A stretch of 42,475 bases of DNA from Chthonomonadaceae bacterium. GTDB lineage: Bacteria > Armatimonadota > Chthonomonadetes > Chthonomonadales > Chthonomonadaceae. The notes below the pieces were generated by a model that ran no database searches, had not been told where the DNA came from, and saw only the letters and a program-made list of their open reading frames with translations. Each line of letters begins with the position of its first letter. Positions within the stretch are counted from its first letter, which is position 1. A program made the position numbers and the translations under genes. Below, one piece after another: positions 1 to 42,475 of the stretch. Where the stretch lies: the NCBI GenBank assembly GCA_027450145.1, contig DAIDKH010000019.1, positions 18,071 through 60,545 on the forward strand, written 5' to 3'.

Positions 1-473
1 GTGGCTATAACACAGACGCAAAAATGAATCCTCCCCTTCGTACGCAAGTCCACGCTGATGCTGTGAAGGCAGCACTGGCTGATGGCACGATCCAATGCAT
101 AGTCACCGATCATGCTCCGCATGCGGATTACGAGAAGCATGTGGAGTTCGATGCTGCTCCGTTTGGTATCTTGGGCCTGGAGACATCCTTCTCTCTGGTC
201 TACACATCTCTTGTAAAGTCTGGCATTATATCACTTAGTCGTGCAGTGGAAATGATGACCATTGAACCAGCCCGCATATTAAATCTTCCCGATGGCGCCG
301 GGACCCTTAAGGACGGAGCTATGGCAGATATTGCCGTAATTGATCTCAACGCAGAATGGGTAGTTGACCGAGAACGAGTACAGTCTAAATCGCACAACAC
401 TCCGTTCCACGGCATGACGTTAACTGCCAAGCCCCAGTTTACACTGTTAGCCGGTACGGCAGTAAGGCTCTAA
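1..473 (+). CDS. pyrC: Dihydroorotase, C-terminal part (5' end outside window)
   Basis: Dihydroorotase closes N-carbamoyl-aspartate to dihydroorotate, the third step of pyrimidine synthesis, in the cytoplasm. The open frame starts at base 3 and reads straight in from the window edge; the visible part begins YNTDAKMNPPLR, matching the conserved D-x-N-x-K-x-N-P-P-L-R stretch of class I dihydroorotases. It continues with the catalytic-loop block CIVTDHAPH, whose Asp is the usual metal/catalytic residue, and ends with the amidohydrolase small beta-domain (GTLKDGAMADIAVIDL). Roughly the last third of a normal protein of about 430 residues is present. The stop lies 4 bases before the next start, so it is the leading visible member of the pyrC-carA-carB run. 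The Met at base 24 is internal, not a start. Confidence 0.93.
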   Translation, partial: GYNTDAKMNPPLRTQVHADAVKAALADGTIQCIVTDHAPHADYEKHVEFDAAPFGILGLETSFSLVYTSLVKSGIISLSRAVEMMTIEPARILNLPDGAGTLKDGAMADIAVIDLNAEWVVDRERVQSKSHNTPFHGMTLTAKPQFTLLAGTAVRL

Positions 474-477
474 CTAC

Positions 478-2106
478 ATGGCTAATGCCATCTCTATTCT
501 CACAAATGCGCGGATCCATACCCAAGCCGGAACAGTCGCCGACTCCCTTGCGGTAGACAGGACTGGACGATTAATGGCTGTGGGCTCGGAATCGCAGGTA
601 TTAAACCTGCGAGGCCCGCACACCAAGATCATAAATGCACGCGGGCAAATCGTACTGCCAGGCTTTTACGACTGCCATATGCATATTCTGGACCTTGGAC
701 TAAAACTCTCCCAGGTGGATCTTAGCTTTCCGAAAGTAAAGTGTATTCCAGACATTTTGACTCAGTTGGCTGATCAATTGAAAGCAAATCCAGCTTCCAC
801 GGTGGTTTTGGGCGCTCGATATGACCAAAATCGACTCCAGGAAAAACAACATCCTACGCGGCATGATCTGGACGCTGTTTCGCTCGATTTACCTGTTCGG
901 ATCGAACACACCAGCGGACACGCTGCAGTAGTTAATTCGCGCGCCCTGGAGATGCTTGGCATTTCCAGGAATTCCAAAGATCCGGTTGGCGGTATTGTGC
1001 ACCGCGACGCCGACGGTGAGCCTACAGGTCTCTTGCTGGAGACCGCCGCCTGGCACAACATGGACAGTATTGCACCAGAGCCGACGTCGGCAGAGGCGAT
1101 TAAAGCATTGGAACGCGCTGGGGATTATCTTCTCAGCCTGGGAATTACCAGTGCATCAGACGCATGTACGTCGTTAGATGAGATAGACTGCTATGCCCGT
1201 GCATCATGGCTTCAAAAACTGCGCCTCCGCGTCAATCTTATGGTCGATTGGGCGGAGGTAATGGAAGATGCTGCATCGGCCCCTCCTCCCAAGCCTGAGC
1301 ACCTTCAGCCCGGTCGCGTCTCTGGTCATATGCTTCACGTTGGGCAGGCCAAGCTCTTCAGCGATGGTGCTATTACAACGCGTACTTGCTGGCTCAACCA
1401 ACCATTTAGCGACGGCGATAACACAAACACCGGTGTGCCCATCTTTCCCGAGGAGGAACTCCGCAGGTTGATCATTGCGGCTCATCGACGTGGCTGGCAG
1501 GTAGCATGCCATGCCATTGGTGATAGAGCGATTGAGGCAGTGCTCGACGCTTATGCCGAGGCCCAGCGCCAGCAAACGCGGCCGCGTCCGGGGCACCGTA
1601 TCGAACATTGTATGCTGCTTAACGACCAACTAATACAGCGTCTGAGACGACAGAACATCTGGTCGATAGGCCAGCCAGAGTTTATTTCATCTCTTGGTGA
1701 CGCATATATTACGGCCCTTGGTACTGAGCGTGCCAGCCGGCTCTCGCCGTACAATACCTTGGAAAATTGCGGTGTTGCACAGGCATTTAGCTCAGATTGT
1801 CCTGTGGTACCAGGTAACCCAATAGATGGCCTCATCGCGGCAGTTACAAGGCGAATCGCTAGCGGCACCACACTAAATCTAAACGAGTGCATATCCATGG
1901 AGGCTGCAGTGTACAACTTTACTGCTGCACCAGCATTTGCCTGCAGAACTGAACAGGATCGCGGTACTCTGGAGACCGGAAAGTGGGCTGATTTTATATT
2001 AATACAAGGTGAACTCTTTGCGCCTATAGGCGAGTGGATTAATGTGCCTAAGGTGGCATCCGTGTTTGTTGCGGGACAATGTGTATATGGGGAGGCGATG
2101 ATTTGA
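478..2106 (+). CDS. YtcJ-like metal-dependent amidohydrolase (Amidohydro_3 family)
   Basis: A 542-residue cytoplasmic amidohydrolase of the Amidohydro_3/YtcJ type. Seen in order: a small N-terminal beta-domain (residues 1-55, ending IVLPGFYDCHMH, the HxH metal pair), a TIM barrel with CHAIGDRAIEA and RIEHCMLL carrying later metal-ligand histidines, and SSDCPVVPGNPIDGL carrying the catalytic Asp, followed by the returning C-terminal beta-domain (GTLETGKWADFILI). Family members hydrolyse amide or N-formyl bonds of varied small molecules; the substrate cannot be read from sequence. It sits between pyrC and carA and overlaps the carA start by four bases, so it is translationally coupled within the pyrimidine operon. 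A link to pyrimidine or hydantoin-like compounds is inference from position only. Confidence 0.88.
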   Translation: MANAISILTNARIHTQAGTVADSLAVDRTGRLMAVGSESQVLNLRGPHTKIINARGQIVLPGFYDCHMHILDLGLKLSQVDLSFPKVKCIPDILTQLADQLKANPASTVVLGARYDQNRLQEKQHPTRHDLDAVSLDLPVRIEHTSGHAAVVNSRALEMLGISRNSKDPVGGIVHRDADGEPTGLLLETAAWHNMDSIAPEPTSAEAIKALERAGDYLLSLGITSASDACTSLDEIDCYARASWLQKLRLRVNLMVDWAEVMEDAASAPPPKPEHLQPGRVSGHMLHVGQAKLFSDGAITTRTCWLNQPFSDGDNTNTGVPIFPEEELRRLIIAAHRRGWQVACHAIGDRAIEAVLDAYAEAQRQQTRPRPGHRIEHCMLLNDQLIQRLRRQNIWSIGQPEFISSLGDAYITALGTERASRLSPYNTLENCGVAQAFSSDCPVVPGNPIDGLIAAVTRRIASGTTLNLNECISMEAAVYNFTAAPAFACRTEQDRGTLETGKWADFILIQGELFAPIGEWINVPKVASVFVAGQCVYGEAMI

Positions 2107-3218
2107 GAGCTTTACTGGTATTCCAGGATGGTTCCTATTATGTTGGCGAGTCGCTGGGAGCCGTTGGGCGCTCACAAGGTGAAATTGTATTCAACACAGG
2201 TATGACCGGGTATCAGGAGATTCTCTCGGATCCATCGTACGCTGGCCAAATCGTCAATCTTACCTATCCGCTCATTGGCAATTACGGAATAAATGACGAT
2301 GACATCGAGTCGCGCAAGATCCAAGTTGCAGGTCTAGTTGTGCACCACTGTGAAGACAAACCAAGTAACTGGCGCTCTGGTCATTCTCTTAATGATTACC
2401 TTGCCGAGAACAATATTGTTGCAATTAGAGGTGTTGATACTCGAGCAATAACAAGACACGTAAGACAAAAGGGCGTCATGCTATCCACTATAACGTCTGA
2501 TGAAACTGTCGATGAGGCACTTCAACGGTTATCCAAGATGCCTGCGTATGAGACTGCGGATTTTACTCAAGTAGTTACTACTTCGGAACCATACCTCTGG
2601 AACGACCAGTGCAGTAAACCACTAACCTACGACCCAAGCGCCGGCAAAATAGCCAATCGGCGAATTGCACTTCTGGATTGCGGCGTTAAATACAACATAC
2701 TGCGGTCACTTGCTAAATACGGGTGTGAAACCGTGGTGTTCCCCTGTACGACTGCTCACGCTGAGATTTTGGAGTGCAAGCCAGATGGCATTATGTTGTC
2801 TCCAGGTCCTGGTGATCCGTCAAATTTGGGTGCTATCGTCGAAACCGTAAAACACCTTGTTGGCTCGATGCCAATCCTGGGTGTCTGTTTAGGTAACCAA
2901 ATTCTTGGCGCTGCATTCGGGAGCAAGACCTTCAAGCTGCGCTTTGGACATCGTGGCAGCAATCATCCTGTAAAGGACCTTAAGACAGGCAAGGTGTACA
3001 TCACATCCCAAAATCACGGGTATGCATTGGATCCTGATGGACTTCGTGATGGAATGGAAGTCGCGCACATCAATCTTAATGACAATACCGTGGAAGGTCT
3101 TCGTCACAAAGAATTACCTATCATTTCTATTCAGTATCATCCTGAAGCATCACCTGGACCGATGGATAGCTCGTACTTTTTTGGAGAGTTTATGCGTCTC
3201 ATCGATCAACGGAGCTAG
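2103..3218 (+). CDS. carA: Carbamoyl-phosphate synthase small subunit (glutaminase)
   Basis: Releases ammonia from glutamine and channels it to CarB for carbamoyl phosphate synthesis. The N-terminal CPSase small-chain domain is clear (GEIVFNTGMTGYQEILSDPS, residues about 23-42). The C-terminal class I glutamine amidotransferase domain carries LSPGPGDPS, the nucleophile block GVCLGNQILG, and QYHPEASPGP with the catalytic His and Glu. In the nucleophile block Asn replaces the His common in E. coli-type enzymes, a mild variation. The start chosen is TTG at 2103: a GGGGAGG Shine-Dalgarno lies 8 bases upstream and the protein then begins LRALLVFQDGSYYVGE, in register with known CarA. An in-frame ATG at 2079 lies inside the upstream gene and lacks support. 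The start overlaps the upstream stop (TTGA). Confidence 0.96.
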   Translation: MRALLVFQDGSYYVGESLGAVGRSQGEIVFNTGMTGYQEILSDPSYAGQIVNLTYPLIGNYGINDDDIESRKIQVAGLVVHHCEDKPSNWRSGHSLNDYLAENNIVAIRGVDTRAITRHVRQKGVMLSTITSDETVDEALQRLSKMPAYETADFTQVVTTSEPYLWNDQCSKPLTYDPSAGKIANRRIALLDCGVKYNILRSLAKYGCETVVFPCTTAHAEILECKPDGIMLSPGPGDPSNLGAIVETVKHLVGSMPILGVCLGNQILGAAFGSKTFKLRFGHRGSNHPVKDLKTGKVYITSQNHGYALDPDGLRDGMEVAHINLNDNTVEGLRHKELPIISIQYHPEASPGPMDSSYFFGEFMRLIDQRS

Positions 3219-3223
3219 GTTTT

Positions 3224-3907
3224 ATGGCCACGTCACTAACTAGCGGTGCGAAAGCCAAAAGAAGAAGTGGTATTGCACGTTGGCAAAACGTGCTGGGATT
3301 AGCAGTCTTGGCCGCCTTGATTGTAACTTATGCAGCATTTTCAGCGGCGCTCATCCCGTCGACATCAATGGAACCGACATTGAAACCTGGTGATGAGATA
3401 CTAGTAGAGCGTGCGTGGGCGGCTTATCCATTTGGAATGCTGCCATCACGGGGTGATGTAATCACCTTTAAGTTCTCGCCAAGCAAGCAGATTACCGATG
3501 CTGTGAACAGCGGCGAAAGTATATCGGCGCTCACTGGCGGTAGCGGTGTGGCGCCAGGTGACAAAGTACTTAAGCCAATTCTACTTATAAAAAGAGTAGT
3601 AGGATTGCCTGGTGATACTGTTCAACTTGTGGGAAACAGGCTAGTAGTTAATGGCCAGACCGTGAAGTATGACTACAGTACCATACCCACTACACTACCA
3701 GGCGTACTCTATCCGTACGCTGTCCAGCATCCCATAAAAGTGCCCGCAGGCCACCTGTTCGTTTTAGGTGACAATAGAAGCAATAGCGACGATGGACGGT
3801 ATTGGGGCACGCTAGCTCAGGATCAGGTGGTGGGCAAGTTCATAGGTATTTTCGCACATCGCAAGATTGCAACCCAACCCGGTGACCCGGGAGACCCTAT
3901 GCCTTGA
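3224..3907 (+). CDS. lepB: Signal peptidase I
   Basis: Membrane-bound peptidase that removes signal peptides from Sec/Tat-exported proteins. One N-terminal membrane segment (about residues 22-42) is followed by the S26 boxes: PSTSMEPTLKPGD with the nucleophile Ser, LLIKRVVGLPGD with the general-base Lys, and LGDNRSNSDDGRYWG. The length of 227 residues is usual, with a longer than usual insert between the Ser and Lys boxes (about residues 84-115). GGAG lies 9 bases before the ATG. It sits 5 bases after carA, and its stop abuts the carB1 open frame, so it is embedded in the pyrimidine operon. There is no biochemical link to pyrimidine synthesis; the placement may serve coordinated growth-rate expression (inference). 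Confidence 0.95.
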   Translation: MATSLTSGAKAKRRSGIARWQNVLGLAVLAALIVTYAAFSAALIPSTSMEPTLKPGDEILVERAWAAYPFGMLPSRGDVITFKFSPSKQITDAVNSGESISALTGGSGVAPGDKVLKPILLIKRVVGLPGDTVQLVGNRLVVNGQTVKYDYSTIPTTLPGVLYPYAVQHPIKVPAGHLFVLGDNRSNSDDGRYWGTLAQDQVVGKFIGIFAHRKIATQPGDPGDPMP

Positions 3908-3949
3908 GTGCGAGATGTAGCTTCAAACGAACATTCTAGAAAGAGTTAT

Positions 3950-5650
3950 ATGCCGAGAGACACGTCATTAAAATCAGTCTTGGTACTGGGAAGTGGGCCG
4001 ATCATCATTGGGCAGGCGGCAGAATTCGATTATGCCGGATCTCAGGCATGCCAGGCACTACGCGAGGAAGGTCTGCAGGTCATACTAGTCAACAGTAACC
4101 CAGCTACGATCATGACAGATGCAGATATGGCCGATAGAACGTACATCGAACCGCTCAACGTAGAATTTGCTGCGCGCGTCATTGAAAAGGAGCGACCAGA
4201 CGGACTTCTTGCCACCCTGGGTGGGCAGACTGGGCTAAACCTTGCGACTCAACTGGCCGAGGCTGGAATTCTAGAGAAATACGGGGTGCGCCTTTTAGGG
4301 ACACCTTTAGAGGCTATTCGCAAAGCCGAGGATCGTGAAGAATTCCGTAACCTTATGAAGCAGATTGGCGAACCGGTACCGGAGTCGTGGATTGTAACAG
4401 ACGAATCTCAACTGAGTGATCCCGCCAATGCAGGTATCTGGCCCCTTATTGTGCGTCCAGCGTACACATTAGGCGGCACGGGAGGGGGAATTGCGTACAA
4501 CCGAGATGAGCTGTACGAAATCGCCCACCGTGGTCTGGCACTCTCTATGCGTAGGCAAGTCATGATAGAGCGTTACCTTAAGGGCTGGAAAGAGATTGAG
4601 TACGAGGTAATGCGCGACGCCAATGACACCGCCATTACAGTTTGCAATATGGAAAACTTCGATCCTATGGGGGTTCACACCGGGGATAGTATTGTCACAG
4701 CTCCCTCACAAACTCTCACAGATCGCGAATACCAGATGCTGCGGTCTGCATCACTTAAGATCATTAGGTCGTTGGGTATTGAGGGCGGCTGTAACGTTCA
4801 ATTGTCCCTAGATCCTAAGTCATTTAGATACTATATAATCGAGGTCAATCCCCGCGTTTCACGCTCATCCGCACTCGCCAGCAAAGCCACGGGTTATCCA
4901 ATTGCGCGGGTGGCAGCTAAAATTGCCATTGGCATGAGACTCGATGAGATCGAGAATGCAGTAACGCGCAAGACTCTTGCCTGCTTTGAACCAGCGTTGG
5001 ATTATTGTGTAGTGAAGATACCGCGGTGGCCATTCGATAAATTCGTTGGTGCAGACAGGCGCATCACTACTCAAATGAAAGCCACCGGTGAAGTGATGGC
5101 TATAGATCGTACATTTGAGGGTGCACTCATGAAAGCAATTAGGTCCCTTGAAAACGGTATCATTGGCCTCTCTAATAAAACTGCGCATCTGTTAAGCGAT
5201 ATTGAAATAGAGGAGGCCCTACGCGTTCCTGCAGATGAAAGACTTTGGGCTATAACCGAGGCGTTCAGGCGCGGCATGGCGGTTGAGGAAGTACATGCAC
5301 TCAGTGACATCGACCCTTGGTTTCTAAACAAATTACGCCATCTGGTAGACATTGAGATGCGCTTGAGGTCTAACGGCACCGCGCTGGTTCGTCTTGCTTC
5401 CGATGAAAAAAGCGAGGACTTGGCCGCGAGCCACCCACTTGCGGTGAAGTTGCTGCGTGAGGCGAAACTTGCAGGCTTTCCCGATGTAACGTTAGGCTCC
5501 ATATCGGGTGTCCCAGAATTGAAACTGCGATCGCTTCGGAATCGTCTCGGAATCGTACCAGTATATAAGCAGGTAGATACGTGCTCAGCTGAATTTGAGG
5601 CGGCCACACCGTACTTCTACTCGTGTTACGATTTGGAGGATGAACGATAG
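3950..5650 (+). CDS. carB1: Carbamoyl-phosphate synthase large subunit, N-terminal half (split CarB)
   Basis: Encodes the first of the two homologous halves of CarB: the ATP-grasp carboxyphosphate synthetase unit plus the oligomerisation domain. Visible landmarks are [20 protein letters not shown] at the N-terminus, [21 protein letters not shown], the ATP-grasp loop [16 protein letters not shown] and [20 protein letters not shown]. It ends after about 566 residues with [11 protein letters not shown] and a TAG stop, just where the second half would begin in a fused protein (E. coli CarB is 1073 residues with its halves meeting near 553). The frame is open from GTG 3908, but ATG 3950 gives the family-typical start [17 protein letters not shown]. 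Its partner is at 7491-9056. Confidence 0.95.
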
Positions 5651-6469
5651 TTGGGTGATGCCACTTACGTTCTTAACACAGGAGATACCGCAGAGGCGCG
5701 TTTAAAGGTGGTTGATCGCGTACACGGCAGGCACACCCACGCGTTCCTGCTGCGGGCCGGTCTTCGCCAAGGCATGTCAGCGGCTGAATTCGGTTGTGGT
5801 GTTGGCCTGGTTACTGAACGTATAATGCAGATTGTTGGGGCGAAGGGATACGTCACTGCTATAGACGCTAGCGGGGCTCAAATTGAGGCCGCGAAGCGGC
5901 ACCTCCCTGAGGAAATGATCGACCACGTACATTTTGTGGAAGCAGATGCATCACAGACAAACCTGAATGACAGGATGTTCGACTTTGTATACTGTCGATT
6001 TCTGCTGATGCACATGTCTGCACCAGAACTTGCATTGCGGGAGATGGTGCGTGTACTGAAGCCAGGAGGCATCCTTGCCGTTGAAGATGGTGATTTCAGT
6101 TCCCCATTCTGCTGGCCTCGATGTATCGCGTTTGAGAAGGCGTTTCAATTGTACGTATCCGCTGGCGCAAGCAACGGGGCGGATTTCCTTATAGGGCAGC
6201 GGTTGTACCCAATGGTCAGCGCATTGGGGCTGACTAATATTGAGGTTGAGGCCGTGCAGCCTGTCTGTACGGATCCTGATGAATGTGAACTGGTTCCATC
6301 CACGCTTAGCGAATGTCGAGAAACCTTGATCCGAAATGGTCTGGCCGATATACAGACGATTGAAGCAACCATTGAATCTGTTCGTACGGCTGCCAACCTA
6401 CCGAATGTTGTATTTGGTATGGCTCGAATGACGCAGGTGTGTGGACGAAAACCTGAAAGAGCGGGTTGA
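5651..6469 (+). CDS. Class I SAM-dependent methyltransferase, substrate unknown
   Basis: A 272-residue Rossmann-fold methyltransferase. The SAM-binding motif I is AEFGCGVGLVTERI (about residues 45-58), then VTAIDASGAQIEAAKRHLP with the acidic residue that binds the SAM ribose, FVEADASQTNL, and FDFVYCRFLLMHM followed by LREMVRVLKPGGILAVED, the standard motif order of Methyltransf_11/25-type enzymes. The start is TTG at 5651, directly after the carB1 stop, with GGAGGA about 10 bases upstream inside the end of carB1. It is the first of two genes separating the carB halves. Nothing in the sequence identifies the methyl acceptor; small molecule and protein targets are both possible. Confidence 0.88.
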   Translation: MGDATYVLNTGDTAEARLKVVDRVHGRHTHAFLLRAGLRQGMSAAEFGCGVGLVTERIMQIVGAKGYVTAIDASGAQIEAAKRHLPEEMIDHVHFVEADASQTNLNDRMFDFVYCRFLLMHMSAPELALREMVRVLKPGGILAVEDGDFSSPFCWPRCIAFEKAFQLYVSAGASNGADFLIGQRLYPMVSALGLTNIEVEAVQPVCTDPDECELVPSTLSECRETLIRNGLADIQTIEATIESVRTAANLPNVVFGMARMTQVCGRKPERAG

Positions 6470-6473
6470 AATA

Positions 6474-7469
6474 ATGCAGCTAGGTCTTAAGGAACTTGAT
6501 CCTGTAATCGCACAGCAGATCTCACAGCTGCTTAGTGCGACAGGCGGAACATTCATTGATCCAGATATTCAATGGAAAGGCGCACTGCCCTTCCGTCTTC
6601 AAACAGAACTGGGTCCATCAAATTTTAAGTTTAGGACCCGCCGAAAGCCTCTACCCCACGAACTGAAGGCTTTTCAACTTGCAACCCGGCGGCGCGACTA
6701 CAGAATAAACCGCATTGCGATACCCGTTGCCCTTGCCGCTCTCGCCGTTCCATTCAATGCTGCGCTAGAGTTCTATCTGCTATCGTCGAACAGCATATTC
6801 GCGCATTTGCCTGTAGCGCTAGCAGTAGAGGCGGCCGCAACGTTAACAGGGGTTGCAATATCTCGCGCCAATAGGCCGCTGGCCTTGGATAAGAGAATTG
6901 ATCTGTGTGAACTGCAGGCCGTAAGCCCCAGACTGACTCTGCGCCCAGTGGAACGTTATTATGTGGATGCACTCATTGTCTTCTCCCAGATTCAGTGTGA
7001 TCAGGACTCGGAAGCAGCATTACGTGAAACACTATCTCAACTTAATCGCCTTCTGGATACATATAGAGACCTGGAACGCAGGCGCGAGGGCCTCCTTTCG
7101 TTAATGGGTACGCACGTAGAATCTGAGCTTGACGCGCAGATAAAATCTACGGAGCACCTTCTGTCAACCGAGAGCGATCCGCAGGTGCGAGAAACTCTCG
7201 TGCACAACCTCAAAATGTTTCACGAGCGATCGGAAAATGCGGCTACCATGCGCCAGAACTTACAACGAATGCAGGGCCAGCAGGAGTCGGTTATGCAGAC
7301 AATGATCACCGCACAATCTGCGGTGGCAAGGCTGTACCTAGCGCCACGAGTAGATGACAGCTCACAGGTTGAGCGAACGACTTCGTCGGTGCAGGCAATT
7401 AACCAGCACACTAGGGCTGTGGAAGAAGCCATTGAAGAGGTTTTGACGCTGGGCAAACCGTCAATTTAG
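6474..7469 (+). CDS. Unknown membrane protein with long coiled coil, between carB halves
   Basis: No family recognised. From ATG 6474 it is 331 residues: a soluble N-terminal part (about 1-80), two hydrophobic segments (roughly IAIPVALAALAVPFNAALEF and HLPVALAVEAAATLTGVAIS, around residues 82-130) that probably form a hairpin in the membrane, then a highly charged, Leu/Glu/Gln/Arg-rich helical region (about 165-300) with the look of a coiled coil (NRLLDTYRDLERRREGLLSL; NLQRMQGQQESVMQTM). The ATG lies 4 bases after the methyltransferase stop; an in-frame GTG at 6441 inside that gene is the alternative start, and neither has a strong Shine-Dalgarno. It precedes carB2 by 21 bases. Scaffold-like or membrane-tether roles are conceivable but unproven. 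Confidence 0.75.
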   Translation: MQLGLKELDPVIAQQISQLLSATGGTFIDPDIQWKGALPFRLQTELGPSNFKFRTRRKPLPHELKAFQLATRRRDYRINRIAIPVALAALAVPFNAALEFYLLSSNSIFAHLPVALAVEAAATLTGVAISRANRPLALDKRIDLCELQAVSPRLTLRPVERYYVDALIVFSQIQCDQDSEAALRETLSQLNRLLDTYRDLERRREGLLSLMGTHVESELDAQIKSTEHLLSTESDPQVRETLVHNLKMFHERSENAATMRQNLQRMQGQQESVMQTMITAQSAVARLYLAPRVDDSSQVERTTSSVQAINQHTRAVEEAIEEVLTLGKPSI

Positions 7470-7490
7470 CTACTAACTAAAGGATTTAGA

Positions 7491-9056
7491 ATGTCAAACA
7501 AAAAGGTCGCAGTAATCGGCTCAGGTCCTATTCGAATTGGACAGGGTATAGAATTCGACTATTGCTCGGTACATTGCGTGCGTGCCATTCGTGCAATGGG
7601 AAACGAAGCAATAATCATTAACAACAATCCTGAGACCGTATCGACAGATTTTGACATTTCAGATCGGTTGTATTTCGAACCACTGGCCCTCGAAGATGTC
7701 TTGAACGTGTTGGATCGTGAAAAGCCCGATGGCGTTGTGGTGCAATTTGGGGGACAAACCGCGATCAATCTCGCACGCTCCCTTCATGACGCTGGTTGGC
7801 CCATACTGGGGAGCTCGCCAGACTCGATTGACCTCGCCGAGGACCGAGATCGTTTTGAACGCGTACTAGCGGAACTGGATATTCCAAAGCCCGCGGGCCG
7901 CGCGGTCACTTCTGCCCAAGCGGCAGTAGTGGTTGCAGATGAAATAGGTTATCCGGTTTTGGTACGTCCGAGTTACGTACTTGGTGGGCGAGCGATGGAG
8001 ATCATCTACGATCGTGTAGAACTTGAAAATTACATGGCGTACGTTGTCGACGCATCACCCGATGCACCCATACTGGTTGACAAATACATACTCGGTAAGG
8101 AAGCCGAGGTGGACGTAATATCCGATGGCGTTGACTGCTTGCTACCAGGCATAATGGAGCATATTGAGCGTGCCGGTATTCACTCGGGAGACAGTATGGC
8201 GGTTTACCCTCCGCAGACGCTCTCTACCAAAGTAATTGATCAAATCGTTGATACTGCAATTCGCATTGCCCGACGGCTGGAGGTTCGTGGATTAATGAAC
8301 ATCCAGTTTGTTATCGATCGGGCAACCGACACCGCAATGGTTCTTGAGGTGAACCCAAGAGGCTCCCGAACTGTTCCCTACCTCAGCAAAATCACGGGTA
8401 TCCCCATGGTTCAGGTTGCAACGCGGGTGATGATGGGGACGACCTTGAAGGAGCAAGGCTATTCCACGGGGCTACATCCATCAGCAGGCATTATCGCCGT
8501 AAAAGCCCCTGTCTTCTCCTTTCAGAAACTCGCGTTAGTTGACATAGGACTTGGTCCAGAAATGAAGAGCACCGGTGAAATCATGGGTGTGGACGTTGAA
8601 TATCCTCTAGCGCTATACAAGGCACTTGTCGCCTCGGGAATAGGCGTACCCAAAGGTGGTAGTTTGCTAATCACGATTGCAGATGCCGACAAGGTCGAAT
8701 GTGTTCCAATCGTGCGCGAGTTTGCCTCCTTAGGTTTTAGGATCTACGCCACGGCCGGTACTGCCGCATTCCTGCATGGCCAGGGAATTGCCGCTCAAAC
8801 AGTTAAGAAGCTTCACGAGGGCGATGGAAATATAGTCGATCTCATCAAGAACCAGCAGGTAGACCTCTTGATCAATACGCTCTCAAGTGATAAACGCATA
8901 GAACGGGAGGGAGCGCGTATTCGAAGAGCCAGCGTTGAGGCGGGAGTTCCATGCTTAACCAGCCTTGATACGGCGCGTGCGCTTTTGGTTGCTCTCATAT
9001 CACGTAAAACTACGAGTGAATTTGCACTTCACGGCGTGAGTGAATACCGATCGTAG
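7491..9056 (+). CDS. carB2: Carbamoyl-phosphate synthase large subunit, C-terminal half (split CarB)
   Basis: Second half of CarB: the carbamoyl-phosphate-forming ATP-grasp unit plus the C-terminal MGS-like regulatory domain. It starts with its own ATG and AAAGGA Shine-Dalgarno 7 bases upstream and reads VAVIGSGPIRIGQGIEFDYC, the signature of the second CarB half, then NNNPETVSTDFDISDRLYFE, VQFGGQTAINLA, RPSYVLGGRAMEIIYD and EVNPRGSRTVPYLSKITGIP. Residues about 390-521 (SLLITIADADKVECVPIV; FRIYATAGTAAFL) are the MGS domain, which in E. coli binds UMP, IMP and ornithine-linked effectors. At 521 residues, together with carB1 (566) it accounts for a full CarB with nothing missing, so this is a working split rather than a broken gene. 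Confidence 0.95.
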   Translation: MSNKKVAVIGSGPIRIGQGIEFDYCSVHCVRAIRAMGNEAIIINNNPETVSTDFDISDRLYFEPLALEDVLNVLDREKPDGVVVQFGGQTAINLARSLHDAGWPILGSSPDSIDLAEDRDRFERVLAELDIPKPAGRAVTSAQAAVVVADEIGYPVLVRPSYVLGGRAMEIIYDRVELENYMAYVVDASPDAPILVDKYILGKEAEVDVISDGVDCLLPGIMEHIERAGIHSGDSMAVYPPQTLSTKVIDQIVDTAIRIARRLEVRGLMNIQFVIDRATDTAMVLEVNPRGSRTVPYLSKITGIPMVQVATRVMMGTTLKEQGYSTGLHPSAGIIAVKAPVFSFQKLALVDIGLGPEMKSTGEIMGVDVEYPLALYKALVASGIGVPKGGSLLITIADADKVECVPIVREFASLGFRIYATAGTAAFLHGQGIAAQTVKKLHEGDGNIVDLIKNQQVDLLINTLSSDKRIEREGARIRRASVEAGVPCLTSLDTARALLVALISRKTTSEFALHGVSEYRS

Positions 9057-9088
9057 TGAGAGGAGATTGGAATTTGAGGAGGGTATCG

Positions 9089-10063
9089 ATGACAGCCGCA
9101 GCTGTTGTTGCCGCTGCAATGGTGCTAGCCAGTGCTTATACTGCCTCTGCACAAGCACCAAACACAAATGCCGCTATGTCGCCGTCAGCGGCATCCGCAG
9201 TGACTCCAAAACCGCTGTATCAACTGGAATATGAACGTAATCTCGATGCGACCGTGAAAAGCATTGCGGTCGTGGATATGCACGGTAACCATCAGCCGAG
9301 CCTTATATACTTATCATCACTCCCAGACCATCCAAATGAGACAAAACTGGTGATCGCACACTGGAACGGGACATCGTTTGTTTCCGACAAGTCAAAAGTC
9401 ATCAATGCCCGCCCGGATATTCTCGAAGTCGGCAAGTTCGCTGGTAACACCGGTCCGTGGGTCATTGCAACATCGGATGGCGTACGGTATTTGGAGGATG
9501 GTGTGCTCAAGTCGAAGCCGTTTCCTCAACCGGAGGATATTGTCGGCAAGTTGACCGATTTGTCTGGTGCCACCAGGTTAGCGATTGCAACTCCGCAAAT
9601 GAAGATTGTTACAGTGGGCATCAACCTGACAGCCGGTGCTACGACCCTTACAGATCCTCAACCCATGCCGCCATCTTCCGCAATTGCCAGCATGGATTTG
9701 CGTAGTTTGCCCAGTTCGTTAGAGAGTATTGGGCTGCCCTCCGCCTTGGTGAAGGGCGGAATTATGGGGCTTGTGCGTGCGAACGCAGCTTCTCGCCTAC
9801 TTCTCTATTATTTGGTTGCATCTCACGAAGAGAATGCGCAAGGACAAACCACGGGATCTAGCCATTGGAGTGTTATGTTTGTCAATCCTGCCGCAGTCGT
9901 TCCGAAATCACTTTACACAACTCCAGTGCTTACGGGAAGTATTCTCTGTCTTGCGCACCGTAGCCCAGTTTCGCCCTATTCCAACGGGCTTTTGGTGCTA
10001 ACTAGCGCCAGCAGAAAAGGCCCAGGAACCGGACTATACTTTTTTAAGCTCGCTAGGAAATAG
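9089..10063 (+). CDS. Secreted protein of unknown function
   Basis: I do not recognise a family. The frame is open from GTG 9056, but ATG 9089 has an excellent Shine-Dalgarno (GAGGAGGG, 5-base spacer) and then encodes a typical signal peptide: MTAAAVVAAAMVLASAYTAS followed by AQA, likely cut after ASA. The mature part, about 300 residues, is rich in beta-prone and Ser/Thr/Pro stretches and has repeating elements such as KLVIAHWNGTSFV, GPWVIATSDGVRYLEDG and ATRLAIATPQMKIV that resemble blades of an FG-GAP/VCBS-type propeller, but the match is by style only. It follows carB2 by 32 bases and may be cotranscribed. Confidence 0.72.
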   Translation: MTAAAVVAAAMVLASAYTASAQAPNTNAAMSPSAASAVTPKPLYQLEYERNLDATVKSIAVVDMHGNHQPSLIYLSSLPDHPNETKLVIAHWNGTSFVSDKSKVINARPDILEVGKFAGNTGPWVIATSDGVRYLEDGVLKSKPFPQPEDIVGKLTDLSGATRLAIATPQMKIVTVGINLTAGATTLTDPQPMPPSSAIASMDLRSLPSSLESIGLPSALVKGGIMGLVRANAASRLLLYYLVASHEENAQGQTTGSSHWSVMFVNPAAVVPKSLYTTPVLTGSILCLAHRSPVSPYSNGLLVLTSASRKGPGTGLYFFKLARK

Positions 10064-10115
10064 TGCCCAATTTCGTTGTGAGCGGCCAGGAACCTCAGGA
10101 AGGAACCGTTTCGGA

Positions 10116-10856
10116 ATGAATGAACCTAAAGTTGCAGTAATCACTGGTGCTAGCAGTGGCATAGGCGCAGCGGTTGCCCGCAGTTTGGCCGCCGAAGGGT
10201 TTCGCCTTATACTAGGCGCGCGTAGAATGGACAAACTGCGAGCCGTGGGCGAACCTATTGATGCTGACTGTCGCTTTCTAGACGTCACCAGTGACGCGAG
10301 TGTGGTCGAATTCTGCAAATCAATCGGTACAGCGCATGTTCTGGTGAACAACGCCGGTGGGGCTCTTGGCCTTGACAGCATTGAGGACGCCCAGGAAGTC
10401 GACTGGCAGCGCATGTACGATACCAACGTTATGGGCCTAATGCGCGTTACCAAGGCACTTCTGCCAGCACTAGAGACTGCCAACCCTGGGCATGTCGTAA
10501 ATATTGGGTCTATTGCTGGTAGAGAGCCCTATCCCGGTGGAGCTGGATACAACGCTGCCAAATTTGCTGTTAAGGCGATCACTCAAGTAATGAGGATGGA
10601 ATGGCTGGGCCGCCCAATACGGGTTACCGAAATTGCTCCAGGGCTGGTAGAAACAGAATTTAGTTTGGTGCGATTTAAAGGGGATTCAGAGCGAGCAGAT
10701 CGAGTTTACAGTGGTTTGGAACCCTTAACCGCGGACGATGTGGCAGAAGCAGTGTGTTGGGCCGTGACGCGACCCTCTCACGTCAACATCGACGAAATCG
10801 TTCTGAAGCCACTTGCTCAAGCGTCGGCTACTATGGTATCTCGTAAGCAAGTATGA
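10116..10856 (+). CDS. Short-chain dehydrogenase/reductase (classical SDR, YdfG-like)
   Basis: A 246-residue NAD(P)-dependent oxidoreductase. Visible: the cofactor glycine motif TGASSGIGAAVA near residue 10, GARRMDKL with a basic residue favouring NADP, LDVTSDASV, the structural NNAGG, and the catalytic set with Ser in VNIGSIAGREPYPGGAGYN and the YNAAK catalytic Tyr/Lys. The REPYPGG block and the IRVTEIAPGLVETEFS tail resemble YdfG-type 3-hydroxy acid dehydrogenases, so a 3-hydroxyacid or malonic-semialdehyde substrate is a reasonable guess. AGGAAGGA precedes the ATG by about 10 bases. It overlaps the next gene by four bases (ATGA). Confidence 0.9.
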   Translation: MNEPKVAVITGASSGIGAAVARSLAAEGFRLILGARRMDKLRAVGEPIDADCRFLDVTSDASVVEFCKSIGTAHVLVNNAGGALGLDSIEDAQEVDWQRMYDTNVMGLMRVTKALLPALETANPGHVVNIGSIAGREPYPGGAGYNAAKFAVKAITQVMRMEWLGRPIRVTEIAPGLVETEFSLVRFKGDSERADRVYSGLEPLTADDVAEAVCWAVTRPSHVNIDEIVLKPLAQASATMVSRKQV

Positions 10857-11818
10857 GTACATACTTTGAGCAGAATTATAACGAGTTAGCTAATAACGCT
10901 GCCTACCGGGACCTGTCTATGGACCGTGGTAGGATTTTAATAACAGGTTCCGATGCATTTCCCTGGCTGCATGCACTGGTATCGAATGATTTACGGCAAC
11001 TAACCGTAAAGCCTTCGACTGCGGTACTTGCATTCTGCCTGGATCCTACTGCACACGTTCTTGCCGACCTGCGGGTTTTCAAGCTGGAGGCTGGAACCTT
11101 CTCGGAGCGCGGCGGAATTTTGATTGACACTCACGCTTCCAACACTCTTGCGCTACTAGATCACTTGGATCGGTACGTCATTACTGAAGATGTGGAGTTG
11201 CGCGATGTTTCCCAGTCTACTGGATGCATTGCGATTCAAGGACCCAACGCTCAAAATGTACCCGAATCTTCGATTTGGTGGGACCTCGATCTTACGGGCT
11301 TTGGCGGTGGAGTTCTAATGTTTTCCTGTCTAAGTGATCGGGATAAGTGGTTGCAGATTAACACCACCCTCGTCCCTATCACCGACGATACCTGGCAGGC
11401 TGCGAGGTTGGAATGTGGCCTACCCGAGTGGGGATTGGAATTGAACTCACACGTATTAGCTGCGGAAGTAGATCCCTACCGTGAACAGTATAGCGTCTCC
11501 AAAGGCTGCTATCCTGGACAGGAAATTCTCGCTCGAATCGACAGCAGAGGTCACACCAATCGCCAGCTGTACATGGTTGCTGCGCGTGCTGGGGCCAATT
11601 TAACCTGCCATACTGAGGTGTGGGCGCGCAGCCCAGAAGCTGTGTCAATAGGTAACCTATGCAGCACTGTGCCTAGTTCCCCTGCGTGCAACGGTAGGGC
11701 CATCGCGCTGGCACTACTTCGATCTAATCAGATCACCAACGGTAGCAGTCTATTTGATGAGACCGGTGACGAACTAACCGTAGTGGATATCCCCCGCAGG
11801 CGAAATACCTACCAGTGA
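10853..11818 (+). CDS. YgfZ/GcvT-like folate-binding protein
   Basis: A 321-residue member of the YgfZ/GcvT aminomethyltransferase-like family. YgfZ (IBA57 in mitochondria) is a tetrahydrofolate-binding protein needed for maintenance of certain iron-sulfur enzymes. The identifying motif is KGCYPGQEILARIDSRG (about residues 214-230), matching the family signature K-x-G-C-Y-x-G-Q-E with its functional Cys. The N-terminal part, RDLSMDRGRILITGSDAFPWLHALVSNDL, is the usual GcvT-type opening. The last 60 residues are divergent. It lies in an overlapping trio (SDR, this gene, EamA transporter) joined by ATGA and GTGA overlaps. A role in Fe-S maintenance is from family knowledge. Confidence 0.85.
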   Translation: MSTYFEQNYNELANNAAYRDLSMDRGRILITGSDAFPWLHALVSNDLRQLTVKPSTAVLAFCLDPTAHVLADLRVFKLEAGTFSERGGILIDTHASNTLALLDHLDRYVITEDVELRDVSQSTGCIAIQGPNAQNVPESSIWWDLDLTGFGGGVLMFSCLSDRDKWLQINTTLVPITDDTWQAARLECGLPEWGLELNSHVLAAEVDPYREQYSVSKGCYPGQEILARIDSRGHTNRQLYMVAARAGANLTCHTEVWARSPEAVSIGNLCSTVPSSPACNGRAIALALLRSNQITNGSSLFDETGDELTVVDIPRRRNTYQ

Positions 11819-12729
11819 ACGGGGTTTCTGCCTCAGTGGAACCCGCAAAGCTGAGTCCTGGCGCCACTGCTTCTCTCATTGCAATTAATGCATTTTGGGG
11901 GCTCTCATCGGCCTCAGCCAAAACTGCGCTCACTTTTGTTGGCCCATTCACCTTAACGTTAATTAGGTTTTTTCCCGCTGGTCTTGTATTACTATTTTTA
12001 GGACGTAAACAGCTACCTGCTCTTCGAATGTCATCTTACGATGTCGCGAAACTTTTCGTTCTCTCAATCGTTGGTATAACCCTAACTTATGGGATTTATT
12101 TCACGGGTCTTCAACGGACAAACTCCACAGATGCGAGTTTACTATTCGCGTGCGAGCCGATACTATTGTCTCTCGCAGCAACGACATTCCTCCGAGAAAA
12201 ACTGTCGTCAATTCAGTGGCTTGGCCTCGTAGTCGGCATTTTTGGTATTTGGATTATTGCGGGTAGAGCGGGAGGCAACTGGTTAGCGTTACTTGGTCTC
12301 TCATGTGAGTGCTGCACCGGTGTCGTTGCGAAAGACCTAGTGTCGCGGTACCCTCCTCTTCTTCTCCTAGGAGCAGAAATGATAATTGGCAGTCTTATAG
12401 CTGTGCCCGGAGCATTTAGGGAGTGTGCGCTTGCAGCGAATATCAGCTTTACGCCACTTTTGTTTATCAACATTCTCTACCTTGGACTGATCTGTTCAGC
12501 ACTCTGTTATGGAGTGTGGTATAAGCTAATGCAAAGCACACCACTCTCCCAAATGAGCGCGTTCATTCTCGTTCAACCGTTATTGGGTCCGTTCTACGGC
12601 CATCTTCTTCACGGCGATATCATCAGCTCAACAGTTGTTGAGGGAGCCGTATTCGTGTGCGTTGGTATAATCCTTACTCAGATCAAGGTAGGTATTGCTT
12701 CTCAACGTGCATCGGAATTTTTAGAGTAA
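11815..12729 (+). CDS. EamA/DMT-family transporter
   Basis: A 304-residue integral membrane protein with two EamA repeats and about ten hydrophobic segments. The opening helix SLIAINAFWGLSSASAKTAL and the segment GIYFTGLQRTNSTDASLLFACEPILLSL are typical of drug/metabolite-transporter family exporters, and the second half repeats the pattern (LYLGLICSALCYGVWYKLMQ; SAFILVQPLLGPFYGHLLHG). The substrate is unknown; family members export amino acids, nucleobases or small metabolites. GTG 11815 overlaps the preceding stop (GTGA), so translation is coupled. No terminator is evident after its stop; the next feature is a strong promoter for the following regulator. Confidence 0.88.
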   Translation: MNGVSASVEPAKLSPGATASLIAINAFWGLSSASAKTALTFVGPFTLTLIRFFPAGLVLLFLGRKQLPALRMSSYDVAKLFVLSIVGITLTYGIYFTGLQRTNSTDASLLFACEPILLSLAATTFLREKLSSIQWLGLVVGIFGIWIIAGRAGGNWLALLGLSCECCTGVVAKDLVSRYPPLLLLGAEMIIGSLIAVPGAFRECALAANISFTPLLFINILYLGLICSALCYGVWYKLMQSTPLSQMSAFILVQPLLGPFYGHLLHGDIISSTVVEGAVFVCVGIILTQIKVGIASQRASEFLE

Positions 12730-12734
12730 TATAA

Positions 12735-12771
12735 ATTACTTAAATTGGTATTGACATGATTTTTAAGTAAT
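12735..12771. repeat. Inverted repeat overlapping a promoter (candidate operator)
   Basis: Two perfect 10-base arms, ATTACTTAAA at 12735-12744 and its reverse complement TTTAAGTAAT at 12762-12771, separated by 17 bases. The right arm fills the spacer of the promoter at 12751-12779. The placement suits an operator, most simply for autoregulation by the GntR-LacI protein encoded just downstream. That assignment is inference. Confidence 0.6.
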
Positions 12772-12779
12772 GATATAAT
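12751..12779 (+). promoter_or_regulatory. Consensus sigma-70 promoter
   Basis: TTGACA at 12751-12756 and TATAAT at 12774-12779 with a 17-base spacer: both hexamers and the spacing are the exact bacterial housekeeping consensus. It points to the GntR-LacI regulator whose ATG is at 12822, giving a leader of roughly 35 bases. A promoter this strong normally needs repression, which fits the inverted repeat that overlaps it. Confidence 0.85.
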
Positions 12780-12821
12780 CAGATCGGTCTAGACTACTGA
12801 TCGTCCGGTACAGGAAGTGCA

Positions 12822-14003
12822 ATGTTATCAGACAGGCTACCTGGTGAATTGGTTGCCCTCCACAAGCAGACAATAGATTGTAGCAGTCCAATTCCTCGCC
12901 ACGCTCAAGTTAAGGCGATACTATTGGGAGCAGTGCACTCAGGTGTTTGGGAACCAGGCACCAAGATTCCAGCCGAAACCGAAATTGCGCGTGTGCTCAA
13001 AGTCAGTAAAATGACTGCGAACCGTGCAATCACCGATCTTGCCTCGGAGGGTGTATTCATTCGGGAGCTTGGTCGAGGAACATTCGTTCGAAGCTCAACG
13101 AATAATACGGGCCACCCCGAACAAGATCAAATTCGGCGCCGCGCACACGTCATTTTGCGGCTGGTTACCTCAGGGCCAGCGAGTGATGTACCCGACAATG
13201 AATATCTGTGCAGTCTGATGCTTGCCATACGAACATCTCTGTCCCCTACCGATGCCGTAATCAAAATCAGCCAGATACCTGGAAGTGATTATATATCGGC
13301 ATTCGAACGCAACCGAGATGAACGTTGGGTTGTCATCGCACCTACCAAAGACGACTTGATCGGCCTTCGAGCTTTGGCTAGAGCGCACTATGCGGCCGTT
13401 GTTTTAGGCGCTTCGTGGCCCGGTATTGGATTACCTGCCGTAGATAGTGACAATTGCGGGGGGATGTATCTCGCTGTCGAGCACTTAGTCGGTTTGGGGC
13501 ATACGACCATCGGGATGATCTATGCAGACCCAGAAACCAGTAACACTATTGACCGTATTACCGCATTCCACGAGGCCATGAAATCACACGGTCTTCAAGT
13601 AAACGGCAAGTTCCTGGTTGACGCACACGATGACATGGGTATTCGTGCAGATGTCCGAGAACAGCTTGCATTGCTTTTACGGTCCAACTACTGCCCGTCA
13701 GCCTGGGTAGCAGCTGGACCGTATGTGGCTATGGCCCTTCTTGAGCTGGCTCACACAGTGGGAATTTCAGTTCCTGGTGACCTATCAATCGTGGGATTTG
13801 ATTATCCAGCCGCACTTGCCGCGCGGACACCGTCGCTCACTACAGTTTGTCAGCCGCTGGCAGAGATGGGTTCAACAGCCGCAAGGCTTATAACTAATCC
13901 CAGTGGAGAGGAGGTTGTTTACAAACTGCCGTGCTCTTTAGCAGTTCGTGGGTCAACGGCAGTAGTTCGATCAATATCCAATAATGTAGAAGGTTGGTCG
14001 TAA
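12822..14003 (+). CDS. GntR-type HTH / LacI-type sensor transcriptional regulator
   Basis: A 393-residue transcription factor. Residues about 20-92 form a GntR winged helix-turn-helix (QVKAILLGAVHSGVWEPGTK, PAETEIARVLKVSKMTANRA, RELGRGTFVRSS). Residues about 140-385 form a LacI/periplasmic-binding-like effector domain (AVEHLVGLGHTTIGMIYADP; VPGDLSIVGFDYPAALAART). This combination is like Bacillus AraR, where a sugar releases the repressor from DNA, so a sugar or sugar-derivative ligand is likely. AGGAAG precedes ATG 12822. The gene sits behind a consensus promoter within an inverted repeat and in front of a DUF1559 protein gene, an arrangement I associate with Armatimonadota. The targets cannot be read from sequence. 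Confidence 0.9.
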   Translation: MLSDRLPGELVALHKQTIDCSSPIPRHAQVKAILLGAVHSGVWEPGTKIPAETEIARVLKVSKMTANRAITDLASEGVFIRELGRGTFVRSSTNNTGHPEQDQIRRRAHVILRLVTSGPASDVPDNEYLCSLMLAIRTSLSPTDAVIKISQIPGSDYISAFERNRDERWVVIAPTKDDLIGLRALARAHYAAVVLGASWPGIGLPAVDSDNCGGMYLAVEHLVGLGHTTIGMIYADPETSNTIDRITAFHEAMKSHGLQVNGKFLVDAHDDMGIRADVREQLALLLRSNYCPSAWVAAGPYVAMALLELAHTVGISVPGDLSIVGFDYPAALAARTPSLTTVCQPLAEMGSTAARLITNPSGEEVVYKLPCSLAVRGSTAVVRSISNNVEGWS

Positions 14004-14053
14004 GTAACGAGATTTACTGCTATTAAGACCAACGAGTGAAGGGAGACGATGTG

Positions 14054-14854
14054 ATGAAACGAGGCAATTCGGCGTTCACGTTGATAGAGCTACTCGTTGT
14101 TATTGCTATTATAGCTATTCTTGCCGCCATTCTATTCCCAGTTTTTGCACAGGCTCGCGAAAGAGCTCGCAGTATTTCCTGCCTGTCCAATCTTCAGCAG
14201 CAGGGCCTTGCTATTACGATGTATGTGCAGGATTACGATGAGACGTTTTTCCAGTTACCGTGGCATCAGGCTACCACCGATACCGGATGCGAGCCAAATT
14301 CGAATGCTGCGTGTCCCACGGTATTTTGGAGCGACCTGCTCATGCCTTATATTAAGAATCAGGGGATATTTAGCTGTCCCAGCAATTCGGATATTCTCTA
14401 TAGTACATGGGGATATGTTTCACCAACATACCGCGTTACCTACGGGTTGAGCGATTTCACGTTTAACGAAAACGAGGATCAAGGTGGACCAACCACGTTA
14501 GCTGCAATGGCCACGCCTTCTGACATCGCCTTAATAAGCGATGACCGCTATGCGTGGAACTGGCACACTTGTCAGCCAAACAACTCCGGCGGGTATGCGT
14601 TCTATTGGGATGCATCCGATCCCAATTCAATTTGGGCCGGCTATGGTGATTTCAAAGGTAACTCAAACAATCCCCGGCATTTTAACGGGCAAAATTTTAC
14701 CTATGCCGATGGCCATTCAAAATTTGGTGTACTAAGCACCCCTGCTCCTCAGGATGGTACTACGTCGAGCGGTCTCTACTACGGCGCCTACCGCAGTGCT
14801 AAAGTGTACAGCCAGAATTACAGCGACGCTGCGTGTACCGTGCCAACTGGCTAA
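14054..14854 (+). CDS. DUF1559 prepilin-like protein with type IV pilin N-terminus
   Basis: The N-terminus [20 protein letters not shown] is a class III/type II-secretion pseudopilin signal: short basic leader, prepilin-peptidase site before F (A in place of the usual G at -1), Glu at +5, then a hydrophobic helix that anchors the protein before assembly. It continues [20 protein letters not shown], the Armatimonadota-style DUF1559 hallmark. The rest (residues about 70-266) is an extracellular globular domain with two CP-type cysteine pairs and the H-x-G-Q-x-F-x-Y-A-D-G-H-S segment that is the usual end of such proteins. ATG 14054 follows GGGAGA; a GTG at 14051 is equally possible. Such proteins occur in many copies per genome; the individual role is unknown. 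Confidence 0.9.
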
Positions 14855-14876
14855 TCTCTTCACAACATCTATCCAG

Positions 14877-14912
14877 GTTCAGCCGGTCGTAAAACAACTC
14901 GACCGGCTGAAC
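14877..14912 (+). terminator. Strong hairpin between prepilin-like gene and small membrane gene
   Basis: A perfect 13-base-pair stem: GTTCAGCCGGTCG at 14877-14889 pairs with CGACCGGCTGAAC at 14900-14912 around a 10-base loop. It begins 22 bases after the upstream stop. There is no run of T after it, so it may act as a partial terminator or as an RNA-stability element separating expression of the abundant prepilin-like protein from the small gene downstream. Confidence 0.6.
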
Positions 14913-14935
14913 TCAAACTAGCAAGGCTTTTAGCA

Positions 14936-15109
14936 ATGAAAACCAGCGTGCCAAATTCAGTCGTTATAGCAATAGGTGCTGTCACAGTTGTTGTACTTAT
15001 AGTAATTGCATGGCATATGTTCGGGGGGGCACCAGCGGGTACCAGCCTTCGCAAAGGTGACTACAAGAATCCGCCGCCGGCCGCACGAGTCGGTCACGCA
15101 CCCCGCTAG
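14936..15109 (+). CDS. Small single-pass membrane protein (57 residues)
   Basis: A short gene of 57 codons. The protein has a short N-terminal flank (MKTSVPNS), one strongly hydrophobic segment (VVIAIGAVTVVVLIVIAW, residues 9-26) and a basic, Gly/Pro-rich tail (RKGDYKNPPPAARVGHAPR). It lies 23 bases after a 13-bp hairpin behind the DUF1559 gene, same strand, with a weak AAGG upstream. The clear membrane segment followed by a hydrophilic tail and two tandem stops support it being real. Function unknown; the position suggests it accompanies the prepilin-like protein. Confidence 0.6.
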   Translation: MKTSVPNSVVIAIGAVTVVVLIVIAWHMFGGAPAGTSLRKGDYKNPPPAARVGHAPR

Positions 15110-15240
15110 TAGTAAATTAGTGTGCTGTAGGACATTGTGAATTTTGTTTGTTTGAACCGTCCCACCTAGTTGAGGCTATCGCAATCAACGGCGATGTACC
15201 GACCAAAACTCGCGTCACAGGGCTGTCCCGTTTGAGATTT

Positions 15241-15714
15241 CTACCTTTGAGGTTTTAGCTCTAGAAACATGTCCTGGTGAAGGATCCCTATCTCGTCAAA
15301 CATCTCGCCCCGCCTTTGGTAACCTAGTCGCAGATAGAATTCTATTGCGGTAATTCGCGCATGGAGGTGTACGTAGTACATTCCAAGTTGAAGAGCCTGT
15401 TTATGTGCAGCCTCCATAAGCGCTTTACCAATGCCCGCGCCCCGGTAGTCGTCAAGCACCGCAACCTGTCGTATCTTGCCACAGCCCTGCGTTTCTGGTA
15501 CAAGCACCAAAGCCCCTACGGCAACATTATGAACGGTAGCGAGAAAGTGGTGATTTGCAGGGTCATCGCGAAGGTCAGCATCTGTAAAATCTAGGCCCAG
15601 CGGCAACCTAAGCACTTTACGCCTTATCTCGATCGTCTTCCAGTAGAGTTCGCTTCCATAGGAAGCTAACGTAACGTCTACCGTGTCATGGTTGTGTGAT
15701 GCTGGATATGACAT
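15241..15714 (-). CDS. GNAT family N-acetyltransferase
   Basis: A 157-residue GCN5-type acetyltransferase. The acetyl-CoA-binding core is visible as IRQVAVLDDYRGAGIGKALME (about residues 88-108), the R/Q-x-x-G-x-G/A loop, followed by a long helix and the C-terminal FYLRLGYQRRGEMFDEIGI. The overall pattern resembles ElaA/YjcF-type small GNATs; the acceptor is unknown. Its ATG lies 29 bases inside the 3' end of the dioxygenase-like gene upstream on the same strand, with GGGA about 7 bases before it, so the two are translationally coupled. No alternative start codon exists before residue 90. Confidence 0.85.
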   Translation of the reverse strand: MSYPASHNHDTVDVTLASYGSELYWKTIEIRRKVLRLPLGLDFTDADLRDDPANHHFLATVHNVAVGALVLVPETQGCGKIRQVAVLDDYRGAGIGKALMEAAHKQALQLGMYYVHLHARITAIEFYLRLGYQRRGEMFDEIGILHQDMFLELKPQR

Positions 15715-16450
15715 CTCTTATTCCCGTCCATTCGTGCCATGGATCTAGCATAACCTCCGGCACGTAGTCATTATGATCTGTGCGATATATACGGAAGAAG
15801 CAGGCATACCGTATATCTGGCCCATCATTGACTGCAGCCGTGTGACCGGTCAGGTAATTTACCAAAAAGACGTCTCCTGGTTCACCTCTAACTTGAAATG
15901 GGGCAGGTAGGTCCACCGCAGGCATACCTTTCAACAATGCTTCGGGCGTATTCTCTATAAAATACTTTTGGTATAGCTTGTGACTGCCTGGCCAAACCGT
16001 AAAGTTGCCTTGAAAATCGGAAGTAAGTGGACTAAGGAGAACTCCGACTAGTGCGGTGAAATTCTGGATCCTGCCTTCTGGAACTCCGTTTGTTGGGGAA
16101 TGCATCCCATCGAGATGGGGACGTGGTAATGGTGGCGGATTATATTCAGATGGAAATCTCAAGGCGATTTGCCCACCGGTTACGGTGCGCAGCGGAGCAC
16201 CAATGGCGGCCTGAAGCAACGGGAGTACAGCAGAACAGTTTACAAGGTCACTAATCACAGGTGTATGACCAATTTCAGGACAGAAGGACTGCGCTCTAAA
16301 TTTTGTCATGTTTTCAGCATCCAATCCTGAACCAAGTGAGGCGTTTATGGCCTTTCGCGCTCGTTGAACCAGGTATTGGGGAACAAGGCCAGCAAGTCGA
16401 ACATACCCATCGCGCTCGAATTGTGCTATCTCACTGTATGAAAGGTTCAT
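15686..16450 (-). CDS. Phytanoyl-CoA dioxygenase (PhyH)-like Fe(II)/2-oxoglutarate oxygenase
   Basis: A 254-residue member of the PhyH family of non-haem Fe(II), 2-oxoglutarate-dependent oxygenases. The iron-binding facial triad is visible: HLDGMH (about residue 130, the HxD pair) and YLTGHTAAVNDGPDIRYACFFR (about residues 204-225), with the distal His and the Arg expected to bind 2-oxoglutarate. The opening, YSEIAQFERDGYVRLAGLV, is the usual family start. Substrates range from fatty acyl-CoA to small natural products, and none can be assigned here. AAAGGA lies upstream of ATG 16450. It is divergent from mqnB across a region holding a 19-base palindrome. Confidence 0.85.
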   Translation of the reverse strand: MNLSYSEIAQFERDGYVRLAGLVPQYLVQRARKAINASLGSGLDAENMTKFRAQSFCPEIGHTPVISDLVNCSAVLPLLQAAIGAPLRTVTGGQIALRFPSEYNPPPLPRPHLDGMHSPTNGVPEGRIQNFTALVGVLLSPLTSDFQGNFTVWPGSHKLYQKYFIENTPEALLKGMPAVDLPAPFQVRGEPGDVFLVNYLTGHTAAVNDGPDIRYACFFRIYRTDHNDYVPEVMLDPWHEWTGIRDVISSITQP

Positions 16451-16494
16451 AAAATATCCTTTAACTGCAGACGGGCACAGGTTGCCGGTATGAC

Positions 16495-16513
16495 AGCAGC
16501 CATATTGGCTGCT
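16495..16513. repeat. 19-base palindrome between divergent genes (candidate operator)
   Basis: AGCAGCCA and its perfect complement TGGCTGCT flank a central TAT. It lies 45 bases upstream of the PhyH-like start and about 160 bases upstream of mqnB, within a 220-base divergent intergenic region. Size and symmetry suit a dimeric repressor site; the regulator is unknown. Confidence 0.5.
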
Positions 16514-16670
16514 AAACGACTTCCTTGTATGGTAATCGTCCCTTACTCCGTCTTCATCTAATCTGTGATAGTAGTTCTATACGCGAACGTTGGGTTCCTT
16601 CCAAGGTATTCTATACATGCCTTCCCCAATTGTGATGTGGTCGACCCACATGAAATTGAGAACGAAATGA

Positions 16671-17357
16671 GTGTCAATGTCCATTCGGCTACTTGTTTGT
16701 GCGGCCACTGATCTTGAGATTGCTGCGTGTATACCGGATATACGGGCACACCACTTTTCTCCTGGGACGCCGGTTATCTTTGGATCACTGGCCGTTCTCA
16801 TTACCGGGGTGGGTATACCTGCCGCTCTCTCATCCGCTCAGGAGGCGTGTAGAAATCTGCTTCCGGAGGCGGTCGTAAATGTTGGAATTGCCGGATGTTA
16901 TCCCGACACTGGCCTGCAGTTGGGCGATATTGTAGCCGTTTCCTCAGATATGTACGGTGATATTGGCTTTGAACTGCCTGATAATGAGCGGTTTTACCCG
17001 CTTTATAAGTCGGAATTAGGGTCCAATGCTATCTATGGCAGATTTCAATTGGAAACTAACTCCCCATGGATAGCTTCACGGCCCGAAAAACCTGTGAGGT
17101 GTGTTTCCGCCTGCACGGTCAACCAGTGTACAGGAACCGATGCGACAGGCCGACTACGTGCGAGCTTGTTTAATGTCGAAATAGAAACGATGGAGGGGGC
17201 TGCGGTAGCACAGGCGAGTGCCGGCGTAGGTGTTCCGTTAACTCAAATACGCTCCATCAGCAATATAGCAGGATATCGGTCGATCACTCGCGACTCCATC
17301 GACCTTGCCATTCGATCGCTGGAGGATTACTTTCTTGGGCTCTCACCACTTGTTTAG
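16671..17357 (+). CDS. mqnB: Futalosine hydrolase
   Basis: Cleaves futalosine to dehypoxanthine futalosine and hypoxanthine in the alternative (futalosine) menaquinone pathway. The 228-residue protein has the PNP/MTAN nucleoside phosphorylase-like fold: LVCAATDLEIAACI at the start, VNVGIAGCYPDTGLQLGDIV (the ribose/substrate-site glycine motif, about residues 72-91), and VEIETMEGAAVAQASAGVGV carrying the Met-Glu pair that binds the ribose. ETMEGAAVA and the overall length favour MqnB over MTAN or PNP. GTG 16671 is used; ATG 16677 is two codons in and equally possible. Its stop is directly adjacent to the stop of the convergent permease gene. Confidence 0.88.
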   Translation: MSMSIRLLVCAATDLEIAACIPDIRAHHFSPGTPVIFGSLAVLITGVGIPAALSSAQEACRNLLPEAVVNVGIAGCYPDTGLQLGDIVAVSSDMYGDIGFELPDNERFYPLYKSELGSNAIYGRFQLETNSPWIASRPEKPVRCVSACTVNQCTGTDATGRLRASLFNVEIETMEGAAVAQASAGVGVPLTQIRSISNIAGYRSITRDSIDLAIRSLEDYFLGLSPLV

Positions 17358-18323
17358 TTAATTCATGCGAATGCGCGGATCTGCAAGCATTAAGAGTATG
17401 TCTGCTGCTAGATTGCCCATGAGGAGCATAAATGCCCCCATTACGAAGCTCCCCATCACCAGGTAAAGGTCCTTTGCGATAACTGCATCCAATATGAGTT
17501 TGCCTAGGCCGGGCCATGCCATAACAGACTCGACCAGGGCAGAACCCGATAGTAATCCAGCGAGGCTTAACCCAAAGAGTGTTATCATTGGATTAGCCGC
17601 ATTGCGAAATGCGTGTTTCCATATGACATTACGCTCTGAAAGACCGCGCGCGCGTGCTGCCATAACGTAGTTATCACCAAGCGTATCAAGTAAACTACCC
17701 CTCATCTGTCGTAGGACACCCGCACAGCTCCCTATTCCGAGGACAAGTGCAGGAAGGATAAGGTGGTAGCACACGTCTGTGAACCGGTGCCAGGAGGTAA
17801 AGAAATACGCATCGGGAGATCGCATGCCACCTACTGGAAACCATCCTGTCTTTTCTGCAAACAGCAGTACCAGCAGTGCGAGAAAAAAGCCTGGTGTGGA
17901 TATTCCTGCGAAGCTGCCGAGCGAAATAAGCAGATCCGCCGCGGTGTTTTTATGAACGGCAATATAGACACCAAGCGGTATTGCGAGACCCCAGGAAATG
18001 AGGAGGGCGCAAATTGCCAATATAAGCGTATTGCCCATTCGCTGCCAGATCAACTGCGAGACGGCAGTTTTGTAGGCAAATGAATACCCAAAGTTGAGAT
18101 GGGCTGCGTTACGCAGCCAGAGCAAATACTGTTCCGGCCACGGTTTGTCGAGCCCATATTCATGCTGTATTTGAGCGATGACTGCTTTGGAAACCGTTGG
18201 ATCCTGCTGCATCGATGTTGTAAAGTCACCAGGAGCAAGCTGCAACACGGCGAACGAAATAAAGGATATCCCCAGTATTAGAGGAATCATGTGCAATATA
18301 CGTCGAAGGACATATGTTGCCAC
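17358..18323 (-). CDS. ABC transporter permease, DppB/OppB type (solitary)
   Basis: A 321-residue inner-membrane permease of the peptide/nickel ABC transporter family. The opening MATYVLRRILHMIPLILGIS and LAPGDF, then EYGLDKPWPEQYLLWL and GYSFAYKTAVSQLI, are standard DppB features; five to six membrane segments follow. The binding-protein-dependent transport EAA loop is MAARARGLSERNVIWKHAFRNA (about residues 215-236), which contacts the ATPase. No DppC, ATPase or binding protein gene is in this window. It begins (GTG) 5 bases after the nuoF stop on the same strand, so it is probably cotranscribed with the nuo genes, an unusual pairing. Confidence 0.88.
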   Translation of the reverse strand: MATYVLRRILHMIPLILGISFISFAVLQLAPGDFTTSMQQDPTVSKAVIAQIQHEYGLDKPWPEQYLLWLRNAAHLNFGYSFAYKTAVSQLIWQRMGNTLILAICALLISWGLAIPLGVYIAVHKNTAADLLISLGSFAGISTPGFFLALLVLLFAEKTGWFPVGGMRSPDAYFFTSWHRFTDVCYHLILPALVLGIGSCAGVLRQMRGSLLDTLGDNYVMAARARGLSERNVIWKHAFRNAANPMITLFGLSLAGLLSGSALVESVMAWPGLGKLILDAVIAKDLYLVMGSFVMGAFMLLMGNLAADILLMLADPRIRMN

Positions 18324-18328
18324 TGTAG

Positions 18329-19660
18329 TTATTTAGCCGTCAGCGCCAGGGTAGGATTCACTGGCTCAACTTGTGGTGGAACAAATCGACTACCAACGGG
18401 TGAACATTTGTGTTCTATCCAATATTCAAATTCGCTGCGAAACGCCTTGATAGCGCCAACGATGGGCCAACAGGCAGCATCCCCTAGTCCACAGTACGAC
18501 CGTCCGTCAACCTGACTCGCTATGCTCAACAATAGTTCAATATCGCCCTGCTGTCCCGAACCGGAAGCGATACGGTCCATTACCTTGAACATCCACCGGG
18601 TACCTTCTCGGCATGGGGTGCATTTCCCACATGACTCATGCATATAAAATTCTGCGGTTCTTTTCATGAGCTGAACGATGTCGGTGAGATCATTAAATAC
18701 CATGAAGCCGCCAGAACCCAAAAGCGTCCCATTCGCGCCGCAGCTCTCGTAATCAAGATTTATCTTCTCGCAATCTTCTGCAGTTTTGATCTGCACCGAA
18801 GAGCCGCCTGGAATAACCGCCTTCAACCGACCGTTGATCACCCCACCAGCTTCGCGTATGAGTTCCATAAGTGGCGTGCCCATCTCCACTTCATAGTTAC
18901 CTGGGCGCGCAATGTGGCCACTCACTGACATTATCTTCGTACCCTTGCTTCTTTCGGTTCCGTACGAGGCGTACTTTTCCGCCGAATTTGCGAGGATCCA
19001 CCTGGCAGCGCAGTACGTCTCCACGTTGTTGATCAGCGTTGGTGACTGCCACACTCCCGCAACGGTGGGTAGGGGTGCGTGTGGAAACTTCAAGCGAGGA
19101 TTGCCCCGTTCTCCCATCAGGCTCGACATCAGTGCCGACTCTTCACCGCATTCATAGCTTCCGGCACCCATATGAATGTAAAGGTCGAAGTCATGTCCCG
19201 TTCCAAGGATATTCTTGCCCAGATAGCCTTTTTGGTACGCTTGATCAATCGCCTTGCGCACTTGCCACGCTGGTTCGGTATATTCACCTCGAATGTAGAT
19301 ATAGCCAACTTTGCTATAGGTTGCGAGACCAGCGATGATAATGCCCTCTACTACAGCGTGAGGCAGCTTGAGCAACATCTCGCGGTCTTTAAACGTACCC
19401 GGTTCACCTTCGTCTGCATTACATAGTACATAGTGCGGCTGATCGTAGTTTTTGGGTAGTCCGTTCCATTTAATCCATGTAGGGAATCCCGCACCACCTC
19501 TACCGCGTAATCCAGAAGCCTTAATCTCGTCCACGATAGTCTGCCGCTCACTGGATGCTGCGCGCTTAAGACCGTCGTAACCGCCGTGAGCCTCCCACAC
19601 ATCGATATTGGTAATACCCGGAACATCACGGTGCTCTAACAGCAGGTTAAGAATTGCCAT
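18329..19660 (-). CDS. nuoF: NADH-quinone oxidoreductase subunit F
   Basis: NADH-binding flavoprotein subunit of respiratory complex I, carrying FMN and the N3 4Fe-4S cluster, on the cytoplasmic arm. Seen: the FMN/NADH glycine loop GLRGRGGAGFPTWIKW (about residues 49-64; Trp replaces the usual Gly in FPTGLKW), CNADEGEPGTFKDRE, GAGSYECGEESALMSSLMGE, an SLBB-type segment, and the cluster motif HESCGKCTPCREGT with a further Cys in YCGLGDAACWPI. The length of 443 is normal. It follows nuoE in the run A-C-D-E-F. nuoG, nuoH and beyond do not follow; a DppB-type permease does. Confidence 0.95.
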   Translation of the reverse strand: MAILNLLLEHRDVPGITNIDVWEAHGGYDGLKRAASSERQTIVDEIKASGLRGRGGAGFPTWIKWNGLPKNYDQPHYVLCNADEGEPGTFKDREMLLKLPHAVVEGIIIAGLATYSKVGYIYIRGEYTEPAWQVRKAIDQAYQKGYLGKNILGTGHDFDLYIHMGAGSYECGEESALMSSLMGERGNPRLKFPHAPLPTVAGVWQSPTLINNVETYCAARWILANSAEKYASYGTERSKGTKIMSVSGHIARPGNYEVEMGTPLMELIREAGGVINGRLKAVIPGGSSVQIKTAEDCEKINLDYESCGANGTLLGSGGFMVFNDLTDIVQLMKRTAEFYMHESCGKCTPCREGTRWMFKVMDRIASGSGQQGDIELLLSIASQVDGRSYCGLGDAACWPIVGAIKAFRSEFEYWIEHKCSPVGSRFVPPQVEPVNPTLALTAK

Positions 19661-19680
19661 AGGTTACGTTATCCTGATTG

Positions 19681-20331
19681 TTAAATTAAGTCTTGGGAAG
19701 TGAAGCTGCCACCGCCAGTAACACTGGCGCCAGGAGTTTGGATTTTGACAATAGAGTCTGCCAGATGTGCAGGGGTAAATTCGTTAGATTTGCGCAGTTC
19801 CTCAATGAGGCTAAGGCAATTATCTGGCGTTACTCCGGTGAAGTACTTATCCCCTACCTGGATTACTGTGGCGCCGCCGCAGTAATTCAAGCACTCCGCT
19901 TCAGAAAGTGTGAATTCACCATCAGCTGTGGTACCGCCAATAGAGACACCCAACTCATGTTCATACCGATGAACAATGTCATAGGCGCCCAGCAGTGCAC
20001 ATGTTAGGCAGGTGCACACTTCCAGGTGATGCCGGCCACGAGGTTTGAGGTTGTACATTGTATAAAATGACGCCACTCCTTCCACCTCGGTGTATGAGAG
20101 CTGCAGGCGTTCAGCTACTTCACGGATTGCTGCGGGTGTAAGCGACCCACCGTATTCGCGCTGAGCAAGCCATAGTGCCGGCAGACAGGCAGCTTTTCGT
20201 TCTGGATAATGAGTAACTATCTCCTCAAGCTCAGCAATGGCGGCATCAGAGAATCTGTCTCCATCTGATGGCGTCTCCAATGGCTTGGGGATAAAGGTAT
20301 CGGTCAATGCGTTGTAACTTGTACTGGTCAT
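19681..20331 (-). CDS. nuoE: NADH-quinone oxidoreductase subunit E
   Basis: Thioredoxin-like 2Fe-2S subunit (N1a) of complex I, paired with NuoF. All four cluster ligands are present: CTCLTC (C-x4-C) and ECLNYCGG (C-x3-C), separated by about 35 residues. The N-terminal helical part (VTHYPERKAACLPALWLAQR; LSYTEVEGVASFYTMYN) is typical. At 216 residues it is longer than the usual 160-170: both ends are extended, the tail (about residues 175-216) being Ser/Thr/Gly-rich without recognisable structure. AGGA lies 4 bases upstream of the ATG; the gene starts 5 bases after the nuoD stop. Confidence 0.94.
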   Translation of the reverse strand: MTSTSYNALTDTFIPKPLETPSDGDRFSDAAIAELEEIVTHYPERKAACLPALWLAQREYGGSLTPAAIREVAERLQLSYTEVEGVASFYTMYNLKPRGRHHLEVCTCLTCALLGAYDIVHRYEHELGVSIGGTTADGEFTLSEAECLNYCGGATVIQVGDKYFTGVTPDNCLSLIEELRKSNEFTPAHLADSIVKIQTPGASVTGGGSFTSQDLI

Positions 20332-20336
20332 CGTTC

Positions 20337-21584
20337 CTACCGGTCTATTTCACCAAGAATAATGTCAATGCTGCCGATAATGGCCACGACATCTGCAATT
20401 AGCCGTCCTCTGCACATGGATGAAAGTGATTGCAGGTTCATGAAGCATGGTGGCCGTAGATGCGCGCGCCACGGCCGATTTGAACCGTCGCTTACTATAT
20501 AAAAGCCTATTTCACCCTTAGGAGATTCGAGAGCCTGCCACGTCTCTCCCACTGGTGGGTGAAAACCTTCGGTCCACAGCTTAAAGTGGTGAATGACACC
20601 CTCCATACTGTTGTCGAGTTCCTGGCGGGGAGGCGGTACCACCTTCCGATCATCGGAGTTGATGGGACCAGCGGGAAGTCGCTGCAGCGCCTGCTTTACT
20701 ATCTCGCGACTTTGGTACATCTCAGCCATGCGTACCCTAAAGCGATCATAAACGTCGCTGAACTCGCCTGTGGGCACGTAGAAGTCGTATTGTTCGTAGC
20801 CGCAGTAGGGAGTTGCCTTACGAACGTCATACGGAATTCCGGCGGCGCGAAGCGTGGCACCGGTAATTCCAAGAGAAAGGCACTCCTCCCCTGAGATGAT
20901 CCCTACTCCTTGGGTACGCTCACGAAAGATGGGATTAGCGTGCAGCAGGGCTTCCATTTCGTCTAACTTGGCAGGAAAATCGTCGATAAACTTTGCTGCT
21001 CGTGCAACCCAGCCATCAGGTGCATCGCCTCTTAGGCCGCCTGGCACAATCCATGACGGCATCATTCGCACCCCGGACATCATCTCTACCAGGTCTAGAA
21101 TATACTCCCGTTGTTGCAGTGCATAGAAATAGACCGTCATCGCGCCAAGGTCCAACAGGTGCGTTCCCAGCCACACAAGATGGCTCGCAATGCGCTGCAA
21201 CTCCATGAGTATTACACGAAGTACTTGGCCCCTTTCAGGAATCTCTATGTCTAGCAGCTTTTCAACTGAAAACGTGAAAGCAGCGTTATTGATTAACGCG
21301 GAAACGTAGTCCATGCGGTCTGTTAGGGGCACCGCTTTCATGTACGTGTTGTACTCTATAGTTTTTTCAATTCCAGTATGAACGTACCCCACATGAGGAG
21401 TTGCGCTTAAGATGGTTTCACCATCTAATTCAAGCACCACTCGCAAAACGCCATGAGTACTGGGATGCTGCGGCCCCATATTGACAACCATAGTAGTATC
21501 ATCAATGGCATCAATTTGTACGCCGGACGCACTGGTTACCGGAATCTCTATCTCTGCCGAGGCAGATGTTTCGGATGTGGTCAT
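20337..21584 (-). CDS. nuoD: NADH-quinone oxidoreductase subunit D
   Basis: The 49-kDa-type subunit of complex I, forming with NuoB the quinone-binding site. Landmarks: NMGPQHPSTHGVLRVVLELD, the quinone-site His loop (about residues 34-53), HVGYVHTGIEKTIEYNTY, DRMDYVSALINN, ERTQGVGIISGEECLSLGITG, and the C-terminal block IGFYIVSDGSNRPWRAHLRPPCFMNLQ ending with SIDIILGEIDR. The 415-residue length is right for a separate NuoD. There is an acidic 30-residue N-terminal lead before the conserved start. It lies 24 bases after nuoC. Confidence 0.96.
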   Translation of the reverse strand: MTTSETSASAEIEIPVTSASGVQIDAIDDTTMVVNMGPQHPSTHGVLRVVLELDGETILSATPHVGYVHTGIEKTIEYNTYMKAVPLTDRMDYVSALINNAAFTFSVEKLLDIEIPERGQVLRVILMELQRIASHLVWLGTHLLDLGAMTVYFYALQQREYILDLVEMMSGVRMMPSWIVPGGLRGDAPDGWVARAAKFIDDFPAKLDEMEALLHANPIFRERTQGVGIISGEECLSLGITGATLRAAGIPYDVRKATPYCGYEQYDFYVPTGEFSDVYDRFRVRMAEMYQSREIVKQALQRLPAGPINSDDRKVVPPPRQELDNSMEGVIHHFKLWTEGFHPPVGETWQALESPKGEIGFYIVSDGSNRPWRAHLRPPCFMNLQSLSSMCRGRLIADVVAIIGSIDIILGEIDR

Positions 21585-21608
21585 ACTGATACAGTCCTTA
21601 CTAAATCG

Positions 21609-22304
21609 TCAATGCCCATTGGGATCAGCCGGAGCAATCTGCGGCGTCGGTGGTGCATGGTGGTCAAACAGATGCTGTTCACCTTTCACGTCGCCGGTTT
21701 TACCGTGGTACGATTCGCCCGGATGCTGCACCGGTACCTCGCTGACTGCCGGCCCGAACTTCCCGTTCGGGAACTGTACTCGTTCCCCGCCAAGTGGATA
21801 ATCTTTGCGCTGCGGGTGTCCTATCCAGTCATCGGACATCAATATTCTGCGAAGGTCCGGGTGCCCCTCAAACTTCACACCGAACATGTCGTAGACTTCT
21901 CGCTCCGGAAATGCAGCTCCTGCGTACACTGCGGTCACGGTTGGTACCACGGTATCGGTTTCTGGAACGCGCACTTTAACGAATATCCGCTTGTTGTTAC
22001 CAACTAACGTCCCGTCTTTTTCGTATTGGACCGAAAACAGATTGTAAACAACTTCGAATCTGTGCGTTTCAAATTTGTCAAGGTAGTCCACGCCTAAACA
22101 TTCAGAAAACAGGCTATACTGGCAGGTTACATCGTCGCGTAAGACCTTGAGAACATTTGCTATTTCGGCACGTTCAACAGTTAGTCGTAAGTCGCCTCGA
22201 AAGTGCTCTACAAGTAAGATTGCACCAGGCACGGCTGCCTCAATCGCAGAGACCTCCGGTATAATCGGTTCGGCAATCGGGGTTTCATTTTCGGTATCGC
22301 TCAT
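21609..22304 (-). CDS. nuoC: NADH-quinone oxidoreductase subunit C
   Basis: The 30-kDa-type peripheral-arm subunit of complex I. The conserved segments are CQYSLFSECLGVDYL, FEVVYNLFSVQYEK and the signature FPEREVYDMFGVKFEGHPDLRRILMSDDWIGHPQRKDYPL (about residues 131-170). The last 60 residues (HLFDHHAPPTPQIAPADPNGH) form a Pro/His-rich tail beyond the normal end. Its ATG shares one base with the nuoA stop. In most genomes nuoB lies between nuoA and nuoC; here the two abut, leaving no room for it. Confidence 0.95.
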   Translation of the reverse strand: MSDTENETPIAEPIIPEVSAIEAAVPGAILLVEHFRGDLRLTVERAEIANVLKVLRDDVTCQYSLFSECLGVDYLDKFETHRFEVVYNLFSVQYEKDGTLVGNNKRIFVKVRVPETDTVVPTVTAVYAGAAFPEREVYDMFGVKFEGHPDLRRILMSDDWIGHPQRKDYPLGGERVQFPNGKFGPAVSEVPVQHPGESYHGKTGDVKGEQHLFDHHAPPTPQIAPADPNGH

Positions 22305-22903
22305 TACTTAACACCACCTATCGCGCGAGACGCCTGTTTAGAATATTCTGGCCGTCCGCCCTCAGGAGTGAGAAATTGGTGCTCTTCCTGAGATGACGCT
22401 CCATAGGTGGGTACACGCGGACCAATCTGCAAGTTCGTCAAATCAGTTGGACCGGATTTCTCATTTCCAAATCTTAAAGCAGGCCGAGGAGCGAGGATCG
22501 CCTTCGAAGGAGCCTCTTTGTACCGCGCCAGCTCACTCTCTTCCCAGTCGAGCGCACCGCTTCCGATTAAGTAAAAATAACCAACGAACAAGATCGCCAC
22601 AAACACGGCCATTTCTACAAAGTTAAATATCTTTAGATTTAACGACAGATCGCCGTAGGCTACTGCCCACGGGTAAAGAAAGATGGTCTCAATATCAAAT
22701 ACAATGAATAGCATTGCAATGAGGTAAAACTTCACTGGAAACCGCTGTCGGGCATTTCCAACAGGTCGCATGCCACATTCGTAAGCTTCCGATTTAACGG
22801 CACCTGGCTTTTTAGGGCCTAGAAAAAGCGAGCCAAACACCATTACACCCGCAATAACAGCGGCAACGCAAATCATCACCATGATGGGAATGTAGCTGTA
22901 CAC
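22304..22903 (-). CDS. nuoA: NADH-quinone oxidoreductase subunit A, with C-terminal extension
   Basis: Small membrane subunit of complex I. Three membrane segments (about residues 6-28, 58-78 and 88-112) and the conserved loop [20 protein letters not shown] with YECG, plus [15 protein letters not shown], identify NuoA. Typical NuoA is about 115-140 residues; this one is 199, with about 75 extra hydrophilic residues after the third helix (from [15 protein letters not shown] on) that resemble no domain I know. It is the first gene of the nuo run, behind a -10 element at 22983-22988. GGGAGAAG lies upstream of the ATG. Confidence 0.93.
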
Positions 22904-22945
22904 GAGACTTCTCCCTGAAGTACTAAGCGGACTCTTTGAGTAAAC

Positions 22946-22966
22946 CCTGTGAATTCGTTCACAAGG
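22946..22966 (-). other. Leader hairpin upstream of nuoA
   Basis: In the nuo leader, CCT-GTGAA (22946-22953) pairs with TTCAC-A-AGG (22958-22966) around a 4-base loop, with one bulged A. It falls between the putative -10 and the nuoA ribosome site, so it would form in the 5' UTR. It may stabilise the message; no riboswitch class is recognised. Confidence 0.4.
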
Positions 22967-22982
22967 TTACCTACACACGAGA

Positions 22983-22988
22983 ATTATA
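22983..22988 (-). promoter_or_regulatory. Putative -10 element of the nuo operon
   Basis: The minus strand reads TATAAT at this position, about 80 bases upstream of the nuoA start and downstream of the preceding gene's stop. The -35 region is weak (around 23006-23011, TCAATT), so sigma dependence is uncertain. Confidence 0.45.
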
Positions 22989-23048
22989 CCCGCAACAGCC
23001 GATGTAATTGACCTTTACCCAACGTTCAACCTGCTGGTTGGCCAGTCG

Positions 23049-24257
23049 TTAACCCTCGTTTTCATTCCTGCCGCCCATCTTTATGCCTGGTAACCTGCCT
23101 ACAGGATGGGCTCTATTAAGTGCGAGACCGGGCAAAGTCACGGATTTTGAATGCTCATGGGAGTTATCGGTAATATGGACGTCATGAACGAGGCACATCA
23201 TGAAGCCTATGCCGCCACCCAATAAACCAGCCGCCCAGAGACGCTCAAGTTGGTATGGATCGTACATCGTAGCGGCGAACACATAACCGGTCACTGCCCC
23301 TACCCCAAGCATCACCCACGATAACCAACCAGACTCCATCCCCCGCACTTTGAACCGCGCAGAGGCGCCAATGAACATTCCCATCACTGCGAATCCACAC
23401 ATGTGCGAAATATCGTTAAATATGTCGAATGATAAAGTACCCTGGGTGACGGACGCTATTTCGGTCAACAACCAGCCAACGAATATAAAAGCCACCTGAG
23501 CCACGAATCCTGCAGCACTGAACAACGCCAGCGCCCGAATGTACGAGCGTATTTTTAGTCGCTGTTCCGGATCATTGGCTGGTGTCGTGCGCCAACGCAC
23601 AAATTCAATTGCCGGCAGCAAAGGAGCCAATACGAATGCGGTCCAGGCAGCGCATATGAGGCAAGCAACAATTGCTGACCAAATTGACGATATGCTAAAT
23701 CCTGGATTGGTATCTAAGGAGAACGAATCGACTGCAACTCGAGTTCCGGCCTGCGACAGGGTGCCACCGAAGTAGCTATAGTGGCCGTTATTATTCACTG
23801 TAACATGGAACTGACTACCGCGAACCTTGTCGTGTTGCGCAAAATACGTAACGTAAACCTGATAGACCCCTGGAGGAGCAGCTCCGTAGGGCCAAACAAT
23901 ATGCTCCACGGGCTGACGAGTAAGGTTATACACGCTTGCATTTGCGTCCACATCAAGCCGCCCACCCGTTGGCGACCGCTTTTCTCCATACCAAATTCGA
24001 TCTCCTTTTGGGTCGATGCAAGAGAGATCGAGATCATTTTTGTTGTGCCATTCCAGAGTAATTTCGACCTCACCAGGGTGGCCGCCTGCTGCAAGAACTC
24101 TGCGGTTTGTAAGTGTTGGTAGGACTAGTATTGGTTGTCCAATTTCTGTCGCAGTGGTATCGAACCCGGTAGATCTAATCAGTCTGTTCCCAATGAGAGC
24201 CATGCCGACACATGCAACAATCCCAACAATTGCAAATAATAGCCGATAACGCAACAT
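23049..24257 (-). CDS. Membrane protein with YfaP/DUF2135-like extracytoplasmic domain
   Basis: A 402-residue protein of unknown function. An N-terminal membrane segment (about residues 6-24) precedes a beta-rich domain (about 55-175) that resembles YfaP/DUF2135: EITLEWHNKNDLDLSCIDPK, IWYGEKRSPTGGRLDVDANA, and PPGVYQVYVTYFAQH, the usual D-L-D-L...I-x-Y...G-x-L-D-x-D...G-x-Y-x-V-x-V pattern. The C-terminal half has six or so membrane segments (about residues 190-375), including GGGIGFMMCLV. It is the last gene of a three-gene minus-strand operon behind a vWA protein and a coiled-coil polytopic protein. YfaP-type domains often accompany vWA proteins; a joint cell-envelope complex is inference. 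Confidence 0.72.
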   Translation of the reverse strand: MLRYRLLFAIVGIVACVGMALIGNRLIRSTGFDTTATEIGQPILVLPTLTNRRVLAAGGHPGEVEITLEWHNKNDLDLSCIDPKGDRIWYGEKRSPTGGRLDVDANASVYNLTRQPVEHIVWPYGAAPPGVYQVYVTYFAQHDKVRGSQFHVTVNNNGHYSYFGGTLSQAGTRVAVDSFSLDTNPGFSISSIWSAIVACLICAAWTAFVLAPLLPAIEFVRWRTTPANDPEQRLKIRSYIRALALFSAAGFVAQVAFIFVGWLLTEIASVTQGTLSFDIFNDISHMCGFAVMGMFIGASARFKVRGMESGWLSWVMLGVGAVTGYVFAATMYDPYQLERLWAAGLLGGGIGFMMCLVHDVHITDNSHEHSKSVTLPGLALNRAHPVGRLPGIKMGGRNENEG

Positions 24258-24274
24258 CTATTGTAAGGCCCTTA

Positions 24275-25825
24275 CTACCTGCCGAACAGTCGATTAAGCA
24301 AGCCGGTATTGCGCTGAGGTATAGGAGGTACAGGCGCAGGCCCGGACCGGCGCTGCAGGGGTTCCTTTCTATCTAAAATCTCCTCAATCATTTCATTCAA
24401 GCGGTTCATCTCACCTACCGCCGCTGCCCGAGAGGCAACAGCTCTCTCGGTAGCTTCGGCCGGAAGATTTGTATTCTGCAGCGCAGTTCGTCGCTCTGTA
24501 AGTACAGCAACCTCCTGCTGCAGGTATGCAACCCGATCTGCGGACTTATCGGCCTTGTGTGCAAGTGATAGCGCGTTTCGCACATTCGGATCCTTTCGGA
24601 ACTCGGCTTCCCAGCGCCTCTGCATATGACGTAACCATGAGTCACGCATATTGTCAGAGGCATCTCTCCAGGTGTGAGTAGCCTTGTACAATAAGTACGG
24701 TCCGCTTATTAGCGTGCCTATGAGCATATACACCACGAGCGGTTCGTCAACCGGCGCTGGGGTATTAGCGCCCTTAAATCGCATTTCCCTCGTAACTTCC
24801 TGCGCATGCAGCATCCGCAACCCTAGTCCTTCTGCGGTAATCTCGCCAGTTGCAAGAATCAAGCAAAGGGCGGCAGCGACAGCAGTCATAGGGCTCGCAA
24901 ATCTAAATCTCGGTGACTGGCGTGGGGCCTCATCGTACTGCTCCTGATTACCAGCTGCAAGACCAATTACTGTTCGCACTACCTCACCCATCAGATAGAC
25001 AATGACGAACCCCAGCGCGGCTGAGAGTGCCAATCGCGGTAAGCCATCCGGCCGAAGAATAGTGTCAATATCAAGAAGGCCGATCAGCGTTCCCAAACAC
25101 ACCGCCAGAAGCAGACCTGCCACTAGTGGTGCAATAATCTGCATAAAAATTGCGACAGTGAGGTCAGCCGGACCCTCTTTTTTGGGACGGAGAATACCAT
25201 GCTGCCCTGCAATCTCCTCGGTAGTGGGGAGTAGTTCGTTAATAGAGTCCTCCACGCCGTGCGTGAATCGCGTGCTAGGTGTGAGGTCCCCACCGTCTCC
25301 TGAAGCGGCTTGGGTCGATTTACTATCCGTGAATACTGCAAGGCCGGCAGTGGCCATGGCTTCTGCAAGGCTCATTTGAAGTTGCGCAAATTCGTCAGAT
25401 GCACTGGAATACTGCGATTGTTTGGCGGTAAGAGTTTGGTTGACCGCCTCCAAATCGCGCTGCGATTGGTCGAGAATCTCCTGCCTCAGCGCTTTATTTG
25501 CCAGATTAACCTCGCGATGCTCAGCGGCCGCAGCGAGTGCACGAGTTTGATAGTGCCATTGTAATCCTAGCGCGCGCCCGGGATGCTCGTTCAACAGTTT
25601 GGCAAAACCGTCAATTAATTTGCCTGCTTCTTGATTATCAACTTGTTGATCCGGTGCTAGGAGTGCCGGAGGTATGTGCCACACCACCTCATCCTGAGGA
25701 ACAGAGTGCCAGAAAAGGTCGTTCTGTCCATGAACTGTGGCGCGATTGACAAAATCCGTGGGCTGGGTCGGCTTTGCACCATTTACAACGGCGAAATCGG
25801 TGGCGACTGTCTCGGAACTGTCCAA
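24275..25825 (-). CDS. Polytopic membrane protein with two coiled-coil regions, unknown
   Basis: No family recognised. About 516 residues: a soluble N-terminal part; a first coiled-coil-like stretch around residues 105-165 (LRQEILDQSQRDLEAVNQTL); four hydrophobic segments between about 225 and 390 (IAPLVAGLLLAVCLGTLIGL; LALSAALGFVIVYLMGEVV; MTAVAAALCLILATG; LVVYMLIGTLISGPYLLY); then a second coiled-coil-like stretch (YLQQEVAVLTERRTAL; NRLNEMIEEILDRKEPL) and a Pro-rich end. Start: TTG 25825 has GGAGG 8 bases upstream and sits just after the vWA stop. The ATG at 25852, inside the vWA gene, gives 9 more residues but has no Shine-Dalgarno. Middle gene of the vWA / coiled-coil / YfaP-like operon. 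Confidence 0.75.
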   Translation of the reverse strand: MDSSETVATDFAVVNGAKPTQPTDFVNRATVHGQNDLFWHSVPQDEVVWHIPPALLAPDQQVDNQEAGKLIDGFAKLLNEHPGRALGLQWHYQTRALAAAAEHREVNLANKALRQEILDQSQRDLEAVNQTLTAKQSQYSSASDEFAQLQMSLAEAMATAGLAVFTDSKSTQAASGDGGDLTPSTRFTHGVEDSINELLPTTEEIAGQHGILRPKKEGPADLTVAIFMQIIAPLVAGLLLAVCLGTLIGLLDIDTILRPDGLPRLALSAALGFVIVYLMGEVVRTVIGLAAGNQEQYDEAPRQSPRFRFASPMTAVAAALCLILATGEITAEGLGLRMLHAQEVTREMRFKGANTPAPVDEPLVVYMLIGTLISGPYLLYKATHTWRDASDNMRDSWLRHMQRRWEAEFRKDPNVRNALSLAHKADKSADRVAYLQQEVAVLTERRTALQNTNLPAEATERAVASRAAAVGEMNRLNEMIEEILDRKEPLQRRSGPAPVPPIPQRNTGLLNRLFGR

Positions 25826-25826
25826 C

Positions 25827-26555
25827 TTAGGCACCTCCAGATCTGTTGGCATTTAGCAAGGCGGTAAGATCACTCAGTGCCTCTGCTCCATCATCGCGAC
25901 TAGAGATGATCAGTCTTCTGCCTAGAAGCGGGCGCCATCGACGATCGATCAATGATCGAAAACCGTTGGAGTCGCTGACCCCACAAAACCAGACGGCTTT
26001 GACGTCCGGATTTGTGGCTATAGTGGTAAGTGCGCGTTTGGTTTCCTGCGGGGCCTGGTCCTCGCCATCGGTAAGCAACATCACTATGGCAGGTCTATTC
26101 CGTTTGCGATCCTCGTTTAGTCTAGGAATCATGTTCTTTAACGCAATTCCCGGATGTGTGCCAAACGTCGTAGGGTGTAGTGCCATAATGGAGTCTTCAG
26201 TCGGCCAAAGATCGTTTATCCGTGTTGGCACCGTGTCAGCGAATTGATGTGCATTTACATCAAACGACCAAAAGACAACGTGTGAGCCATGTGGCAATGC
26301 TTCATCAACAGTTTGATCGAGCAAACCGAACACAGACTCGCGCTTAGATTTATGCACGCTCAGGGTATCATCCGCACCAACAAGAAGGTCGTCTGGGCGG
26401 GAATGACCGGCTCGCGATAGAAGATAAGCTGAGCCTGCCACTGCGAGGAGTACGAGGCTCATCGCTGTGATTGCTGCCATCAATTCGGGGGAACGGCGTG
26501 GCCGTCCTGAACCGCTTGTCGAATTAGGTGTGTCGTCCGCTCGCCGTTTCGCCAT
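25827..26555 (-). CDS. Membrane-anchored vWA-domain protein
   Basis: From ATG 26555 (GGAGGGAG 5 bases upstream; an open frame extends to 26588) the protein has 242 residues. A short basic head (MAKRRADDTPN) is followed by one membrane segment (about residues 27-47, AAITAMSLVLLAVAGSAYLL) and an extracytoplasmic von Willebrand A domain. The metal-ion site is visible as DDTLSV (D-x-T-x-S, a variant of D-x-S-x-S), with TTFGTHPGIALKN supplying the distal Thr and VMLLTDGEDQ the late Asp (TDGE). A metal-dependent binding role, scaffolding partners at the envelope, is expected from the family. It heads a three-gene operon whose other members are unknown membrane proteins. Confidence 0.8.
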   Translation of the reverse strand: MAKRRADDTPNSTSGSGRPRRSPELMAAITAMSLVLLAVAGSAYLLSRAGHSRPDDLLVGADDTLSVHKSKRESVFGLLDQTVDEALPHGSHVVFWSFDVNAHQFADTVPTRINDLWPTEDSIMALHPTTFGTHPGIALKNMIPRLNEDRKRNRPAIVMLLTDGEDQAPQETKRALTTIATNPDVKAVWFCGVSDSNGFRSLIDRRWRPLLGRRLIISSRDDGAEALSDLTALLNANRSGGA

Positions 26556-27080
26556 TAACTCCCTCCAGAACGCTCGCCGCTGCCTCATCTAATACCAGCC
26601 GCACCTACGGCTTCCTACCGTAGCACAACGGTTGGACGTATGTTAGCCCACTGTAGTTTCGGAGTGGTGTCATTTCGGTACGCACACCGACAACCAATTG
26701 AATGTTGCCGACACCGTTTATAGTACTGCGGAAACGCGTCCTACCGTCAGTAACCCCTACGCGCAAACTCAATGAACTGAGGCAATCGATGGCTTTGACC
26801 GCCACACCGCGGCAGTTGAACTATATTTCTTCGACGTTGCGGCACGTTATATCACTCATTATACGTCTACAATACCGATATCGCATGAACAGGCACAGAT
26901 AGCTGGATGTCACTATTAACCGAGATAGTGAACTCTTATTTCTGTTCCGGCCGTAATTCGGTATCTTGAGAGGCAAGGGCCTTGCGATTCGACGAGGTAA
27001 AGCCATTGATTTTCGGCAACACTGTTAAAGCGATGGCTATTTCAATGGGGTGACCGCATAAAACACAAGTGGTAGGCAAA
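26556..27080. other. Intergenic region between divergent vWA operon and GNAT gene
   Basis: About 525 bases. It holds the 66-codon fragment at 26605-26805 on the minus strand and must hold the divergent promoters. A minus-strand TATAAT lies at about 26861-26866, and a weak plus-strand pair TTGCGG-17-TATACG at about 26837-26865; neither is convincing. I see no RNA gene or repeat here. Confidence 0.35.
26605..26805 (-). pseudogene. Possible gene fragment or small gene upstream of the vWA operon
   Basis: A 66-codon frame from GTG 26805 whose translation (SLSLRVGVTDGRTRFRSTIN; GVGNIQLVVGVRTEMTPL) has the composition and alternating pattern of a real beta-rich protein rather than random sequence, but it has no Shine-Dalgarno, and the upstream frame ends in a TAG 18 bases before the GTG. 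It ends 50 bases before the vWA start. It may be the eroded 3' end of a lost gene. I recognise no family. Confidence 0.25.
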
Positions 27081-27908
27081 ATGCATAAATCCAAAGGACG
27101 GGTTTGCCGGCGATTGATGGACGCTGATTTACAGGCCGCATATGACCTTTACCGGCGAGACCCAAACAGGTTCATTACGTGCATCATGAACTTGCAGGTC
27201 TATGGACTGCACAGTTCACTTTTGCGCGTATTTGGTAGTTTCACCACCGAAGGAGAATTGACGGGATTACTCCTGCGTTACAGCAATATCTGCCTGGCAG
27301 CGGATGCAGATGGCATGGCAGGTGAGGCGTTTGCGCTTATTATCGACGAGGAGAACGGTTTGGCAGGAGTTCGTGGTGCCATTGAAACCGTTAGGGCCAT
27401 TTCACCCTGGTTACGCCGTTATCAACTGTCGAGTATGGAAATATCGACATTCATGCGATTAGACGAGCCTGTACGAATTCCTGAAGACACATTCGAACGC
27501 GTGCGTGCAGTGACATTAGATGATCTGGATTTGGTTGCAGATCTCTATTCAAGGGCGGGTGTGATGTACCGTAGCCGAATGAATGTAAAGAACATGTTGG
27601 ACCGGGCGCCAGAAAGCCCATTTTTTGCAGCTGAAATCGTTCATGAGGGCGATCGTCAACTGGTATCTGCCGCACTGCTCAACATAATGAGCGATGAGGC
27701 CGGTCTCATTGGCGGAGTCTTTACTAGACCAGAACAAAGGGGGCGGGGTTGGGCCGCCCGATGTACGGCTGCTGTTGCGCTCACACTTCAGCAATACGGC
27801 CGGCTACCGTGTCTGTTCTACGAAAATCCTGTTGCTGGCAGGGTATATTCAAGATTGGGATTCAAAGAGGTGGCATTTTGGGCAGTCATGTACCTCCACC
27901 TACCATAG
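27081..27908 (+). CDS. GNAT family acetyltransferase with N-terminal DUF4081-like part
   Basis: About 275 residues from ATG 27081 (or 279 from GTG 27069). The C-terminal half is a GNAT domain: LLNIMSDEAGLIGGVFTRPE, then the acetyl-CoA loop QRGRGWAARCTAAVALTLQQ and LFYENPVAGRVYSRLGFKEV. The N-terminal half (ADLQAAYDLYRRDPNRFITC; TGLLLRYSNICLAA) resembles the DUF4081-type partner domain found before such GNATs in actinobacterial and related proteins. The acceptor is unknown. It is followed 33 bases later by a TIM-barrel sugar isomerase-like gene on the same strand. Confidence 0.82.
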   Translation: MHKSKGRVCRRLMDADLQAAYDLYRRDPNRFITCIMNLQVYGLHSSLLRVFGSFTTEGELTGLLLRYSNICLAADADGMAGEAFALIIDEENGLAGVRGAIETVRAISPWLRRYQLSSMEISTFMRLDEPVRIPEDTFERVRAVTLDDLDLVADLYSRAGVMYRSRMNVKNMLDRAPESPFFAAEIVHEGDRQLVSAALLNIMSDEAGLIGGVFTRPEQRGRGWAARCTAAVALTLQQYGRLPCLFYENPVAGRVYSRLGFKEVAFWAVMYLHLP

Positions 27909-27941
27909 AGAAAGTACTTTGTTTGGAAGGAGCTCATTGAG

Positions 27942-28826
27942 TTGTACACTTCTATTCGAGATGATATTCTTGCATCTGCAGGTTATAGCTCTTTAATCGC
28001 GGGATTAAAAGACCTCAATTTGCAGGGAATAGAGCTCTTTGTCGCACCCGACGGCACGGTTCCTTCACTAGAACCAACTGACGATCAGTCGCGGCTCAAC
28101 CTGGCTGAAAGCAGTCATCGCGAGCGGCTGCAAGCGCAATTGGCCTCTGTAAGCGCACATATCTCTGCGCTCTGCATGGGAAACAATTTTAACGCCGATA
28201 ACCATGAACAGCAGGTTCGTTGGGCAGTTGACACTGTTCAGGCAGCCCACATTATGGGCATTCCTGCCATACGCATAGATGCAATCATGAGCCACGAGCG
28301 TACGCTGCCTCTTGAAACCAGGCAACAGATTGCAGCCACTGCGATTCGCGAGATACTCGACCTAACAGACAATACTGATGTTGAACTTGGTATCGAAAAT
28401 CACGGTCTTCAAGGTAATGACCCAGAGTTCCTTGAAGGATTGTTGGAATTAGTGGACTCTTCGCGCCTGGGCTTGACTCTGGATTCGGGCAACTTCTACT
28501 GGCGCGGCTGGCCGTTGTCACGCGTTTACGAGATTTTCGCTCAATTTGCACCGCACGTGAAACATACTCACATCAAGAATATCTGTTACCCACGGGAAAT
28601 GCGTGAAATTCAGCGTGAGATAGGTTATGAATACGGTAAATACGCCTGCCCGATACCTGATGGCGACATCGATCATAGTATATACGTGGCTCAACTCAAG
28701 GCGGTGGGTTACAAGCGAGACCTTTGCATTGAGGATGAATCATTGGGCCGCTATACACCGGCAGAACGGCAGGAGATTTTGGGACGAACAGTGCGGTACC
28801 TCAATTCACTAATTGGGGTAGAATAG
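27942..28826 (+). CDS. Sugar phosphate isomerase/epimerase-like TIM barrel (AP endonuclease 2 family)
   Basis: A 294-residue xylose-isomerase-like TIM barrel. Characteristic strands are seen: IPAIRIDAIM, VELGIENHGLQGNDPE (metal-ligand Glu at the strand end, IENH), LGLTLDSGNFYW (metal-ligand Asp), HVKHTHIKNIC (His ligands) and DLCIEDESLG (final Glu). These are the ligand positions of the metal site in IolE/IolI/tagatose-epimerase-type enzymes, so an isomerase, epimerase or dehydratase acting on a sugar or cyclitol is likely. TTG 27942 is the only start with a ribosome site (AAGGAG, 8-9 base spacer). It is followed by an aldo/keto reductase, suggesting a shared carbohydrate pathway. Confidence 0.85.
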   Translation: MYTSIRDDILASAGYSSLIAGLKDLNLQGIELFVAPDGTVPSLEPTDDQSRLNLAESSHRERLQAQLASVSAHISALCMGNNFNADNHEQQVRWAVDTVQAAHIMGIPAIRIDAIMSHERTLPLETRQQIAATAIREILDLTDNTDVELGIENHGLQGNDPEFLEGLLELVDSSRLGLTLDSGNFYWRGWPLSRVYEIFAQFAPHVKHTHIKNICYPREMREIQREIGYEYGKYACPIPDGDIDHSIYVAQLKAVGYKRDLCIEDESLGRYTPAERQEILGRTVRYLNSLIGVE

Positions 28827-28854
28827 GTGCGCGAGTTTATTTGATGCAGGAGCA

Positions 28855-29772
28855 ATGAGCATTTTGGAGAAGCGAGTACTTGGCTCTACGGGGCTAATGG
28901 TAACGGCATTGGGCTTCGGTGGTGCAGAAATCGGGTATCAGGGTGTCGATGCCTCCTCAGTAACAAGGCTTTTGAACGAGGCTCTTGACGCGGGCTTGAA
29001 TGTTATCGATACCGCCGAGTGCTACACAAACGGTGTTGTAACCAGTGAAGAACTTATTGGCCAGGCAGTTTCTCACCGTCGCGACGACTTCTATCTGTTT
29101 ACGAAATGTGGGCATGCTTCCGGCGTGCCAACGCCCGATTGGGCACCGGAAACAATTACTGCGCACATAGACCGCAGCCTTAAACGCCTCAAAACGGATC
29201 ATTTAGACCTGGTGCAACTACATAGTTGTGGTCTGGAAGTACTGAAGGATGGTAGTGCTATTGCTGCCGTTCAAAACGCTCAGCAAGCCGGCAAGGTCAG
29301 GTTTATAGGCTACAGTGGTGACAATGAAGCCGCACAATATGCGGTGGAGTGCGGAGCGTTTGCTACTTTGCAGTGCTCTCTAAGTGTTGTGGATCAGTCC
29401 GCACTTGACAAAACTCTGCCTGCAGCAGCTGCCAGAAACATGGGTGTCATTGTGAAGCGTCCAATCGGCAACGCAGTGTGGAGATATGAGCAGCGGCCAG
29501 ATAACGACTATGTAGTGGATTATTGGCAACGTTGGCAGCTACTCGGTTTCCCGTTCGCTGGAGACGATGCTGCGTCCATTGCCAGCATCGCCCTCCGCTT
29601 CACTCTGAGTCAGCCTGGGGTCACTACAGCGATTGTTGGTACCACACAACCAGGCAGGTGGCAGTCCAATGCCCAGACTATTGCAGAAGGGCGACTTAAT
29701 CAAGATACCATCGACTCGATTCGGAATGCTTGGAACGTTACTGCACAGTCGGACTGGACCGCTCGAACCTAA
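28855..29772 (+). CDS. Aldo/keto reductase
   Basis: A 305-residue NADPH-dependent (alpha/beta)8 oxidoreductase. The start LEKRVLGSTGLMVTALGFGGAEIG, the catalytic-region NVIDTAECYTNG (Asp and Tyr of the tetrad) and FLFTKCGH (Lys followed by Cys-Gly-His, with the His possibly equivalent to the catalytic one) are family features. VQLHSCG and ARNMGVIVKRPIGNAVW follow, and GVTTAIVGTTQPGRWQSNA is the usual cofactor-binding end. It resembles the aldo/keto reductase clade that includes L-glyceraldehyde 3-phosphate reductase and L-fucose dehydrogenase-like members. AGGAG precedes the ATG. Likely cotranscribed with the TIM-barrel gene before it and rnz after it. Confidence 0.9.
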   Translation: MSILEKRVLGSTGLMVTALGFGGAEIGYQGVDASSVTRLLNEALDAGLNVIDTAECYTNGVVTSEELIGQAVSHRRDDFYLFTKCGHASGVPTPDWAPETITAHIDRSLKRLKTDHLDLVQLHSCGLEVLKDGSAIAAVQNAQQAGKVRFIGYSGDNEAAQYAVECGAFATLQCSLSVVDQSALDKTLPAAAARNMGVIVKRPIGNAVWRYEQRPDNDYVVDYWQRWQLLGFPFAGDDAASIASIALRFTLSQPGVTTAIVGTTQPGRWQSNAQTIAEGRLNQDTIDSIRNAWNVTAQSDWTART

Positions 29773-29778
29773 CTGGTC

Positions 29779-30756
29779 ATGAAAATAACCTTTCTGGGCA
29801 CAGGTTCGGCCTGTCCCACTCGCAGCCGCAACGTTAGCAGCTTGGCTTTACAGTTACCCGAAATGGCTACAATGTGGTTGTTTGATTGCGGTGAGGGTAC
29901 GCAGCATCAGATCCTTCGCTCCCCTCTTCGTCTAAGTCAGTTAGAGTGCATATTTTTGACGCACTTGCATGGCGATCATCTATTTGGTCTGCCAGGCCTG
30001 CTTGCTAGTCGGTCGCTGCAGAACGCCGGACACACCCCCGTCACCCTGTTTGGGCCACCTGGTCTCGAAGACTTCGTAAGAGTGGCGTTAGGCGTAAGTC
30101 ACACCCATCCCGGCTATCCGATAAAATTTCACGGACTGGAACCCGGGGTAATCTACGAGAACTCACGCTTTCAGGTTGTTTGTGCCCCCATGCACCACCG
30201 CGTTGAGTCCTTTGGATTTGCCGTACTAGAAAAGCCGCTTCCAGGTGCATTTAACGTCGAATTGGCTCATAGTCTTAACATTCCTGAAGGGCCAGTTTAT
30301 GGAAAGTTAAAAGCAGGAGAAACCGTTACTCTTGACGACGGTCGGGTCATTGACGGTAAGCAACTTGTTGGAAAAGATCGACCTGGACGCAGATTCGCCT
30401 ATACGGGTGACACGATCTATTCTAACTCCGCAGTAGCACTTGCTCTTGATGCCGATGTGTTGGTTCACGAATCTACCTACCTGCAGGCTGATGAGATGCA
30501 GGCACGAAGGGGATTTCACTCCACTGCACAGGGCGCCGCGCGTACGGCTAAGGAAGCGGGAGCGCACAGCCTGTACTTAACCCACTTCAGTGCGCGATAC
30601 GAAAGTGGCCCGCAGTTGTCCGCACTATTACAGGAAGCGCAAGAGATCTTTCCTCAAACCGCGCTTGCGTATGACTTTCTTTCCATTGAGATTCCGCGCA
30701 GAGATCACAGTGCAAAATTACAACACGAGGTGCAGCACGCTCCAGTTACTGCGTGA
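29779..30756 (+). CDS. rnz: Ribonuclease Z
   Basis: Endonuclease that trims the 3' ends of tRNA precursors; cytoplasmic, zinc-dependent. A 325-residue metallo-beta-lactamase-fold protein: FLGTGSACPTRSRNVSS at the start, then LFDCGEGTQ, the zinc motif THLHGDHLFGLPGLL (HxHxDH), FAYTGDTIYSN (GD/T block with ligand Asp), DVLVHESTY, FHSTAQGAARTAKEAG with the HST of RNase Z, and LYLTHFSARY with the last His ligand. The length and segment order fit the short-form RNase Z. The exosite arm is present (about residues 160-190). It converges on rpoN with 12 bases between the stops. Confidence 0.94.
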   Translation: MKITFLGTGSACPTRSRNVSSLALQLPEMATMWLFDCGEGTQHQILRSPLRLSQLECIFLTHLHGDHLFGLPGLLASRSLQNAGHTPVTLFGPPGLEDFVRVALGVSHTHPGYPIKFHGLEPGVIYENSRFQVVCAPMHHRVESFGFAVLEKPLPGAFNVELAHSLNIPEGPVYGKLKAGETVTLDDGRVIDGKQLVGKDRPGRRFAYTGDTIYSNSAVALALDADVLVHESTYLQADEMQARRGFHSTAQGAARTAKEAGAHSLYLTHFSARYESGPQLSALLQEAQEIFPQTALAYDFLSIEIPRRDHSAKLQHEVQHAPVTA

Positions 30757-30768
30757 GCACTAGCATCC

Positions 30769-32187
30769 CTACTGTCGCCTGAGCAGTGAACTTCCAATCC
30801 GAAGTTTTTCCCGGTATTTATTCACTGTTCGCCGCGCGACTTTGATGCCCTGCTCCGCAAGGAGCGTGACGATCCGCTGGTCCGATAGCGGCTTGTCACT
30901 CTTCTCCGACCGAATAATCTCCTCAATAGCTGCCATGATGGGTAGTGCGCTCTCAAAAAAGATGTCGAATGATACAACATCACCGCTTGGCAGCTGCACA
31001 AACTTGCCGGCAAGAGAACGACTAACAGTAGACTCATGCAGGTTTAATTTATCTGCGATAGCACATCGCGTTAACGGCCGCAAGTACTTTACAGAACCAG
31101 TCTCAACAAACCCCATTTGCGTCTCCAGGACGTTTGTGACGATCCTCTTGAGCACTTTTTGCCGAATATCCAGTGACGCAATGAATTGTCGGGCACGATC
31201 CACGAACTCAGTGATCTGAGCTGAGTCTATGTCATTTACGCGCTTTTTGAGCAGGGCATCATAGGCTTTTTCCCACTGCCTGTTGATTGCAAATTGCCGA
31301 GGGCTACCAACAGCCACTTCTACATCATAACCCGTATCGGTCCGTCGCACTATTACATCTGGAACGAGTGTTGCCATGTGTTCACTGCCGGGAAGCCCAG
31401 CATGTTCGGTTTTGAATTTGGCGGCAGGAAACGGATTAAGTGAATGACGGATGAAATGCAATACATCATCCAGTCGTTCACGATCAATGCGCAGCTTGCG
31501 TAACAAACGGGGGTAGCACTTGTGACCTAATAGCTGAAAATGGTCTGTAATTATGGTGCGTGCAAGTTCAATATTCCTGGTTGCCTGGTAACTAGGGTCA
31601 CTTTCAATGTCATCCAGTTGCAACAGTAGGCACTCTTGCAGATCTCTTGCAGCAATACCTGGAGGATCTAATGATTGCACGAGTTTGAGGACACGCTCCA
31701 CTACCTCTAACGGCACCATACGCTCTTGAGCGATAGACTCTAGGGACTCTGTTAGGTATCCACGGTCATCAAGACTACAGATAAGATACTCGCCAAGTGG
31801 AATATCTTCTGAATCTGCTACGCTGCGATAATTGGTGATGAGGTGTTGCTGCAGTGTGATGGTGGTACACACGTTGCGCAATGGATCGTATGCAGCACTT
31901 TCGGTGCTGTCGTAATTCCAATCTTCATTTCGATCATAGCCTGTACTTGATGGTGAAAGACTGTCGAGCAGTTGAAAAACGTCGCGTTCAGGCACGCCCG
32001 GGCTTGGGTTGGTGTTATCGTCGGATTCAGCGTTCTCTGCAAGCTCTAAGGCAGGATTTTCTGCTAGCTCGTTTTCGATAGATCTGTGAAGTTCTATGCC
32101 ATTGAGCTGCAGCATAGACATGACGCGAACAATTCTCTGATCCTGCCGCTGAATACCGTGTTGTCCAAGATGCTGACGAACTGACAA
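30769..32187 (-). CDS. rpoN: RNA polymerase sigma-54 factor
   Basis: Alternative sigma factor that recognises -24/-12 promoters and needs AAA+ activators. The 472-residue protein has the N-terminal activator-interacting region (QDQRIVRVMSMLQLNGIELH, then NELAENPALELAE), the acidic region II, the core-binding domain (LITNYRSVADSEDIPLGEYL; LQSLDPPGIAARDLQECLL), the HTH (KYLRPLTRCAIADKLNLHESTVSR), and the C-terminal RpoN box ARRTVNKYREKLRIGSS. Region I is shorter and less Gln-rich than in proteobacteria. The start is TTG 32187: an in-frame TAG lies two codons upstream and AGGAG is 11 bases before it. No sigma-54 activator gene is visible in this window. Confidence 0.95.
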   Translation of the reverse strand: MSVRQHLGQHGIQRQDQRIVRVMSMLQLNGIELHRSIENELAENPALELAENAESDDNTNPSPGVPERDVFQLLDSLSPSSTGYDRNEDWNYDSTESAAYDPLRNVCTTITLQQHLITNYRSVADSEDIPLGEYLICSLDDRGYLTESLESIAQERMVPLEVVERVLKLVQSLDPPGIAARDLQECLLLQLDDIESDPSYQATRNIELARTIITDHFQLLGHKCYPRLLRKLRIDRERLDDVLHFIRHSLNPFPAAKFKTEHAGLPGSEHMATLVPDVIVRRTDTGYDVEVAVGSPRQFAINRQWEKAYDALLKKRVNDIDSAQITEFVDRARQFIASLDIRQKVLKRIVTNVLETQMGFVETGSVKYLRPLTRCAIADKLNLHESTVSRSLAGKFVQLPSGDVVSFDIFFESALPIMAAIEEIIRSEKSDKPLSDQRIVTLLAEQGIKVARRTVNKYREKLRIGSSLLRRQ

Positions 32188-32642
32188 TGTCTATGTACTC
32201 CTGCGCCTACGCGAGACCTTTAGGTGCGAAATGCACAGCGCAAAAACAAAACCATCCTAAACAAATGTACGTCTACAATCTAAAATCAAGCGTCCTATTT
32301 CTGGGGCTGCAATCACAGGTACCATGTTAATATTATAACCGCTCTTTTTAACTAGGTTGCTACCTAACGGAGAAATTGCATATTAACCGGTGTATCTAAG
32401 AGTATTTCACTGGTAAGAATGGAGGTCCAATCGTCCTATTGATGAATAAATATACTGCAATTTAATATTTCAATTGCGGGCACCCACAGGATTATTTGAA
32501 GAAATTAGGCTGGTGCAGCAAATATTCTACGATCAGTTGAAGGTATCTGCTAAAATTTGCAGAACTAGTCATTGTAAGTGTATTGGACGGCAAGACATAA
32601 ACAATCTCCGCATAATCATTTGGCAATTTTAGGAGGAGAGTT
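32188..32642. other. AT-rich divergent intergenic region, rpoN / GH79-like gene
   Basis: 455 bases without a gene. The minus strand shows TATAAT at 32332-32337, a possible -10 for rpoN, without a good -35. A small inverted repeat, GCAATT (32457-32462) and AATTGC (32472-32477), lies about 165 bases before the GH79-like gene and could be a regulator site. AGGAGGAG sits just before the ATG at 32643. No RNA gene recognised. Confidence 0.4.
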
Positions 32643-34058
32643 ATGAATCGCAAAGAGTTTCTTGTAAGCTGTGTTGGTGCAGCCACGTCGGTAATGTATG
32701 CTCGTCCGGCTTTCTCGCAGAACGCCGAGACTATTGAACAGGCTACTCTAACTGTTCACGATTCAAGTAAAGGAACACCTATTCCGGCAGATTTTACTGG
32801 GCTCAGTGTTGAGACGGCCATCTTGCCGAACAACGCTTACTTCAACAATGCTGATCAGTCCCTACAGGGGCTCATTCGGCGATTGGGCAGCGGCGGTGTG
32901 TTGCGGGTGGGTGGAAACTCAAGTGAGTACTCCAATTGGAACGGTATGACCACTGGCCACGCTCAAATGTACAATATTGGTCCCGAAGATATCGACCGTC
33001 TCGCTGCGGTTGCGGACAATGTTAACTGGAAGGTAATCTATGGCCTTAATTTAGGGACAGGTAGCCCCCAACAGGCAGCAGCGGAAGCCAAAGCAGTGCA
33101 CACTCGCCTTGGAAACCGCCTTCTTGCCTTCCAAATAGGAAACGAACCGGATCTCTTTGCAGGCAATGGACTTCGACCTCGAACATATACGGTTAACGAC
33201 TATATGAATGAGTGGCGTGAATTTTATGAGGCAGTTCAACGCGCTGTACCGGGAGCCCCATTCGCCGGACCCGATATTGCCTTTAGAACATTTTGGGAAA
33301 TGCCCTTCGCCACAACATTTCCCCACGATCTCCGCTTTCTTTCGCTACACTACTATGCCGAAGGACCAGGGAGCAGTCCGAAATCTACAATCGAAAAGAT
33401 GCTCGCACCCAACGCTAGTCTTGTGAGCCGCACCGCCGATCTAGCCGCAGCGGCAGCTGCCATAAATGTCCCCTATCGAATGACCGAATGTAATTCGTGC
33501 TATGGTGGCGGACGTGCGGGGGTGAGCGATACCCTTGCCGCGGCACTTTGGGGAGTTGATTATATGTTTCAGCTAGCCGCCGCAGGCTACAGTGGTTGTA
33601 ACTTCCATGGCGGCACCGGCGGCCCATATTCCCCGCTTGTAGAAGATGGCCGCGGCGCGATGACATATAATGCAAGGCCGCTATATTACGGAATGCTTAT
33701 GTTTGCATTAGGCGGACGGGGTGAAATGGTTCCATCCATATTGATGCAGCCTAACCTAAATCTAAACGCCTATACAGCAACAGGGCCACATCGTGAGTTA
33801 CAAATCACAGTGATCAATAAAGAGCCGAATACAAGCGTGGATATTGATATCACTCTGGATAGGCGATACAACAAGGGCTCCGTAATACGTTTAACGGGGT
33901 CAGGCATTGCTTCCAAAACCGGTATTACGCTCGGTGGGAGCACTGTATCCAGCAGTGGCGACTGGCAGCCTTCCTCAACGGAACCTCTAGCGCCACATGG
34001 TCGCAGCATAACGTTGCATGTACCGGCTGCCAGCGCCGCACTCGCAATACTAGTTTGA
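32643..34058 (+). CDS. Secreted GH79-like glycoside hydrolase (beta-glucuronidase/heparanase type)
   Basis: A 471-residue exported protein with a signal peptide (MNRKEFLVSCVGAATSVMYA, cut after AFSQ or nearby). The fold is a (beta/alpha)8 clan-A glycosidase followed by a beta-sandwich (about residues 375-471). The acid/base Glu is in LLAFQIGNEPDLFAGNG (NEP, about residue 167) and the nucleophile Glu in YRMTECNSCYGGGRAGVSDT (about residue 282); TECNS...GVSDTLAAALWGVDY closely follows the pattern of GH79 beta-glucuronidases. LRVGGNSSEYSNW near residue 95 is another GH79 feature. It likely releases glucuronic acid or related uronates from glycans outside the cell. AGGAGGAG precedes the ATG. It stands alone between two terminator-like hairpins and rpoN. 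Confidence 0.83.
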   Translation: MNRKEFLVSCVGAATSVMYARPAFSQNAETIEQATLTVHDSSKGTPIPADFTGLSVETAILPNNAYFNNADQSLQGLIRRLGSGGVLRVGGNSSEYSNWNGMTTGHAQMYNIGPEDIDRLAAVADNVNWKVIYGLNLGTGSPQQAAAEAKAVHTRLGNRLLAFQIGNEPDLFAGNGLRPRTYTVNDYMNEWREFYEAVQRAVPGAPFAGPDIAFRTFWEMPFATTFPHDLRFLSLHYYAEGPGSSPKSTIEKMLAPNASLVSRTADLAAAAAAINVPYRMTECNSCYGGGRAGVSDTLAAALWGVDYMFQLAAAGYSGCNFHGGTGGPYSPLVEDGRGAMTYNARPLYYGMLMFALGGRGEMVPSILMQPNLNLNAYTATGPHRELQITVINKEPNTSVDIDITLDRRYNKGSVIRLTGSGIASKTGITLGGSTVSSSGDWQPSSTEPLAPHGRSITLHVPAASAALAILV

Positions 34059-34067
34059 TCCTAGCCA

Positions 34068-34096
34068 CTGGAGTGGCAGTGTCTGGTCCACTCCAG
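34068..34096 (+). terminator. Terminator-like hairpin after the GH79-like gene
   Basis: CTGGAGTGG (34068-34076) pairs perfectly with CCACTCCAG (34088-34096) around an 11-base loop, starting 9 bases after the stop codon. It is followed by GGTTTCATC, a weak T tract. It likely ends transcription of the glycosidase gene. Confidence 0.6.
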
Positions 34097-34230
34097 GGTT
34101 TCATCACTATGGCCGTTCGTGTTTTCGACTAACGACCTACTTCCAGGCGCTTAAAGGTTGCTACTGCGGCAAGCAGTTACGTTGTTATCGCAAAAAACAT
34201 ACCTTTGATCAATGACCAACAATAACTGTA

Positions 34231-34260
34231 CTGCTGGTCGGTGACTACACCCACCAGCAG
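34231..34260 (-). terminator. Strong hairpin after the S9 peptidase gene
   Basis: An 8-bp stem (CTGCTGGT, 34231-34238, with ACCAGCAG, 34253-34260), one C-C mismatch, then 4 more pairs (GGTG with CACC) around the 4-base loop ACTA. It lies about 43 bases beyond the minus-strand stop at 34303, and the minus strand continues TACAGTTATTGTTGG. It is the likely end of the hydroxyproline-peptidase operon. Confidence 0.6.
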
Positions 34261-34302
34261 TGTCACCTTGCACGTAGAGATTAGGCCTTAGTTATCCGCA
34301 CA

Positions 34303-36906
34303 CTAAGCTGGACTGGGAGTTAGGCTGCGTGGAACAACACCTAACAGGTGGGTCACAAGAAAATCCTGCAATTTGCGGTATCCATATGGCGTGCCTACCA
34401 CGCCATGCCCTCCACCGGGTTTTACGAGCAGTTCAAAATCTTTGTTGGCTGCAATCAAGGCATTGACCACCTGCATCGTGCTTGCTGGGTCCACGTTGTT
34501 ATCCAGCTCTCCCACCATGAGCATTAACTTGCCGTTTAATAGCCCGGCGTGAACGGTATTTGAGCTTTCTGCGTACTGCGGACCTACTGGCCACCCCATC
34601 CACTGCTCATTCCACCAGATCTTATCCATTCTGTTATCGTGACAACCCGAGTCTGCAACACCCACATGGTAAAAGTCACCGTGGAACAATAAGCCGGCGA
34701 GTGCATTCTGGCCGCCAGCCGAGGTTCCGTAAATGCCCATGCGCGAAAGGTCCATCTGCCGTCTGGTCGCTGCCGCTGCCTTTATCCAGAGAATTCTATC
34801 AGGAAATCCGGCATCCTTAAGGTTCTTCCAACAGACGTTGTGAAATGCTCGGGAGCGATTGTTCGTACCCATGCCGTCTATCTGCACTACGATGAAACCT
34901 AGTTCGGCTATTTGCTGCAATCCCCCACAACCTCCAAACGCCTTTGGCACAAACGAACCTTGTGGTCCAGCGTAGATGTTTTCAACTACAGGGTATTTGC
35001 GTTCAGGATCAAAATTACTAGGGCGCACAATTACGCCATAGATGTCCGTTTTACCGTCGCGTCCCTTCGCTTTAAACGGTTCAGGAAGAATAAATCCTGC
35101 TGCTTGTAGCGCCTTGTAACTTGATCGTTCCAACTCCATGATGAGACGTCCATCTGCTGCGTTTCGCACACAGCTTATTGGAGCTAAATCGACTCGCGAA
35201 TATACATCAACCAGATACTTGCCATCTGGCGAGTAGGTGATTGAGTGCGTGCCATTGTCTTGGGTCAGCGTGGTGAGGTGTGTTCCATCAAAGTTAACAC
35301 GGCAAAAGTGTATAAAGTACGGGTCCTGATCCGGAAAGACACCGCTGGCCTTAAACCAAATCTGTCGGTTCTTGTCATCAATTTTCTCGATGCCTCTAAC
35401 CACCCAGTGTCCCTTGGTAATCTGGTTTATCACCTTTCCGGTTTCAAGGTCGTACAGGTAGAGGTGATTCCATCCATCACGTTCCGACATCCAGATTGCT
35501 TGGTTCCTTCCATCAATTCGGTGCAGGAACAGCTTGGAGGACCAATCTATGAATGTATCGGAGGGTTCATCAATCACGACAACCGGGACTCCAGTACTTG
35601 AGTTCACGGCGATCAGCTTTACCAGATCGAAACCCCTCCTGGTGTAACGAAATTCGTAGGCGCTGCTATCTGGGCGCCAGTAAATATCGGTAACCTCCCA
35701 TGGGTTTTCAATGAGTTCTATTGGAACTGGTGAGGATGTGTGATTCTCTAAATTGAACAACCAGGGTGTTCGAATTTCTACTCTGTCACCAGGCTTGAGG
35801 TACTGAAGTTCTATAAGCAACGGTTGCAACTGAGTCGTTGGCGATGACTCCACTTCATAAACAGTGTGTCGCTGTTCTGGTTGAACTCGACAAACCACAA
35901 GTTTCTTGCTGTCTGGAGACCAGTATGGCTCTCCGGTGTACCCGTTTTCAGCTGTCCCATCTGTGGTTAAATCAGTAATGTGTCTCGTGCTTGTCTCTTC
36001 AAGTTGCAGGTTAAAGTTGTGATGACGCACACGCCATTTGCCATCTGGAGATAGTGCTGGGTCTGGTTCGTGTGTTTTGGTGGGCGCGGCAGGAGTTCGA
36101 TTAATCACCCCGAATGAGGGACTAGATTCTGCCTGAAATTTAACGATGCCACCGCCGTCCGCGCTCTTAACCAGCCAGAGATGAGCCGCATAGGTGTTCT
36201 GAACACGAGATTGTCCGGCAAGTATTTCACCGTAAGGCACCTCTTTACCGTCGCCATTTATCCAGTAGAGGAATACGGTTCCGTTCGTCTCATTAACAAA
36301 GGTAATCGTGGTATTCTGCCCGGCGGTACCAGAGACGAACGGGGCGATGCCGGGGTTAATGGGTGTAAGACGCCCTAACAATACGCGCGACGGAGTTAAT
36401 CTGTGCGTACTGGTGTTATACCGCCAGGTTTTCGTTCCTGTTTGAACCAGGAGGATTTCGGGACGGGAAGTGAACTCAATGTTATCGATAGGCAGCTTAT
36501 TGGGATCCACCAGTGTCCCGAGTTCATGTTGCAGGCTTGTGGCAAGAACTGAAGCGTTGAATGCTGGCTCGCGGCTACCTGTTGCAGGATCGACCAGGAG
36601 GAATTCACGGCGACCTCCTTCAAGCTCATTCCTATACCAAAACCGGTTATCATTCGACCAATGTGCTTCGACGGCACCGGGAAACACCTTATTCGCCATT
36701 CGTGCGAATAAATTGGCAGCACGCTCGTAATCTTCCTTTGTGCCACCGTGTAGTGCCGTTTTATGAACTGGTGAAACCAGTGCGGCATCAAGGTCTACCA
36801 GTGGCTCCCGTGGTACGTCCGCAACCGCAGTATGACTAGCTGCGGCAGTTGCAGCAGCGGCGGCTGCAGCCTGGGTAAGGAATTGTCGACGGTTAGTGCG
36901 CTTCAA
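34303..36906 (-). CDS. Exported S9 family peptidase (prolyl oligopeptidase / DPP4 type)
   Basis: An 867-residue serine peptidase with a Tat-type export signal (MKRTNRRQFLTQAAAAAAAT, twin Arg before FLT, a long Ala run). Residues about 270-600 form a DPP4-type beta-propeller (WRVRHHNFNLQLEE; EPYWSPDSKKLVVCRV; HSITYSPDGKYLVDVYSRVD). Residues about 620-860 form the alpha/beta-hydrolase domain: nucleophile in MGIYGTSAGGQNALAG (G-T-S-A-G-G), catalytic Asp in GELDNNVDPAST, and His in KPGGGHGVV. Family members cut after proline. The start is TTG 36906 with GGGAGG 8 bases upstream. It is the last gene of the minus-strand run with hydroxyproline catabolism, so it plausibly feeds Pro/Hyp-rich peptides to that pathway. 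Confidence 0.88.
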   Translation of the reverse strand: MKRTNRRQFLTQAAAAAAATAAASHTAVADVPREPLVDLDAALVSPVHKTALHGGTKEDYERAANLFARMANKVFPGAVEAHWSNDNRFWYRNELEGGRREFLLVDPATGSREPAFNASVLATSLQHELGTLVDPNKLPIDNIEFTSRPEILLVQTGTKTWRYNTSTHRLTPSRVLLGRLTPINPGIAPFVSGTAGQNTTITFVNETNGTVFLYWINGDGKEVPYGEILAGQSRVQNTYAAHLWLVKSADGGGIVKFQAESSPSFGVINRTPAAPTKTHEPDPALSPDGKWRVRHHNFNLQLEETSTRHITDLTTDGTAENGYTGEPYWSPDSKKLVVCRVQPEQRHTVYEVESSPTTQLQPLLIELQYLKPGDRVEIRTPWLFNLENHTSSPVPIELIENPWEVTDIYWRPDSSAYEFRYTRRGFDLVKLIAVNSSTGVPVVVIDEPSDTFIDWSSKLFLHRIDGRNQAIWMSERDGWNHLYLYDLETGKVINQITKGHWVVRGIEKIDDKNRQIWFKASGVFPDQDPYFIHFCRVNFDGTHLTTLTQDNGTHSITYSPDGKYLVDVYSRVDLAPISCVRNAADGRLIMELERSSYKALQAAGFILPEPFKAKGRDGKTDIYGVIVRPSNFDPERKYPVVENIYAGPQGSFVPKAFGGCGGLQQIAELGFIVVQIDGMGTNNRSRAFHNVCWKNLKDAGFPDRILWIKAAAATRRQMDLSRMGIYGTSAGGQNALAGLLFHGDFYHVGVADSGCHDNRMDKIWWNEQWMGWPVGPQYAESSNTVHAGLLNGKLMLMVGELDNNVDPASTMQVVNALIAANKDFELLVKPGGGHGVVGTPYGYRKLQDFLVTHLLGVVPRSLTPSPA

Positions 36907-36972
36907 TATAAGCCTCCCGAAATGTGATGGGCGTCGTGAATTCGAATGAGGATTGTGGACTTGGATTGGCTG

Positions 36973-38247
36973 CTAATTGGCCGGCTGATATCTGTTGGGA
37001 GAAAGAGCTTGCATATCAAACGGCGGCGTAACACCCATAAGAATATCTGTTACGATTTTACCCGTTATCGGTGCAAGGCTCAATCCCATCATGGCGTGTC
37101 CGGTAGCACATACCAGATTGGTAAAGGTAGAAAACCGGCCAATGTAAGGAATGCCATCCGGTGAACAGGGTCGTAGACCGCTCCAGACGGGCTTATCGAC
37201 AAACAATTCTGTACTGAATGATGGAAAAAAGGTCGGGATCGAGTCTATGATACCTTGCACGCGTTGGTGGGAAACCGATTCATCCAGTCCGGCGATTTCC
37301 ATGGTACCGCCAAATCTCAGTTTATTCCCCATGGGCGTAACGGCAACTCGTGCCTCCATGAGAATGGAGCATATCTCCGGCATTTGTGGCGGCTCACCTA
37401 ACGTGATGCTGTACCCTTTTCCCGCCTGCATTGGGATGCGCAAACCAAGTTTTTTTGCTAGTGTGGACGACCATGCACCGGAACAAAGAACAAACTCATC
37501 ACCCTCGTACTCACCTGCCTCAGTGACTGCAGCAACAATCCGATTGTTGCAAGATCTCCACGAGGTTACCTCGGCGTTCAGTACCACCGAACCGCCTATC
37601 TCGATGAACCGTTGGGTAAGGGAGTTCACAAACTTATCTGGAGAAAGGTGGCAATCTTTTGGAAAGTAGATGCCGCCAGACACGTCCATTGTAACGCCAG
37701 GATCTAGGGCAGCCACCGCCTGAGCGTCCAGTACTTCCGCAGGAACTCCTAAACCGCGAGCCAGTTCTGCAGCCTTGCCTTCTTCTTCCAACATTTTGGT
37801 CGTTTTACAAAGCATAATCAGTCCGCGCTGCTTTAGATCGAAAACAGGCCCGAGTTCAGTTTCTAACTCGACATACGCTTCTCTAGATGAAAGATTTAGA
37901 TCGCGAAGTAGTGGTGCCACATGTTGAACATGTCCTGGTGTGGCTGCTTTCATAAAGTCGAGCGACCAGTTCAGGAGATCTGTACTAACGCGCGGCTTTA
38001 TAGCAAATGGGCTACGACGATTAAACATCATTCGCAACCCAAGAGATAGCATTCCCGGTGCAGCGAGCGGAATGACATGGCTGGGAACAATCATTCCAGC
38101 ATTTCCAAACGAACAGCCGGTGCGACTCGAACTACCGCTTTCGAGTATAGTCACGTTCCAACCACTCTTTTGGGCGTAGTAACCACAACAAAGCCCCACA
38201 ACCCCAGCACCGATTATGACCAAACGCCGTTCACTCATTTTATTCAT
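36973..38247 (-). CDS. FAD-dependent D-amino-acid dehydrogenase, likely D-hydroxyproline dehydrogenase
   Basis: A 424-residue DadA/DAO-family flavoprotein. The N-terminal dinucleotide-binding motif is LVIIGAGVVGLCCGYYAQKS, then VTILESGSSSRTGCSFGNAGMIVPSH, the DadA-like FAD block. KPVWSGLRPCSPDGIPYIGR and LVCATGHAMMGLSLAPITGK form the C-terminal FAD contact. It lies between a peptidase gene and a 4-hydroxyproline epimerase gene, in a cluster with a DapA-family gene, which makes oxidation of cis-4-hydroxy-D-proline to pyrroline-4-hydroxy-2-carboxylate (HypO/LhpB role) the best guess; general D-amino-acid dehydrogenase activity remains possible. ATG 38247 or ATG 38238 could be the start; the first is 13 bases after the epimerase stop. 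Confidence 0.86.
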   Translation of the reverse strand: MNKMSERRLVIIGAGVVGLCCGYYAQKSGWNVTILESGSSSRTGCSFGNAGMIVPSHVIPLAAPGMLSLGLRMMFNRRSPFAIKPRVSTDLLNWSLDFMKAATPGHVQHVAPLLRDLNLSSREAYVELETELGPVFDLKQRGLIMLCKTTKMLEEEGKAAELARGLGVPAEVLDAQAVAALDPGVTMDVSGGIYFPKDCHLSPDKFVNSLTQRFIEIGGSVVLNAEVTSWRSCNNRIVAAVTEAGEYEGDEFVLCSGAWSSTLAKKLGLRIPMQAGKGYSITLGEPPQMPEICSILMEARVAVTPMGNKLRFGGTMEIAGLDESVSHQRVQGIIDSIPTFFPSFSTELFVDKPVWSGLRPCSPDGIPYIGRFSTFTNLVCATGHAMMGLSLAPITGKIVTDILMGVTPPFDMQALSPNRYQPAN

Positions 38248-38259
38248 TTCCGCTCATGA

Positions 38260-39228
38260 TCAGGACATTGAAGTTGGTGTCGTTATACCGTTCATAAGCG
38301 GATCAGCAGATTCGAAGACGAGGTTAATCTCGGCTGTTATGAATGCATTACCCGTGATGCTTGGAATGACCACTTCACCAACCAACTCGAACGAACCAGC
38401 GAACACGCTGCCTGTAATTGACTCCTGTTGCCAGGTTTCGCCGGGCCGTAATTTGCCATCGGCAGCCAGGCAAGCAATTTTGGCACTTGTGCCTGTGCCA
38501 CATGGTGAGCGATCGTAAGCTCCGCCAGGGCATAACACGAAATTGCGGCCGTTATTATGTGCCGAGTGGGCCGGACCGGTAAGTTCTATGTGGTCAATTT
38601 CAGCCCCATCCGCTCCCGCTATCCCATTTGCCTCCAACTGCCGGCGTATTTCCCATGAGAACTGTTGCAGTTGCGAAAGGTTACCAAGGTGCAGGGGTAT
38701 GCCATGATCATGACAAAGATAGAACCAGTTACCACCCCATGCTACGTCACCAGATACTGTCTGTCCATTTTGAAGCCTAAGCGTTACGTTATGCTTATAT
38801 CGGTACGCTGCAACATTGCGAACCGTGATATCCCCACTAGAGTGCAACATGGTCTCCACCGTGCCTGCTGGCGTATCAATACGGTGAACTCCGGGCTCAA
38901 TAGATTTGGTGTACCACATGGTACGTATGAGGCCAATAGTACCATGACCGCACATATTGAGCACACCGACATTATTGAAGAAGATCACGGATGCCGTACT
39001 TCCTGCGTTGACAGGTGGCAAAACAAGTGCACCAACTATAATATCGCTGCCGCGAGGTTCGTTAATTACGGATGCCCGGAAATGACTTTGGTTACGCATA
39101 AAGTCATCACGCATATCGGATAGTGAGGCACCGTGCAGCGTAGGTGCTCCCTCCATCACCACACGAGTAGGCTCTCCGCCGGTGTGCGAGTCTATAACGA
39201 CAATTTTGTGTAATGTACTCGGAGCCAT
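38260..39228 (-). CDS. 4-Hydroxyproline 2-epimerase (proline racemase family)
   Basis: Converts trans-4-hydroxy-L-proline to cis-4-hydroxy-D-proline. A 322-residue proline racemase-family protein: IVVIDSHTGGEPTRVV at the start, the first catalytic Cys in GVLNMCGHGTIGLIRT (about residue 90) and the second in YDRSPCGTGTSAKIACL (about residue 240). Having Cys at both positions separates racemase/epimerase members from the Thr-carrying trans-3-hydroxyproline dehydratases. The start is ATG 39228, two bases after the upstream stop; the longer frame to GTG 39267 overlaps the upstream gene and is not family-like. The neighbours (D-amino-acid dehydrogenase and DapA-family gene) select the 4-hydroxyproline epimerase role over plain proline racemase. 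Confidence 0.9.
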   Translation of the reverse strand: MAPSTLHKIVVIDSHTGGEPTRVVMEGAPTLHGASLSDMRDDFMRNQSHFRASVINEPRGSDIIVGALVLPPVNAGSTASVIFFNNVGVLNMCGHGTIGLIRTMWYTKSIEPGVHRIDTPAGTVETMLHSSGDITVRNVAAYRYKHNVTLRLQNGQTVSGDVAWGGNWFYLCHDHGIPLHLGNLSQLQQFSWEIRRQLEANGIAGADGAEIDHIELTGPAHSAHNNGRNFVLCPGGAYDRSPCGTGTSAKIACLAADGKLRPGETWQQESITGSVFAGSFELVGEVVIPSITGNAFITAEINLVFESADPLMNGITTPTSMS

Positions 39229-39229
39229 A

Positions 39230-40132
39230 TTAGGACCGCAATGCAGGTCTGGTAGATATTGCGGCACGGATTATGCCAAGGACCTCATCCCTCTCGGGGC
39301 CAATGAGCGGTAGTCGTGGGGGCCTTACGGTCTCGGTACCCAGCCCGCATTCTGCCATTGCAAGCTTGATATACTGCACCAGCTTAACATGGGTATCGAG
39401 GTGCAGAAGGGGCGTGTACCATTGGTACAACTCCAGTGCTTTCGTCCAGTTTCCATCTGTCACTAGATCCCATAGTGCCCGATTTTCATTAGGAAAGGCG
39501 TTCACCAAGCCTGATATCCAACCTTCCGCGCCCAGCACCATACACTCAAGAAACAGGTCATCCACTCCGGCGAATAATCGATAACGATTGCCAAGGAGGT
39601 TGCGAATGTCCGTAATTCTGCGTACGTTTTCGGATGATTCCTTAATAGCAACTAGGTTTTGCTCATTGGCCAATTCTGCGAACATCTCCGGTGTAATATC
39701 AACCGAATATGAAACCGGGTTGTTGTAGCACATTATTGGAACGGAGACGCTTCTAGCAATTGTACGGTAATGGGCAATAGTTTCGCGAGGGTCGCTCTTG
39801 TATACCATCGCAGGGAGAACCATTAAACCGTCTACACCCGCGGAGGTCGCAGCGGCGGAGAATCGACACGCTAACTGAGTTGTGTACTCTGCCACGCCGG
39901 AGAGAACGGGTACTTTGCCATCTACATGGCTGCAAACCGCATTTAATAGCTCGACTTTTTCATGATGCTCAAGTGAACAGTTCTCTCCTACCGTGCCTAA
40001 CATCACGAGACCATGTATGCCTGCACCTAACATAGCATCAATGTGCTTTAGTGTAGCTGCGATATCAACCCGAAAATCCTCGGTAAATTGTGTGGTGACC
40101 GCGGGAAATACGCCACGCCAATCGCACGTCAT
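39230..40132 (-). CDS. DapA-family lyase, likely pyrroline-4-hydroxy-2-carboxylate deaminase
   Basis: A 300-residue TIM-barrel member of the dihydrodipicolinate synthase/N-acetylneuraminate lyase family. GLVMLGTVGENCSLEHHEK (about residues 40-58) is the family's G-T-x-G-E block, PIMCYNNPVSYSVD carries the Tyr of the catalytic group, and NLVAIKESSENVRRI carries the Schiff-base Lys (about residue 167). In this context, first in the run before the epimerase and dehydrogenase, it most likely deaminates Delta1-pyrroline-4-hydroxy-2-carboxylate to 2-oxoglutarate semialdehyde (HypD/LhpC role). The ATG follows GGAGGAG with a 7-base spacer. The dehydrogenase that would finish the pathway to 2-oxoglutarate is not in this window. 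Confidence 0.86.
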   Translation of the reverse strand: MTCDWRGVFPAVTTQFTEDFRVDIAATLKHIDAMLGAGIHGLVMLGTVGENCSLEHHEKVELLNAVCSHVDGKVPVLSGVAEYTTQLACRFSAAATSAGVDGLMVLPAMVYKSDPRETIAHYRTIARSVSVPIMCYNNPVSYSVDITPEMFAELANEQNLVAIKESSENVRRITDIRNLLGNRYRLFAGVDDLFLECMVLGAEGWISGLVNAFPNENRALWDLVTDGNWTKALELYQWYTPLLHLDTHVKLVQYIKLAMAECGLGTETVRPPRLPLIGPERDEVLGIIRAAISTRPALRS

Positions 40133-40225
40133 GTAGTAGCTCCTCCGAATTTAAATGCGTAATCAATATTCGCTTTGTGGCAGCGAGCTTGATGTTTCTA
40201 TGGAAGTTTAACAAAATCCTCATCT

Positions 40226-40259
40226 ATTATAGAACGACTACCTTCAAAAAGTTGGTAGT
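40226..40259 (-). promoter_or_regulatory. Putative promoter/operator of the hydroxyproline operon
   Basis: On the minus strand TATAAT occupies 40231-40226, about 95 bases before the DapA-family start. Immediately upstream lies an inverted repeat, ACTACC (40237-40242) and GGTAGT (40254-40259) around 11 bases, which would cover the -35 region. The -35 hexamer itself is poor, so the site may need or be blocked by a regulator. Confidence 0.5.
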
Positions 40260-40311
40260 GTTTAAGTAGAATATACAAACTCATCGAATGTATATGGAGG
40301 TTTGCAGCTAG

Positions 40312-40629
40312 ATGGAGGACCACATCGACGGATTACGAGACGAGGAAGAGCTCGTGGATGATGCGTTAGGTGAAAATCTGCGGGCACGCGAGTGGCGCCT
40401 TTTGCGTGCGTCACTTGAACAGCGGCTGCAACACTATCGTGCCCTGGAACTGACGGAAGAAAACCAGCGCAGAAAAGACGAGTACCGCGCGAAGATTAAC
40501 GAACTAAAGAAACAGGTGCATGCACTGCGGCAGGAAGAGGTCATCTCGGGGTTTGTCGAGGCAAGCGCACGAGCTGCTGTTCAGCGTGCACATCTGGATG
40601 GAATGGGGCTCTATGAAGAAGAAGAGTGA
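40312..40629 (+). CDS. Small charged coiled-coil protein, unknown
   Basis: A 105-residue protein that is almost wholly helical and charged, with no Cys, no signal and no membrane segment. Residues about 22-75 have heptad-like spacing (WRLLRASLEQRLQHYRALEL; YRAKINELKKQVHALRQEEV), suggesting a coiled coil, and the end is acidic (YEEEE). GGAGG lies 11 bases before the ATG. It overlaps a zinc-ribbon membrane protein gene by 17 bases, so the two may be coexpressed. No family recognised. Confidence 0.65.
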   Translation: MEDHIDGLRDEEELVDDALGENLRAREWRLLRASLEQRLQHYRALELTEENQRRKDEYRAKINELKKQVHALRQEEVISGFVEASARAAVQRAHLDGMGLYEEEE

Positions 40630-40807
40630 TACCAGAAATTGTAGAGGTTGCGGAATTGAACTACCCAGGGATCAAGAACAGTGTCCTGTTTGTAAGGTCA
40701 GGAAGAAAAGCGATCTTAAGCGGCCGCAAGTTATCGCCTATGTCTTTTTTCTTTTGCTATCCACGGTATGTGGTATAGCCGTCTTCAAAATATATGTACT
40801 CAGGTAG
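40613..40807 (+). CDS. Small zinc-ribbon protein with one membrane segment
   Basis: A 64-residue protein from ATG 40613 (GGGG a few bases upstream; overlaps the preceding gene by 17 bases). A zinc ribbon is formed by CRGCG and CPVC (two C-x2-C pairs, residues about 10-28), followed by a basic linker and a membrane helix (VIAYVFFLLLSTVCGIAVFK) at the C-terminus, a C-tail-anchored layout. An open frame extends upstream to 40520 but the added residues have no support. The stop codon lies in the stem of the hairpin shared with the convergent kinase gene. Confidence 0.6.
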   Translation: MKKKSDTRNCRGCGIELPRDQEQCPVCKVRKKSDLKRPQVIAYVFFLLLSTVCGIAVFKIYVLR

Positions 40808-40827
40808 GGCTCGCCTTAGAGCCTACC
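40803..40827. terminator. Bidirectional hairpin between convergent stops
   Basis: GGTAGG-G-CTC (40803-40812) pairs with GAG-CCTACC (40819-40827), nine pairs with one bulged G and a 6-base loop. Each arm contains a stop codon: TAG of the zinc-ribbon gene at 40805-40807 and, on the other strand, TAG of the kinase gene at 40823-40825. It probably serves both directions; T tracts are absent. Confidence 0.55.
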
Positions 40828-42475
40828 CGTGTGGAATATACACTAACGCCAGCAGCGTACCATTCGCCATGAGCGCTAGGCCCAAGTAGATTAAGCGCCA
40901 CAGCCCATGCCAACGGAATGTGAGAAATTGGGCAGCAATGATGCATGTGGTTGCCGCAAGTATCCAATGGCTAACTTGAAGGCCAGCCGTGAGTGAGGGA
41001 TGTAGTCTTGGGCCGGAGTCCACAATTACCTGCATCGTGGTCAGTACGCCTCCCATCATCGCACCTGCTGAACCTGCGATAACACGCTCAGTAAGCCCCG
41101 CACCAATTCCGAAACAGATGGCGCAGAGCATTGTACCAAACAGTAGCCCAAGTGCTGCCGCGGTTGGTGCCAGATGTCCCGTCTCCGTCACACCCAAAGC
41201 TGGGCTCCCCAACCCCACTGCTACCGTCGGTAAAATTGCAAGTACAAGAAAAGGCAGGTACCAGATCGCGACGTCTCCAAAGCGCGGTCTGTCTGGCATA
41301 AGCGTCATAGTAACTGGGAGCTCAGCGTGTGCCTGGGGGCTGCTCAGTATAACTTTATGTGCGTGGGTGCCTTCAGGGTAATCATCTGCTGCGGTGCACT
41401 GAATCGTTAAAGCCTGTCGTTGCCCTTCAAATACAGCCGGAGTAACGGTAATACTTGCATCTGAGGATGTTACCTCTACCGGAGCCACCAATCTGCTTCC
41501 GATAACCTTCACCCGAACTTGAACCGATTTCGAATCGCCGCTATGTAGCTTACCTAGGTCCACGGATGTTGGAGTAAATGTGAGATGAACTGCGTCCGGC
41601 AATGTCGCTGCCTTGTGAACAGGCTTTTCCATTGCGGGTGAGCTAACAACAGGCGGCCGCGCGACTTCCTGCCATCCTTGCATCGCTGGCACACGCACGC
41701 GGAGTTGTACCGCAGGTACCGTAGGAGAGTAAGATTCAGAGTGATCTATGTCGATGCCTTGAGTGGTCAGTGGGCGCCAACGGTCACCAACGAGCAGACT
41801 CTCTTGCTCTACCGGCGCAAGCGCAGCTAAAAACTCACCAGCGCTACCAAATCGTTCGCTTTTTTCGTGCGCCATAGCCCGTCTTAACAACGGCAACAAT
41901 GAAGGCACGCTCTCTTGCAACTCTTGCGGCAACTGTATATCCGGAAGGTTCTTTAGAGCATCCTGCCACGAAAATGGGCTTCGTACATTTGTGGCTGTGT
42001 AAGGCCGTTTGCCAACGAGCATCTCGTAAAGCGTTACACCTACCGCCCACAGGTCCGATTGAGCATCGCTGCGTGCGTCAGGAAAAAAATCCTCAGGGGC
42101 CATGTAAGCAAATGTACCGGCACCCTGAGCGTAAGCATTTGTCGCGAGGATATCAGCCTGTCCAAAGTCCGCCAACTTGGCGCTTCCCATGCCGTCGATA
42201 AGGATATTACCGGGTTTGATATCGCGGTGTACGATATGCATTCCGTGCGCATAATTGAGCGCATTAAGCACATCGCGAGTTATGCGCATCGCCTGCTTAG
42301 GTGCAAGCGTGGCCTCCTTGCGTAGAAGCTGCTGCAGGTTTTGCCCACGCACCAGTTCCATGTCAATCAGCACCGTCCCGTCGACGCGATCTACTCCGTG
42401 AACTCTAACAATATTAGGGTGTCGCAGGCGATCCAGAAGTCGCGCTTCCTCTAGAACACCCTGCTCTTCCGCAGC
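40823..42475 (-). CDS. Membrane Ser/Thr protein kinase (5' end outside window)
   Basis: The frame is open to the window edge; the visible protein begins in the kinase N-lobe (EEARLLDRLRHPNIVRVHG, the alpha-C helix region with its Glu). The Hanks-type catalytic core follows: HIVHRDIKPGNILI (HRD with catalytic Asp), KLADFGQAD (DFG), TFAYMAPEDF (APE), and SDLWAVGVTLYEMLVGKRPY. The ATP loop and Lys lie beyond the edge. After the kinase (about 230 visible residues) comes a Pro-rich linker, a beta-sandwich-like part (VTSSDASITVTPAVFEGQRQ) and about six membrane segments at the C-terminus. This suggests a membrane-anchored kinase; targets are unknown. GTG at 42373 is internal, not the start. Confidence 0.9.
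   Translation of the reverse strand, partial: AAEEQGVLEEARLLDRLRHPNIVRVHGVDRVDGTVLIDMELVRGQNLQQLLRKEATLAPKQAMRITRDVLNALNYAHGMHIVHRDIKPGNILIDGMGSAKLADFGQADILATNAYAQGAGTFAYMAPEDFFPDARSDAQSDLWAVGVTLYEMLVGKRPYTATNVRSPFSWQDALKNLPDIQLPQELQESVPSLLPLLRRAMAHEKSERFGSAGEFLAALAPVEQESLLVGDRWRPLTTQGIDIDHSESYSPTVPAVQLRVRVPAMQGWQEVARPPVVSSPAMEKPVHKAATLPDAVHLTFTPTSVDLGKLHSGDSKSVQVRVKVIGSRLVAPVEVTSSDASITVTPAVFEGQRQALTIQCTAADDYPEGTHAHKVILSSPQAHAELPVTMTLMPDRPRFGDVAIWYLPFLVLAILPTVAVGLGSPALGVTETGHLAPTAAALGLLFGTMLCAICFGIGAGLTERVIAGSAGAMMGGVLTTMQVIVDSGPRLHPSLTAGLQVSHWILAATTCIIAAQFLTFRWHGLWRLIYLGLALMANGTLLALVYIPHG

Follow-up and report, generated by a model that had tools for sequence, protein, structure and literature searches.

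A conserved vWA, polytopic and YfaP-like gene trio of Armatimonadota that probably encodes a previously undescribed cell-envelope complex

Parts of the locus described here can be compared with three described groups of proteins. In E. coli, YfaP is encoded beside yfaQ, yfaS, yfaT and yfaA; our literature search found no functional study of YfaP or of the DUF2135 domain. Ter proteins are cytosolic. Binding of Ca2+ has been reported for TerD (Pan et al. 2011, as cited in the accessible text of PMC8779313). MoxR-vWA ternary systems and Bat-type MoxR-vWA operons are compact and consist of a vWA core with its partners, and some described systems include extracellular vWA proteins with transmembrane (TM) helices (accessible text of Kaur et al. 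2020, PMC7159879).

We examined three co-directional, tightly coupled genes on the minus strand at 23049-26555 of the window, the whole 42,475-nucleotide stretch of Chthonomonadaceae DNA that was analysed. They encode a vWA protein, a polytopic protein designated MID and a YfaP-like protein designated YFAP, and are laid out as follows.

25827..26555, minus strand: gene 1, vWA protein, from the ATG at 26555 to the stop at 25827, 242 aa
26561..26566, minus strand: ribosome-binding site GGAGGG of gene 1, 5 nt upstream of the ATG, read from the sequence
24275..25825, minus strand: gene 2, MID, TTG start, 516 aa
25834..25838, minus strand: ribosome-binding site GGAGG of gene 2, within the end of the vWA gene, 8 nt before the TTG
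23049..24257, minus strand: gene 3, YFAP, 402 aa
23712..24077, minus strand: YfaP-like extracytoplasmic domain of YFAP, residues 61-182

The TTG of MID lies 1 nt past the vWA stop codon TAA, and 17 nt separate the MID stop from the YFAP start. The coordinates, the coupling, the TTG start, the GGAGG inside the vWA gene and the 17-nt gap had all been proposed in a first-pass annotation of this DNA, and each was verified on the sequence. The TTG start is kept in both congeners and the GGAGG in one of them (L013), and across 14 trios the sizes of the two intergenic gaps lie between about -65 and +26 nt with ORF starts as listed. Differences between congeners amounted to 0.62-0.69 per codon at third positions versus 0.09-0.27 at second positions, and the reading frames were unbroken. 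As this third-position excess was observed in all three genes, they are real genes under selection. A promoter and terminator scan of the trio gave no signal above shuffled controls. The trio is flanked in the source genome by nuoA on one side and a GNAT-like gene on the other. Homologues of nuoA, nuoC and nuoD (window 20337-22903) lie on the same strand, 145 bp downstream of the trio in the source genus, an arrangement not seen in other genera.

MID was present in 29 of 291 Armatimonadota genomes, and full-length YFAP in 22 of the 291, distributed over 11 genera and three families. All 22 full-length YFAP genes adjoin a MID gene on the same contig, and the arrangement is therefore far beyond chance. 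The vWA gene was verified beside MID, in the same order, in 19 trios. The genes flanking the trio differ from genus to genus and are mostly ordinary genes of the chromosome; where the flanks were read, none was recognised as a conserved fourth member. Pairwise distances taken from the three gene trees correlate with r of 0.86-0.97, a value to which shared species history contributes. The trio is thus one conserved evolutionary unit, inherited together across families, and the co-occurrence that the first-pass annotation had proposed as a check was found throughout these 11 genera. Within the source family MID occurs in only some genera, which indicates that the system is not essential or is frequently lost. 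A GTDB scan found relatives only in Chthonomonadales, the scan being insensitive enough to have missed known f29 trios. Relatives were found neither in plasmid and phage collections searched with tblastn nor in IMG/VR, and the PADLOC anti-phage defence profiles gave zero matches for all three proteins. No description of a system with this trio was found in the profile libraries or the literature searched, in agreement with the earlier statement that none was known. We conclude that the trio probably represents a real, previously undescribed cell-envelope complex.

The vWA protein consists of one N-terminal membrane helix and a vWA domain predicted to be extracytoplasmic, in which the MIDAS residues are D62, T64, S66, T133 and D163. 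The DxSxS/DxTxS motif is thus present together with the conserved Thr and Asp. When 20 relatives were aligned, D62, T133 and D163 were invariant, Thr or Ser occupied position 64 in all, and S66 was found in most. The source protein matches the Pfam VWA_3 and vWA-TerF-like profiles weakly, and its relatives match VWA more strongly. Versions that resemble lipoproteins, judged by sequence, occur at L018, L021, L062 and L066. A separate lipoprotein-like vWA gene is also found close to the trio in some f29 loci (L053:6893-7942).

The AF2 model and hydropathy of MID indicate a core of four membrane helices, flanked at either end by long, coiled-coil-like helices that are predicted to be cytosolic. 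The AF2 models of MID and YFAP were built from seven sequences each. That of MID is all helical (mean pLDDT 73, pTM 0.49) and comprises a 79-residue helix at 83-161, then the four membrane helices, the last of which is followed by further long helices (residue 1 is the codon that precedes the TTG). The first-pass annotation had placed coiled coils at both ends of the four-helix core. The four helices were recovered, and a heptad pattern was detected across the family, at the two ends in 13/20 and 12/20 members and in the membrane region of 0/20, the combined p-values overstating its strength because the members are related; in the source protein taken alone the signal was not significant. An acidic residue, Glu or Asp, occupies position 333 in 19 of the 20 members, where the third membrane helix reaches its outer end. 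No family in Pfam or NCBIfam matched MID above the cut-off, PADLOC gave none, a sequence relative was not found in the PDB, and Foldseek returned no match with E below 0.001 in the PDB or BFVD. Matches obtained with VIA-align were generic long-helix proteins, among them weak matches to ABC-transporter helix bundles (Z about 7). No curated transporter profile scored above the cut-off on the source protein, and TatC matched 5/20 relatives with E of 0.0019 at best. A place for MID in a known transporter system had been named as grounds against the system being new, and no known transporter family was matched.

YFAP is composed of an N-terminal helix, a YfaP-like beta-sandwich predicted to be extracytoplasmic and a glycine-rich, multi-helix C-terminal membrane domain. 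With about 4-5 C-terminal helices in addition to the N-terminal one the protein is polytopic, a property absent from the first-pass annotation. The AF2 model (mean pLDDT 66) shows the beta-sandwich at 61-182, followed by helices. Six residues of the YfaP-like domain, D75, D77, D102, D104, N106 and E118, are invariant among 17 aligned members. YFAP is a homologue of YfaP from E. coli: hhalign gave 98% over 92 columns and a one-sequence HMMER search a domain E of 1e-14, confirming the YfaP-like assignment. The Pfam profile PF09906 (DUF2135) scored 14.8 bits on the source YFAP, where the gathering score is 22, and matched 15/17 relatives weakly. A PDB sequence search with the YfaP-like domain returned noise. 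All three proteins have the membrane anchors proposed in the first-pass annotation, and two carry predicted extracytoplasmic domains, a vWA domain with intact MIDAS residues and a YfaP-like domain.

YFAP and E. coli YfaP share the extracytoplasmic domain, whereas the multi-helix membrane domain is lacking in the E. coli sequence that was read, and the trio has a vWA gene and MID in place of yfa-type neighbours. The MoxR-vWA operons resemble the trio in their compactness and their vWA core, but the trio has no adjacent MoxR AAA+ gene and its vWA protein lacks attached effectors. Neither MID nor YFAP is among the MoxR-vWA partners given in the accessible text of Kaur et al. 2020 (PMC7159879). 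A linked MoxR AAA+ partner had been suggested at the outset. The contig carrying the trio (C19) encodes none, and the four AAA_3 proteins of the source genome lie on contigs C1, C4, C43 and C58. With no MoxR partner near the trio, the usual chaperone reading of vWA-MoxR pairs is not favoured.

A possible likeness to Ter proteins was suggested at the level of structure, alongside the weak vWA-TerF-like matches. When the modelled YfaP-like domain (from the model with mean pLDDT 66) was searched with VIA-align, three TerD-family chains ranked first with Z of 9.0, 8.4 and 8.2, the best being 3ibz (Z 9.0, rmsd 3.8 over 118 residues); plain Foldseek with the same domain did not rank TerD. The YfaP-like domain may, as a hypothesis drawn from the model, be TerD-like and bind cations. 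Homology to TerD by sequence was rejected, with an hhalign value of 1.8% (reversed-profile controls were lower still) and no PF02342 match to the source protein at E 1. TerD was not found in the source genome or its near relatives.

The glycine-rich membrane domain of YFAP recurs in FHA-domain membrane proteins (L115-L121, L125, L126). These proteins differ in having cytosolic FHA domains, which the trio lacks, and no MID partner was found for them in the loci read; they represent related modules in other proteins and not the trio itself. In one case a single protein combines a vWA domain, the glycine-rich TM domain and FHA (L120:4225-5988). The YfaP-like domain recurs in a YfaP-TM-FHA protein, whose gene directly follows a Ser/Thr kinase gene (L123:4948-7533). 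A third locus (L121:172-6547) contains a ubiquitin-like operon with two JAB proteins, RING-type proteins and an E2-like protein; next come an FHA membrane protein and then a lipoprotein of the YfaP-like type.

MID is the constant partner of the vWA gene in the loci read. Relatives of MID without YFAP adjoin a vWA gene at L021, L062, L068 and the divergent L065-L067; at L064 a short reading frame lies between the two genes, and at L063 the contig stops short of where the vWA gene would lie. The pair-only MID proteins form a clade of their own in the MID tree. As this clade is separate, the ancestral unit was probably vWA plus MID, with YFAP added once and later. Members of the trio clade without YFAP (L058 and L020, the latter on a short contig) look like secondary losses. 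The source genome itself contains a second vWA-MID pair, beside a sigma-70-family factor gene and two tandem YbjQ-like proteins (L021:2541-8874). A mobile element (L066:3861-10377) carries a divergent pair collinear with genes for a TrwB-like coupling ATPase, a serine recombinase and a Replic_Relax protein, and the pair at L065 is accompanied by a tyrosine integrase and ArdC. These mobile copies are the most divergent members. Downstream of the pair at L064 is a gene for a large helicase/PD-(D/E)XK nuclease-like protein (L064:8933-13111).

We propose, with a probability of roughly 40%, that the trio is a non-enzymatic, metal-dependent envelope sensor and scaffold. The vWA protein, MID and YFAP would form one inner-membrane complex, in which MID would build the membrane core together with the glycine-rich helices of YFAP. 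Two domains would be displayed outward, the vWA domain with a metal-binding MIDAS and the YfaP-like domain with its invariant acidic residues, which may likewise bind metal. An acidic ligand might be gripped by the MIDAS; it could be contributed by the YfaP-like domain or by the outer face of MID, where the conserved acid 333 is located. If a divalent cation or an envelope ligand were bound or lost, the four MID helices might pack differently, and this change would be passed on to the cytosolic helices of MID, which would serve as a docking platform. Family searches found no enzymatic output domain in the trio and no relative of known function for MID, and no charge bias strongly fixes the topology of its proteins. 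The first-pass annotation had suggested a candidate envelope assembly or surveillance complex; the evidence leans toward sensing or scaffolding.

A purely structural or adhesive scaffold without any signalling could account for part of these observations: the vWA and YfaP-like domains would attach to polymers of the cell wall or surface, and MID would anchor and cluster these domains. Both the vWA domain and beta-sandwiches of the YfaP-like type commonly serve in binding, the operon has no output enzyme, and the long helices of MID suit clustering. A simple anchor, however, has no need of the acid at position 333, and the membrane and YfaP-like domains of YFAP recur with FHA and kinase proteins. 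It is mainly this recurrence that leads us to prefer sensing over a passive scaffold, which we consider rather unlikely. The acid at 333 could instead belong to a gated pathway formed by the helices of MID, YFAP or both, with the outer domains regulating transport, and the weak similarity of the MID helices to ABC-transporter bundles points the same way. Z values under about 13 are nevertheless uninformative for helical bundles, no transporter family matched MID, and much of the protein consists of cytosolic helices, and we regard such a transport or channel complex as quite improbable.

The pairs at L066 and L065, with their recombination and transfer genes, and the patchy presence within the family would suit an origin of vWA-MID in mobile elements, in conjugation, surface exclusion or defence, with the trio as a settled descendant. 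Against this, the mobile copies are the divergent ones, the trio gene trees agree with one another, the flanks are mostly chromosomal, PADLOC found nothing, and plasmid, phage and viral collections gave no match; this origin seems to us just as improbable as a channel. That three unrelated genes came to lie next to the nuo cluster by chance might be imagined from the position of the trio upstream of nuoA in the source genus, but the same three genes are kept together next to other flanks across 11 genera and three families, and we reject it as having a negligible probability. Beyond the metal-dependent sensor and scaffold that we prefer, a broader proposal can be made, which we regard as speculative and, as a whole, unlikely. 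MID may found a new family of membrane transducers for outward vWA domains, the vWA-MID pair being a general envelope device on chromosomes and mobile elements alike, to which the single addition of YFAP would have given a calcium-sensing, TerD-like version.

The trio provides a conserved unit that can be tested, in a phylum with few characterised envelope systems. MID is a membrane protein family without a Pfam entry and, at nearly all loci read, partners an outward-facing vWA domain. In Armatimonadota the YfaP/DUF2135 domain is now linked to membrane signalling modules that contain FHA, Ser/Thr kinase and ubiquitin-like components.
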